Part shown: positions 1-51,476 of the stretch, piece after piece | Position numbering within the stretch: position 1 is the stretch's first letter | Layout: each line of letters begins with the position of its first letter | NCBI GenBank assembly: GCA_018659375.1 | Contig: JABJMO010000078.1 | Coordinates: 1 to 51,476 of the forward strand | DNA length: 51,476 bases | Source: Methanobacteriota archaeon | GTDB lineage: Archaea > Thermoplasmatota > Poseidoniia > Poseidoniales > Poseidoniaceae | Direction of reading: 5' to 3' | Position numbers and translations under genes: made by a program | Notes under the pieces: model-generated | What the model was told of the DNA's origin: nothing | Seen by the model: the letters and a program-made list of their open reading frames with translations, nothing else | Database searches by the model: none

Positions 1-993
1 TCCGGCATCCTGATGTTGTCCTGCGCCTGCATAAGCTACTGAGATTATTTCTGCATGTGCTCCTTCACCTTTGAGAATTACCGACGGATACTTCATGGTG
101 AGTTTAGAGCCGATGTTTCCGTCAACCCACTCAACAACAGCATTCTTGTATGCAATGCCCCTTTTGGTAACTAGATTGTAAACATTAGCCGACCAATTCT
201 GTACTGTTGAATATCTAATCTTAGCGCCTTCCATAGCGATTAGTTCGACGACTGCTGAGTGCAGTGAATCGGTTGAATAAGTTGGTGCAGTACAGCCTTC
301 GACATAATTTATGCTACTGCCCTCATCAGCGATAATTAACGTCCTTTCAAATTGTCCCATATTCTTAGCGTTGATTCTAAAGTAGGCCTGAACTGGCATT
401 TCAACATGTACTCCTTTTGGCACGTATATGAACGACCCTCCGCTCCACACTGCTGTGTTAAGGGCGGAAAATTTGTTGTCAGCATAAGGTATAACAGAGC
501 AAAAGTATTGCTTGACTAGTTCCGGATATTCTTTCAATCCAGAATCCATGTCAAGGAAAATTACTCCTTGCTCTTCTAGGTCCTCACGGACAGAGTGGTA
601 AACTGCTTCTGATTCATATTGAGCGGTTACTCCGCCGAGCCACTTTTGCTCTGCTTCTGGAATTCCCAACCTTTCAAAGGTATTTTTGATGTCTTCAGGT
701 ACATCGTCCCAATCATTTTCGGTTTGTTTGGATGAGCGCAGAAAGTAAGTCACGTCATCAAATTTAATTGACTCTAGCATATTGCAATTACCCCAATCAG
801 GCATCGGTCTACTGACGAAATGGCGATATGCCTTGACTCTGATTTCAGTCATCCACTCAGGTTCTTCCTTTAGATTTGAGATATCCCTAACTACTTGTTC
901 TGACAAACCTTTGTCAAACCTTATTGTTGCGTTCTCAGGGTCATGAAATCCGTATTGGTAATCGCCAACTGCATTATTTGCTTCATCGTTCAT
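1..993 (-). CDS. sufB: Fe-S cluster assembly scaffold SufB, N-terminal 331 residues (cut by window edge)
   Basis: Reading the minus strand from ATG at 993 gives an open frame of 331 codons that runs off the window without a stop. The residues [20 protein letters not shown] and, further on, [15 protein letters not shown] and [10 protein letters not shown] are the conserved core of SufB, the scaffold subunit of the SufBCD complex on which Fe-S clusters are built in the cytoplasm. It starts 2 nt after the sufC stop codon (TAA at 996-998), so the two genes are co-transcribed and probably translationally coupled. The C-terminal part, which carries the cluster-building residues, lies outside the window. 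SufD is not visible. Family assignment is firm; it is seen directly in the translation. Confidence 0.95.
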
Positions 994-995
994 TA

Positions 996-1733
996 TTACG
1001 CCTCCAACCAGTCATAACCTTGATCTTCTAATTTTAACGCCAATTCTGGGCCGCCAGATTTGACAAATTTGCCATCAATCATTGCGTGAACAAAGTCTGG
1101 CTTGATTAACTCTAACAGTCTTTGATAGTGTGTGATTACTAAAAAACCGGTCTCTTCAGCAGTCTCAGTTATGCCTTTTGCGACAAGCCTTAATGCATCG
1201 ATGTCTAGTCCCGAGTCGGTCTCATCAAGTAATGCGAGTGTTGGTTTTAACAGCATCATTTGGAGAATTTCTAAGCGTTTCTTTTCGCCACCGCTAAATC
1301 CATCATTGACATAGCGTGAAAGGAATCCTTTGTTCATGTCAAGTTTATCCATTGCTGCGTTTAATTCCTTACGAAATTCACGTGCTTTGACTTTTTCATC
1401 TCTAACGTTATTTACCGATTTCTTCAAAAAGTTGCCAACCTGGACACCAGGGATTGAGGCAGGATACTGAAATGATAGAAACATACCTGCTCTTGCCCTC
1501 TCGAATACTTCGTATTCGTCAATCGGCTTGCCGCGGTATTGTATTTCTCCTTGAGTAATCTCGTATGCTGGATGGCCCATCAAAACGTGGGCTAGAGTGG
1601 ACTTTCCTGCCCCATTTCGCCCCATTATGGCATGGATTTCTCCTGATTTGATGGTTAAGTCAACACCCTTGATGATTTTTGTTCCTTCAACAGAAACATG
1701 AAGATTTTTGATATCTAATATTACTTTTGTCAT
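996..1733 (-). CDS. sufC: Fe-S cluster assembly ATPase SufC
   Basis: A 245-residue ABC-type ATPase of the Suf system, which powers Fe-S cluster assembly on SufB/SufD in the cytoplasm rather than transport. Walker [10 protein letters not shown] is at residues 38-46, the ABC signature FSGGE at 146-150 and Walker B with [10 protein letters not shown] at 168-177, the form typical of SufC. The frame is open for 59 more codons upstream, but the start at 1733 is preferred: it is preceded by a good Shine-Dalgarno GGGGAG and places the family N terminus ([10 protein letters not shown]) correctly. It is the first gene of a leftward sufC-sufB operon and is divergent from nfu, with a palindromic operator candidate between them. 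Confidence 0.96.
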
Positions 1734-1806
1734 CTCCCCACCAGTTACAACCATCAGATTCTCCCTTATCAATGAGTGTAAATGATTGCGACGCAGTATC
1801 ACGGTT

Positions 1807-1820
1807 TTAGGGAGACCTAA
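1807..1820. promoter_or_regulatory. DtxR/IdeR-like palindrome between sufC and nfu
   Basis: The sequence TTAGG-GAGA-CCTAA is a perfect inverted repeat with a 4-nt spacer, extended by one more pair on each side (1806-1821). The half-sites and spacing match the core of the known DtxR/IdeR iron-regulator box (TTAGG-N4-CCTAA). It sits in the 130-nt divergent promoter region and touches an AT-rich, TATA-like stretch (about 1818-1828) that could serve nfu. Iron-dependent control of both Fe-S assembly transcripts is an inference. Confidence 0.5.
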
Positions 1821-1863
1821 ATAAATACCAAAGAGTGAAAAACCACTGCAAATTAGACCTGTT

Positions 1864-2325
1864 ATGGCTGATGATGACTTGATTGCTAAGTACGCTGCGC
1901 AAGCCAGCATGTCAATCGCTCAGGAAGCTGAAAAGCGCATAGCGGAGTCGACCAATCCGGAAGAAGAAGCGAGGTTGAAAGGTGAATCATTGCTGAAGGT
2001 TGTCGGAAGTGATGACTTTGTACCTGCATTACTTGCTAGGCTTGGCCCTGTCAGGGCTGCCTTAGACGGGCACGGTGGAGGTATTGCTGTCCAGTCACAT
2101 CACGAACACTCAACAAATGGTGTTGTACAATTAGATTTGGTTCTAGATTTGACAGGGGCTTGCTTGTCTTGTGGAGCAGCTCCTGGTACTCTTGACGGAA
2201 TAAAGGCAGATTTAGAGGGCGATGCTGAAGTTCGCAGTATTAGATATTCAAAAAATCTGCTAGATACTTTTGACGAATTAGGTAGAGAATTTATTCTTGC
2301 TCATGGGAATGTAGAATTCGTTTAA
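1864..2325 (+). CDS. NifU C-terminal-domain (Nfu-type) Fe-S scaffold/carrier
   Basis: A 153-residue protein whose second half is a NifU C-terminal domain: [10 protein letters not shown], then [16 protein letters not shown] with the paired cysteines C100 and C103 that hold a bridging Fe-S cluster between two subunits. Nfu proteins carry finished clusters from the Suf scaffold to target enzymes. The first 45 residues are a predicted charged helix rich in Ala and Glu, with no recognisable domain. It is divergent from sufC-sufB across a shared regulatory region. The ATG at 1864 is the first Met in the frame. Family membership is firm; the exact client proteins cannot be told. Confidence 0.88.
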
Positions 2326-2364
2326 TCTGACATAGTCGATGGTATCGATGGATGAATTCAAATC

Positions 2365-4656
2365 ATGTTGTCCGCAGCGGCAACCATGCCTGTATGGTCA
2401 GATGAGCCTAGACCAAATCCAAATCCCTGCAAAGAGGGTGATGAAGGTCTATTTGAAATCACTAACCGAGATGGTAGAGCCCGATTGGGTAAACTGCATA
2501 CCAAACACGGGATTTTAGAAACTCCAACATTACTTCCTGTAATCAATCCAAACATACGAACAATCGAGCCTCGTGAAATGTGGGACAGGTATGGCATAGG
2601 AGCACTAATCACTAATTCCTACATCATATGGAAGCATGACACTCTCAAGGAAAAAGCAATTGCTGATGGGGTCCATGAACTGATAGACTATCCCGGGGTA
2701 ATCATGACTGATTCAGGAACGTTTCAATCGTATATTTACGGCGATGTCGAGGTTGGAGTTGAAGAAATTGTTGAATTCCAACGTTCAATTGGGGTTGATA
2801 TTGCAACAATGCTGGATGTATTTTCTCGACCTGATATGAAACATTCGGAAGTAAAATCAGCGGTCGATGAAACCATTGAACGTTCTCCAATAAGCGTTGA
2901 AACATCACAAGATACTATGTTGAACGGCCCTATACAAGGAGGATTGTTTCCAGATTTACGACGCAAATCGGCAAGTGAAATGGCAAAATTTGACTTTTCA
3001 GTACACCCAATTGGTGGTATTGTTCCAGTTATGGAGCAACAAAGGTACCGTGAATATGCTAAAATTATGATGTCAACCTTACCTTTCCTGCCGTCAAACA
3101 GACCAGTGCACATGTTTGGTTGTGGTCATCCAATGCTGTTTCCAATGTCGATTGCCCTCGGGGCAGATCTATTCGATTCCGCCGCCTATGCTTTATTTGC
3201 CAGAGATGGCAGAATTCTTTCTCCATGGGGTACTGAAAAATTGGAGGGATTGATGGAATGGCCAATTATGATGCCTTGTATCAGCGGGGTAACACCAGAG
3301 TTAGTAAGAAAAATGCCCAAAGATGAGCGGATGAAATTACTAGCTAAGTACAATTTGGAAATCACCTTAGCTGAATTGGCTCGGTGTCGGCAGGCGGTTA
3401 GAGATGGTAATATCTGGCGTTTAGTAGAACAAAGAAGTCACCAACATCCCGCTCTTAGAGATGCGTTTTTGTGGCTTTCAACCAACCCTGCCACAGCATC
3501 ATTCACCAAGTTTGTCAGTAATGAAATTCCACTAGACGAAACTACAGCATCAAAAGATTACAGCAGTTTGGGTTCCTTTGAGGATAGTTGGCAATGGGTG
3601 GTTAATTCTCAGCTAACACCACGTAAAGGCGGAGAGCAGTGGGGTGGCGTAGATACTATCAATCGGCCTCACATAATCGCCGCCAAAAACTTTCTAGCCC
3701 AACGTTGGCATCAAAGAGATGTAATTGGCATCGGTAGCGAAACGGTGATGATATTTCACGGTGATTCAGGTCCATGGAGAGATAAATGTGACAAGGTTGT
3801 GGCAAAACTTCTTCATCTTGTTCCGGGTATAGAAATCCTAGTTAGTACTCCAATTGGATTAATGCCCTATAGTTTAGAGGACTTGAATCCGTTTTGTCAT
3901 GTTGAAGGTCCAGATTGGATTTGGAAAAATAAATTGGATATGGTAATTGTTACTCAAGAACTAGAATCGCTAGGTCTTGGTGGTCGTTCTATTATCCCAA
4001 TTGAATTACGGGCAGATAATCTAGAATCAAGGGTTTTCGAGAAAATAATCGATGCTGGATTAACCATTGATTGTGAGTTTGAAGATGGGATGATGGTTAT
4101 TGGTAGTGATGAGGATTTTAAGTTGGCAAGGTTGCAATTGAATCGACTAAAAGCCGCTGACAAATTTGCGGTATTATTCAACATCGATCATGCAACTGCG
4201 CATGAATTATCGGCGAACTTAACTTTTGTCATCAACAAATATGGGCGAATAAAAAATGTCCTCTCATCATCCGGAAATCATCTGTCTAGTTTCAGGTTGG
4301 GTGATGGAGGTCTGTCGCTCAGTAATGCAGGTGCTATCGAATTATTTTCCCGTCGCCGACGTCCGCTTCCAACTCAGTTCTGTGCGACTGATATCAATCC
4401 ATACTCTGGAGAAGGGTTAGCGATAATAGTCGTAGATTCAGATGCTGAACCGTTTGTTCGCAAAGGCCGCAATGTGTTTCATGGATTTACCATTGCCAGT
4501 GACCCCTGGCTGCGTCCGGGGGAAGCTTGTCTTATTTGCAATGAGTCTGGTGAGCTAATTGGGCACGGTGTTTCTCAGTGCACAGCAAACGAGGTTTCCG
4601 TTATGAAAAAGGGCGTTGCCGTGAAAACTCGTGACGGAATAAAATTCGAGGAATAA
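2365..4656 (+). CDS. tgtA: Archaeosine tRNA-guanine transglycosylase, zinc site degenerate
   Basis: A 763-residue archaeal TGT, which exchanges G15 of tRNA for preQ0 on the way to archaeosine. The catalytic domain (about 28-370) has TDSGTFQ with D116 and the nucleophile motif DLFDSA with D271. It is followed by the archaeal C1/C2 region and a C-terminal PUA domain (about 680-763, AEPFVRKGRNVF to VMKKGVAVKTRDG). The flanks of the zinc site align well with family members (LMEWP to TPELVRKMPKDER), but the three cysteines of the CxCxxC motif are I301, M303 and I306, and the histidine ligand is Y329; one unaligned Cys, C305, remains. Known ArcTGTs keep these ligands. The protein is also longer than the roughly 580 residues usual in Pyrococcus. 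It is a stand-alone gene between nfu and an ABC operon. Confidence 0.93.
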   Translation: MLSAAATMPVWSDEPRPNPNPCKEGDEGLFEITNRDGRARLGKLHTKHGILETPTLLPVINPNIRTIEPREMWDRYGIGALITNSYIIWKHDTLKEKAIADGVHELIDYPGVIMTDSGTFQSYIYGDVEVGVEEIVEFQRSIGVDIATMLDVFSRPDMKHSEVKSAVDETIERSPISVETSQDTMLNGPIQGGLFPDLRRKSASEMAKFDFSVHPIGGIVPVMEQQRYREYAKIMMSTLPFLPSNRPVHMFGCGHPMLFPMSIALGADLFDSAAYALFARDGRILSPWGTEKLEGLMEWPIMMPCISGVTPELVRKMPKDERMKLLAKYNLEITLAELARCRQAVRDGNIWRLVEQRSHQHPALRDAFLWLSTNPATASFTKFVSNEIPLDETTASKDYSSLGSFEDSWQWVVNSQLTPRKGGEQWGGVDTINRPHIIAAKNFLAQRWHQRDVIGIGSETVMIFHGDSGPWRDKCDKVVAKLLHLVPGIEILVSTPIGLMPYSLEDLNPFCHVEGPDWIWKNKLDMVIVTQELESLGLGGRSIIPIELRADNLESRVFEKIIDAGLTIDCEFEDGMMVIGSDEDFKLARLQLNRLKAADKFAVLFNIDHATAHELSANLTFVINKYGRIKNVLSSSGNHLSSFRLGDGGLSLSNAGAIELFSRRRRPLPTQFCATDINPYSGEGLAIIVVDSDAEPFVRKGRNVFHGFTIASDPWLRPGEACLICNESGELIGHGVSQCTANEVSVMKKGVAVKTRDGIKFEE

Positions 4657-4716
4657 TCGAGTCATTACGGCGTAGTATTCAAATGGCGTCTGCTATCTCA
4701 GTGAATTGGGAACCCT

Positions 4717-5727
4717 ATGTCCGACTATGAGTATCTCATCCATACCAAGGACCTTTGCAAGTCTTATGGGCCTCATATGGCATTGGAGAACTTGAATCTT
4801 AAAGTCAAAAAAGGGGCAACTGGATTACTTGGACCTAATGGTGCTGGGAAGTCTACTTTTCTCAAGACCATGCTTGGTTTAATTCAAGCTACTTCTGGGG
4901 AAGGGCAAGTCCTTGGGCACGATATTAGAACCGAAGGCCCGGCAATTCGTTCAAGAATTGGCTACATGCCAGAATATGATGCACTCAATCCAGAAATGGA
5001 AGCTATTTATCAAGTGAAATACTCTGGAGAGTTACTCGGAATGAATCCTACAGTAGCGATGTCAAGAGCCCATGAAGTTTTGCAATATGTGGGTCTTGGA
5101 GAACAAAGATATCGTGAGATAGGTGGCTTTTCAACTGGTATGAAACAGGCCACTAAATTAGCGTGTAGTATCATTCACGACCCGGAATTAATTATTGCTG
5201 ATGAACCGTCAAATGGACTTGACTCTGTAGCCCGAGAATTTATGATCAATACAATGCAAAACATGGTCAATGCAGGTGACCGCTCAGTCATGATGGCATC
5301 TCATTTGATGGATGATGTCGAAAGAGTGTGTGAAAATATGGTATTATTGCACAAGGGGAAGCTCGCTGCCCAAGGTAAAATCGCTGACTTGAAGGATATC
5401 GATCGAGAAATCGAAATTCATGTATGGGGTAATGCTTCAAAACTTGAAGAAAAGATGCTGTCTATTGGTATGGTGGTTAGAAGGGAGGGTCGAATTATGA
5501 GAATTCTACACGAAAGTGAAGATATCACAACAAAGATACTTGCCTGCGCAGCCGAAGTGGGTTCCCAAATAAGGCGCATGCATGAGTATGAAGCTTCACT
5601 GGAAGATTTATTCATTGTGATAATGGAGAACCTTGGCTATGAAATAAAAACTAGCGAAGATTTGCTGCGCAGTCCAGTTCACGCTAGGCAGGTTGACGCA
5701 CCTGGACATATGGGCGGTGGGTCGTGA
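4717..5727 (+). CDS. ABC transporter ATP-binding protein (first of two)
   Basis: A 336-residue ABC-2-type ATPase. Walker A GPNGAGKST is at 39-47, the signature is FSTGMKQ at 138-144 (SxGMxQ form, as in CcmA/NosF/bacitracin-type exporters), and Walker B is LIIADEPSNGLD at 158-169. The C-terminal 110 residues form the small accessory domain common in this group. It is the first gene of a tightly overlapping operon ATPase-permease-ATPase-permease-unknown; its TGA at 5725-5727 overlaps the start of the first permease. The likely role is energising export or a membrane rearrangement; the substrate cannot be told from sequence. Start at 4717 is the first ATG of the conserved frame. Confidence 0.92.
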   Translation: MSDYEYLIHTKDLCKSYGPHMALENLNLKVKKGATGLLGPNGAGKSTFLKTMLGLIQATSGEGQVLGHDIRTEGPAIRSRIGYMPEYDALNPEMEAIYQVKYSGELLGMNPTVAMSRAHEVLQYVGLGEQRYREIGGFSTGMKQATKLACSIIHDPELIIADEPSNGLDSVAREFMINTMQNMVNAGDRSVMMASHLMDDVERVCENMVLLHKGKLAAQGKIADLKDIDREIEIHVWGNASKLEEKMLSIGMVVRREGRIMRILHESEDITTKILACAAEVGSQIRRMHEYEASLEDLFIVIMENLGYEIKTSEDLLRSPVHARQVDAPGHMGGGS

Positions 5728-6773
5728 TGGATGAACAAACTACATCAGAAAATCCCGCCAGTGCAGATATTAGTTTTACTGAAAGTACTCCAGTTACGGG
5801 TCAAGGTAGAATGGATGCAGCATGGGGTTCACGTGATGGGGACGAAGCGGCGACCGCTCAAGTGGCGACAAATAGCGCCTCAGTTGGGTACGTCTTTGAA
5901 CAAGTGTATCGCCCATGGAACGGATCGTTAAACCCACGCTGGATGCGCAATTGGGCTATACTTAGACATCATGTATTGGGGATATTCCGGAAAGGCCATC
6001 GCCCTTGGGGTTGGCCAACTAAACTATTCATGGTGCTTGTGTTTATTGCTTCTCTTGGAGATGTTGCCCTAACACTGCTTTCATCATTAATTGGCAGTCC
6101 TGAATTACATACTATGTGGGGGGTTAACCGAGATAATCTCTACGGGCACGTTCTTGGATTCTTTCCTCGAAATGTGTTATATTATCCAATCCTTGCTGCA
6201 CTACTTGTTGGTGGGATGATTTCCGAGGACCGGAATCACGGAACATCAGCGTTGTATTTTTCCCGTCCAATTAGCCGATTTGACTACTTGATGATGAAAT
6301 ATATCTCGGTAGCAATGATTCAAGCAATTGTCGTGTTATTCACTTTAATGATTTATTACTTTGTGGAAATTCTCGCAATGGGCCGAGGATGGGCTTGGAT
6401 TATCGATACTTTCCCATTATTCCTTGCGGCATTTCTTGGTGGTGTGATGCTGATTATCACCTACACCAGTATCGGACTAGGTTTGTCCAGTGTGTCCCGT
6501 GGTAAATTCTTCCCAGGTATCGGCTTAGTAGCGATTGTTTTAGGAACAAAAACTCTGGCTATCTTAGTATCACGTTTATTTGAAAGAGACATCATGTATC
6601 TACTTTCACCGTACGATTGTTTAGCTCATGTAGGGCAGGCATTAATTGGGACCCAGACTACTTATGATCAGTATTCTTGGACATGGTCCTTTGCTTCAAT
6701 CGTGTTGATGAATGCCTTTTTCCTTTACATCATGTCATCTAGAGTCGCTTCGATGGAGGTGACTAGAGAATGA
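5727..6773 (+). CDS. ABC-2 family transporter permease (first of two)
   Basis: About 348 residues with a polar N-terminal 90 residues followed by roughly six hydrophobic segments (for example FMVLVFIASLGDVALTLL and MIQAIVVLFTLMIYYFVEI). The phrase GGMISEDRNHGTSALYFSRPISR between the second and third segments is the hallmark of ABC-2/NosY-type permeases (a cytoplasmic loop with RxxGT and the SRPISR turn). A GTG at 5724 is an alternative start; ATG at 5727 gives a TGATG overlap with the upstream ATPase stop, and GGTGGG lies just upstream. It pairs with the adjacent ATPases in the cytoplasmic membrane. Substrate unknown. Confidence 0.87.
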   Translation: MDEQTTSENPASADISFTESTPVTGQGRMDAAWGSRDGDEAATAQVATNSASVGYVFEQVYRPWNGSLNPRWMRNWAILRHHVLGIFRKGHRPWGWPTKLFMVLVFIASLGDVALTLLSSLIGSPELHTMWGVNRDNLYGHVLGFFPRNVLYYPILAALLVGGMISEDRNHGTSALYFSRPISRFDYLMMKYISVAMIQAIVVLFTLMIYYFVEILAMGRGWAWIIDTFPLFLAAFLGGVMLIITYTSIGLGLSSVSRGKFFPGIGLVAIVLGTKTLAILVSRLFERDIMYLLSPYDCLAHVGQALIGTQTTYDQYSWTWSFASIVLMNAFFLYIMSSRVASMEVTRE

Positions 6774-7762
6774 TGCCAGATTTCCATCAAGAAGGACAAC
6801 CGGAAGTCAAAGAATGGGTTCCAGAACAAGAAGCTCCTGTCATACTGATTGAAAACTTGTCAAAGACATACGGTAAAATTCATGCCCTAAGTGGTATTAC
6901 TCTAGCTTTAAGTGGTGGAGTTACCGGTATTTTGGGCATGAACGGTGCAGGAAAATCGACACTGTTCAAAATATTGATGGGTAAATTAAAACCAAGTTCA
7001 GGACAAGTACGTTTGTTCGGTACTAATCCTTGGAAGAATCCCGCACCATATTCCCGGGTTGGTTTTGTTCCTGAAGGTGAGAAGATGCATGACTGGATGA
7101 CTGCACATGATTTCATCTCAACATTTGCTCGACTAGATGGACTGACTCGGGATGAAGCCAAATTAGAGGCTGACAGAGTACTCGACTTCGTCGGCTTGGC
7201 CGATGTAGCCCACAAACAAATTGGTAGATTCTCAAAAGGTATGCGTCAACGAACAAAGATCGCTCATTCTTTAGTTAACGATCCTGACTTGATAATTCTA
7301 GATGAGCCTTTACAAGGTTGCGATCCTTTAGCTAGAACCACTATAATGAACGTGATTAGAGAATTAGGTAGAATGGGCAGAACAGTCATAGTTAGCAGCC
7401 ATATTTTGAGTGAGATTGAGCGTATTACTGAACAAATTGTAATTCTTCACCATGGTAGATTATTGGCGCTAGGTAATCTCCACGCAATCCGAGAGCGGCT
7501 CGATAATATTCCTCACCGAATTGAAATCGGTACAGAAGGTCCTAAGGACTTGGCTAAAAGCGTGATAGATATTGAATCGGTTCACGGTATATTGTTTCAA
7601 AGTGATTCAGTGCTTTCAGTGCAAACACACAACTTGGGTGACTTCCACAATAAACTTCCTCAAGCTATCATTGATGGCGGACACAAAGTTACCTCAATTG
7701 ACAATCCTGATGATGACCTAGAGTCGATATTAGGCTACTTAACAAGTGGGAGTAGATTGTAA
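6770..7762 (+). CDS. ABC transporter ATP-binding protein (second of two)
   Basis: A 330-residue ATPase resembling the first one in the operon. Walker A GMNGAGKST at 56-64, signature FSKGMRQ at 154-160, Walker B LIILDEPLQGCD with D178/E179; the usual GLD after Walker B reads GCD here. The ATG at 6770 overlaps the permease stop (ATGA) and has a strong Shine-Dalgarno GGAGGTGA at 6755-6762, seven nt upstream, which favours it over the ATG at 6773. Two different ATPases and two different permeases in one operon suggest a heteromeric exporter or two paralogous half-systems made together. This is inference from gene order. Confidence 0.92.
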   Translation: MMPDFHQEGQPEVKEWVPEQEAPVILIENLSKTYGKIHALSGITLALSGGVTGILGMNGAGKSTLFKILMGKLKPSSGQVRLFGTNPWKNPAPYSRVGFVPEGEKMHDWMTAHDFISTFARLDGLTRDEAKLEADRVLDFVGLADVAHKQIGRFSKGMRQRTKIAHSLVNDPDLIILDEPLQGCDPLARTTIMNVIRELGRMGRTVIVSSHILSEIERITEQIVILHHGRLLALGNLHAIRERLDNIPHRIEIGTEGPKDLAKSVIDIESVHGILFQSDSVLSVQTHNLGDFHNKLPQAIIDGGHKVTSIDNPDDDLESILGYLTSGSRL

Positions 7763-9084
7763 TGGCTGATAAGACCAACACTATTTTCAGAGCTTTCGAC
7801 AGAAAAGCGGCAGCAATTACTGAATTTACTATGAGACAATACCGTACTAAGATTTCTACTTGGGTAGTCTTGGTTACTGGTATGATTGTGATTTGTTTAT
7901 TGATGCTGTTTTACGTGGATGCGATGCAGCGAGACTTCGAATCGATCGATAATGATGGTGATTCAGCTGATTCTGATGGTGATTTGTATCCAGATGGTCA
8001 AGAGAGATTGTACGGCACGGATCCTTTTTCAGATCAATCACATCCTGGTTTATTTGACCCTCCAGTGCCTCCAGATGACCCATCTAAATGGATTGATGAA
8101 GACGATTTTGATTGGGACCAGTCACCTTCTGGTACGCAAACTGTGAGCGTTGGATACGATGATGACGGAGACTGTCGCTCAAGAGATACCGATTCACAAA
8201 AAGATACCAACGATAACGGGATTGCCTGTGATATTGAATTGTCAAGGGATTTAGACGGTAATCTGAGATACTCAAGCGATGCATTTGTCGACGAGGATCC
8301 AGATGACGATGCATATGCTAAAGAAGCACTACATCGGGCATCAATTTTGGGTATTGGTAAATTAGGTTTCGTCTTCATAATTAGTATATTCATTCCACTA
8401 TTCATGGCTACCGGACTGATTAGAGACGAGATGACTTCTGGAACTATGCACTATATGCTTACTAAGCCAATAGCAAGAACTGAGGTATTTTTGTATCGTG
8501 TTCTTGGATATTTGGGCATTGTTTGGCCTTATTTGATCTTGTTGACCTTAATCTCTGCGATAGTAACTGGCTTTGCCGGGCCGGGCGATTCGTTTTTCAG
8601 ATTCTCCGAATTTGGTATTTGGCTAGCGATATTATTTGCCGCTATGTTAGCAACATTAGTCTATGGTATGCTGTTTTGTTTCCTTGGGACGATGTGGAAA
8701 TATGGTATTGTCCTAGCGATTCCATTTGCGGCTTGGGAGTTAGGTATGGCATTACTCTCTATGGGTGTTCCTGAATCGCCAATTTTACGTTTTTCCATCG
8801 TTGGATGGGCAATGGTAATTGTTGATTCAGCAAGTATGATTATTTGGCCTGATATGGATTTGTTAATCAGCTCAGGGTTTTCAGTAGAGGGTGATGATTC
8901 ATTTGGGTTTGAGCGTGAGGAGTTAATCGGTTCAGAAGCATTGAACTACTTCTTTGCCACTCCTGGTTTGGGTGATATTGGTCCTTTCTTATCAATGATT
9001 ATTGCCACAGTTGTCTTACTTATTCAAGCAATTGTGTTGCTATTTATTGGTGGAGCCTTGTTCAAAGGGAAGGAAATAGAATGA
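7762..9084 (+). CDS. ABC-2 permease with a large Asp-rich, calcium-binding-like outer loop
   Basis: A 440-residue membrane protein. After TM1 (about 33-52) comes a hydrophilic stretch of about 145 residues (53-198) full of DxDxD-type motifs such as SIDNDGDSADSDGD and GYDDDGDCRSRDTD, resembling thrombospondin type 3 or EF-hand-like calcium loops. TM2 starts near 200 and is followed by GLIRDEMTSGTMHYMLTKPIAR, the ABC-2 permease loop, and about five more membrane segments. In ABC-2 permeases the TM1-TM2 loop faces outside, so the acidic insert should be extracellular. Two cysteines in it (C138 and C156) could form a disulfide. ATG at 7762 overlaps the preceding TAA by one base. Confidence 0.86.
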   Translation: MADKTNTIFRAFDRKAAAITEFTMRQYRTKISTWVVLVTGMIVICLLMLFYVDAMQRDFESIDNDGDSADSDGDLYPDGQERLYGTDPFSDQSHPGLFDPPVPPDDPSKWIDEDDFDWDQSPSGTQTVSVGYDDDGDCRSRDTDSQKDTNDNGIACDIELSRDLDGNLRYSSDAFVDEDPDDDAYAKEALHRASILGIGKLGFVFIISIFIPLFMATGLIRDEMTSGTMHYMLTKPIARTEVFLYRVLGYLGIVWPYLILLTLISAIVTGFAGPGDSFFRFSEFGIWLAILFAAMLATLVYGMLFCFLGTMWKYGIVLAIPFAAWELGMALLSMGVPESPILRFSIVGWAMVIVDSASMIIWPDMDLLISSGFSVEGDDSFGFEREELIGSEALNYFFATPGLGDIGPFLSMIIATVVLLIQAIVLLFIGGALFKGKEIE

Positions 9085-10286
9085 TGCCTTCGCTAGACAA
9101 GTTTGCAGGCGATCTATCTCGGATGTGGAAACTGCAGGAGAGGGAACCCCTACACCACCTAACTTGGGATTGGTGGTGGTGGCTATTGATGCTTGATGAT
9201 GAAGACGGCAATCCAAGTGGCAAACAATTAATGGTATTGTGGTCGACTAAAGATAACCCAAAAGTCAGTGTTAGTGGCACTAATTGGGAACCTAAAGGCC
9301 GACCAGGATTTGACGATGAGGGAGGTATTTCCCTTGACGGCATGGTCTGTGCTTGGTGGTATGATGGTAAGCGGATGTATGAACCATACATCAAGCACAA
9401 GTGTCGAATGATTGTTGTTAGTGATGACCATCCATCTTGGCCAGGTGATTCCAAATCAGTGGGAAGCGGTGGTGGTGCAGTAGTCCCACTGACAGATGAT
9501 GATATGTCAATGGGACTCAAGAGTGACCTCAGCGAATTTTGGCTCAACCTAAGTACTGATGAATTTCCTGATGATGAAAATGTCCCCAGTAAAATGGAAT
9601 TTACGCTCACTCCATGGAATGAACCTATGTCCACTGCAAGGCATGCGACAGCTACCTATGCAATGAATATGGGTTATGATATTCTTCGTTTACATGGTTG
9701 TAAAGTCGAAGGTAAATTAGACGATAAAGCGGTATCAGGTACTGCTTATTTTCAGAAAGTCTGTGTTCAAGCACCTTCAGTACCATGGTATTGGGGCATG
9801 TTACATCTGAGCGATGGCTCATATATTGACTGGTTTTTACCTCATTTGAGCATGACCGTATCATCAAGGGATAACCAGCCTTGGAAAAAACGGGACTTGG
9901 GTCACATGAGTTTGTCACAAGGAGGATTATTTCATGATGCAGTTGCTCAAAAAAGCCTCAAGTTTTCTAATGTTAGAGTAGAAAAGTATGCTCTAAACAA
10001 TACGGAGGGAGAACATGGTGCCAACCCCGGCAGTAAGCTTCCGGGCTTCAAAGTCGAAATGTGGAGTGATGAGGCAACTATTACTGTAGATGTAGAGGCA
10101 GTAGACCGCGCTCATTGGGCTTTTGAGCAACCAACAATTGGTGGCTTAGTCTCTAATTTTACATATAATGAATATCCATTATTGGTCAAGAAATTAGTTA
10201 TCACGGACCAAAATGGCGTTAGAACTGAGAAAAATTACGATTGGATTAGGGGCAATGCAGAACATTCTTGGGGTATTTTGCATTAA
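9081..10286 (+). CDS. Unrecognised Trp-rich protein co-transcribed with the ABC exporter
   Basis: A 401-residue protein with no signal peptide or membrane segment that I can see. The N-terminal region has the striking run TWDWWWWLLMLDD (28-40), and the body has alternating polar/hydrophobic segments typical of an all-beta protein. The Trp run next to an acidic turn recalls CrtC/AttH-type lipocalin-like proteins, but this is a weak resemblance and I assign no function. Its ATG overlaps the permease stop (ATGA), so it belongs to the same operon, and it may act on or carry whatever the transporter handles. It is the last gene of the unit; a 65-nt gap follows. Confidence 0.72.
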   Translation: MMPSLDKFAGDLSRMWKLQEREPLHHLTWDWWWWLLMLDDEDGNPSGKQLMVLWSTKDNPKVSVSGTNWEPKGRPGFDDEGGISLDGMVCAWWYDGKRMYEPYIKHKCRMIVVSDDHPSWPGDSKSVGSGGGAVVPLTDDDMSMGLKSDLSEFWLNLSTDEFPDDENVPSKMEFTLTPWNEPMSTARHATATYAMNMGYDILRLHGCKVEGKLDDKAVSGTAYFQKVCVQAPSVPWYWGMLHLSDGSYIDWFLPHLSMTVSSRDNQPWKKRDLGHMSLSQGGLFHDAVAQKSLKFSNVRVEKYALNNTEGEHGANPGSKLPGFKVEMWSDEATITVDVEAVDRAHWAFEQPTIGGLVSNFTYNEYPLLVKKLVITDQNGVRTEKNYDWIRGNAEHSWGILH

Positions 10287-10351
10287 ACCAACTCTTGATG
10301 GGGCAACATTCATGTGGGATAAGGACCCAATGTATAACTAGAGGGAACGAT

Positions 10352-11365
10352 ATGTCAGAAGAAGCAACCCCGGATGAAGTCAAGGTTAGTGAGGAGTTAG
10401 AATCTCAACAAACCGAAAACTTAGCCAAAAAATTCAGATTAATCCCAGGAGAAGAGATTCACCTGACAAAGAAACCTAGTACGTTCGCATTTATCGGCAT
10501 GTATGGCTTAGGAGCGTTAGTTCTAGGCCTTCACTTTTTGTTTGGAAGAGTTGATTCTTTGGGTGATGATTCAGAAGGCTTTATGGCTTTAGTTTGGGCT
10601 TTTATGGACTTAACCACTAGTGAGACAATGTCTTTCAGTTTCATTTTCATGATGTTGTCTGTGGCATGGCTAAATCGTTTACTAAATACTTCGACCTCAG
10701 GCAGATGGGTTACTTTGTGGCTGCTACTTGTTGCATTTACTCCACTAGTTATTCAGATTGATGACTTTATATTCTTCATTACCGATTTGTTTGGTGAAGG
10801 TAAAGGGGACTTCATTGGAATTGAGTATAATTTCTACCTATTTGGTATTGTATATACTGCATTGTTTTATGGTCTAACATTTTATTATCAAAATAGTTTC
10901 CACTATGCCATCACCTCTGATGCGGTTATTTTTGAACACAGTTTCTTACTTTCCCGTTCTCATCGCAGAATTCTCTTCGATCGGATTTCGGAAGTTATTG
11001 TTGAGAGAACCCCAGTTGGTACCATTTTTGGTTATGCAACCGTATCTATTCTAACCGATTCAGGTGTTGGACTTGTTGATGAATCAATGGGTGCTGCCGG
11101 AGCAGTAAATATGCCTGGTTCGGCAGATAACTCAGATGATAGCGCTGCAGACAAGGCAAGAAAATCTCTGCTGCGCTCATTCATTGGGATCATAACCTAT
11201 CAAAGAACGATAAGGACAGTGCGTCCAGATCCAAAACACTGCTTCTACTCTATTCGTAAGTGGGATAAGTGTAAGATGTTACTAAATGAGATGCACAAAA
11301 AGCACAGCCAATCTAACCTACTTAGCGATTTGAAAGATTCAATGTCGTCTTCTGATGAAGTTTGA
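10352..11365 (+). CDS. Membrane protein with a bacterial PH-like (bPH2/DUF304) domain
   Basis: About 337 residues. An acidic N terminus is followed by four to five hydrophobic segments (for example FAFIGMYGLGALVLGLHFLF and WVTLWLLLVAFTPLVI), then a segment starting FHYAITSDAVIFEHSFL and LFDRISEVIVERTPVGTIFG, the pattern of bacterial PH domains of the YdbS type: TM pair, then Y-x-I-T-x-D and a basic strand leading to I-x-V. The frame is open upstream to 10268, but ATG at 10352 has GAGGGAA seven nt upstream and avoids overlap with the previous gene. Function in the family is poorly known; it is usually a membrane-associated scaffold. Downstream genes are separate in role. Confidence 0.7.
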   Translation: MSEEATPDEVKVSEELESQQTENLAKKFRLIPGEEIHLTKKPSTFAFIGMYGLGALVLGLHFLFGRVDSLGDDSEGFMALVWAFMDLTTSETMSFSFIFMMLSVAWLNRLLNTSTSGRWVTLWLLLVAFTPLVIQIDDFIFFITDLFGEGKGDFIGIEYNFYLFGIVYTALFYGLTFYYQNSFHYAITSDAVIFEHSFLLSRSHRRILFDRISEVIVERTPVGTIFGYATVSILTDSGVGLVDESMGAAGAVNMPGSADNSDDSAADKARKSLLRSFIGIITYQRTIRTVRPDPKHCFYSIRKWDKCKMLLNEMHKKHSQSNLLSDLKDSMSSSDEV

Positions 11366-11424
11366 ATCTAAGCGAGTCATTCAATAACTGAAACCACACC
11401 GGCCAAATCATTGGAGAGGATATA

Positions 11425-11937
11425 ATGAGTGATGTTCTAGAACCTGCTATAGAAAAATTTGCCGAAGGTGACCTTGAGGGTGCCGTAAATATGTTAGAGG
11501 ATATGTGCAAAGCACACAAGGATATTGCTGCTGTACACCACACATATGCAGAGTTTGCAAATATGTTGAATGTTGAAGCGCAAGAGGATAAGGTCCCTGG
11601 CGGTAAAATCATGATGGCTTACAAAAAAGCCATGAATTTAGATGAAGAAAACGATGAATATATTGTTGATTTTGCCGATTTTGCCTTAGAATGCCGAAGG
11701 ATTCCTGCGGCAGTAAAAGAATATCAGAGATATGCTACACGGTTAGCACTTGCCGATATACCAATAGATGATCGTCTCTACATGGCTGCTAGAAATCTTG
11801 TTGATGCTATTGAAGTAATCGACCCAACAAAGTCGAATAATATGGTTCTGCCATGGATAAAGTCAGCAATACAGTGGTCTGTTGGCGGTCTAGGTTACAC
11901 TCCAGAAGAAGCTGCTAAACTTTTGACCGAGGAATAA
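11425..11937 (+). CDS. Small helical-repeat (TPR-like) protein
   Basis: A 170-residue acidic protein made almost wholly of predicted helices. The pattern AIEKFAEGDLEGAVNMLEDMCKA followed by HHTYAEFANML and KIMMAYKKAMNLDEENDEY matches TPR-type helix pairs (alternating small and large hydrophobics, A at position 8 and 20), though no repeat is canonical. It has no membrane segment, so it is likely a cytoplasmic protein-protein adaptor. A GGAGAGGATATA Shine-Dalgarno precedes ATG 11425. truA starts 8 nt after its stop, which suggests co-transcription. No partner can be named. Confidence 0.65.
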   Translation: MSDVLEPAIEKFAEGDLEGAVNMLEDMCKAHKDIAAVHHTYAEFANMLNVEAQEDKVPGGKIMMAYKKAMNLDEENDEYIVDFADFALECRRIPAAVKEYQRYATRLALADIPIDDRLYMAARNLVDAIEVIDPTKSNNMVLPWIKSAIQWSVGGLGYTPEEAAKLLTEE

Positions 11938-11945
11938 GTGATTAG

Positions 11946-12860
11946 ATGGAAGAGCGAGTTCGCCTCGCATTTACCATTGGATATATTGGTCGTTATTTTC
12001 ACGGCAGTCAAATTCAGCCAGATGTTGCAACAGTGCAAGGTGAATTAATACGTGTCTTTCGTAAATTAAAATGGCTAGATCGCAAAGAAACCAGCCATAA
12101 TTTAGTCCTGTCTAGTAGAACAGATGCTGGTGTGAATGTTCGTAGAAATGGTGGGACAGTAAAGCTCGCAAAGAGCCTGTGGAGGTCTTTGAACAAGCGG
12201 AAGATGGTGAGAGCAGTTGATGACCAATTGTGCGATGGACTAGTATTTCTTGATGTTAGAGAAGTAGCAGATGACTGGAATCCAAGACTAGCAGTGCATC
12301 GAATATATCGATACCGGCTTGAAGGAATTCAAGGATGGTCTGACCCAAGTGAAAAATTCGCTGAGTGGTTGAACTTATTTGTTGGAACTTATGATGCTAG
12401 AAACTTTGCCCGGCTTGAAGAGGGTAAAAATCCAATTAGGAAAATTTACTCCTGTGCTCCTTGGGAGGTAGACGGCAGAATAGTTGGATTCGAAATAATT
12501 GGTGAGGCATTCTTGTGGAACCAAGTGCGCAGGACTGCTATGGCATTGCACCGCTTAGCTATTGGAGAATTAACAGAACGCGAAATCAAAGATGCTATTG
12601 ATTATCCAGAAAAATCAGTTGATTTTGGTGTAGCTCCGCCTGAATGGCTGGTGTTATGGGATGTTGTTTGGCCAAATTTTGCTCATGATGATTCAGCCGA
12701 TTCAACATTCACATTTACTCAACTTCCTCAATCAGATTATATTGAGAGAACTATGATCAGTCGTTGGGAAAAAGGTGCCTCGTTGGAAATGGAAAGCATG
12801 CTCTACCACGAGTGGTCAAAGATTGGTAAATTGCCCTATATTCCTCATGACTCAAAGTAA
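11946..12860 (+). CDS. truA: tRNA pseudouridine synthase TruA
   Basis: A 304-residue TruA-family enzyme that isomerises uridines 38-40 in the tRNA anticodon arm. The N terminus (FTIGYIGRYFHGSQIQP) matches the family start, and the catalytic motif SSRTDAGV places the active-site aspartate at D60. Further family landmarks are YRYRL in the middle and FLWNQVRRTAMAL toward the end. ATG at 11946 is 8 nt after the stop of the helical-repeat gene. The 3' end overlaps the riboflavin kinase gene on the other strand by 9 nt (convergent). Length is a little above the bacterial norm of about 260 because of a C-terminal extension. Confidence 0.93.
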   Translation: MEERVRLAFTIGYIGRYFHGSQIQPDVATVQGELIRVFRKLKWLDRKETSHNLVLSSRTDAGVNVRRNGGTVKLAKSLWRSLNKRKMVRAVDDQLCDGLVFLDVREVADDWNPRLAVHRIYRYRLEGIQGWSDPSEKFAEWLNLFVGTYDARNFARLEEGKNPIRKIYSCAPWEVDGRIVGFEIIGEAFLWNQVRRTAMALHRLAIGELTEREIKDAIDYPEKSVDFGVAPPEWLVLWDVVWPNFAHDDSADSTFTFTQLPQSDYIERTMISRWEKGASLEMESMLYHEWSKIGKLPYIPHDSK

Positions 12861-13319
12861 TTCGATTACTACTTCGTCACCATCACTTATCGAGAAATGT
12901 TCTCTTAGGAATTTTGCTGAGATGATTTCCACTACATCGTAGTGCCTGGTCAAATCTGGAATTAGAACCGCACAATCAACCATTTTATCATTGAAATTAA
13001 ATGTAGCCTTGAAGGCAGTTGCACCGCCAAACGAAATACCATCTCGCAAGAAACCACGAATTCTATTGGCTTCTAAATCATCAATAGCTACCTCGTTGGC
13101 TTGTGAAATTAGTTCGCTTGATGCATCTAGTGTATCGATTCCCGATTTCAACCTAAGTGCAATATAATCTCGCAAATCATCACCAGCAACAGTTAGGTTC
13201 AGTGTTCCTGGCCACACGGAGGTTCCCATTAGTGATTGGAATTGGTCTTGATAGTGCTTTTGCGCCATAAAGACATGGGCTCTGCCAAGTCCACTACTAA
13301 CAACACCTGTGATGCGCAT
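12852..13319 (-). CDS. ribK: CTP-dependent riboflavin kinase (archaeal RibK, DUF120)
   Basis: A 155-residue protein of the archaeal riboflavin kinase family, which makes FMN from riboflavin using CTP. Seen: ITGVVSSGLGRAHVFMAQ at the N terminus, WPGTLNLTV (36-44), RIRGFLRDGISFGGATAF, and LTRHYDVVEIISAKFLRE followed by DGDEVVIEL at the end, all family landmarks. The frame stays open for 70 codons upstream, but that part resembles nothing and overlaps the opposite-strand PLP gene, so ATG at 13319 is preferred. Unlike RbkR regulators it has no HTH domain. Nested inverted repeats lie just before the start codon and could regulate translation. Confidence 0.9.
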   Translation of the reverse strand: MRITGVVSSGLGRAHVFMAQKHYQDQFQSLMGTSVWPGTLNLTVAGDDLRDYIALRLKSGIDTLDASSELISQANEVAIDDLEANRIRGFLRDGISFGGATAFKATFNFNDKMVDCAVLIPDLTRHYDVVEIISAKFLREHFSISDGDEVVIELL

Positions 13320-13323
13320 GATG

Positions 13324-13368
13324 TTGCCAAATCCTAATCCTTTTTGACCTTCATGGAAGTTTTGGCAA
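13324..13368 (-). promoter_or_regulatory. Nested inverted repeats in the ribK 5' region
   Basis: TTGCCAAA at 13324-13331 and TTTGGCAA at 13361-13368 form an 8-bp inverted repeat with a 29-nt interior. The interior holds a second short inverted repeat, CTTC-ATG-GAAG (13349-13359). In the ribK transcript the outer stem would end only 4 nt before the ATG and would enclose the purine-rich stretch that could act as ribosome binding site. A regulatory role is inference; the repeats are directly visible. Confidence 0.35.
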
Positions 13369-13416
13369 TACAAAACCCCTTGAAGTGCCGAGTTAAGGAG
13401 CAGATGAGACGGTACT

Positions 13417-14598
13417 ATGCCAGGCGATATGACATGGATGAAACAACGATACGAGGAGTTATCTAACCAATCTTTGCTATGGGAGCCGCCAACATTGGAA
13501 AGCCCTAACCAACCGAGATGTTCAATCAATGGTAAACCAACAATAATGCTTTCAGCAAATAATTATTTGAATCTTACAACCCATCCAAAGGTAGTCAAAG
13601 CGATGGTTGATGCAACTAAAAAATATGGTGCAGGTAGTGGGAGCGTCAGGGCAATTGCTGGTACTATGGACATCCATCTGGCAGCAGAACAAAAGGTGGC
13701 AGAATTCAAGAAAGTGGAAGCCGCATTAATCTATTCAGCGGGATATACCGTCAATGTGGGATTAATCCCAACCTTGGTTACTGGTAAAGATGATGTTATC
13801 ATAAGTGACGAGTTAAATCACGGGTCAATTATTGATGGTGTTAGGTTAACTAAAGCGAGTAGAGCAGTCTATGCACACAACGACATGAGTGAATTAGAAG
13901 CAGTACTGGTTAGTAATGAAGACGCAAAGCGAAAACTAATCATCACTGATGGGGTATTTTCCATGGATGGTGATATTGCGCCGCTAGATGAAATTGACAA
14001 ACTGGCTAAGGAATACGGTGCGATGGTATATGTTGATGACTGTCACGGTGAGGGAGTTCTTGGTGAAACTGGTGCAGGGATAGTTGATCACTTTGGATTG
14101 CAAGGTAGTATTGACTTTGAAACCGGTTCCTTTTCAAAAGCTCTTGGTGTTCAAGGCGGAATACTCGCTGGGACAGAGATGACTAGGACGCATGCATTGA
14201 ATCATTCGAGATCCTGGTTATTGTCTGGTTCTCAACCACCAGGTGTTGCTGCAGCACAAAAAGCGGCTGTAGAAGTGCTGATGGAAGAGCCTGAACATCA
14301 TCAAAAGTTATGGGCCAATACCAACTATTTCCGGAAGGAATTACAAAGTTTAGGATTCGATACCGGCGTTTCGACTACACCAATAATTCCGGTGATGTGC
14401 GGGGAATCAAAAGTTGCAAAAGACTTCACTGTCGAACTTGGTAAACAGGGTGTTATGGCAGGAGCAATTGTATTTCCCATGGTCTCTAGAGACAAAGCAA
14501 GGATACGAACTCAAATGTCCTCAGGACTTGCTAAAGATGACCTCGATGAGGTATTATCAATCTTTGAGAGAGTTGGACCAAAACTGGGTTTAATTTGA
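13417..14598 (+). CDS. kbl: 2-amino-3-ketobutyrate CoA ligase (Kbl) / AONS-family PLP enzyme
   Basis: A 393-residue alpha-oxoamine synthase. Seen: SANNYLNLT (46-54), GSGSVRAIAGT, the substrate-loop DELNHGSIIDG, the PLP ring motif VDDCHGEGVLG (D207/D208, H210) and the PLP lysine K241 in GSFSKALG. Length and the GSVRAIAGT motif fit glycine C-acetyltransferase (Kbl), which cleaves 2-amino-3-ketobutyrate with CoA to glycine and acetyl-CoA in threonine breakdown; 8-amino-7-oxononanoate synthase is the main alternative, but no biotin genes are nearby while glycine cleavage and FolD are in the window. Start may be 13417 or the in-frame ATGs at 13429 or 13438. It is divergent from ribK. Confidence 0.85.
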   Translation: MPGDMTWMKQRYEELSNQSLLWEPPTLESPNQPRCSINGKPTIMLSANNYLNLTTHPKVVKAMVDATKKYGAGSGSVRAIAGTMDIHLAAEQKVAEFKKVEAALIYSAGYTVNVGLIPTLVTGKDDVIISDELNHGSIIDGVRLTKASRAVYAHNDMSELEAVLVSNEDAKRKLIITDGVFSMDGDIAPLDEIDKLAKEYGAMVYVDDCHGEGVLGETGAGIVDHFGLQGSIDFETGSFSKALGVQGGILAGTEMTRTHALNHSRSWLLSGSQPPGVAAAQKAAVEVLMEEPEHHQKLWANTNYFRKELQSLGFDTGVSTTPIIPVMCGESKVAKDFTVELGKQGVMAGAIVFPMVSRDKARIRTQMSSGLAKDDLDEVLSIFERVGPKLGLI

Positions 14599-14599
14599 G

Positions 14600-15217
14600 T
14601 TATTCATCTGTATTATCAAAATCATTAACTACTGAATCTATCTCACTATCGTTACTTATCGCAATATCATAATCTTTTGACTCATCTCGAATATCCAACA
14701 TATCTTCAAACGGGTTTTTACCATCATCAATCATGCAAAGCAGTCTCCATCTTGGTGCCCAAGAAAGATGCACATACAATGGCCCTGGCAGCAATATTAG
14801 TAGCCAAGAGAGATAGGCATTTATTGACAATATGTCAGTTCTATCTATGGACAATAATGCTAGTCCAACAAATGGCATTGGATACAAAATAATCCTTGGG
14901 GGTGCTATTGGCATTCTGCCAAAAATGGTGTTAATGATTGTTGAACATAGTCCTAAGAAAAAACAGGCAACCATTAACAATGCACAATGTAGCGCCCAAT
15001 CGCTGGTCCATCCATAGTAATCATCTGTAGCGAAACGGTATGGTAAAATTAATGCTAGAGCAATGAGAAAACCATAAAATCCACCAATATTTGATGGGTG
15101 TGAAAGCCATAATGGCAGTCTTGCAAACAACTTGGATAGCGAAGTTCCAAGCAAAGTTTCCTGTTGATTTTCTGATAGTGAACCTATCACCGCATTCCAA
15201 TTGACGGATTTTGCCAC
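14600..15217 (-). CDS. Hypothetical membrane protein, four segments, acidic tail
   Basis: A 205-residue protein I do not recognise. Four hydrophobic segments are visible at about 46-62, 76-96, 104-121 and 132-150. They are followed by a cytoplasmic-looking tail of about 55 residues, rich in Asp, Glu and Ser (RDESKDYDIAISNDSEIDSV). The tail ends in an acidic run. It lies 55 nt downstream of another leftward membrane-protein gene, so the two may be one transcript. It is convergent with kbl, with one base between the stops. Confidence 0.6.
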   Translation of the reverse strand: MAKSVNWNAVIGSLSENQQETLLGTSLSKLFARLPLWLSHPSNIGGFYGFLIALALILPYRFATDDYYGWTSDWALHCALLMVACFFLGLCSTIINTIFGRMPIAPPRIILYPMPFVGLALLSIDRTDILSINAYLSWLLILLPGPLYVHLSWAPRWRLLCMIDDGKNPFEDMLDIRDESKDYDIAISNDSEIDSVVNDFDNTDE

Positions 15218-15272
15218 ATTTAGCCCTGTTCGGGAGGGTTCTTGAATTAACAGGGTGGGTGAGATTTATTGA

Positions 15273-15908
15273 CTATTCTTTGTTGATGAATTTAGCAAGT
15301 GGGCCCTCAACATTCAATTCTTCTTCACTAAGCCAATCTCTTTCGAGCAATCCATAGTCCATTGTTTCACGTTCTCTAGCATCTTCGATGGGGTCAATAT
15401 TTCCGTTGACAACGTCCCTTAGTGCCAGTGCTTGATTGATAATGATTATCTGTTTAGATAATCGAGTTTTATTTGTTGAATCACTAAAATGCCCTAGTGT
15501 TGTATAGTCTTCATGGTCCTCTACTAGATTAAAGCCGTTGACTAATTCATCTTCGACTAATCTAACTCTATGCTCGCCGATGTCTATCCAATCACTGGTT
15601 GATAATTTCACAGAAACAATTGCTTTTCCGATGGGCTCATTATCAACAAATGGGTGATTGATATTTACTCCAAGTGGAGTCGCAATTATCGCTTCTAAAT
15701 CGGGACCAAAGACGAGGTAAATGGCTCCTCCGATTGTGATGGAAAGTAGTATGGTGAAAATAGGTAGTTGGTAAATAGCAGTCAACAATATTGGTCCTAA
15801 TATTGATAAAAAAGTAGTTATCCTTACCCCCAATAATTTATTTTTGTAAGGAGCACATAATGCTAAATCAGCAAACTCGATAATTCCCTTTGGAACACTC
15901 ACAATCAT
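15273..15908 (-). CDS. Hypothetical membrane protein with two N-terminal segments
   Basis: A 211-residue protein I do not recognise. Two hydrophobic stretches near residues 30-48 and 50-66 (ILGPILLTAIYQLPIFTILLSITIGGAIYLVF) form a hairpin, followed by about 140 polar residues with beta-like patterns (VSVKLSTSDWIDIGEHRVRLVEDE). The ATG at 15908 shares its CATG with the ATG of a small ORF on the other strand at 15907. It probably heads a two-gene leftward unit with the membrane protein at 14600-15217. No function can be assigned. Confidence 0.6.
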   Translation of the reverse strand: MIVSVPKGIIEFADLALCAPYKNKLLGVRITTFLSILGPILLTAIYQLPIFTILLSITIGGAIYLVFGPDLEAIIATPLGVNINHPFVDNEPIGKAIVSVKLSTSDWIDIGEHRVRLVEDELVNGFNLVEDHEDYTTLGHFSDSTNKTRLSKQIIIINQALALRDVVNGNIDPIEDARERETMDYGLLERDWLSEEELNVEGPLAKFINKE

Positions 15909-16023
15909 GCCTCAAACACCATTAGGAGGTGTATTCTCAATAAGGGTTTGTAATTTCTGTGGGTATGACGAGCATTCTTCCAAATCGTCATCTTTTGCTA
16001 AATTCTTCCGCATCTTTCAATAA
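15907..16023 (+). CDS. Possible 38-residue CxxC micro-protein
   Basis: An ATG at 15907 opens a 38-codon frame ending in TAA at 16021-16023. The product contains RVCNFCGYDEHSSKSSSF, a CxxC knuckle followed by a histidine, like one half of a zinc ribbon, and ends in a hydrophobic/basic stretch (FAKFFRIFQ). There is a strong Shine-Dalgarno-like AGGAGGTG at 15924-15931, but it lies inside the frame and the only codon at proper distance is ATA. It fills the gap between a leftward membrane-protein gene and the rightward DUF835-like gene. It could be a genuine small protein, a remnant or chance. Confidence 0.3.
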   Translation: MPQTPLGGVFSIRVCNFCGYDEHSSKSSSFAKFFRIFQ

Positions 16024-16053
16024 CACTTAGACAAGGCTGAATCTAAAGGGGTG

Positions 16054-18003
16054 ATGATTTTGGTTGAATTGCCACAAGGCGTGGTCATTGAAGTACGGCG
16101 TGGCGGGCATGATGCCCTCGCTAAACTAGCCGGCGATATGTCGACACTTGGAATATCAGGATATATTAGAATTGAGCGTCGGCCTAAAGGTATAATTCCT
16201 CGAGTAAGCCAAGTGGTGATTCAGGATACAACTCCCCGTATTGCTCTGCATGAAGCAGATTTATTGTTGACGGGTTTGGAAGCATTGATGGAAATAGAGA
16301 AGGATTCTACCGCACTTGACGCATTGGTTTCATTAGTGGAGTTGCCTGATGATGACTTAGTAAGAATTGTTAATTTATACCCTGATGCAACCATTGCGCA
16401 GGAACAAGACACTAATTCCAACAATGGTGATGATTGGTGGAATTACGTTAGACTAAACACTAGCAGTTGGCGTCGGGAAGAGAGATTACCAGGGCAAGAA
16501 GTGTCTATGGAGGCACCAGAATATATACAACAACTTACCAAAGCAAAGTTGGAAACCTTTAGCGCCGGTGAAAGATTTCTAAATTATGGCGATGTATTGA
16601 TTGTTGATGATAGTGATTCTCACGCAATAATTGAACTTGGTAGCATTTTGGCTGGTTATGGGCGGCCATTATTGGTTCTCTCGAGACACAATAATGAGAT
16701 GTTGCTGAAACACTATTCACTGCCAAAAGGCTCTTGTCAGAGAATCTCTATCTTAGCAGAAGAATCTCCAACCGAATTAATTGAGCGTTTACAACAAAAA
16801 GTAACTAACTTTTTGTGGGCAAATAAGCAAGCGGTAGTTATCATTTCGGGATTTGAATATTTATTGAGCATAAGTGATCTGAAGAGTTCAATTGGAATGA
16901 TTTGCAATTTAGTTGACGCAATAAGAACGGGTGACCATTTGATGTTGACAAATTGTGACTTAGATATTTTTGATAATCTAGACAGACACCGGTTCCTAAA
17001 GGAATTTGATTTAATTCCCTCGGGGTTTGTCGAGGGGTTAGTAATTGATTCCGAGGCCTTAATCGACCACCCGATTTGTGTTGAATTATCCGATGAAGAA
17101 TTATCTTGGATAGAACAACAAATATCTTTTGCAACTTCAAAAGACCCTCAAGTAATAAGCGGAGGAGTAGTTTCAGGTGGAGCTTCTAACTTGGTGGACG
17201 AAGATGTTCTAGAAGTTAAGGGAAAATTAGCAGAACTAGTTGAAGATTGGCCCGGGAAAGAGGTTGAACAAACACCTCATCTGACTTCATTAGAGTCCAG
17301 ATTAATCGAGGATAATCAGATTAGTGAAGATTTCAAGCAAGCATTTGTACCTTCAATAACAGTTTCGAGCGAGATTGAATTAGTCTCACAAAATGATGTT
17401 GTTGGACAAGTAAAAAACCAAGACATAATCGTACAGCAATCATCATTATCTGAGCCTCAAATTAAGGGTCCTAGGAAAGCCATTAGGGTCAAGCGTGTGA
17501 AGAGAAAAAGTACTGATGTAAGACCTAGTAGATTGCATAAGCAATCGATTGCAGCAGCCGCTAAATCAAATGTTGAGTTGCCTAAATTCTCTCAAATTCC
17601 GGTTGCAAAATCAAATCGAGGAGCAGTCGGCATCGACCTTGACTCACGGTCTAATCGAATGTCCTCTGCATTGGAAAATATGTTGAAAAAACCAATTATG
17701 ACTCGGTCTAGAGAACTTTCACAAGCATTGAATCAAAAATCCTCTAAGACCAATCGTAATCTACCAAACATTGAAGTTAAATCTCAAATAAATGTCCCAT
17801 CCAAAGTAACTGATAAGTCAATTATCCATTCCGCTTCAAGGATTACCCAATCAAACAATAACCGCCGTTCTAGAGAATCTGCTACAAGAGTTCAAAATCC
17901 ATTAGATATTGAACATAATTATCAAAAATGGGCAACGGAATACAAACGGACTAGTGACACTTCAGACGGAATGGACAGTTCAGACGTAGGAGGTGAAGAT
18001 TGA
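16054..18003 (+). CDS. DUF835-like protein with long basic low-complexity tail
   Basis: A 649-residue protein. Residues 1-150 are an N-terminal region with VVIEVRRGGHDALAKLAGDM and an acidic helical part. Residues about 178-320 match the pattern of archaeal DUF835 domains: a strand, a GRPLLVLSR turn, then a segment VVIISGFEYLL and a final helix. Residues about 390-649 are Ser/Lys/Asn-rich, poorly conserved in character and likely disordered, with a basic patch RKAIRVKRVKRKSTD. DUF835 is found in archaeal signalling and unknown proteins. The frame can start at GTG 16051; ATG 16054 is preferred. The stop overlaps the next gene's ATG (TGATG), tying it to the DnaA-like ATPase. Confidence 0.65.
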   Translation: MILVELPQGVVIEVRRGGHDALAKLAGDMSTLGISGYIRIERRPKGIIPRVSQVVIQDTTPRIALHEADLLLTGLEALMEIEKDSTALDALVSLVELPDDDLVRIVNLYPDATIAQEQDTNSNNGDDWWNYVRLNTSSWRREERLPGQEVSMEAPEYIQQLTKAKLETFSAGERFLNYGDVLIVDDSDSHAIIELGSILAGYGRPLLVLSRHNNEMLLKHYSLPKGSCQRISILAEESPTELIERLQQKVTNFLWANKQAVVIISGFEYLLSISDLKSSIGMICNLVDAIRTGDHLMLTNCDLDIFDNLDRHRFLKEFDLIPSGFVEGLVIDSEALIDHPICVELSDEELSWIEQQISFATSKDPQVISGGVVSGGASNLVDEDVLEVKGKLAELVEDWPGKEVEQTPHLTSLESRLIEDNQISEDFKQAFVPSITVSSEIELVSQNDVVGQVKNQDIIVQQSSLSEPQIKGPRKAIRVKRVKRKSTDVRPSRLHKQSIAAAAKSNVELPKFSQIPVAKSNRGAVGIDLDSRSNRMSSALENMLKKPIMTRSRELSQALNQKSSKTNRNLPNIEVKSQINVPSKVTDKSIIHSASRITQSNNNRRSRESATRVQNPLDIEHNYQKWATEYKRTSDTSDGMDSSDVGGED

Positions 18004-20009
18004 TGTCAAAACCAACAAAGCTATTGTTAGCACTTAAAAATGCTAAAAAGCACCTTGAGATAGCCACCAAACAAGCCCCAAATGATGACCTTACAGCAGA
18101 GTTAGGGCGGACACATCAGCCAAAATCTAGATTAAATAAATTGGTTGGTGGCCCATACTCTCCCCCTGCAAAACGGCAGTCGCTCCTTTCTAGAGTAGGT
18201 GTGGCAAATCGTCCAACATACGACTTAATTGCTGATGGCATACTTGGTAAGAATGAAGGTTATCGGCCTAAATTATCATTGAATAAGACTGGAAGCGAAG
18301 TATCAAGTTTGGTTGCAGAGCGATTAAAAAACCTCAGAGAACGCACATTGAGTAAAATCTCTAGTGATACAAGTATTGCTGAATCATCCTTTTTTGGTTT
18401 TGAAGCAGATGGAACTCCTATTTGGAGTAGCGTTGTGTCAGGACAAAGAGGTATTGATGAAGGTTTACATCACCAAAGCAAACAGAAAAAGACCAACCTT
18501 GCTCATCATAGCATACATCTTCCAGTTATTGTTGATTGGCCAAAGACCCTTCAGCACAGTAGCCACCAAACTTACAAAACATGGTCTACAACAACAGAGA
18601 ATAGAAGAGCAACTCAGTTGAGTGAGAGAGTAATTGACTCACTCCAAGAAACACTAAATCCATTAATCTTGATTGGCGATTCTCAAACTGGTAAATCACA
18701 TCTAATTCACGCCATTGGTCAAGCAGTTTTACTCCGCAATGAAGGTCCTGTTTACTTCCTGAGAGGTGATGATTTAACTGAGATTTTGGATGTCGAAAAC
18801 ACTTGGTCAGATGTATTTGCTAATTGTGTTATGTTACTAATCGATGATATTGATCTAATTTTATCCGACCAAGAGGTGGCTAATCATGTTGGCAGAATGT
18901 TAGATTATGCACTTAATATGAATGTGCATGTTGTTGTTACTGCGAGAAGTTCTCCCGAAGATTGGCCTGCATCTTCGCTTTGGGACATACTTAGAGGAGG
19001 GGTTCGAAGCATACTTGGCCGTGTTGGTGCTGGTAGTTTGATGCTTTTTGCTAGAAAGTTATCAAATGAAAGGAATCTTATGCTTTCAGATGAACAATTA
19101 GCTTTAATCGTCACAGGTGGTGATGTTAGTTGGCGAGGCACTAGAAGCGGGATTGATAAAGTTGAATCCGCTATTGATGGGGGCGAAAAATTACTAGATA
19201 CTGTAGATGTCTACAAATTGCTAAACGATATTCATTCAGATGACGAAGATTACCTTGAAGAGTCGGAATCTGAAAGTGTTGAGGATATCGCTAATCGTTT
19301 GATTAGTTCAGTAATCGACGTAGTGTACAGTGATGATGAGATAGGCGGTATTGAAATAACAACCAAGTTGCCGGAACTTTCAGACAATTATACTCCTCCA
19401 GAAATCGATATTGAGTCATTTATTGGCAAACAAACTGACTTAGTTGAGGCCCACATTAAGAAAACTCTTGATGATTTAACACCAGAAGCTCCTTCTGTGG
19501 TTGATGTCCATGATCGGGATAAGCACTTGGTAGCTAAGATGACTCGTATAGTTAAGCAAGATCATGCTAAAGCGGCAGAAATTTTGACTGAACTTGACAT
19601 GGGTATCGATCAAAAGTTTGCTTACTCGGATGGTGAGATAAACCAAAACACTGGTCGACTGATTGAATTAGAATCAATGTTATTAAACCTCGCCGATAGG
19701 ACTTCAGATGCATCTTTAGAGGGATTAATCGGTATCGCAGATGAATTGAGGGAACTAGAAAACCAATTGGTTTCATTAGACCCTGAACGTGGACCTTTGC
19801 CTGAATTCGTGGAAGATGAGTTAGATTCATACACCCCTAGTGAGGAATGGAATATTGATTCTTCTGATGTCACTGCTGGTTCTTTGATTGACGGTGATTC
19901 GATAACACTGAATCCAATTGACGGGATACTCGAGCCACATCCCGAAGGTTCAGTGAAAACTGCGACTATAACTCCAGTAGGGGTAGTTATTGATGGGGAA
20001 GAAGAATGA
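18003..20009 (+). CDS. DnaA-like AAA+ ATPase with long N- and C-terminal extensions
   Basis: A 668-residue protein. The central part (about 175-400) is a AAA+ module of the DnaA/Hda/DnaC type: Walker A GDSQTGKS at 225-232, a strand VYFLRGDDL, Walker B VMLLIDDIDLI at 276-286, sensor 1 strand VVVTARSSP at 310-318. There is no DnaA DNA-binding domain IV. Residues 1-170 are basic and mostly polar; 410-668 are strongly acidic. It follows the DUF835-like gene with a TGATG overlap and a GGAGGTGA Shine-Dalgarno, and its stop overlaps the YkgJ-type gene. Archaea replicate with Orc1/Cdc6, so this is probably not an initiator; a remodeller or positioning ATPase working with its upstream partner is possible but unproven. 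Confidence 0.7.
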   Translation: MSKPTKLLLALKNAKKHLEIATKQAPNDDLTAELGRTHQPKSRLNKLVGGPYSPPAKRQSLLSRVGVANRPTYDLIADGILGKNEGYRPKLSLNKTGSEVSSLVAERLKNLRERTLSKISSDTSIAESSFFGFEADGTPIWSSVVSGQRGIDEGLHHQSKQKKTNLAHHSIHLPVIVDWPKTLQHSSHQTYKTWSTTTENRRATQLSERVIDSLQETLNPLILIGDSQTGKSHLIHAIGQAVLLRNEGPVYFLRGDDLTEILDVENTWSDVFANCVMLLIDDIDLILSDQEVANHVGRMLDYALNMNVHVVVTARSSPEDWPASSLWDILRGGVRSILGRVGAGSLMLFARKLSNERNLMLSDEQLALIVTGGDVSWRGTRSGIDKVESAIDGGEKLLDTVDVYKLLNDIHSDDEDYLEESESESVEDIANRLISSVIDVVYSDDEIGGIEITTKLPELSDNYTPPEIDIESFIGKQTDLVEAHIKKTLDDLTPEAPSVVDVHDRDKHLVAKMTRIVKQDHAKAAEILTELDMGIDQKFAYSDGEINQNTGRLIELESMLLNLADRTSDASLEGLIGIADELRELENQLVSLDPERGPLPEFVEDELDSYTPSEEWNIDSSDVTAGSLIDGDSITLNPIDGILEPHPEGSVKTATITPVGVVIDGEEE

Positions 20010-20461
20010 AACACCCATGGTGGATGAAAGGAGTTCCATTTACCTGCCAATCAGGTTGTGGGAAGTGTTGTGATGAACCCGACGGAATTGTTTATCTTTC
20101 AATGCATGACGCAAAACGAATTTCTGGGCGTCTAGGGATGGAAGTTACTGAGTGGTTGGCAAGGGATTGTCGTCAAACATTAGATGGAAGATATGTCCTA
20201 AAAAGCCGCGAATCAGACGGTATCTGTATTTATCTGAATGAGGAAAAACAATGCAACATCTATGCGATTAGACCTCAACAATGCGCAGCATATCCTTGGT
20301 GGGGTGAAAATTTGGCTACAGAACGTTCTTGGGAAAGAACCAAGCAAGACTGTCCTGGTTTGACGGCAGAAGATGCGATTATAATAGACGGAAGTAGTAT
20401 TCGGATACATGTTTTGGCCGACCGTCAATCATCGAAAGGTTTCAGAGAGTGGGTTGACTAA
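20006..20461 (+). CDS. YkgJ-family cysteine-cluster protein
   Basis: A 151-residue protein of the CxxxCxxCC family (YkgJ, PF03692-type). Seen: FTCQSGCGKCC with C14, C18, C21 and C22, then C74 and C83 within GICIYLNEEKQCNIYAIRPQQC, C93 in that last phrase and C116 in QDCPGL. These cysteines bind zinc or an Fe-S cluster; biochemical roles in the family are mostly unknown, some members being linked to flagellin methylation or oxidative chemistry. ATG at 20006 overlaps the stop of the AAA+ ATPase (ATGA), so the three genes 16054-20461 form one transcript. Family assignment is good, function open. Confidence 0.82.
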   Translation: MKHPWWMKGVPFTCQSGCGKCCDEPDGIVYLSMHDAKRISGRLGMEVTEWLARDCRQTLDGRYVLKSRESDGICIYLNEEKQCNIYAIRPQQCAAYPWWGENLATERSWERTKQDCPGLTAEDAIIIDGSSIRIHVLADRQSSKGFREWVD

Positions 20462-20504
20462 CCACTGTTGCCAAATAGTCAATTTGATGGATAAATAGGC
20501 CGTC

Positions 20505-20510
20505 TTTATA
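20505..20510 (+). promoter_or_regulatory. TATA box candidate for citrate synthase
   Basis: TTTATA lies 31 nt before the GTG start at 20536, in a 74-nt gap between genes. The distance fits an archaeal TATA box serving a leaderless or nearly leaderless mRNA. A second AT-rich stretch (ATAAATA, 20491-20497) is further upstream. The purine-rich GGGAG at about 20526-20530 is a competing ribosome-binding explanation. Confidence 0.4.
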
Positions 20511-20535
20511 CCGTAGTGTTTTCTCGGGAGTATAA

Positions 20536-21711
20536 GTGGGACTTATGGATGATGAGAAAGTTCTTTGTGAAGTGACTGAAAATCACTTAAACACAGGGCT
20601 AAGAGGTATTCCTGTTGGAACTTGTCGAACTTCTTTCGTCACCCCTACAGAGGGTGTTCACTATTGTGGGTACCCAATAAAAGAGTTAGTTGATTTTAGT
20701 CCAGAAGACATAATCTATCTTTTATTTAATAAGGAATTACCTACATCTGACCAATCATCTGCTTTCAAAGCAGACTTAGCCGTTAGAGGTCATGTGCCCT
20801 CTGGATTGACAAATGTCTTGCAAACATTACCAAAAGATGGTCACCCAATGGATTGGCTTTCGGTTGGTATTCAGACTCTTGGTATGTTAGAAACTACCGA
20901 TAACTGGCGCGAAGATTCTTTGAATCTAATTGCTAGAATGCCAAGATTGATGGGTTTGATTTTCCGTTATCGTGAGGGTAGAGGGGAAGATATCGCAGTT
21001 GATGATACCAGTAAATCTCTAGTTCAAAGGTTCGTCGACACAGTCGGTGTTGATGAACATTTGAGAGCGAAGATGGAACGAGTGGTATCGACTTATCTAG
21101 TTCTCCACATGGACCACGGCGGTGGAAATCTGTCAACCTTTACCGGTAAATCAATTGCTTCAGGAAAAGCCACTGTTTACTCTGCTATTGCTGGTGCAAT
21201 GAATGCTTTGTCAGGGCCTCTGCACGGGCGTGCGAACCAGTCATGTCTGGAATTCGTCTTGAAAATTGGCACAAGTGATGAAGCAGAAGTGGAACAGTTT
21301 GTTCGTAATGAATTGAAAGAAGGCCGCCCAGTGTTTGGATTTGGCCATGCTGTTCTGAGTGTGGAGGATCCTAGAGCAACTGCTCAATTCGCAATCGGTG
21401 AAGAGATTTGTCCTGACGATGAGAATTTCAAAGTAATCAGAACTTTGCGCAAGGTCGCACCAATGGTGTTGTCGGAAAATAAGAAAATTCGTAACCCCAA
21501 TGCCAATGTCGATATTGCTAGTGGTGCCTTACTCTACCATGTTGGCCTTACTGACCCAACCTACTACACGACCTTCTTTGGTTGGGCTAGAGTTGCCGGT
21601 ATTGGAGCACAGATAGTTGATGAGCGAACAGTGCTAAGGTCGGGTAAAGGAGTTCCAATTTACCGCCCTAAATACTTTGCAGAAGGACAAGAACTTCGTC
21701 ATATTGAGTGA
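20536..21711 (+). CDS. gltA: Citrate synthase
   Basis: A 391-residue citrate synthase, which condenses oxaloacetate and acetyl-CoA at the entry of the TCA cycle. The catalytic triad is visible as H230 in SGPLHGRANQ, H271 in GFGHAVL and D326 in VDIASGALLYH. Other landmarks are GTCRTSFVTPTEGVHYCGY at the N terminus and HMDHGGGNLSTFTGK. Size fits the short archaeal/Gram-positive type. Start: GTG at 20536 is preferred because GGGAG lies six nt upstream and a TATA box 31 nt upstream; ATG at 20545 is the alternative. It is convergent with the GDPD gene, 3 nt apart. A 2-methylcitrate synthase activity cannot be excluded. Confidence 0.93.
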   Translation: MGLMDDEKVLCEVTENHLNTGLRGIPVGTCRTSFVTPTEGVHYCGYPIKELVDFSPEDIIYLLFNKELPTSDQSSAFKADLAVRGHVPSGLTNVLQTLPKDGHPMDWLSVGIQTLGMLETTDNWREDSLNLIARMPRLMGLIFRYREGRGEDIAVDDTSKSLVQRFVDTVGVDEHLRAKMERVVSTYLVLHMDHGGGNLSTFTGKSIASGKATVYSAIAGAMNALSGPLHGRANQSCLEFVLKIGTSDEAEVEQFVRNELKEGRPVFGFGHAVLSVEDPRATAQFAIGEEICPDDENFKVIRTLRKVAPMVLSENKKIRNPNANVDIASGALLYHVGLTDPTYYTTFFGWARVAGIGAQIVDERTVLRSGKGVPIYRPKYFAEGQELRHIE

Positions 21712-21714
21712 TGA

Positions 21715-22872
21715 TTATTGTAATACAGGTCTAGCAGTCTTTCCTGAACCTCTATGGCCGATTAATCTGACACATTCCCATGGTGGTGAGTCTGAAGATG
21801 TTTCAACCAATTTATCAACATCAATATTCCAATTCCACTTATCTTGCCACATTTTAATCAATTCCCGCTTTCTACTATTATTACACTCAATCCAAGGGCT
21901 TACTTCATGCTCCAATTGTTTGATCACGTCTCTATGCGTTGCATAATCGGCATTCTCAATCAATTGCATTTGCTGAGCATCCAGGGGTTTAGTTGCAGGT
22001 TTCTGCCACCTAGCACCATTTCCGTTATTGTACCATGTATAATTAGGGTCTAAATTATCTGTTAACCCAGTTATTCCAGAATTAAGTAAACTATACTCGT
22101 AATTTTCATTTGCTGGCCAAACATATACCGGGATTCCAGATTGACATTTTCTAAAATGATTTAATTTCCTGCCACTTAGCCCAACGCTTCGACCTAACAA
22201 GGCGCGATTGTAGAATGGTTGGAAATATTCGATAGCGCACGGTACCATTGAGGCACCTCGACTTCTATGTTTATTTATCAATCTTGAAAAAGGCGTGATG
22301 AAGTATTGTGGATAAGCCATTAGACGCTTAATTTTACTATGGCCAAACCTGGGTACAACTGGTAGTAATTCTGCCCAATGACGTTTTGAGTCAGCTATTT
22401 TTATCGATTTGTGCATTTTATTGTGGAATGCGTAAAACACTGTATTGCCATTTGGAATCGAATATTCATCCAACATTTGTTCAGCTTTAGAAATCATTTT
22501 GCTGAGTATTGTAGTTACTTTACTGCCACCCAAATATCCACCACCTTCGGGGGATTTAGGGTGTGGTCTTTTCAATTCCAAACAGACCATTTTCCCTTGA
22601 TCTCGCCATTGAGATATCACTTCAGTATCTTGTAGTAATTCATCTAGCGAGCAAAAACCGAACTCCTGTAACTCTGCTAGTTCCCAACTTTCGACATATG
22701 GGTTTGCGTTGCCTAACAATGATTTTTCAACTGAGACTTTGGAATCGTGATGAATGATTAACTCCCCATCAGCAGTGATTCTAAGGTCTAGCTCAATACC
22801 ATCAGAGGTAGAAATTCCATGTCGCAAACTAGCCAAAGTATTTTCCGGGGGTTGTACCCAGTTGTCTGACAC
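21715..22872 (-). CDS. Glycerophosphodiester phosphodiesterase-like protein, circularly permuted
   Basis: A 385-residue GDPD-family TIM barrel, which hydrolyses glycerophosphodiesters. The protein begins at what is normally the end of the first loop: QPPENTLASLRHGI (7-20), then GIELDLRITADGELIIHHD with E27, D29, H42 and D43. E99/K101 lie in LELK, and the closing barrel strand is VYVWPAN followed by GITGLTDNLDP. The first strand of the usual family, with the catalytic HRG, is missing from the N terminus and instead forms the last 16 residues (LIGHRGSGKTARPVLQ; H373, R374). Upstream in frame there is no HRG and no ATG before a stop at 22924, so the GTG start at 22872 is the only choice. All catalytic residues are present, in permuted order. 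Confidence 0.82.
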   Translation of the reverse strand: MSDNWVQPPENTLASLRHGISTSDGIELDLRITADGELIIHHDSKVSVEKSLLGNANPYVESWELAELQEFGFCSLDELLQDTEVISQWRDQGKMVCLELKRPHPKSPEGGGYLGGSKVTTILSKMISKAEQMLDEYSIPNGNTVFYAFHNKMHKSIKIADSKRHWAELLPVVPRFGHSKIKRLMAYPQYFITPFSRLINKHRSRGASMVPCAIEYFQPFYNRALLGRSVGLSGRKLNHFRKCQSGIPVYVWPANENYEYSLLNSGITGLTDNLDPNYTWYNNGNGARWQKPATKPLDAQQMQLIENADYATHRDVIKQLEHEVSPWIECNNSRKRELIKMWQDKWNWNIDVDKLVETSSDSPPWECVRLIGHRGSGKTARPVLQ

Positions 22873-22967
22873 ATATCGGGCAGTAGATGTTGATTCAAAA
22901 TATGATGTGTCGCTGGTTTGGGTTTATCTGATAAATCGGTTGATAAAACTCATTGTGGTGAAAAAGG

Positions 22968-22973
22968 ATATAT
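22968..22973 (+). promoter_or_regulatory. TATA box candidate for the PAP2 gene
   Basis: ATATAT lies 28 nt before the ATG at 22996, in the 123-nt divergent region between the GDPD gene and this gene. The spacing equals that seen before gcvT, gcvPA and the gene at 51099, consistent with a leaderless transcript. No Shine-Dalgarno sequence is evident before this start. Confidence 0.4.
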
Positions 22974-22995
22974 CGGCAAAGGTCTGGACTATACT

Positions 22996-24429
22996 ATGAG
23001 TCCATACACTGTCATGATGATGCTAGTGGTTTTTTTCACTCCAGTGGTGTGTTGGCTATTCTCTTTAACTCAACGAGAACATCGGGTTCCACTCAAGCAA
23101 ATGGCATCAGAATTTCATGATAACCGGTACTATCTGCACATAATCGGTTATCTCGCGATTGTCAGATTAAAATCGGTAACTGACTTACTAAATGAGCCAA
23201 TTAAGTCTGAAGTCGGCCATTGGACAGATTTTGTTTATAGTATTGAGGGTGAATTCACTAAATCTATACAAGATTTTTTTGTCAATGACTTACTTACTAC
23301 CGTATTAAATTTCCATTATTTGTTTATTTACTTGTTTCTGATTTATGTAACTACGGTATACTTTGCTTATACTGGTGACCGAAACATGACCGATAAAGTC
23401 ACTATGAACTATTTGCTGATCTATGCTCTTGCAGTGCCATATTACTTGTTTTTCAATGTAGAAGTCACTTCATCTTGGATTCCTGGAATGGAGGCTTTAC
23501 TGTACCATGACGGTGCTTATTCGGTATTTTATGCGACCCATGACCCCTTGGATAATGCCGTGCCATCACTCCATATTGCAATACCATTTGGTATTTTGAT
23601 GCTTAATTATCTGCACGTCAAAGAATCTGGCGGCAAGATGAAAGATTGGCGGCATTATAACTATCATATGTTTATCTTGATCAATACAATTCTGTTTATG
23701 TTTTCAATCTTATATCTTGGGATTCATTGGTTTGTTGATATACCTCTAGGTATGCTAATTGGTAGTATAGGTGCACTGTTTATCCATCATTTACAACCAC
23801 GGATGAGAAATGATCATGGTTCATTCCTCAAGGGAATTGACAAAATAAAAGCTAGAAAACACGCAGTCATAGAAGGCGCAATTACCCTTGTGATGTTTAC
23901 TTTGATTCTCATGGCGATTAATGTTCAAGTAGAAAACTCTGAGGACAGAGTGTCATTCCGCCTAGGTCCAGAAGATTCAACCTATGAAATAATTCAGGAA
24001 CTGAAATATGGAGAAGAGGTTAATTCAACAATAAAAAATCTTGACACCTCTCTATTACTAGAAGTGGTACACATCAATGTTGAAGATAGTGCTAAGGCAA
24101 TGGCAAATGGCTCCATCGATTGGCAATATCTCACTACTTTAGGTGAACACTATCTAATCTATCCTGGTCAAGAAATTCATTTGACCACAGATACTCCGCT
24201 GTTTTATCATTTAATTGTCATGCATAATCCAAGCAATAATAGCAACGATATTATCGAGGTAAGTGTAGTAAATGATTATCATGATGACCAGATGTGGAAA
24301 GCTATCCTTCTGTCTGTACCATCACTGTGGATGACAGCATTCGTAATCCATCGGTTACAGAGATTGAAATTGAATAGCAGGTCATTTGTCGACTCATCTC
24401 CGTCCCATCTTTGGTTAGAGCAAGAATAG
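22996..24429 (+). CDS. PAP2-superfamily integral membrane phosphatase
   Basis: A 477-residue membrane protein with about six segments in the first 270 residues. The PAP2 signature is split as usual: AVPSLHIA (PSLH at 190-193) and YLGIHWFVDIPLG with H244 and D248, which act as acid/base and nucleophile in lipid phosphate phosphatases and inositolphosphotransferase-like enzymes. After the core comes a membrane segment near 300 and an outside beta-like domain of about 130 residues (VENSEDRVSFRLGPEDS onward), then another segment near 455 and a short tail. The frame extends upstream to TTG 22918, but ATG 22996 with a TATA box at -28 is preferred. Divergent from the GDPD gene, which hints at a shared lipid headgroup role. 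Confidence 0.82.
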   Translation: MSPYTVMMMLVVFFTPVVCWLFSLTQREHRVPLKQMASEFHDNRYYLHIIGYLAIVRLKSVTDLLNEPIKSEVGHWTDFVYSIEGEFTKSIQDFFVNDLLTTVLNFHYLFIYLFLIYVTTVYFAYTGDRNMTDKVTMNYLLIYALAVPYYLFFNVEVTSSWIPGMEALLYHDGAYSVFYATHDPLDNAVPSLHIAIPFGILMLNYLHVKESGGKMKDWRHYNYHMFILINTILFMFSILYLGIHWFVDIPLGMLIGSIGALFIHHLQPRMRNDHGSFLKGIDKIKARKHAVIEGAITLVMFTLILMAINVQVENSEDRVSFRLGPEDSTYEIIQELKYGEEVNSTIKNLDTSLLLEVVHINVEDSAKAMANGSIDWQYLTTLGEHYLIYPGQEIHLTTDTPLFYHLIVMHNPSNNSNDIIEVSVVNDYHDDQMWKAILLSVPSLWMTAFVIHRLQRLKLNSRSFVDSSPSHLWLEQE

Positions 24430-24463
24430 TTTGGATTATCACTAATCATCGTTTGGGATTACT

Positions 24464-25264
24464 ATGGCCGACGAGGATCAGTTCCAAAATGCGGTCAAGG
24501 GACTTATTGATTCACCTGGCGGTGTCCTTGTTTCTGATATCTCACTATATCTAAAAAGCCGAATTAAATTATTAGTCGGCATTTTCATAATCGCTGTTAC
24601 TGCAGGTTTTTCCCTGACAAAATCCGTAATTAAGTGGCTCATAGAGCCTGAAAGATTACCATTAGATGTCAACATCATTGTCACTTCGCCAATAGAATTC
24701 ATTCTATTACAATTTCAGATCTCAGTAAGTTTTGGAATAGTTATTATTGGGCTGTTTCTAATGATTGAGGCATTGAGAAAAGGAGTGAACAATGACGCAA
24801 TTAGAATGCGGTTAGCAGAGTTGGAACTAAAGCCACCAAAATTTAGTCTAGCATTTATTACCACAATTGGCTTTACTATTGCATTTGCTTTGGCCGGATT
24901 ATTATATTCTTGGGAGTTTCTTACTCCAATGATCTTACAGTATCTTACCGAAGATGCTCAAACAGCAGGACTTTCAACGGAGTGGCGCCTTTCAGGATAT
25001 GTAGGCTTCATTGTTAACTTAGCATTGGCTTGCGTAATTGGCTTTCAATCACCGGTAATAACTCTGCTAGTCTTACGCTTGGGCGTGGTTACTAGGAGCC
25101 AAATCAGTCAATTCCGTAAGCACATTTGGTTTACTGCATTTGTACTCGGTGCCTTTTTGTCACCACCAGACCCACTTTCATTATTTTTGGTGGCAATGCC
25201 TGTAGTGATTTTATTCGAGTTCGCCATGTTGATTGATAGTATATTCAAGATTTCAAAAACATAA
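24464..25264 (+). CDS. tatC: Sec-independent protein translocase TatC
   Basis: A 266-residue membrane protein with the TatC layout of six segments: the first at about 33-50, a long outer loop with the family's conserved polar residues (SPIEFILLQFQISVS), segments near 82-98, 127-145, 178-202 and two closing ones. The C-terminal phrase SPPDPLSLFLVAMPVVILFEF is the classic TatC motif (TPPDPxSQxxLAxPxxLLYE). TatC recognises the twin-arginine signal of folded exported proteins. The N-terminal consensus of bacterial TatC (HLxELRxR) reads SLYLKSRIK here, a known archaeal style of variation. The last 12 bases overlap the PHP gene on the other strand. No tatA is visible. Confidence 0.85.
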   Translation: MADEDQFQNAVKGLIDSPGGVLVSDISLYLKSRIKLLVGIFIIAVTAGFSLTKSVIKWLIEPERLPLDVNIIVTSPIEFILLQFQISVSFGIVIIGLFLMIEALRKGVNNDAIRMRLAELELKPPKFSLAFITTIGFTIAFALAGLLYSWEFLTPMILQYLTEDAQTAGLSTEWRLSGYVGFIVNLALACVIGFQSPVITLLVLRLGVVTRSQISQFRKHIWFTAFVLGAFLSPPDPLSLFLVAMPVVILFEFAMLIDSIFKISKT

Positions 25265-26119
25265 CTCGGCTATTGGTATCGCCATACTACCCGGTGTTTG
25301 GCCATAACTTTCACCATGGAAATCAGAACCACAGCTCACCGACATTGATTTATCTTTACAGCGTTGCCAAAGTTCGTAGCGGTAATCATCAGGATGGCTG
25401 CGATGAAAGGCTTCAATTGAATCAACACCACTATCAAAGCAATATTCAACTAATTCCTCAGGAGGTATCCCATAGTAAATTGGGTGTGCTAATGAAGTAA
25501 TTCCGCCGCATTTCTTGACCATTTCGACCGCTTCCTGAACGGTTGGCTTTGGCTGAATTACATGGGCAGGTAATCCGTCTCCAATCCATAATTCAAATGC
25601 TTCAGATTTTGACTCAACATACCCTTTTTCGACCATAACTTCGGCTAAATGAGGTCTACCAATTGAGCCTCCTGCCTTGCTAGAAACTTCAGAGAATTCA
25701 ATTGGCATGCCTAACTCAGTTAACTTTTCAATCATTTTTCTCATGCGTGGAATTCTATTGTTTTGTAATGGTATCAACCACTCTGCAAAAGTACTACTCC
25801 GGGCGTCATTTGATTTAAGACCCGGAAAATAGGCGAGTAGATGCCATGACTTAGATCCCCTGTCACGATTTCTTAATTCAAGTTCATCAGAATTTGCAGA
25901 AAGGCCACATTCACAGGTGATTTCTACACCAGGAATAAAATTTATTCCATGCTTCTGCGCTGCAGCATAAGCATCGTTCCACCCAGCAATAGTATCATGA
26001 TCGGTTAATGACCAATTCTTAACATCATTTACAGCCATCAATTTTGCCACATGATCAACACTATGCTCGCCATCACTATTGGTTGAATGACTGTGAAGGT
26101 CATAGTCTTGCGTCCACAT
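25253..26119 (-). CDS. PHP-domain metal-dependent phosphoesterase
   Basis: A 288-residue PHP protein. Metal ligands are visible in order: DLHSHSTNSDG (H9, H11, D16), LTDHDT (H41, D42) and GVEITCE (E66), then SLAHP and a final CGSDFHG motif. This order matches the YciV/TrpH group (3',5'-nucleoside bisphosphate phosphatase, also a 5'-3' RNA/DNA exonuclease in bacteria). It is cytoplasmic, with no signal peptide. The frame is open 17 codons further upstream, but ATG 26119 is directly before the family start MWTQDYDLHSHS. Its 3' end overlaps tatC (convergent), and it lies downstream of the membrane-protein gene at 26157. Confidence 0.85.
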   Translation of the reverse strand: MWTQDYDLHSHSTNSDGEHSVDHVAKLMAVNDVKNWSLTDHDTIAGWNDAYAAAQKHGINFIPGVEITCECGLSANSDELELRNRDRGSKSWHLLAYFPGLKSNDARSSTFAEWLIPLQNNRIPRMRKMIEKLTELGMPIEFSEVSSKAGGSIGRPHLAEVMVEKGYVESKSEAFELWIGDGLPAHVIQPKPTVQEAVEMVKKCGGITSLAHPIYYGIPPEELVEYCFDSGVDSIEAFHRSHPDDYRYELWQRCKDKSMSVSCGSDFHGESYGQTPGSMAIPIAELCF

Positions 26120-26156
26120 GGTTAAGACGAAGTGTTGGACACATTTGAACTTATGA

Positions 26157-26939
26157 TTAAAACAGGTCATCTAGATTAGGTAGTTCAGGAGTAGATATCT
26201 CATTATTTTCACTACTTAGGAAATTATCTAACTCAGATAGGTCAGGAAGAGATTCAGTTGTTGGTTTTTTAGGCAAAGGTATCTCGTTTAATAGCGAATC
26301 TATGTCAGACAATGATGGTAGTTTAGGTGCAGAATTATCCGCCATTTCAGCTATATCTGGTAGGTCAGGTAAATCTGAAGTGATTTGTTGGGTGTCAGCA
26401 TCAACTTTGCCAGATGGTAACGGGACATTGGTTGATGAATCCATAATTTTTTGATTCACCGCTAATAATGGTACATCCAGAACCTGGTCGGCATGTCGGT
26501 GAGGTGCTGGTAATTGTTCAGCCATCATCTTTGCATCTTGACCTAGTTTCCCCGCACTCAAGGTTCCAATCGCACTATCGATTTGTTGTGCATTGATGTC
26601 AGACTTAGCACCGATGATACTTTCAATGATGTTTTTTGTCTGCAGGTTTTCTATTTGATTTGGTATGGTGGGTGTATTGGACTTAGTTGGTGTTTCTTCC
26701 ATTGCAGTAAGTTGTTGTTCTAACGTAGGGCTGTTAGATAATGTGGGTATTTTTCGCTCCTTCGACGATATAATACTAATGATTAGCAAAAGAGCAGCAA
26801 GGCCAAATCCTACATACTCTTCAATGGATAATCCTGAATTGCTCAGTAAATCTAGCTTCAAGTTGACGGCCGTTCCAATTGCCACCAGGACAGTAAGAAT
26901 CTTGCTGGCATTTGCCAGTCTTGGTGCTACCTGCTCCAT
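26157..26939 (-). CDS. Membrane-anchored protein with repeated acidic LPxLxDLD motifs
   Basis: About 260 residues, not recognised. Two hydrophobic segments near the N terminus (ASKILTVLVAIGTAVNL and YVGFGLAALLLIISIIS) are followed by about 200 polar residues. The C-terminal third repeats a short motif four times: LPDLPDIAEM, LPSLSDIDSLL, LPDLSELDNFL and LPNLDDLF. Such Leu/Asp motifs often act as docking peptides. The reading frame continues to a TTG at 26981 that overlaps the folD stop (TTGA); the ATG at 26939 is given here as the more conservative start, but the TTG would make a typical overlapping operon. It is probably co-transcribed with folD. Confidence 0.55.
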   Translation of the reverse strand: MEQVAPRLANASKILTVLVAIGTAVNLKLDLLSNSGLSIEEYVGFGLAALLLIISIISSKERKIPTLSNSPTLEQQLTAMEETPTKSNTPTIPNQIENLQTKNIIESIIGAKSDINAQQIDSAIGTLSAGKLGQDAKMMAEQLPAPHRHADQVLDVPLLAVNQKIMDSSTNVPLPSGKVDADTQQITSDLPDLPDIAEMADNSAPKLPSLSDIDSLLNEIPLPKKPTTESLPDLSELDNFLSSENNEISTPELPNLDDLF

Positions 26940-26977
26940 AGTTGTAGACAGAAGTAAGGTAGATATGATGTTTACCT

Positions 26978-27850
26978 TCAAAATCGAAATTCAGCAGAAC
27001 GTACTGTATTTTCCATCAACATAGCGACAGTCATCGGCCCAACGCCACCTGGAACTGGAGTAATCCATGAAGCAATCTGACTGGCAGACTTCTCTACATC
27101 TCCCACAAGAATATAGCCACGCTTAGCATTAACGTCACTAACTCTGTTTATACCTACATCAACCACTATTGCTCCTGGTTTTATCCACGATTTCTTGACC
27201 ATGTTTGGCCTACCAACAGCAGCTACAATAATATCTGCGTCTAAACATTGTTTTGCAAGATCTGCGGTTCTGGAATGTGCTATTGTAACAGTCGCATCTG
27301 CCCCTCTAGATGCTAGTAAAATTGCTTGTGGCATACCAACATTTCTTGAACGGCCAATTACCAATGCTTGCTTACCTTTAGTTTCAATTCCAGCCCAGTC
27401 AAGTAATCGCATTACTCCATTTGGAGTGCAAGGAATCAAGCAATCATCTCGTGATTGAACCAATCGGCCCAGATTCACCGGATGGAACCCATCAACATCT
27501 TTTAGCGGGTCAATCAAGTCGGTAAGTAATTCTTCATTGATGTGATTTGGTAGTGGGGACTGAATTAAGATTCCATGAACTAAGTGATCATTATTTAGTT
27601 CATTAATGACCTCGATGAGTTCAGTTTCTTTTGATGATTCAGACATCTCAATGTGAGTGCTTTTAATTCCTAACCGTTGGCAAGCACGGATTTTAGCGCC
27701 AACATAAACATGACTTGCAGGGTCGTCTCCAACAATTATTACCGCAATGTGCGGTCTTATACCAGCAATTTGACATTTTTTAATGCGCTCCTTTAGTGAC
27801 TCTTCAACGGCAGCAGCACATGCTTTACCGTCTAATATTTGAGCCACCAT
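26978..27850 (-). CDS. folD: Methylenetetrahydrofolate dehydrogenase/cyclohydrolase FolD
   Basis: A 290-residue bifunctional enzyme that converts 5,10-methylene-THF to 10-formyl-THF with NAD(P)+. Seen: ASHVYVGAKIRACQRLGI with Y49 and the catalytic K53, LIQSPLPNHINEELL, PLKDVDGFHPVNLGRL, the nucleotide-binding VIGRSRNVGMP, and the C-terminal WITPVPGGVGPMTVAMLMENT. It links the glycine cleavage system genes at 42060-46134 with purine and formyl-group synthesis and implies tetrahydrofolate as one-carbon carrier. The ATG at 27850 has an AT-rich TATA-like stretch (AATAAAG) about 22-27 nt upstream on the minus strand. The membrane-protein gene follows directly. Confidence 0.95.
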   Translation of the reverse strand: MVAQILDGKACAAAVEESLKERIKKCQIAGIRPHIAVIIVGDDPASHVYVGAKIRACQRLGIKSTHIEMSESSKETELIEVINELNNDHLVHGILIQSPLPNHINEELLTDLIDPLKDVDGFHPVNLGRLVQSRDDCLIPCTPNGVMRLLDWAGIETKGKQALVIGRSRNVGMPQAILLASRGADATVTIAHSRTADLAKQCLDADIIVAAVGRPNMVKKSWIKPGAIVVDVGINRVSDVNAKRGYILVGDVEKSASQIASWITPVPGGVGPMTVAMLMENTVRSAEFRF

Positions 27851-27890
27851 GTTCGTGCGAGTAGACTTTCTTTATTGATTATTTGCGTGA

Positions 27891-28343
27891 TTATTCCAAC
27901 CCACCACCAATGTTATTTTCACTACCAGGCACTGTGGCAAAGAGTCTAGAATCATCACTAAATGACTTGAATTCTATCGAGTTTCCCGAGGGGTCATCGA
28001 TAAACATTGTAGCCTGTTCACCAATTTTACCTGGGTAGCGTACATGTGGTTTTATTCTAAAATCAACTTTATCGGTGACTAACCGATCTCGTAATTGGTG
28101 CCAATGTTCCCATTCCATGACTATGCCAAAGTGGAATGGTGGTACTTGTTTCCCGTCAACCTTGCCATGTTGTGAAAATTTGGGCATTTGCTCGACAAGA
28201 TGAGCAACTATTTGGTGGCCATAGAAATTGAAATTAATTGACTTCGGGGTTCTTCTACCAATACTACAACCTATTGAATTAACGTAAAATTCTTCGGTTA
28301 ACTCAAGACTAACCACTGGAAAAGCCAAATGAAATGGTCTCAT
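27891..28343 (-). CDS. VOC-superfamily (glyoxalase/dioxygenase-like) protein
   Basis: A 150-residue single VOC domain pair. MRPFHLAFPV starts the first beta-alpha-beta-beta unit, the middle has FNFYGHQIVAHL, and the second unit has PPFHFGIVM and FIDDPSGNSIEFKSF. H5, H71 and E124 sit at the usual metal-ligand positions. The phrase GEQATMFIDDPSGNSIEFK is typical of a widespread group annotated only as VOC or extradiol-dioxygenase-like; substrate unknown. An upstream extension of the frame would read through the tRNA-Thr gene, so ATG 28343 is the real start. It begins 35 nt after the tRNA's CCA on the same strand. Confidence 0.82.
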   Translation of the reverse strand: MRPFHLAFPVVSLELTEEFYVNSIGCSIGRRTPKSINFNFYGHQIVAHLVEQMPKFSQHGKVDGKQVPPFHFGIVMEWEHWHQLRDRLVTDKVDFRIKPHVRYPGKIGEQATMFIDDPSGNSIEFKSFSDDSRLFATVPGSENNIGGGLE

Positions 28344-28361
28344 GCTACCACTTAGTAGTCC

Positions 28362-28373
28362 ACAGTTAACTGT
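28362..28373. repeat. 12-bp perfect palindrome between tRNA-Thr and the VOC gene
   Basis: ACAGTTAACTGT is a perfect palindrome lying 5 nt past the CCA end of the tRNA and 18 nt before the VOC start codon. It might be an operator for the VOC gene, part of the tRNA 3' trailer, or chance; no T-run follows on the minus strand to mark a terminator. Confidence 0.3.
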
Positions 28374-28378
28374 TTTTG

Positions 28379-28454
28379 TGGAGCCAACGGAGGGACTCGA
28401 ACCCCCGACCGTCAGATTACAAATCTGAAGCACTACCAGCTATGCTACGTTGGC
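28379..28454 (-). tRNA. tRNA-Thr(UGU), CCA encoded
   Basis: Reading the minus strand from 28454, the acceptor arms GCCAACG and CGTTGGC pair perfectly, the D arm is GCAT-AGCTGGTA-GTGC, the anticodon arm is TCAGA-TTTGTAA-TCTGA and the T arm is GGGGG-TTCGAGT-CCCTC. The loop TTTGTAA gives anticodon TGT, which reads ACA (Thr). The discriminator is T and is followed by a genomically encoded CCA (28381-28379). Total 76 nt, no intron. Confidence 0.96.
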
Positions 28455-28562
28455 GACGCCCTAGCCAAACAACAATCATTCATCAATGAAACGGATGATT
28501 TGATATATCTTGTCGATAATATCTAGGGGCAATTCAAAGAACATGATTCACTTAGACATGCT

Positions 28563-29837
28563 ATGTCCGATGATACGGCAAATGCTTTCTTGAATGATTT
28601 CGCTCAAACTAAGCAAGGTAATGATACGATTTTCGCTTGCTGGGCTAGATATCAAGCCGCAGTTGCTGACGGGCATGATGCAGTGAATGGTACCATTGGT
28701 GCACTGCTTGAAAATGATGGTAATCTTGCTATTAACCAGACGGTAGATGCCTTTGTTCGTAACTCACCGCCCATTGAAATTGCCGCTTATGCCCCGTTGA
28801 AAGGATTACCTGAATTTCTTGACTTGGCAGTTACTCTGGCCCTTGGTGATGCCCGCAGTGAATTAGAACATATCGGAGTTCATCATACTGCTACAGCCTC
28901 ACCGGGAGGTTCAGGAGCGCTATACTTAGCGGCTGCTAATTTCGCTGATAGAGGGAGTAAGGTCTTGTTACGTGACCGCCATTGGGGTCCTTATGATGGA
29001 TTTCTAGCCGGTTGTGATTTAGGAATTGAAACTTATCCATTACTTGGAGGCAACAATTCGACGGTTGATGTTGAATCGATGATTAGTAGTCTAGACAGTT
29101 TGGCCAAACAGCAATCTAAAGTCATGTCATGGCTTAATGATCCTGCTCACAATCCAACAGGGCTGTCACTAAATTCCGACGCACGTCGTGCTGTTCTACA
29201 AGCATTTTCTGATATGGCTATGTCTCATGAAAATGTTGGCTTCACATTACTTATCGATGCAGCATATCATTTGTATGCTAATGAACCACATGGTTGGGCA
29301 GAAACAATTACTGATGCATTACATGAAGGAATGAACTGGCCAGCAAATCTATTGATTACTTTCGCAATTTCTTTATCTAAATCGCACACTATTTACGGTC
29401 TTAGAGCAGGGGCATTGGTTAGTATTCATCCTGATGAATCAGTAGTCGATAGAATCACTACCGTAATGGGCGTTACTGGTCGACAAACCTGGTCTGCTAG
29501 TTCTCGCCTAGCTCAATACTCAATCGCTCGAATTCACGCTGAAGAAGAATCAGGTGATGCATGGTCGCTGGAACTTGTTAGATTAACAGAACTACTGGCC
29601 AAACGCCGTAAATTGTTCATTGAAGAATGTGCTAAAAATGAGGTGCCAATTAATCCAACCCATGATGGGTTTTTCGCTTGGTTAGAACATGATGATCCAA
29701 AATCAGTGGTTGATTCATGTGCAAATGGACAAGTCTACTTAGTTCCGCTTAAAGGTGGTATAAGAATTGGTCTGTGTGCGATACCGACAGAGCAAATTTC
29801 TAGAGTTGCCAAATCTTTGAAAGACGCTTTACAGTGA
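28563..29837 (+). CDS. Class I/II PLP-dependent aminotransferase
   Basis: A 424-residue fold-type I aminotransferase. Landmarks: GGSGALYLAAANF (PLP phosphate region, 115-127), DPAHNPTGLS with N197, the PLP-pairing IDAAYHLY with D232, the PLP lysine K273 in ISLSKSHTIYGLRAG, and a late arginine in GGIRIGLCAIP. The pattern SLSKSHTIYGLRAG resembles aromatic/aspartate aminotransferases of the TyrB/AspC group, so an amino acid:2-oxoglutarate transamination is likely; the exact substrate cannot be told. ATG at 28563 follows a 108-nt gap after the divergent tRNA. The next gene starts 9 nt after its stop. Confidence 0.85.
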   Translation: MSDDTANAFLNDFAQTKQGNDTIFACWARYQAAVADGHDAVNGTIGALLENDGNLAINQTVDAFVRNSPPIEIAAYAPLKGLPEFLDLAVTLALGDARSELEHIGVHHTATASPGGSGALYLAAANFADRGSKVLLRDRHWGPYDGFLAGCDLGIETYPLLGGNNSTVDVESMISSLDSLAKQQSKVMSWLNDPAHNPTGLSLNSDARRAVLQAFSDMAMSHENVGFTLLIDAAYHLYANEPHGWAETITDALHEGMNWPANLLITFAISLSKSHTIYGLRAGALVSIHPDESVVDRITTVMGVTGRQTWSASSRLAQYSIARIHAEEESGDAWSLELVRLTELLAKRRKLFIEECAKNEVPINPTHDGFFAWLEHDDPKSVVDSCANGQVYLVPLKGGIRIGLCAIPTEQISRVAKSLKDALQ

Positions 29838-29846
29838 GGTTGTAAC

Positions 29847-30227
29847 ATGTCTAGATATCCGCGAGAAAACTTCATTCTCTCCGGATTTATTTGTATTGCT
29901 TTTGGGGCTTTTTTCACGGTAGCAGGGGTCTACACATTAGCTTCGACAGTCGGAGTTTTAGGCATAATATTGTTTGTCTTTGGTATGAGTTTGAAATCCA
30001 AACTTAGTTTGTCAGAGTCTGCCATCAGAGAATGGAGGCCAGATGAAGGCCAATTACCAGATGCTGGTAGGGTAATGTATCGCGTTGATGTTACTATGGA
30101 TGAGCCAATTGAATCGACGATTGTGTGCGGGCCATGCGGCAAGATAACCGTTCATCCCGGACCTAGACCTGATTCTTTTATTTGCCCAACCTGTCAAGTT
30201 CAGTTGTGGGTTGCTGAAGAAGAGTAG
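29847..30227 (+). CDS. Small membrane protein with C-terminal zinc ribbon
   Basis: A 126-residue protein not tied to a named family. Two hydrophobic segments (10-31 and 33-48) form a hairpin. The remaining 75 residues are soluble and end in a zinc ribbon with C94-x2-C97 (CGPC) and C113-x2-C116 (CPTC). N terminus and ribbon should both be in the cytoplasm. It starts 9 nt after the aminotransferase stop and is probably co-transcribed with it. A membrane-tethered zinc ribbon could be an adaptor, but no partner is evident. Confidence 0.68.
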   Translation: MSRYPRENFILSGFICIAFGAFFTVAGVYTLASTVGVLGIILFVFGMSLKSKLSLSESAIREWRPDEGQLPDAGRVMYRVDVTMDEPIESTIVCGPCGKITVHPGPRPDSFICPTCQVQLWVAEEE

Positions 30228-30242
30228 AAAGTGAAAAAATCG

Positions 30243-30264
30243 TCAAATCTAGGCATAGATTTGA
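30243..30264. promoter_or_regulatory. Perfect 9-bp inverted repeat upstream of pheS
   Basis: TCAAATCTA (30243-30251) and TAGATTTGA (30256-30264) form a perfect inverted repeat around the 4-nt spacer GGCA. It sits 26 nt before the pheS ATG (30290), where the TATA/BRE region of a leaderless promoter would be, and 15 nt after the previous stop. It could be an operator or a terminator-type hairpin; no T-run follows. Confidence 0.45.
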
Positions 30265-30289
30265 TAGCACTACTTCCCTTCGTTGTGTC

Positions 30290-31774
30290 ATGGACGCCTC
30301 AACTCTTGTCAATACAGAGCGAAGGATGCTCCGTGTAATGCAGGGTAAGCCAGCCTCCAAATGGCAACTTTCAGATATTTTGACGACTTGTGACTGGACT
30401 GACCAAGCCGTTGCAGTTGGCGCTGGACAAGGTTTAGCAGACAAGAAACTAGTCAAGGTAATTGAACACAGTCAAATCGAGGTTAAACTAGCACCTCAAG
30501 GGCGGCTAGCAATTGACAATGGGTTATTGGAAGCCCGTCTCTATAGTTGGTATCTTGAGTCAAGCGAACCATCAATGAGTAATCTACAACAATCCTTTGA
30601 CAAGCATGAAGCAGGGCCAGGAATTGGTTTGTTGAAAAAGTTAGGGATTTCAATGCAGGCGGGTAAATTTCATTGCGGTGATAACGCTACTGTTGAACAG
30701 CAGATTGCTGAAAGGTCGGAATTTCTAAACTCACTACCTTGTTCACAAGATGACCTTGATGCCGAATTATTAGAACATTTCAAAGGCAGAAGAAATTTTG
30801 TGGAACTGGTTATTACTACTACTAGAACCTGGGAAATAACAAAATCAGGATTAAAAATAGTGGAACAAGATTTAGTGGAAACTGAAGTTATCAACGAAAT
30901 AACTCCTGAACTGTTGCAAAGTGAAAATTGGAAGAATGCTGAATTTAGGGCCTTTGACGTAACTTTGGAATCAGCAACACCAAGAACAGGGCGCAGTCAT
31001 CCAATGCAATCTTTAATCGAACGAATCCGTCATATCTTCTTAGAAATGGGCTTCTCAGAATTAGTCGAAGATTATGTCCAATCAGCAGGCTGGAATATGG
31101 ATGCGTTATTCATACCTCAAGATCATCCAGCAAGAGAAATGCAGGATACATTCTATCTTGATAATCCTAAATCAATAGAGCTCCCAGAAGAGTTAATGAA
31201 AACTTGGTCTGCTATACACCGAGATGGTGGCGAAACTGGTTCGCTTGGGTGGGGTGGTGATTTTTCCAATGAAGTCTCACAAAAAGGCTTACTTAGGACG
31301 CATACAACTGTCAATACCATACAGCATTTAGCAGCAAATCCAACTGAGCCTTGCCGTATGTTTACTGTTGATCGGGTGTTTAGAAAGGAAGCAATTGACC
31401 GAACACATCTGCCAGAATTCCACCAAATTGAAGGAATAATTATGGAAGAAGGCGCTAATCTTCAGATGCTTGTTACCACTTTGAAAACCTTCTATGCTAA
31501 GATGGGTTATCCTGAGGTAAGAGTTAGGCCGGCTTATTTCCCCTATACCGAACCCAGTTTGGAAATTGAAGTAAAGTGGCGTGGCAAGTGGCTAGAATTA
31601 GGCGGTGCTGGAATCTTTAGGCCAGAAGTTACCGAACCATTAGGCATCAAACATCCAGTTCTTGCTTGGGGTATGGGTCTTGAGCGATTGGCCATGCTGG
31701 TACTTGGGCTTGATGATATTAGACAACTATACATTTCAGATTTGGAATGGCTGAGAAATCAGCCGATTATCTAA
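30290..31774 (+). CDS. pheS: Phenylalanyl-tRNA synthetase alpha subunit
   Basis: A 494-residue class II synthetase subunit of the archaeal/eukaryotic type, charging tRNA-Phe as an alpha2beta2 enzyme. Residues 1-220 are the N-terminal winged-helix modules. Motif 1 region PRTGRSHPMQSLIERIR is at 231-247, then DHPAREMQDTFYL (278-290), motif 2 FTVDRVFRKEAIDRTHLPEF (358-377), and motif 3 AWGMGLERLAMLVLG near 460. The beta subunit gene pheT is not next to it, so the two subunits are encoded apart here or pheT lies outside the window. ATG 30290 is preceded by a perfect inverted repeat that may regulate it. Confidence 0.95.
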   Translation: MDASTLVNTERRMLRVMQGKPASKWQLSDILTTCDWTDQAVAVGAGQGLADKKLVKVIEHSQIEVKLAPQGRLAIDNGLLEARLYSWYLESSEPSMSNLQQSFDKHEAGPGIGLLKKLGISMQAGKFHCGDNATVEQQIAERSEFLNSLPCSQDDLDAELLEHFKGRRNFVELVITTTRTWEITKSGLKIVEQDLVETEVINEITPELLQSENWKNAEFRAFDVTLESATPRTGRSHPMQSLIERIRHIFLEMGFSELVEDYVQSAGWNMDALFIPQDHPAREMQDTFYLDNPKSIELPEELMKTWSAIHRDGGETGSLGWGGDFSNEVSQKGLLRTHTTVNTIQHLAANPTEPCRMFTVDRVFRKEAIDRTHLPEFHQIEGIIMEEGANLQMLVTTLKTFYAKMGYPEVRVRPAYFPYTEPSLEIEVKWRGKWLELGGAGIFRPEVTEPLGIKHPVLAWGMGLERLAMLVLGLDDIRQLYISDLEWLRNQPII

Positions 31775-31799
31775 TCGTCCATTAGAGGACTATTTTCAA

Positions 31800-33290
31800 G
31801 TGCTGGAGATGTCTGCATATACTATGGGAATGCTGAATACTATGGATTTAGGCGTGTTTAAACGTCTAGAGACTTGGAAAGCATTTGCTATTGCTGCGGT
31901 TATGTTCATCAGCATTTCGTTTGCCGCATTATCGATGTTTGACAGCATGGATGACATTTTCCAATCTGATGCTGAGCCAGAACCGATTCCTAACATGATA
32001 TTTGAATCCCTCAATCGTACTGGTGTTGAATCTTCATTGGTAAATGAGACTGGTTGGTTTAATTTAGACGACTTACGTGGTTCTATCATAATCTTAGATT
32101 TCATGGCTCATGATTGTAGTAATTGTCATGCAGTTCAGTATCACCTAGAGGACAACATGGACAATTGGTCAGAAATGGCTAATGAAAACGGCAAGAGTTT
32201 CCATATCGTGGCTTACGGAAGTTGGTATGGTGAAGATATAGAATATCTCAATGAATCAGATGACCGGTACACTGTGCCACTGTATCCTACAGGCATGGGG
32301 TATGATGATTCGGCGATACTTGCTAATGGTGACAGGGTGGACCCTGTTAGACTGTTCACAACAGCAGGGACAGGACAAATTCCTGTGGTAATGGTAATTG
32401 ATGAAGAAGGCTTCATAATAGAACGTCAAGCTACAGGTTCGCCAACAGATAAATGGGACTCATTTGATTCTGTAGTTGAAGAAGCAATATCGGGTCCAGT
32501 AAGTGACACAGTAGATCTAAGAATCGGCTGGGAAGAACCATCCACGTCTTACGTTGCAGTATTTGTATTGGGTATGATTCTGTCAATCTTGGTGTATTTC
32601 TCGCCTTGTGCATTCCCTGTTTTGCCAGGCTTCATATCATATTATCTCTCATTGGGGGCAAGAGAAGATGAATTAATTGAAGCTGGTAAGTTGAAAACCA
32701 AAATGCCCAGTCCGTTAGTTATTGGTTCTCTATCTGGATTTGGGATGTGGACATTTTTCCTCTTTATTGGCATAATTGCTGTAGTGATGGGGGAAGCGTT
32801 TCAGAAATCCGGATTAGTTCATTACATCGCCATAGGAATTGCCATATTGCTGATAATTCTTGGGTCGATGATGTTACTTGGTGTAACCTCACATGTTATG
32901 GGCTTTGTACAAAAATTCGTTGATCGATATAGCACAACAGAGGATGACGACATCTTTACTCCTAGGCGTAATATGTATCTGTATGGAATTGGTTATGCTG
33001 CTGCCTCTATTGATTGTACTGCTGCTGCCGTATTGCCATTTGTGCTTTATCTTGGAACTCTTGGTGGGGCTGCAATAACTTTAGGTATTAGTGGCTTAAT
33101 GCTTGGCTTACTAATTCTAATGATTACCGTAACCATGATGGTAGGTCTTGGGCGTCAAGTTATGATAAATTTCCTCAGAAGAGCAACTGGTACAATCAAA
33201 CTTGTTGGTTCATGGATGATGATTATGGCTGGGATAAGTTTGACTTTGTATCTAACTAATCGGGATGCGGTAAGTGCGGTATTTGGCTAA
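31800..33290 (+). CDS. Thioredoxin-CcdA fusion (disulfide/thiol transfer across the membrane)
   Basis: About 496 residues. One membrane segment (28-47) leads to an outside thioredoxin-like domain (about 85-230) with DFMAHDCSNCHAV (C106, C109). A CcdA/DsbD transmembrane domain follows, with the paired cysteines C270 in YFSPCAFPVLPG and C406 in SIDCTAAAVLP and about seven segments. CcdA passes electrons from cytoplasmic thioredoxin to the outside; a fused thioredoxin would be the acceptor, so this resembles DsbD with the order of domains reversed. GTG 31800 is the first start; ATGs at 31809, 31824 or 31830 are possible. Starts 25 nt after pheS; convergent with the PAP2-like gene, 2 nt apart. 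Confidence 0.87.
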   Translation: MLEMSAYTMGMLNTMDLGVFKRLETWKAFAIAAVMFISISFAALSMFDSMDDIFQSDAEPEPIPNMIFESLNRTGVESSLVNETGWFNLDDLRGSIIILDFMAHDCSNCHAVQYHLEDNMDNWSEMANENGKSFHIVAYGSWYGEDIEYLNESDDRYTVPLYPTGMGYDDSAILANGDRVDPVRLFTTAGTGQIPVVMVIDEEGFIIERQATGSPTDKWDSFDSVVEEAISGPVSDTVDLRIGWEEPSTSYVAVFVLGMILSILVYFSPCAFPVLPGFISYYLSLGAREDELIEAGKLKTKMPSPLVIGSLSGFGMWTFFLFIGIIAVVMGEAFQKSGLVHYIAIGIAILLIILGSMMLLGVTSHVMGFVQKFVDRYSTTEDDDIFTPRRNMYLYGIGYAAASIDCTAAAVLPFVLYLGTLGGAAITLGISGLMLGLLILMITVTMMVGLGRQVMINFLRRATGTIKLVGSWMMIMAGISLTLYLTNRDAVSAVFG

Positions 33291-33292
33291 TT

Positions 33293-34039
33293 TCACAGAC
33301 GGTTGAATAACTCAACAACCTCTTGCTCATGACATCTTTCCAAGGCTGGCTTTATCCAATACTTCCATGCCAATAAACCAACAATTAGTGCTGATATTGC
33401 ATCCCATACGTAATGCTGTTTTGTGGTGGTAATCGAAATAACTAGTAATGACCAAGCGAACCATAACCCCCCAAGTAGTATTTTTGCTCTTGTACCATCA
33501 TATCTATACCATCGGTGAACAATTAAAACTACCAGCATGCTTTGTACTATGTGCAATGAGGGCCAAGCATTCCATGGATTATCAACGCCATACAATAACT
33601 CAAACCAAGTGTGCCAAATCCCTAGGTCGGTGTCCAACACAGAATCTCTAAGGTCCACTTCGGCCGGTAACGTTAAAAAAATAACAAAGATCATTAGGGT
33701 TAATATTAGCAATGTTTGGTGAAAAATAATCACTTCCCTTTGGGTTTGTTCATTTTTCATGCCGAATAATCCTGCCATTGGGTAATAGAAATATAATGTG
33801 TAATATGGAAGAATCATCCATGGAATCACTGGAATCATCGAATCAAATCGTGTCTCGGGATCAAATGCTGTCCAATTGCGCCATTCGGAAAAATAATTTA
33901 TGACTAAATATCCTAATCCTAATCCTAAGACTACCATGAATAATAATGCCAAAGGTAAACGCAGTCCTTTGAAAGCATGGCGATTTTGCCAATGACTACT
34001 CCATAACTTCCATGGCTTTGACCCCCAGCGAATTGGCAT
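33293..34039 (-). CDS. PAP2-like (inositolphosphotransferase-type) membrane protein
   Basis: A 248-residue membrane protein with about six hydrophobic segments. The PAP2 halves are visible: NAWPSLHIVQS and, 30 residues later, TTKQHYVWDAISA, where H and D are the second catalytic pair. The arrangement with NAWPSLH and KQHYVWD resembles the Aur1/inositolphosphotransferase group of PAP2 enzymes, which move phosphorylated headgroups onto lipids. The N-terminal 25 residues are basic. It is the second PAP2-type protein in the window (see 22996-24429) but much smaller. ATG 34039; 41 nt separate it from the next leftward gene. Confidence 0.8.
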   Translation of the reverse strand: MPIRWGSKPWKLWSSHWQNRHAFKGLRLPLALLFMVVLGLGLGYLVINYFSEWRNWTAFDPETRFDSMIPVIPWMILPYYTLYFYYPMAGLFGMKNEQTQREVIIFHQTLLILTLMIFVIFLTLPAEVDLRDSVLDTDLGIWHTWFELLYGVDNPWNAWPSLHIVQSMLVVLIVHRWYRYDGTRAKILLGGLWFAWSLLVISITTTKQHYVWDAISALIVGLLAWKYWIKPALERCHEQEVVELFNRL

Positions 34040-34080
34040 TGTACTGCCATTTGGGGTTTGTTAATTAACAGTCTGTACGA

Positions 34081-35301
34081 TTAGAGAGAGATTCCACAAT
34101 GAGGGCAGGCTTTCCAGTTAGGCATTATTTGTTTTGAGCAATTTGGGCAGATGGAATTATTAACTTTGCTCAAAGAGTTATCCTGTGAATCTGCGCCAGG
34201 ACCATCTACTGCTTTTTGAGCGGTTTGTTGCCGCAAGAATTCCTGCATTACTTCCGGTGTTAGCGCATCATTTTGGGCAGCCATTTCCATCATTTTTACT
34301 TGCAATTCATTTTGTTTGTCCATGCGTTGATTTTGATGCTCTTGGGTCTGGGCAACCCGATCACGTTTTTTTGCTTGAACCTGTTCAAACAATGCCATGG
34401 CTTGGTCAGTTTTGTGTGAAGACTCTTTCATTCGAAGATTCAATTTCCCTTCATCACGCTTTAATTCAGCTTCCCAACGTGCTTCTTGTTTTCGTAAATC
34501 CTTTAATTCGCTCTGTAATTCGACAGTAACTTTACCTGCTGCTTCGGCTTTTTGAATATTAAATTCACATTCGATTCTTCTTAACATTGCAGCTTCTCGT
34601 ACGGCAATTCTTTCCATTAGTGCTTCAGCATGCGCTCCTTCAGTTTGTGTGGCGGCAGAAAGTTCTGCATTTAGTTGGATTATTTTTTCATTATCCGTTT
34701 GGTTTGCGGTAAGAAAAGCCTTCAGTAAGGTAAAGCCAAGAGTTGAGAGTGTAGAGCGCAATTCAACCTCTGTCCTCATCTCAAATTTATCTTGAAAAGC
34801 AGCACTTCGTAAATCTTCATCGCTTGAACACTCTGCCAGTGAGGGATTAACTACTCGCATCATCAATTCATTGTGTAATACCTCTGCTAGACGCTTTCTG
34901 TCTAACACAGGCGCACTATTGGCAAACATATTGAGTAATTTAGGGATGTCATCATTGCGTAACTGAACTCGCACATTGACAAATCCAGAAACCTTGCCAC
35001 CATTTGGTAGATTAGCGGAAAATGGAACCGATATATCGGCAGGTCCAGTCATGGCAAATAGTAATCTTCTATCCTTAGCAGTAACGCCCATCATTTCGCC
35101 CAAAAACCGGTTGAACCCACCAGCGATATTACCAACTATCTTCTCAGTTAAAATATCACCAATTCGTCCATCAACAATAAATACACACGCTTCATTTGGC
35201 TTCAAAACTACTTCTTGAGCCTTCCACGTGTTGATATTATTGGCATCCAACAATCTCGCTATAATGTTAGGGTTGTCTCTCCATCTAAACTTGTTACTCA
35301 T
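34081..35301 (-). CDS. SPFH-like domain protein with coiled coil and C-terminal zinc ribbon
   Basis: A 406-residue protein. The N-terminal region (about 25-200) has the pattern of an SPFH/Band 7 domain as found in bacterial virion-core/YdjL-like proteins: VVLKPNEACVFIVDGRIGD and, later, FVNVRVQLRNDD. A long charged helix (about 205-350, alternating Glu/Lys/Gln) follows as coiled coil. The last 22 residues are a zinc ribbon with C385, C388, C399 and C402. No signal peptide or membrane segment is seen. The ATG at 35301 is 9 nt after the stop of the helical gene upstream, so they are co-transcribed. A scaffold or oligomer-forming role is likely from the family; the target is unknown. Confidence 0.7.
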   Translation of the reverse strand: MSNKFRWRDNPNIIARLLDANNINTWKAQEVVLKPNEACVFIVDGRIGDILTEKIVGNIAGGFNRFLGEMMGVTAKDRRLLFAMTGPADISVPFSANLPNGGKVSGFVNVRVQLRNDDIPKLLNMFANSAPVLDRKRLAEVLHNELMMRVVNPSLAECSSDEDLRSAAFQDKFEMRTEVELRSTLSTLGFTLLKAFLTANQTDNEKIIQLNAELSAATQTEGAHAEALMERIAVREAAMLRRIECEFNIQKAEAAGKVTVELQSELKDLRKQEARWEAELKRDEGKLNLRMKESSHKTDQAMALFEQVQAKKRDRVAQTQEHQNQRMDKQNELQVKMMEMAAQNDALTPEVMQEFLRQQTAQKAVDGPGADSQDNSLSKVNNSICPNCSKQIMPNWKACPHCGISL

Positions 35302-35310
35302 TTCATCATC

Positions 35311-35856
35311 TCACTTGGTTTTTTGACGTAGACCACCAAGAATCTTAGCTCGTGAATTATAAAATCCCCGACAACTAGTAATCATTTGTTGGCACTGTTG
35401 AATAAAATTCTTAACATCTTCATCTGGTTTACTTGTACTAAATGCATGTTCTGCACTATTGGATATATTGATTGCCTTGGTGACCATTTCAATAACATCG
35501 TGATCATGTTTGATTAATTTTTTCAAATCAGCAACCTTAACGGATCTTGAACCTGAAAAGAAAGCATGATTCATTCCAGTCGCTGATTTATCCACATCTT
35601 CAATCATCGAATCAATCTCCGAAGTGGCTTGTTTTGCTACTTGAGCGAGTGGCATATTATTCGCTTTGAAGGCGATATCTTGAATGTTAGAGATATGGTT
35701 TCTTGCCCTAGTTCCGGCTCGCTTGATTTCATCGCGAATCAGTTTGTCGGCTTCTCGACGTTTACCTTTGGTATATCCCTCATAACTTGAAAGGACCAAT
35801 TGGATACCTCTCACGTAAGGTAATACTTCTAAGGGTACAGCAGGCATCGCTCTCAT
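35311..35856 (-). CDS. Helical protein paired with the SPFH/zinc-ribbon gene
   Basis: A 181-residue protein I do not recognise. It is helical throughout, with basic residues in the first half (YEGYTKGKRREADKLIRDE) and heptad-like spacing of hydrophobics, and has no membrane segment or Cys pair. ATG 35856 is preferred: it lies just after the thiQ stop, while the frame further upstream would overlap thiQ by 85 nt. It is followed by the SPFH/zinc-ribbon gene after 9 nt, so the two probably work together. It is also only 10 nt downstream of thiQ, so the thiamine operon may read into this pair. Confidence 0.58.
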   Translation of the reverse strand: MRAMPAVPLEVLPYVRGIQLVLSSYEGYTKGKRREADKLIRDEIKRAGTRARNHISNIQDIAFKANNMPLAQVAKQATSEIDSMIEDVDKSATGMNHAFFSGSRSVKVADLKKLIKHDHDVIEMVTKAINISNSAEHAFSTSKPDEDVKNFIQQCQQMITSCRGFYNSRAKILGGLRQKTK

Positions 35857-35866
35857 GTATACATTG

Positions 35867-36523
35867 TCACTGGTCGTTATTATTGCTTCCGTTACCAGAT
35901 TCACAGATTTTTGACCATTCAAGAATTCTATCAGCGACAATATTTGCTTCATCTTTGTCGTGTGTCACATGAATGGCACAGATGTTGTGTTGCTTGAGTA
36001 AATCTCTAATTTCTCTGGCTAGTTCTCTACGAGCATCGACATCTAGTGAAGACAGAGGTTCATCAAGCAATAATAACTTTGGGTTTGCTAATAATGCTCT
36101 AGCAAGTACCACCCTTTGTGCCTCACCACCAGATAATGTGGTGACTTTACGATTAGCAAACCCACTTAAATTGACTAATTGTAGAGAATCATTAACCAAT
36201 TGCTCTTTCATAATTTTAGATAATTTTTCATTATTGCCAAGAAGGATATTTTTAGCTACATTCAGATGCGGATATAAAATGGGTCTTTGGAATATAAATC
36301 CAACGCTATCGCTTATTTTTTCATCAATAGTAATTTCGCCATCTCCGCTTGACTCCAAGCCTGCTATCATCCTTAGTAGTGTGGTCTTCCCACAGCCGCT
36401 AGGGCCTAAAAGCGAGATTATTTCACCTGCTTTGAGTGTAAGGTTCATGTCTCGGAATAATATTTCCCCACTCAATTCTTTTTGTACTATTGTAATGTCT
36501 ATCACGATGTCATTGTTACCCAT
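35867..36523 (-). CDS. thiQ: Thiamine ABC transporter ATP-binding protein (ThiQ-type)
   Basis: A 218-residue importer-type ABC ATPase. Walker A GPSGCGKTT at 40-48, Q-loop IFQRPILYPHLNVAKNI, signature LSGGEAQR at 130-137, Walker B LLLDEPLSSLD at 151-161. It resembles ThiQ/FbpC-type subunits that energise thiamine or iron uptake. The start codon ATG (36523-36521) overlaps the stop of the permease gene by one base (TAATG). With ThiP and the ThiB-like binding protein next to it and a ThiN-domain regulator first in the operon, thiamine (or its phosphates) is the likely substrate. Confidence 0.88.
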   Translation of the reverse strand: MGNNDIVIDITIVQKELSGEILFRDMNLTLKAGEIISLLGPSGCGKTTLLRMIAGLESSGDGEITIDEKISDSVGFIFQRPILYPHLNVAKNILLGNNEKLSKIMKEQLVNDSLQLVNLSGFANRKVTTLSGGEAQRVVLARALLANPKLLLLDEPLSSLDVDARRELAREIRDLLKQHNICAIHVTHDKDEANIVADRILEWSKICESGNGSNNNDQ

Positions 36524-38277
36524 TAAAATCCACTCCCTTCTCCATTATCGCGAAACCGTTCTGCAATGAAAAATAAGATGAATGTCAACAGCATCAAAAC
36601 CGTCGCCGCAGCCATCGCCATTGGTTGAATCAATGGATTGAACTTTGGTTGGCTCATCAATTGATCAATTAGCACAGATAAAGTATCCCAAGAGCCCGAC
36701 CTTACTAAAATCCATGATGCACCAAATTCACCTAACGAAAACGCCATCGTCAATGCTCCTGCTACCACAAGTGGTGCTCTGAGGAATGCAGCTTTTCCAT
36801 GCCACCATGCTTTGATTGGACTCATACCAAGCATAATCGCCTGTTCATGGTATGATGAATCAATAGATCGCAAAGCAGGCAGAATTATTCTGATCACAAA
36901 TGGAGTGGTAATAATTATATGAGGTATTGCTGGTATTATGGCCCAACCAAATAAACCAGGGGACCACTTCAATAAGCCAAGTAAAATCCCAAGGCCAATC
37001 ATTACCGCTGAAAGGGCCAAAGGAATCATTGTAGCAAATTCAACAATCTTAGCAGTAGTGGCTTTTTGCTCTTGTTCTAAACGATTTATACATGATGAGA
37101 TAATCCAGCCTATGGGTAAAGCAAATGTGACGGTGATTAAACAATAAATCAGGGAATTAGACAAGGCGTCAGGTATTGCAGTAGTAGAATAATCACCAGA
37201 CCATGCTTCACTCCATGCTTCGCTTGAGTAAGTGAACTCACCAGTTGTTGCGTTGCGAATTCTAAAAGATGCAATAGTGACTAACATTAGTGGTAATATG
37301 GCAAAACAAACACCCAAGGCAATAATCATTTTTGCTAAATTATTCGGCCTTGATGATATTTGTTTGGCGTCTGATTCAGCAATTACAGCGTGGATAGTAG
37401 AATGCCGACGCTGTATTGATGTGGCGCAGATAATTGCTATCGACAATATGATTAATTGGACAATTGAAGTTGATAATACTACTTCGCTGGTGTCAATTCG
37501 ATAGCCATATATTCCAGCAGACCCGCCTGAATTGGCCATCAATGTTTCTAGTGTGTCTTGGTTTGGAGTTAGCCATCGAACTAGGGCAAAGGAAGTAAAA
37601 GAAAAAATGAAACAGAGTGTGGCTGCACACAACACCGCTGGTCCAATTATTGGTAACCAGAGGTTGCGAATTCGTGACAACCTATTTTGCCCCGCTGGCA
37701 AGAAATGCATTTGTTCTTCCCAAGTTCTGTCCATTGTCGACAAGGTTGGTTCGACAAATCGCATTACTAATGAGATATTAAACCATACATGAGCGGTAAT
37801 TAAGGCGATGAAATGCCCGGGATTTTCCCAGTTGGTAAAATTTGATAATTCGCCAACCATTCCAGACTCTAAGCGCAAATCAATACCCATTGCGGTCAAT
37901 GGTCCCCCAACATCGATCAGCATCAGAAATCCCATGGCTACTACGATTGAAGGAGTAACAAATGGGACTGCTAATATCGCTCTTAAGAGTTTGATATTTT
38001 TCCAGTTGTAGCGCCCCAAACACCAAGCAATTGGTAGTCCAATAATAACGGTGGCAATTGTTGAAATGGTAGCTTCAAGTAATGTGAATTTCAAGGCTTG
38101 TAACGACGATTGGGTAGTAAAGAAATTTTGGACTGCCACAACTGAATTAATTCCAGTAACTGATTCAAGGCGAGCAATAGCATACAATAATGGCAATACA
38201 GTCAGCGTTACGAAACAACAAACAGTAGTCCACTGTAATACTTTGACCAACACATTATGCTGGCCTGTTCTAGTCAA
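36523..38277 (-). CDS. thiP: Thiamine ABC transporter permease, two-domain (ThiP-type)
   Basis: A 584-residue permease with two fused domains of about six segments each, as in ThiP/FbpB. The importer loop (EAA motif) occurs twice: WEEQMHFLPAGQNRLSRIRNLWLP in the first half and YHEQAIMLGMSPIKAWWHG in the second. Both are cytoplasmic docking sites for the ThiQ ATPase. The gene starts with TTG at 38277, nine nt after the thiB stop, with GAGGT six nt ahead; I see no in-frame ATG near the family N terminus. Fused permease domains fit ThiP and Fbp families; the binding protein decides for thiamine. Confidence 0.88.
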   Translation of the reverse strand: MTRTGQHNVLVKVLQWTTVCCFVTLTVLPLLYAIARLESVTGINSVVAVQNFFTTQSSLQALKFTLLEATISTIATVIIGLPIAWCLGRYNWKNIKLLRAILAVPFVTPSIVVAMGFLMLIDVGGPLTAMGIDLRLESGMVGELSNFTNWENPGHFIALITAHVWFNISLVMRFVEPTLSTMDRTWEEQMHFLPAGQNRLSRIRNLWLPIIGPAVLCAATLCFIFSFTSFALVRWLTPNQDTLETLMANSGGSAGIYGYRIDTSEVVLSTSIVQLIILSIAIICATSIQRRHSTIHAVIAESDAKQISSRPNNLAKMIIALGVCFAILPLMLVTIASFRIRNATTGEFTYSSEAWSEAWSGDYSTTAIPDALSNSLIYCLITVTFALPIGWIISSCINRLEQEQKATTAKIVEFATMIPLALSAVMIGLGILLGLLKWSPGLFGWAIIPAIPHIIITTPFVIRIILPALRSIDSSYHEQAIMLGMSPIKAWWHGKAAFLRAPLVVAGALTMAFSLGEFGASWILVRSGSWDTLSVLIDQLMSQPKFNPLIQPMAMAAATVLMLLTFILFFIAERFRDNGEGSGF

Positions 38278-38286
38278 TACCAGACC

Positions 38287-39423
38287 TCATTCAGTTGCTG
38301 ACTGCCACTTGTCTAGCCAATTAGTCATCTCTTCGTTGATTCTAGTCATCTCAACATTGGCATTTTCTTGTGGTATGTCAGAGTGATAGCGATAACCATC
38401 TGTTTCTGGTAATCCATAGCCATCAAGAACCGGATACATTAGATTGTTCTCGGGCATTTGTGCATTGATTTCAGGACTCAGTAGATATTCTATGAATAGT
38501 TCAGCACCAGGGATATTTGCCGCACCGTTAATTATTCCTGCATATTCTACTTGTTGAATGGTTGACTTTGGTAATGTTAGTGAAGTAGAGTGGGTGTAAT
38601 TACTGGAGTAATAGGCTTCTACTCCGGGGGACTGACAATAAGATACTGTCAAGTGAGCATCTCCGATATATCCTGTAGTGTACTCACCATAGCCCCCTGT
38701 GTAGTGCGTTTCGTATGCCTCTGTCCACCCTGAGGTGATGATTGCCTCATTACTTGCCATGGCTTGCCACCAATCAAATGCGTTAGTACTTTCATCGTCA
38801 TCATTTTCAAAATAGTCGATGGTTGCGACCATGAATGATCTTCCAGGTGAAGAGGTTACTGGGGATGGGAATGCTGTTTTTCCTCGCCAAGTTTCCTCTG
38901 TTAGGTTCCATAATGATGCTGGTTCGCTAACATTTTCTCCATCAACAAAATTCTCATCATAATTCAAACAAACAGGTCCTTGGTCGAAAGGAACGGCTAG
39001 TGCTCCTGAATACGGTCTTGCTGCCTCTTCGCTTATGTTCTGGTAATTATCTGACTGAGTGTAAAGAGTTTCTCTGAGCAAACAATTGTCGATAGCAGTC
39101 TGTAAGTAGGTATTATCTAAGCCAATCATCAAATCCGCTTGTTGGGCTTGTTTTGTGAGCATCATTTGGTCTAATATTCCACCTGCGTCATCTTCTTTGA
39201 TAAATTCTATTTCATATCCAGTTCGGTTGGTAAATTCTTCTACCATGCTGTCACTTAACGCCAATATGTCATAAGTAAGTATTCGTAATTTTCCGTCATC
39301 TTTGTGGCCTGCGGAAAATGTAGAACATTCAACTGATTCATTTTCTGCTTCCAAGGCCCCTAAACACCCACTCATAGATCCGCAAACCATTACGGTCAAA
39401 CACAGTAATGCCTTAAGCCGCAA
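38287..39423 (-). CDS. thiB: Thiamine-binding lipoprotein of the ABC transporter (TbpA/ThiB-type)
   Basis: A 378-residue substrate-binding protein. The N terminus is a lipoprotein signal, MRLKALLCLTVMVCGSMSGC, with lipobox MSGC and acylation at C20. The mature part tracks TbpA/ThiB closely: LRILTYDILALSD, DLMIGLDNTYL, AVPFDQGPVCLNYD, TSSPGRSF, TSGWTEAYETH, LTVSYCQSPGVEAYY and the end motif LSPEINAQMPENNLMYPV. These are seen directly. The start is TTG at 39423, inside the end of the regulator gene (11-nt overlap); it is needed to give the full signal peptide. It would sit on the outer face of the membrane. Confidence 0.88.
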   Translation of the reverse strand: MRLKALLCLTVMVCGSMSGCLGALEAENESVECSTFSAGHKDDGKLRILTYDILALSDSMVEEFTNRTGYEIEFIKEDDAGGILDQMMLTKQAQQADLMIGLDNTYLQTAIDNCLLRETLYTQSDNYQNISEEAARPYSGALAVPFDQGPVCLNYDENFVDGENVSEPASLWNLTEETWRGKTAFPSPVTSSPGRSFMVATIDYFENDDDESTNAFDWWQAMASNEAIITSGWTEAYETHYTGGYGEYTTGYIGDAHLTVSYCQSPGVEAYYSSNYTHSTSLTLPKSTIQQVEYAGIINGAANIPGAELFIEYLLSPEINAQMPENNLMYPVLDGYGLPETDGYRYHSDIPQENANVEMTRINEEMTNWLDKWQSATE

Positions 39424-40285
39424 TCAATCCATCTCCTATTTGCGCAGATAGCTGGTGCGTTCGGTCAATTAACTCTAACGGATTGTGGGCGAGTATATAC
39501 AGACTTGGCTCCCAACCATAGCCACCTGCATCAATTATCACATCTAGCTTGGTATGAGACCCGATTATACGACCCTTTTCACACTGAGCAAATGCATAGC
39601 CGAGTTGCTCACATATTGCTTTTAGTTCATCAATGTCGACTTTATCGTTTTTTATTTCTGGCTTAATGTTGACAATTGAGGTTTTCGCATCATTTATTGT
39701 ATGGGCTTGTATTAGAATCCCTGCTAAGTGGTTTGAGACACCAAATGAAGGAGTTTCATGATGCCGCAATTTCCCGTTAACAATGGTAATTCTTCCGGGG
39801 AAGGCCGCTACTTGTTCAGCATCTCTAGCACCTTTGACGCATGATGCGATATTTAGCCCAACAGCCGGTAATACGTGGTGAATTCTCTTGACATCAAGAC
39901 GGCTAATTGCCCATTCTAATCTGCGGAGTAAGGCTCTTTCCTGCTGGCCTTTGTCTAAATCTAAGCCAGTAAGGGTCTTGTCAAATCGTAGAGTATGGTT
40001 TCCGCCAAATTGGAATTCTACAATTAATCTCTGACGAATCACGTTACTTTCAGGGCCGATTGCCGCAATGGCTTGCGATAATTCACTTGCCCATGCATCA
40101 ACCATTGCTTCGTCAGCTGATGCTGAAAGGTTGATTGTTGGTTTCTGTATATGTCTAGATATTGTGCTTTGAGTTGAGCCTAATAATGTGGCTATCTCTG
40201 ATTGGGACCATCCTTTTGTGCGTAAATCTTTGGCAATGTGCTGGTGTAATCTGTCCAGCCATTTGCTACCTACTTCTCCTAACAT
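39413..40285 (-). CDS. thiR: ThiR-type transcription regulator (HTH plus ThiN domain)
   Basis: A 290-residue regulator. A helix-turn-helix lies at about 18-48 (WSQSEIATLLGSTQSTISRH). The C-terminal half (about 125-288) is a ThiN domain: HHVLPAVGLNIASCV, QVAAFPGRITIVNGKLR, FGVSNHLAGILIQAH, and LDVIIDAGGYGWEPSLYIL. ThiN is a thiamine-phosphate synthase fold; with an N-terminal HTH it is the archaeal ThiR regulator of thiamine genes. Directly upstream of thiB-thiP-thiQ on the same strand, it probably controls the operon, including itself, in response to thiamine phosphate. ATG 40285 is preceded by an AGGAGAT Shine-Dalgarno. Whether it retains synthase activity is unknown. Confidence 0.87.
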   Translation of the reverse strand: MLGEVGSKWLDRLHQHIAKDLRTKGWSQSEIATLLGSTQSTISRHIQKPTINLSASADEAMVDAWASELSQAIAAIGPESNVIRQRLIVEFQFGGNHTLRFDKTLTGLDLDKGQQERALLRRLEWAISRLDVKRIHHVLPAVGLNIASCVKGARDAEQVAAFPGRITIVNGKLRHHETPSFGVSNHLAGILIQAHTINDAKTSIVNIKPEIKNDKVDIDELKAICEQLGYAFAQCEKGRIIGSHTKLDVIIDAGGYGWEPSLYILAHNPLELIDRTHQLSAQIGDGLIAA

Positions 40286-40535
40286 ATTATCTCCTAGAGT
40301 GTTCCTTTATTCAATGTTGCTGAAATAATATGCAATATGAATGGCATTTCAGGTGTTGGAATAACCATTAGTTGGTAAAATCAGCACATATTGAGCGCAT
40401 TTTGGGCGAGTGTTTTCTCTAACATCAGATTATTTTTATTTGACTGTAATTTGCGATAATATGGCTAGTTAATGGTTTTCTGTGCTTTGAATGTAATTTG
40501 AATTCTATTTAATTCAGGATGCATATAGAGCCTTA

Positions 40536-40558
40536 GGTGAGTTCTAGAACCAATCACC
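40536..40558. promoter_or_regulatory. Inverted repeat upstream of the PLP decarboxylase (site 1)
   Basis: A perfect 10-bp palindrome GTTCTAGAAC (40541-40550) is flanked by GGTGA (40536-40540) and TCACC (40554-40558), which also pair. It lies about 30-50 nt before the decarboxylase start and right after a CATATAG TATA candidate, a usual place for an archaeal operator. Confidence 0.4.
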
Positions 40559-40570
40559 GCATACTACAAA

Positions 40571-40586
40571 GGTCTAGCGCTAGACC
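40571..40586. promoter_or_regulatory. 16-bp perfect palindrome upstream of the PLP decarboxylase (site 2)
   Basis: GGTCTAGCGCTAGACC is a perfect palindrome ending 3 nt before the GTG (40590) and 9 nt before the ATG (40596). Its centre shares CTAG with site 1 (TTCTAGAA). It could be an operator at the transcription start or a hairpin covering the start codon. Confidence 0.45.
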
Positions 40587-40589
40587 GCT

Positions 40590-42020
40590 GTGATTATGAG
40601 AGCAGAAGTCCTCACACCATTCCTTGATGGATTGATGACTCGAATAGCCGATTACCACCTCGCCTCCCTCGGAAATGAACAAAAAACCGTAGATTACCTT
40701 ACGGAAGAATCTAGACGAAAGACTACTGATTTGTCACTACCATTGGAAGGAAATGGTCCCGAACGAGTTCTTGATGATATTGATGAATTTCTCAGGCAGT
40801 GTGTCAGAACTAACAATCCGCAGTTTATGAATCCGTTATGGGGTGGACTAAACTTGTCAGCCTTTGCTGGTGAGGTAATTGCGGCTTTGACCAACCAATC
40901 AATGTATACCTATGAATTATCACCGATTGCCACCTTAATCGAGAAAGCGATTATTTTCCGGATGATGGAAATAATTGGTTATGCTGATGGTTTTGGCACC
41001 TTTACCACCGGGGGGTCTAATGGTAATATGCTAGGGATGTTGTGTGCTCGTCAATCTCTCTACCCATCATCATCTAACGGAGGGTTTGATGGTACCAAGC
41101 ATGTTGCCTTTGTCTCTGCTGAAGCTCACTATTCAGTGCTAATGTCAGCCAATGTCATTGGGATTGGGCATCAAAATTTAATCAAAGTCGCCTGTGATTC
41201 ACATGGGCGAATGAAACCCGATGCACTTATCGATGAAATTCAACGGGCCCGACAAAATGATTTTATTCCATTCTGTGTAATTGCTACATCAGGCACTACG
41301 GTTAGAGGTGCATTTGATCCACTTAGAGAAATTGCGGCGATAAGCCACGATGAAAATATTTGGCTGCATGTCGATGCAGCATGGGGTGGAAGTTGCTTGT
41401 TTTCTAGCAAGCATCGAGATCTTATGGCGGGTGTAGAACTTGCTGACAGTGTGTGCTGGGATGCCCATAAAATGATGGGATTACCACTTATTTGCAGTGC
41501 CTTCTTAACCAAACACAAGGAGGTTCTCGGTGGTGTTTGTGCACACGGCAACGCTGCTCATTACTTATTTCATGAGAACACTAAAGATGTTGACCTTGGT
41601 CGATTTTCACTGCAGTGTGGTAGGCGCAATGATTCCTTGAAACTGTGGATCGCTTGGCGAGAAATCGGCGACGCAGGTTGGGCAGAAATGGTAGATAGGT
41701 ATTGTGAATTAGGTGATTATCTTCAAGCAGCAGTTCAATCACATCCTAAGCTCGAAATGATGTCTGAGCGCAGTTGGTCGAATATTTGCCTTAGATATGT
41801 AGTTGAAGGACATGATTTGAATGAATTAAATGCTGAATTACGTGCTCGACTTATTAGAGAGGGAATCCACTTAGTTAGTCGTTCAAATATTCTAAATGAT
41901 GTTGTAATCAGGGCTGTAGTGGCCAATCCATTAGTTGATGAATCAGTACTAAACGGTCTAGTGGACGCAATTGTTAGGCATGGTGACGAAATAGTCGCCG
42001 GAGTACCTGCTCAATTTTGA
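40590..42020 (+). CDS. Group II PLP-dependent amino acid decarboxylase
   Basis: A 476-residue decarboxylase of the glutamate/aromatic/cysteine-sulfinate group. Seen: NPLWGGLNLSAFAGEVIAAL (81-100), GTFTTGGSNGNMLGML, the PLP-stacking H180 in SAEAHYS, VDAAWGGSCL with D262, and the PLP lysine K294 in CWDAHKMMG. The substrate cannot be told; sulfinoalanine, glutamate, 2,4-diaminobutyrate and tyrosine decarboxylases are all in this group. GTG 40590 or ATG 40596 start; two palindromes lie upstream, so it is likely regulated on its own. It ends 39 nt before gcvT. Confidence 0.87.
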   Translation: MIMRAEVLTPFLDGLMTRIADYHLASLGNEQKTVDYLTEESRRKTTDLSLPLEGNGPERVLDDIDEFLRQCVRTNNPQFMNPLWGGLNLSAFAGEVIAALTNQSMYTYELSPIATLIEKAIIFRMMEIIGYADGFGTFTTGGSNGNMLGMLCARQSLYPSSSNGGFDGTKHVAFVSAEAHYSVLMSANVIGIGHQNLIKVACDSHGRMKPDALIDEIQRARQNDFIPFCVIATSGTTVRGAFDPLREIAAISHDENIWLHVDAAWGGSCLFSSKHRDLMAGVELADSVCWDAHKMMGLPLICSAFLTKHKEVLGGVCAHGNAAHYLFHENTKDVDLGRFSLQCGRRNDSLKLWIAWREIGDAGWAEMVDRYCELGDYLQAAVQSHPKLEMMSERSWSNICLRYVVEGHDLNELNAELRARLIREGIHLVSRSNILNDVVIRAVVANPLVDESVLNGLVDAIVRHGDEIVAGVPAQF

Positions 42021-42030
42021 TTCCCCCGAG

Positions 42031-42036
42031 TTTAAA
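42031..42036 (+). promoter_or_regulatory. TATA box candidate for gcvT
   Basis: TTTAAA starts 29 nt before the gcvT ATG (42060). There is no Shine-Dalgarno sequence in the short space between, which fits a leaderless mRNA starting at or near the ATG. The same motif and distance recur before gcvPA. Confidence 0.5.
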
Positions 42037-42059
42037 GAGCGCCTCGATATAGCACAATC

Positions 42060-43172
42060 ATGTCGAGTGGCGATTTAGTCAGGACCGCACTATTTGATGA
42101 GCATGTTGCACTGGATGCTAATATTGTAGACTTTCATGGTTTTGAGTTGCCTATATGGTATTCCAATATCAAAGAAGAACATCTCGCTACAAGAGCATCT
42201 GCAGGACTGTTTGATGTCAGCCACATGGGAGCATTTCGGTTTACTGGCAACAAGGTTCGTGAATGGCTTGAAACGGTGGCAACTCAGAAAGTTTCAGCAA
42301 TATCTCCCGGCCGTTGTGCTTACACTCATTTCCTCGATCATAATGGTTTCATCATCGATGACATGATTTTTGCTGTGGTTTCAGAAACCGAAATCCTTGG
42401 AGTCCCAAATGCGTCAATGATTGAGGTAATGGCTAATTGGTTCACCAGTAATTTGCCAGAAGATGGCTCGGTAGAATTACAAGATTTATCTCCTGAAACA
42501 TCAATCATCGCTCTACAAGGGCCGGACTCAAAATCAATAATTAGCAAGGTTTTGAGTGCGGAAAACCACGTTGGAAGATTTCGCTGGCAACAAATATCGG
42601 ATAACTCTCTGGGTGTTACTGGCTGGATTCAAGGAACTGGTTATACTGGTGAGCCAGGTTATGAGATATTTGTGCCGAATAACCAAGCCGCAACTCTTTG
42701 GCGCAATCTAATCGATGCAGGTGCTACACCAGTAGGACTTGGAGCACGTGATACTTTACGCTTGGAGAAAGGTTACCTGCTTAGTGGAGTTGATTTCTGC
42801 TGGCCTGAGCTAGAAGAAGGAACCGAATTTTTGTCAAGAGATTCATGGGAGACCAATGTTCCGTTTGGCTTAGACCTTGATCATGATTTCATCGGTAAGC
42901 AGCGGGTTATCTCTCACTCAGATACCGACCCTAAATGGTGGGGGGTCAAGTACGTCGAAAAGGGACCATTGCCACGACCTGGAAAGGATGTTACTGATTT
43001 ATCAGGTGACATCATCGGTCGATTGTCTTCTGGAGCACCATCGCCTAGTTTGGCAAATATCGGTATCGGTATTGGCTATATTGCAAATGTAAGTGAAGGA
43101 GACGAGGTTATGGTAGTTGCAAGTCCAAGAAAGTCGGTAAAAGCCGTTATTGTAAGGCCGCCATTCGTCTAA
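42060..43172 (+). CDS. gcvT: Glycine cleavage system aminomethyltransferase (T protein)
   Basis: A 370-residue THF-dependent aminomethyltransferase that takes the aminomethyl group from lipoyl-GcvH, releasing ammonia and forming methylene-THF. Seen: LFDEHVALDANIVDFHGFELPIWY at the start, ASAGLFDVSHMGAF, WIQGTGYTGEPGYEIFVPN, GLGARDTLRLEKGYLLSGVD with the catalytic-region aspartate, and a C-terminal beta domain. A TATA box at -29 and no Shine-Dalgarno suggest leaderless translation. It is 89 nt ahead of gcvPA, which has its own similar promoter, so the two units may be co-regulated rather than a single operon. Confidence 0.93.
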   Translation: MSSGDLVRTALFDEHVALDANIVDFHGFELPIWYSNIKEEHLATRASAGLFDVSHMGAFRFTGNKVREWLETVATQKVSAISPGRCAYTHFLDHNGFIIDDMIFAVVSETEILGVPNASMIEVMANWFTSNLPEDGSVELQDLSPETSIIALQGPDSKSIISKVLSAENHVGRFRWQQISDNSLGVTGWIQGTGYTGEPGYEIFVPNNQAATLWRNLIDAGATPVGLGARDTLRLEKGYLLSGVDFCWPELEEGTEFLSRDSWETNVPFGLDLDHDFIGKQRVISHSDTDPKWWGVKYVEKGPLPRPGKDVTDLSGDIIGRLSSGAPSPSLANIGIGIGYIANVSEGDEVMVVASPRKSVKAVIVRPPFV

Positions 43173-43232
43173 CTTATCGAATTTACAATATCATCTTCTA
43201 AGCATGAATATTATGGGCATTACGCGCACGGG

Positions 43233-43240
43233 TTTAAATT
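43233..43240 (+). promoter_or_regulatory. TATA box candidate for gcvPA
   Basis: TTTAAATT starts exactly 29 nt before the gcvPA ATG (43262), the same motif and distance as at gcvT. AGAGGAGAA (about 43248-43256) lies between, so either a very short leader or an alternative start site with a Shine-Dalgarno is possible. Confidence 0.5.
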
Positions 43241-43261
43241 AGCCGTAAGAGGAGAATAGCC

Positions 43262-44638
43262 ATGGTCGACCAATTACCAAACCGAGGCCTAGAAACAGAG
43301 ATGCTCGAAGAGATGGGTTTTTCATCTATTGATGACTTGTTTAGCGACTTGCCAGAACACGTTAGAATGTCTGAACCTCTACCATTACCACCTCCCCAAT
43401 CTGAAGAAGAAATAATCGCCGATGCTCGAAGATTACTTGGAGCGAATTTAGCTATGGGTGAAGCAGTATCGTTTTTGGGTGCAGGAATTTATCGTAACTA
43501 TGTCCCTGCATCAGTATTCCAATTAATTACTAGGGGTGAATTCTTGACCTCATATACTCCCTACCAGCCTGAGGTAAGTCAGGGAATGCTCCAAGCAATG
43601 TGGGAATTTCAGACTTTGATTTCGGAATTAGTTGGCCTGCCAATTGCTAATTTATCACTTTATGACGGCTCTACAGCGGCTGCAGAGGCACTTACTTGTG
43701 CTGTTAGAGTTCACACTAGAAAGGCCAGTCAATCAGATACTGTTTACATTTCTGAACTAGTCCCTCCAGACCGTATGTCTGTGATGCACAATTATTGTCA
43801 AGGTGCAGGAATTACTCTGAAACTCCTAAAGCATAATGCAGATGGCACCCTTGATATTGATTCTGTTCATTCTGCCGCAGGTTCATGTGGTGTATATGTC
43901 GAACAACCAAATCCGCTTGGTATTCTTGATGGCGGCCTGACTCAAATTAAAGAAATAATCGGTAAAAACACTGCACTCATAGTCGGCGTACAACCAGTCT
44001 CTCTTGGCTTAGTTGAAGCACCAGGTAACTACGGTGCTGATATCATCGTCGGTGAGGGTCAACCATTTGGCAGTCCACCAACAGGGGGAGGTCCAATCTA
44101 CGGAATCTTTGCGTGCAGCAAGCCATACTTGCGCTTAATGCCCGGAAGAATCGTTGGACGGAGCATTGATGTCGACGGCAAAGAAGCATATTGTCTGACT
44201 CTTTCCACAAGAGAACAACACATTAGACGTCATCGAGCAACTTCCAACATTTGTACAAATGAAACGCTAATTGCCTTGATGGGCGCAATGCACATGTCAC
44301 TACTTGGACCTGAAGGCCTCGAACACTTAGCATATCGAAATATGACTGCTTGTGTCTTGGCCAAACAGAAGTTGTCGGAGATTAGTGGGGTCTCAGTGCC
44401 GCATATTTCATCATCTCACTTTAACGAATTTGTTATTGAACTTCCAAGAAGTGCTGCAGATTGTCTGAAGTATCTCGATTCAGTTGGCATTATTGGTGGT
44501 TTTGACCTAAACCGTTGGTATAATGGTCGCACAAATTGGTTGTTAGTCTCTGTTACAGACCAAACCAAGGCAGCAGAAATTGATTTACTGGCCGCACAAT
44601 TAGCTGAATGGTGTTCGATGAAGGAGGTGGTTGCTTGA
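43262..44638 (+). CDS. gcvPA: Glycine dehydrogenase (decarboxylating) subunit 1
   Basis: A 458-residue N-terminal half of the P protein in split form. Seen: EEMGFSSIDDLFSDLPEHVR, FLGAGIYRNYVPASVFQLITRGEFLTSYTPYQPE (family landmarks), EFQTLISELVGLPIANLSLYDGSTAAAEAL, and GGGPIYGIFACSKPYLRLMPGRIVG. This half lacks the PLP lysine but is needed for the heterotetramer that decarboxylates glycine and loads GcvH. Its stop overlaps the TTG of gcvPB. Start ATG 43262 follows the TATA box at -29. Closely packed with gcvPB. Confidence 0.95.
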   Translation: MVDQLPNRGLETEMLEEMGFSSIDDLFSDLPEHVRMSEPLPLPPPQSEEEIIADARRLLGANLAMGEAVSFLGAGIYRNYVPASVFQLITRGEFLTSYTPYQPEVSQGMLQAMWEFQTLISELVGLPIANLSLYDGSTAAAEALTCAVRVHTRKASQSDTVYISELVPPDRMSVMHNYCQGAGITLKLLKHNADGTLDIDSVHSAAGSCGVYVEQPNPLGILDGGLTQIKEIIGKNTALIVGVQPVSLGLVEAPGNYGADIIVGEGQPFGSPPTGGGPIYGIFACSKPYLRLMPGRIVGRSIDVDGKEAYCLTLSTREQHIRRHRATSNICTNETLIALMGAMHMSLLGPEGLEHLAYRNMTACVLAKQKLSEISGVSVPHISSSHFNEFVIELPRSAADCLKYLDSVGIIGGFDLNRWYNGRTNWLLVSVTDQTKAAEIDLLAAQLAEWCSMKEVVA

Positions 44639-46134
44639 GCAGATTATTTGATTTTGCTGGCGGAACTGGAATGGGTTATTCACAACCTGAACCACTACTT
44701 TCGAAAAATAAAGTAGCCCTGCCCCCAAACTTGATGCGCAAAGAACTTCCAAGATGGCCAAGATTATCTGAGCCAGAAATGGTTAGGCACTATACGTGGT
44801 TGTCAAGAAGAAATTTTGGTATTGATACTGGTTTTTATCCGCTTGGCTCATGTACCATGAAACACAATCCAAGAGTCAATGAAGTAATAGCGCAACTACC
44901 AGGCATTGCGGATATTCACCCACACCAACCTGAACATCATTTGCAAGGCTTGTTATCTATTTACCATGAAATGCAGCACATGTTGGCGATCTGCTCTGGA
45001 ATGGATGACGTAACACTGCAACCGGTAGCAGGTGCACAAGGAGAGTTCACTGCTGTACGCTGTGTACAGGAATACTTCCGCAAGCGCGGCGAAACTCAAC
45101 GCACCAAAGTAATCGTTCCAGATTCTGCCCACGGCACCAACCCTGCTAGTGCTGCTATGGCAGGATATGATATCGTCGAGATACCCAGTTTGGAAAATGG
45201 ACGAATTGACCTAGAGGCTCTAAAAGCAGTAATTGATGATACAGTTGCCTTGATGATGATAACCAATCCAAATACTCTTGGGCTATTCGAAACAGATGTT
45301 CCAGAAGCATCTGATATCGTTCACGCCGCAGGTGGACAAATGTACTATGATGGTGCTAACTTCAACGCCATTCTTGGCCGTACTTCACCTGGTTTGATGG
45401 GCTTTGATGCGGTTCACTTTAATCTGCACAAGACATTCAGTCAGCCACATGGTGGCGGAGGTCCTGGTTCTGGCCCAATTGGTGTCAAATCTCATTTGGC
45501 CGAATTCTTGCCAAGTCCTGTAGTCAAGACGCGACCAATTGTTGGCGATGAAGCCAAATTTGCCGTTGATGATATGTGGTATACTTGGTATGAACCAGAA
45601 CATACTATCGGTAAAGTTCAACAATGGCACGGCAATGCTGGGGCAATTATTCGCTGCTGGGCATATTATCGACGCTACGGTTATGGCTTGAAGGACATGT
45701 CTGAACATGCTGTGCTAAATGCTAACTATTTGCGTCATGCCTTACACCGTGAAGCGAAAAAGGCTGGTGTTTCACATATGTTTGTTGACGGTGCGGAAGC
45801 GGAAGTTGCTAAACACGAATTTACCTTATCACTACAACCTGCCAAAGAAGCAGTTGGAGTATCTGCTATGGATGTGGCCAAAGGCTTGCTAGATATGGGT
45901 TACATGGCGCCAACAGTATATTTCCCGCTAGTAGTACCAGAATGTATGATGTTTGAACCAACTGAAACGGAAAGTCGAGATACGCTAGATACTTTTGCCA
46001 AAGATTTTGCTCAAGTGCTCAAGGTAGATGCACAGACTCTTCACGAAGCGCCAATTACTACACCAGTACGTCGGGTAGATGAAGTATATGCAGCAAGAAA
46101 TCTTTGTTTGAAACATCCATTTGATGAAGAGTAG
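44635..46134 (+). CDS. gcvPB: Glycine dehydrogenase (decarboxylating) subunit 2, PLP-bearing
   Basis: A 499-residue C-terminal half of the split P protein. Seen: GFYPLGSCTMKHNPRVNE (67-84), HPHQPEHHLQGLL, VPDSAHGTNPASAAMAGYD, DGANFNAILG and the PLP lysine K266 in NLHKTFSQPHGGGGPGSGP. Start: no ATG fits; TTG at 44635 overlaps the gcvPA stop (TTGA) and has GGAGGTG at the right distance (about 44624-44630), so this is a coupled start. The frame stays open nine codons further upstream to 44608, inside gcvPA. The enzyme works with GcvPA, GcvT and a lipoyl GcvH; gcvH is not in the window. Confidence 0.95.
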   Translation: MSRLFDFAGGTGMGYSQPEPLLSKNKVALPPNLMRKELPRWPRLSEPEMVRHYTWLSRRNFGIDTGFYPLGSCTMKHNPRVNEVIAQLPGIADIHPHQPEHHLQGLLSIYHEMQHMLAICSGMDDVTLQPVAGAQGEFTAVRCVQEYFRKRGETQRTKVIVPDSAHGTNPASAAMAGYDIVEIPSLENGRIDLEALKAVIDDTVALMMITNPNTLGLFETDVPEASDIVHAAGGQMYYDGANFNAILGRTSPGLMGFDAVHFNLHKTFSQPHGGGGPGSGPIGVKSHLAEFLPSPVVKTRPIVGDEAKFAVDDMWYTWYEPEHTIGKVQQWHGNAGAIIRCWAYYRRYGYGLKDMSEHAVLNANYLRHALHREAKKAGVSHMFVDGAEAEVAKHEFTLSLQPAKEAVGVSAMDVAKGLLDMGYMAPTVYFPLVVPECMMFEPTETESRDTLDTFAKDFAQVLKVDAQTLHEAPITTPVRRVDEVYAARNLCLKHPFDEE

Positions 46135-46808
46135 TGGTCGATTTGGTAAGGGCTAGAGATAACAGCCCGGAGAACTTTGGCTGGGAAAAAATTGAACTTA
46201 AACCGAATGCTGGATCTGTTTTGCTACCACTATCATGGGGTTTATTGCCTCTAGCATTGACATTGATTGTCTATTTTACTAAGACCGGTATGGAACTGAT
46301 AAATTTCCTTGGGGCTGGGTCGGTGTTGCTAATGCTAGTGGGCGGTATTGGTGCTGTTAGCACAAGGCAAGGAATTTTTAATTCTCTTAAAGTCGGTTTA
46401 GGGTTTTTCTTTAGTTGTTTATCACTATTTTCTTGGCTAATGGTGGCAAATAATAACTTCGCAGTCGAGTGGGGTATAGCGTCCTCATTTCTCGCTTTTA
46501 TCATGACCTTTAGAACACTTGATTTCATTTTCAAAGATGCTAATCTAATTTATCAAACTAATTGGTCGGCGAAATCTAGGTTGCCAACAGACTCGATGGC
46601 CGGATGGGATGTCAGATCTCGAAGGTTCACACAAAATACGATGGCATTAAAGCGATTTGACAAAGATAGTTTTGCTCACATCTACGGTACTAGAACTCTA
46701 CAAGGCTTAGCAATACGCTTGGATGTGTTCGGTGTGCCAATGGGAGAACGCTTTGATTTCCGTCTTTTAGGGCTTGATTTGACGGAATTTATTGTCGAAG
46801 ATGAATAG
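46134..46808 (+). CDS. Hypothetical membrane protein downstream of gcvPB
   Basis: A 224-residue protein I do not recognise. Four hydrophobic segments are visible (about 26-45, 52-71, 84-102 and 108-124), then a soluble tail of about 95 residues with basic and beta-like character (SRRFTQNTMALKRFDKD). The GTG at 46134 overlaps the last base of the gcvPB stop (TAG), so it is co-transcribed with the glycine cleavage genes. No functional link to them is evident. Confidence 0.6.
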   Translation: MVDLVRARDNSPENFGWEKIELKPNAGSVLLPLSWGLLPLALTLIVYFTKTGMELINFLGAGSVLLMLVGGIGAVSTRQGIFNSLKVGLGFFFSCLSLFSWLMVANNNFAVEWGIASSFLAFIMTFRTLDFIFKDANLIYQTNWSAKSRLPTDSMAGWDVRSRRFTQNTMALKRFDKDSFAHIYGTRTLQGLAIRLDVFGVPMGERFDFRLLGLDLTEFIVEDE

Positions 46809-46844
46809 TCATCTTGAATAACCGACCGCGATGGCAGTTTTTAC

Positions 46845-47324
46845 ATGGAAGTTACTATACTGTTGGGTTCGTCCTCAGATATGCCTATTGCCGAAAAGTG
46901 TACCAAAATCTTGAAGCAGTTTTCAGTTGATTATCAACTGCGTGTTGCTAGTGCTCATCGTTCACCAAAATTTGTAGAGCAAATTATTCATGATGCTGAA
47001 GCAGATGGCTGTAAAGTGTTCATTGCAATGGCTGGATTAGCAGCAGCACTGCCAGGTGCTGTAGCTGCTCTTACCACCAAGCCAGTTATTGGTGTGCCAT
47101 GTGGTGGAAAAGTGCCTTTCGATTCCTTACTATCCATTGTACAATTACCTCCTGGTGTCCCAGCAGCAACTGTTGGCGTCGACCGTGGTGATAATGCCGG
47201 ATACTTGGCTGTACAGATGCTAGCATTGCAAAACGATGCACATGCTGCTGCCCTGAAGCAAAATAAACTCGACCAAGTAGAGCGAGTCAAAGCCCAAGAC
47301 CGAGAGGTCAACGGGGGCGCCTGA
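46845..47324 (+). CDS. purE: Phosphoribosylaminoimidazole carboxylase catalytic subunit PurE
   Basis: A 159-residue PurE. Seen: ILLGSSSDMPIAEKC (nucleotide/phosphate loop), VASAHRSPKFVEQ with the catalytic-site H, FIAMAGLAAALPGAVAALT, VIGVPCGG and the C-terminal GVDRGDNAGYLAVQML. It interconverts N5-CAIR and CAIR in purine synthesis, or carboxylates AIR directly if PurK is absent; which form applies cannot be settled from here. It is 1 nt from guaAB, so purine genes are grouped in this operon. Confidence 0.93.
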   Translation: MEVTILLGSSSDMPIAEKCTKILKQFSVDYQLRVASAHRSPKFVEQIIHDAEADGCKVFIAMAGLAAALPGAVAALTTKPVIGVPCGGKVPFDSLLSIVQLPPGVPAATVGVDRGDNAGYLAVQMLALQNDAHAAALKQNKLDQVERVKAQDREVNGGA

Positions 47325-47325
47325 T

Positions 47326-48276
47326 ATGTTTGATGTCGATGAATTCGTTAAGGAATCCATCGAATCACTGCAAAACACAATTGATGATATAGCCATAATT
47401 GCTTGTTCAGGTGGTGTCGATTCTACTGTTGCTGCTGTTATCGCAAATCAAGCAGTAGGGGATTTACTGCATTGTGTTTATGTTGACACTGGGTTTATGC
47501 GTAAAGGTGAGACTGAACAGATTGAGGCTTTACTGGCCGAGCAAGGAATCAAGAATTTGGTGACTGTCAAGGCAGCGGATCGTTACTTTGAAGCCCTCAA
47601 AGGTGTTACTGAGCCAGAGCAAAAGCGCAAGGTGATCGGAGAGTTATTCATTAGAATTTTTGAAGATGAGCAGAAGAAATGCGGCGCTAAATATTTAGTT
47701 CAAGGAACCATTGCCCCAGATTGGATTGAATCAGGCGGCGGTGTACGTGATACTATCAAGTCGCATCACAATGTTGGCGGCTTGCCTGAAGACATGACTC
47801 TTGAGGTAGTTGAACCACTGCGTGATTTATACAAAGATGAAGTCAGAGAATTAGCCCGCTTCCTCGAAATCAATGTGGCAGAAAGACAACCATTCCCTGG
47901 TCCAGGGTTAGCAGTTAGAACTCTTGGTGATTTAACCCCAGAGCGTGTTGCAGTAGTTAGAGAGGCTTGCGCAATTGTTGAAGAGGAGTTTGAAAAGGCT
48001 GCAGCAGAAGGTTTGATGGAATTACCTTGGCAATATTTTGCTGCTCTACTCCCTGTTCGTAGCGTCGGTGTGCATGGGGACGTTCGTGCCTATGGTGAAA
48101 CAATAGTAGTTCGTGCAGTTCAATCTATGGACGGCATGTCAGCAAGATACTCAGAGATTCCTCATCCTATCTTGCACAAAATAAGTACTCGAATAACTAA
48201 CACTGTCAAAGGTGCAGCTAACCGTGTAGTGTATGATATTACTCACAAACCACCAGGCACAATTGAGTGGGAATGA
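47326..48276 (+). CDS. guaAB: GMP synthetase subunit B (PP-ATPase), archaeal split type
   Basis: A 316-residue ATP-pyrophosphatase half of GMP synthetase. P-loop IACSGGVDST (25-34), FMRKGETEQIEALL, VQGTIAPDWIES, KSHHNVGGLPEDM, PFPGPGLAVRTLGD, VRAVQSMDGMSARYSEIPHP and the C terminus ITNTVKGAANRVVYDITHKPPGTIEWE region are classic. The glutamine amidotransferase subunit is a separate gene in archaea and is not in the window. ATG 47326 is 1 nt after the purE stop. Converts XMP to GMP. Confidence 0.95.
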   Translation: MFDVDEFVKESIESLQNTIDDIAIIACSGGVDSTVAAVIANQAVGDLLHCVYVDTGFMRKGETEQIEALLAEQGIKNLVTVKAADRYFEALKGVTEPEQKRKVIGELFIRIFEDEQKKCGAKYLVQGTIAPDWIESGGGVRDTIKSHHNVGGLPEDMTLEVVEPLRDLYKDEVRELARFLEINVAERQPFPGPGLAVRTLGDLTPERVAVVREACAIVEEEFEKAAAEGLMELPWQYFAALLPVRSVGVHGDVRAYGETIVVRAVQSMDGMSARYSEIPHPILHKISTRITNTVKGAANRVVYDITHKPPGTIEWE

Positions 48277-48324
48277 TTGGATAAATTTCACAGAATAGTT
48301 TAACATTTATAGCAAGGTATCAAA

Positions 48325-48341
48325 AACAGATTGAATCTGTT
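48325..48341. promoter_or_regulatory. 17-bp palindrome just upstream of the surface-protein gene
   Basis: AACAGATTGAATCTGTT is a perfect inverted repeat of 8-bp arms around one central base, ending 7 nt before the preferred ATG (48349). A TATA candidate TTTATA (48306-48311) lies 14 nt before its first base, so the palindrome would sit over the transcription start. Confidence 0.45.
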
Positions 48342-48348
48342 ATGGTGT

Positions 48349-51054
48349 ATGGGACAAAAGCGATTGAGTGTATTTATTGTTGCCATTTTCTTATTTTCTC
48401 TTGTTTCAAGTGTCCAAGCATCTGAGGATGGCGAAACAGTGGCTCAATTTGGCACTGGTTTTGATGAGGTCGTAATCGCCGATTCAACTGACGGTTTATT
48501 CGACCCCCGTGACCTTGAATTCCACCCAGGGCGAACTGATGAACTTTGGATTGCTAACCGTGGCGACGACAGTATTTCCATCATCCATGATACAGGACTT
48601 GACACTCAGTATTCTCAAAACCGTGAAGATTCCAACAGTAATCACTTCCTAGAAGAAGTCAGCGCAATTGCCTTTGGTGCCTATGATGAGGAATTTGATT
48701 GGCAGTGGGGCTCGGCCCAAGAAACCCAAAACACCTACTGTGGTCAAGGATCACCAAATCAGTTCATGGGCCCAACCTTGTGGCCATCTTCGCTTTCGCA
48801 CTTTGCAGTAGAGAATCAAAATAACGGCAATGGCTTATTAGGTAGTCATATAGATATGAATCACCAATCACCAGACGGAATGGGCATTGCTCACGATAGT
48901 GGTAATGCATATTGGTACTTTGATGGTTATTACGGCGAGTTAGTTTACTATGATTTCCAACAAGACCATGATACCGGTGAAGACGATCACTCAGATGGTA
49001 TCGTTCATCGATATGTCGATATTGAACTAACTAGAGACGGAGGCATACCCGGCCATATGGTGTTGGATAAAGAATCTGGAATACTCTACATAGCAGACAC
49101 AGGAAAGAATCGTGTCTTGTGGGTTAATACCGATGACCAATCTGTTTCAACCACCGACATACTAAACTCTGCAACGCAGAAGGAACCACTCGCAGAGTAC
49201 AAGGAAAAAAGAGGTATGGAATGGGGTGTCTTGGACACTGGACTTGGGCGTCCCTCTGGTATTGCCCTAGAAGGTGATACCTTATTTGTATCAGAAAATG
49301 GTAACGGGCAAATTGTCGCTTACAATTTAGCAGATGACGGCAAGAGTGCTACTGTTGCTGATACAATCCAAACTAGTGCACAATTCATTATGGGTCTTGA
49401 AGTTGGACCAGATGGTCATCTCTACTACGTTGATAACGGTAAAGATCAGGTTGTCAGAATCGAACCATTCTATGACTTAGATGCAGACGGCGTTCTTGAT
49501 GAAGATGACAACTGCATTGCTGTTGCTAATCCTGGTCAAGCCAATTATGACGCTGACTATTTTGGTGATGCATGTGATGAAGATGATGATAATGATTCAA
49601 TCCTCGATGTTGATGATAATTGTCCAACAGGTCAGAAATCTTGGACTTCACAAAAAGGCATTGACCATGACTTAGATGGTTGTGCTGATGCTAGTGAGGA
49701 TGATGATGATGATAACGATGGAGTTGTCGATTTAAGCGATCTGTGCCCTAAGGGTGAAATTAACTGGCCATCACGCTCATCAACTGATTTAGATAGCGAT
49801 GGATGCCGAGATGATGATGAAGATTTGGATGATGATGGTGATGGTATTTGCGATGCTGGTGCTGGTAATGAATTGTGCCAAGTCTCTGATATGGCAGCTG
49901 ATTTGTGTCCTGTCAGTAATATAGGATTTATTTCAACTTTGGAAACTGATAATGATGCCGATGGTTGTGAAGATGCAGTTGAGGATAATGATGATGATAA
50001 TGATGGATACAGCGATACTATCGATGATTGTCCGTTAACCTCAGGCTCCAGTACCGGTGAATTAACCGGTTGTTTAGACGGTGATTATGACGGTTACGCC
50101 GATTCAATCGATATTTTCCCGGCAGACCCTAGTCAATGGGCTGACAGCGATAACGACGGCTATGGTGACGAGCTACGAGGCACTAATGGCGACTATTGTC
50201 CAACTATTGTTGGAACCTCCACACTAGACCGGCTAGGTTGTGTTGATACAGATGATGATGGTTGGTCAGACCCCGATGATACTTGGAACATAAATTTCGG
50301 TGCCGATGCATTCCCTTACGAGCCAACTCAACATTTTGATGGCGATAATGACGGATACGGAGATGATGCGGAAGGACTTCAACCCGATGGTTGCACCAAT
50401 ATTGCCGGAACCTCGTTCGAAGATGTATTTGGTTGCCGTGATAGTGATGATGATGGCTGGTCAGATGCTTATGATGCTTTCAACAATGATGCAACACAAT
50501 ACTCTGACCAAGATGGTGATGGTTATGGAGATCTGATCAGCGGTAATACGCCAGACTCTTGCCCGACGATATTTGGTAATTCTACAATAGAGCGATTTGG
50601 TTGTCTTGATTCGGACGGGGATGGTCTGGACGATGAATTAGATGAATTTCCCAATGATGATACCGAACAAATCGATACCGATGGAGACGGGGTTGGCGAT
50701 AACTTAGATGCCTATCCACAAGACGGTTCGATGTCGGTAATTTCAGATGATAAAGATGATTCTTCCAATGTGATTGGTATAGTGACAATTGGTGCGGTCA
50801 TTCTTGGAATTATTGTAGTAATTGGAATATACGCGACTCGACGTAAACCAGAACTTATCCCTGACCACGTCATGCCGTTTGCTAATCAACAATTCATTCA
50901 ACCAATGGCTCAAACAATGCCGCAACCAGCAATGGAGTATGCTCCACCTGTACAAGCTCCCCAAGGACCCCCACTGCCTCCAGAAGGACTACCACCAAAT
51001 TGGACCATGGAGCAATGGGCTTGGTATGGTGAAGACTATTTACGTAATCGTTGA
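48349..51054 (+). CDS. Surface protein: NHL-like propeller, thrombospondin type 3 repeats, C-terminal TM
   Basis: About 901 residues. A signal peptide (KRLSVFIVAIFLFSLVSSVQA) leads to a beta-propeller of NHL-like blades (about 30-370: FDPRDLEFHPGRTDELWIANRG, GHMVLDKESGILYIADTGKNRVLWV, LGRPSGIALEGDTLFVSENGNG, GLEVGPDGHLYYVDNGKD). About ten Asp-rich thrombospondin type 3 calcium repeats follow (about 370-730: DLDADGVLDEDDNC, DNDSDG-type). A single TM (about 758-780) is followed by a stop-transfer RRK and a Pro-rich tail ending GLPPNWTMEQWAWYGEDYL. The extracellular part should be a calcium-stiffened stalk bearing the propeller. A TTG at 48331 is an alternative start, spanned by the palindrome. 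Confidence 0.85.
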   Translation: MGQKRLSVFIVAIFLFSLVSSVQASEDGETVAQFGTGFDEVVIADSTDGLFDPRDLEFHPGRTDELWIANRGDDSISIIHDTGLDTQYSQNREDSNSNHFLEEVSAIAFGAYDEEFDWQWGSAQETQNTYCGQGSPNQFMGPTLWPSSLSHFAVENQNNGNGLLGSHIDMNHQSPDGMGIAHDSGNAYWYFDGYYGELVYYDFQQDHDTGEDDHSDGIVHRYVDIELTRDGGIPGHMVLDKESGILYIADTGKNRVLWVNTDDQSVSTTDILNSATQKEPLAEYKEKRGMEWGVLDTGLGRPSGIALEGDTLFVSENGNGQIVAYNLADDGKSATVADTIQTSAQFIMGLEVGPDGHLYYVDNGKDQVVRIEPFYDLDADGVLDEDDNCIAVANPGQANYDADYFGDACDEDDDNDSILDVDDNCPTGQKSWTSQKGIDHDLDGCADASEDDDDDNDGVVDLSDLCPKGEINWPSRSSTDLDSDGCRDDDEDLDDDGDGICDAGAGNELCQVSDMAADLCPVSNIGFISTLETDNDADGCEDAVEDNDDDNDGYSDTIDDCPLTSGSSTGELTGCLDGDYDGYADSIDIFPADPSQWADSDNDGYGDELRGTNGDYCPTIVGTSTLDRLGCVDTDDDGWSDPDDTWNINFGADAFPYEPTQHFDGDNDGYGDDAEGLQPDGCTNIAGTSFEDVFGCRDSDDDGWSDAYDAFNNDATQYSDQDGDGYGDLISGNTPDSCPTIFGNSTIERFGCLDSDGDGLDDELDEFPNDDTEQIDTDGDGVGDNLDAYPQDGSMSVISDDKDDSSNVIGIVTIGAVILGIIVVIGIYATRRKPELIPDHVMPFANQQFIQPMAQTMPQPAMEYAPPVQAPQGPPLPPEGLPPNWTMEQWAWYGEDYLRNR

Positions 51055-51069
51055 AGGAATCACGCTATC

Positions 51070-51076
51070 TTTTATA
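51070..51076 (+). promoter_or_regulatory. TATA box candidate for the small membrane protein gene
   Basis: TTTTATA begins 29 nt before the ATG at 51099, the same spacing as before gcvT and gcvPA, and there is no Shine-Dalgarno between. A short leaderless transcript is implied. Confidence 0.4.
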
Positions 51077-51098
51077 CCGACTTTTACTACGGTAGTTG

Positions 51099-51359
51099 AT
51101 GAATAATTACCTGGCTCGCCTAATGCGTTATTGGTTGTGCTTTGGTACATTGTATGACATAGCCTTTGCGCTAATTTTTTCGTCGTTAATTGCCATACTA
51201 TTGCAAGTTTCATCGCTCATTGATTATTTATTGATCTTTAGTGCTTGCTGGTTTACTATCGAACTTTTCTGGTGGTTGGTAGATAAATTTGGCACGACTC
51301 TTCAAAGAAACCGAATAATTCGCAAATACTTTCTCGGCGCTCAATTCAAAAAGCGTTGA
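51099..51359 (+). CDS. Small two-TM membrane protein
   Basis: An 86-residue protein with two hydrophobic segments (about 15-35 and 41-61) and a basic end (RNRIIRKYFLGAQFKKR) that should be cytoplasmic. I do not recognise it. It is 44 nt downstream of the surface-protein gene and appears to have its own TATA box at -29. The upstream TTG at 51096 is a less likely start. Confidence 0.6.
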   Translation: MNNYLARLMRYWLCFGTLYDIAFALIFSSLIAILLQVSSLIDYLLIFSACWFTIELFWWLVDKFGTTLQRNRIIRKYFLGAQFKKR

Positions 51360-51476
51360 TTAAACCCAATTCTAATAAATTAAATACCAAATTGATACTA
51401 ATTAACATAACTTATTGTAAGATATACAAATAATGAAATCAATTATGATGTAGTTAATGTTCGTTATATCTATGAA
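51360..51476. other. AT-rich end of window, no gene seen
   Basis: 117 nt, very AT-rich with several ATAAT and TTAATTAA-like stretches. I see no ORF, tRNA or palindrome of note. It could contain the promoter of the next gene. Confidence 0.5.

Follow-up and report, generated by a model that had tools for sequence, protein, structure and literature searches.

Can a glycerophosphodiester phosphodiesterase (GDPD), a common enzyme of lipid recycling, carry the first strand of its barrel at the end of the chain? The question is raised by a reverse-strand open reading frame near the middle of the window, the whole 51,476-nucleotide stretch of archaeal DNA analyzed here, in which the PENT motif stands at the start of the product and the HRG motif at its end. 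We conclude that the protein is very probably a GDPD TIM barrel that has undergone natural circular permutation. A first-pass annotation made from the letters alone had offered this reading, which is supported by an eighth strand in two structural models and by the order of motifs in related genomes; the two findings that it named as speaking against permutation, a joined pair of genes and homologues with the HRG in front, were not encountered. Its open reading frame and coordinates stand, and the positions that it gave for PPENT, E27, D29, H42-D43, E99, K101 and the HRG with the residues after it are exact. The features of the gene are as follows.

21715..22872, reverse strand: candidate permuted GDPD of 385 amino acids, with a GTG start and its stop at 21715-21717, placed by the PF03009 match and by homologues that start within a few residues
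22837..22851, reverse strand: PPENT, residues 8-12, start of the first helix, with the new N-terminus just before it; N11 and E10 are conserved
22786..22794, reverse strand: E27-x-D29, invariant, the alignment partners of E44 and D46 of 2pz0
22744..22749, reverse strand: H42-D43, with H42 invariant and aligned to its counterpart H59 of 2pz0
22570..22578, reverse strand: E99-x-K101, invariant in the homologues
21766..22056, reverse strand: residues 273-369, the putative join of the old C-terminus to the old N-terminus, from the AlphaFold2 secondary structure
21754..21765, reverse strand: residues 370-373, the putative moved first barrel strand, called as a strand by DSSP in the AlphaFold2 models
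21748..21756, reverse strand: HRG, residues 373-375, invariant, corresponding to H17-R18-G19 of 2pz0 after rotation

Ten residues follow the HRG before the new C-terminus. An in-frame stop lies 17 codons 5' of the GTG, and reading the region from that stop to the start bears out the earlier statement that it holds no HRG. The protein matches the Pfam GDPD profile, PF03009, with an E-value of 1.6e-12 and 48.5 bits (curated cut-off 23.6), and in its native order the match covers profile positions 9-237 of 244, leaving the HRG end of the profile unmatched. The residues by which the family is recognized are all present: the catalytic histidine and arginine of the HRG, the ExD, the second histidine and the ExK. 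The HRG strand, first in the chain in the family, is last here, and the protein is therefore a permuted variant of PF03009 rather than an ordinary member. In 2pz0, we take E44 and D46 to be metal ligands and H59 presumably to be the second catalytic histidine; Shi et al. are said to have read H17-R18-G19 as catalytic in 2008.

Placing the C-terminal 23 residues in front of the rest of the chain restores the order of the family and improves the match. The Pfam score of the window protein rises from 48.5 to 52.7 bits and the start of the match moves from profile position 9 to 1, whereas a control with the same residues shuffled scores 48.8 bits and still starts at 9. Two homologues also gain in score, with L062 rising from 50.5 to 56.9 bits and L020 from 50.7 to 52.3. 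Profiles built from the same 12 sequences in native and rotated order were also compared with solved structures, nearly all of which score higher against the rotated profile: 2otd goes from 30.1 to 38.3 bits, 7wwc from 22.7 to 31.0, 3no3 from 30.1 to 35.4 and 2pz0, with whose H17-R18-G19 the rotated HRG aligns, from 51.7 to 54.4. A few PDB entries do not gain; 3qvq and 3ch0, for example, score weakly either way.

The same arrangement is found throughout the order. A protein search recovered a homologue in 138 of 146 genomes, and 65 distinct open reading frames were read. The first-pass annotation had proposed searching related genomes for PENT first and HRG last, and 57 of the 65 have just this order within one chain, with a start codon beside PENT and a stop 5-15 residues past the HRG; in none does an HRG lie upstream of PENT. 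Start codons of the homologues fall within a few residues of a W-x-Q-P-x-EN motif, often as ATG-W. Seven of the remaining eight run off a contig end or are damaged at one side, with the C-terminal HRG still visible in two of them. The other one (L065, genome G090, contig C3, at 1183 on the reverse strand) stops about 35 residues short and lacks the HRG end; none of the reading frames contains a frame-shifted HRG in the 300 bases read past it. It may be a natural loss, a pseudogene or a sequence error. The segment of about 90 extra residues that the annotation described is real in the window protein, and its length does not hold for all relatives: in several genera (L050, L060, L066, L067, L076) the linker is some 25-30 residues shorter, with strand and HRG kept.

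Conservation within the group bears on whether the protein is still a GDPD. Among 45 aligned homologues, down to 27% identity to the window protein, N11, E27, D29, H42, E99, K101, H373, R374 and G375 are invariant and E10 is nearly so; W327, W365 and R288 are conserved as well. We predict, with moderate confidence, that the protein is an active GDPD with glycerol phosphate as a product; cleavage of glycerophosphodiesters would release it together with an alcohol, by the metal-dependent mechanism with two histidines that is usual in the family. The permuted fold could instead have lost GDPD activity and taken another role, such as binding phosphodiesters or hydrolyzing another substrate, and the long divergence from ordinary GDPDs, the extra conserved residues W327, W365 and R288, and the retention of the gene in G090 without its HRG end are in keeping with such a loss. 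We consider it unlikely, however, as the seven catalytic-type residues are all invariant in these homologues.

Structural models agree with a permuted arrangement. AlphaFold2 models of the window protein (mean pLDDT 94.9, pTM 0.93) and of L062, which is 31% identical to it (94.7 and 0.93), share one layout: the body has seven strands, the linker is helical, and a final strand, at 370-373 in the window protein and at 356-359 in L062, terminates in the histidine of the HRG. A DSSP strand call requires a bonded neighbor. The structure prediction that the first-pass annotation had suggested has thus returned an eighth strand in a confident model, and again in a distant homologue. The linker of the window protein forms four helices (299-307, 313-323, 332-346 and 352-358), and its residues 273-369 match no known domain in Pfam or the PDB. 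A second, truncated barrel at the C-terminus is ruled out by the length and helical secondary structure of the 90 extra residues. Solved GDPDs are the best Foldseek matches to the two models (E-values of 2.5e-8 and 1.4e-8), with modest TM-scores, at best 0.68 by target length, as is expected because the alignment retains chain order. From the models we infer strongly that strands 8 and 2 flank the C-terminal strand; secondary structure, model confidence and invariance together suggest that H373 and R374 sit in the active site.

The models are of monomers, and the long linker would permit the C-terminal HRG strand to complete the barrel of a neighboring subunit instead of its own; the window model nevertheless stays highly confident throughout linker and tail (blocks 89-97), and such a domain swap seems to us highly improbable. 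In the permuted monomer, the chain would have been broken next to the active site, in the loop that leads from the first strand, with the HRG, to the first helix, with PENT, and the old ends, after the eighth strand and before the first, would have been joined by the roughly 90 mainly helical residues. The first strand, now last, would reoccupy its former position between strands 8 and 2, by which H373 and R374 would be brought to their usual place.

The gene lies between two neighbors in the window.

20536..21711, forward strand: citrate synthase, convergent neighbor (PF00285, E-value 1.1e-86)
22918..24429, forward strand: PAP2-superfamily membrane protein, divergent neighbor (PF01569, E-value 5e-7)

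The citrate synthase stands tail-to-tail with the permuted gene at nearly all loci that are long enough, in both families of the order. The divergent position of the PAP2 gene is retained in the genus and in part of family f1, to which the window's genome belongs; its homologues align from residue 27 onward in many loci, and the ATG at 22996 is the more likely start. We note also a 669-amino-acid open reading frame at 18000-20009 on the forward strand that has a bacterial DnaA-type ATPase domain (PF00308, E-value 1.5e-10) in an archaeal genome. The source genome of 1.9 Mb is fragmented into 80 contigs, but an assembly or sequencing artefact, a chance event or a fusion of two gene pieces is as good as ruled out: 57 of the 65 distinct reading frames show the same order, and they come, with conserved neighbors, from many genomes of two families that were assembled independently, one of them (G056) in a single contig.

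Bacterial and archaeal GDPDs of PF03009, such as 2pz0 (Thermoanaerobacter tengcongensis), 4oec (Thermococcus), 7e0v (Pyrococcus) and 1o1z (Thermotoga), have the same motifs and motif residues as the window protein, in the same order but for the moved strand, and are its best structural matches; their HRG strand comes first, and they lack its approximately 90 extra helical residues and the opening of its chain in the active-site loop. In related archaea, ordinary GDPDs (L090, L098-L109) belong to the same family and have the HRG first in all those read. Members of a GDPD-like group in family f2 of the same order (L091-L097) are about 200 amino acids long, with GHRLG replacing the HRG, and in front; they have a WEFD motif and the usual motif order. 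Natural circular permutants exist among other TIM barrels, as in GH70 relative to GH13, which is the same kind of rearrangement in other families. No published circular permutation of the GDPD family was found in the literature outside subscription journals, judged partly by title, and we appear to have here a real, conserved and apparently unreported permutation of a known enzyme family.

When the phylum was searched with an alignment as query, full-length matches were confined to the order's two families. Elsewhere, in the third family of the class and in other members of the phylum, the matches are short and fall on ordinary GDPDs, with the HRG in front in those read, and no permuted relative beyond the order was seen among 194 genomes drawn from the phylum. 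Phages and plasmids gave no relatives, nor did viral contigs, in which there were 66 pattern matches. In a tree with 18 ordinary GDPDs the permuted proteins fall on one side of a branch with support of 93/97, subject to a long-branch warning. One genome of the order, G103, encodes an ordinary GDPD on contig C11 (L090; HRG in front, PF03009 E-value 1.3e-33). Neither a permuted copy nor a citrate synthase was found in G103, and the locus may be missing from its assembly. The single group and the shared citrate synthase neighbor both fit, and are most simply explained by, a single event that predates the split of the two families. We infer that one tandem duplication or fusion gave rise to the gene, with the outer parts lost before the order diversified.

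In a search of 40 genomes, PF03009 has one match each in the window's genome, where the permuted protein is the sole GDPD found, and in the other f1 genomes with a match (G074, also of f1, has none); two matches occur in several f2 genomes. PF01210 and PF01884 both have a match in the window's genome and PF13685 has none, which agrees with the view that the order is without the enzyme behind the archaeal glycerol phosphate backbone and may make mixed membranes (PMC6461757); the mixed lipids proposed for the order are archaeal ethers on a G3P backbone. G3P could come from a GDPD, among other sources (PMC6737245), so which glycerol phosphate the permuted enzyme releases bears on the mixed-membrane question. 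Tentatively, and with rather low confidence, we suggest that two chain ends left free at the barrel mouth could have changed the substrate range, for instance toward diesters from mixed lipids, on a route from lipid debris to glycerol phosphate. If this is true, the permuted GDPD, the only one found in most genomes of the family, would be their lipid-debris route. A permutation in the active-site loop has gone to fixation across a whole order of abundant marine archaea, and the permuted proteins and their ordinary relatives, being directly comparable, offer a clean way to test the importance of chain order to a TIM-barrel enzyme. Searches anchored on an N-terminal HRG would miss or misdescribe such GDPDs.
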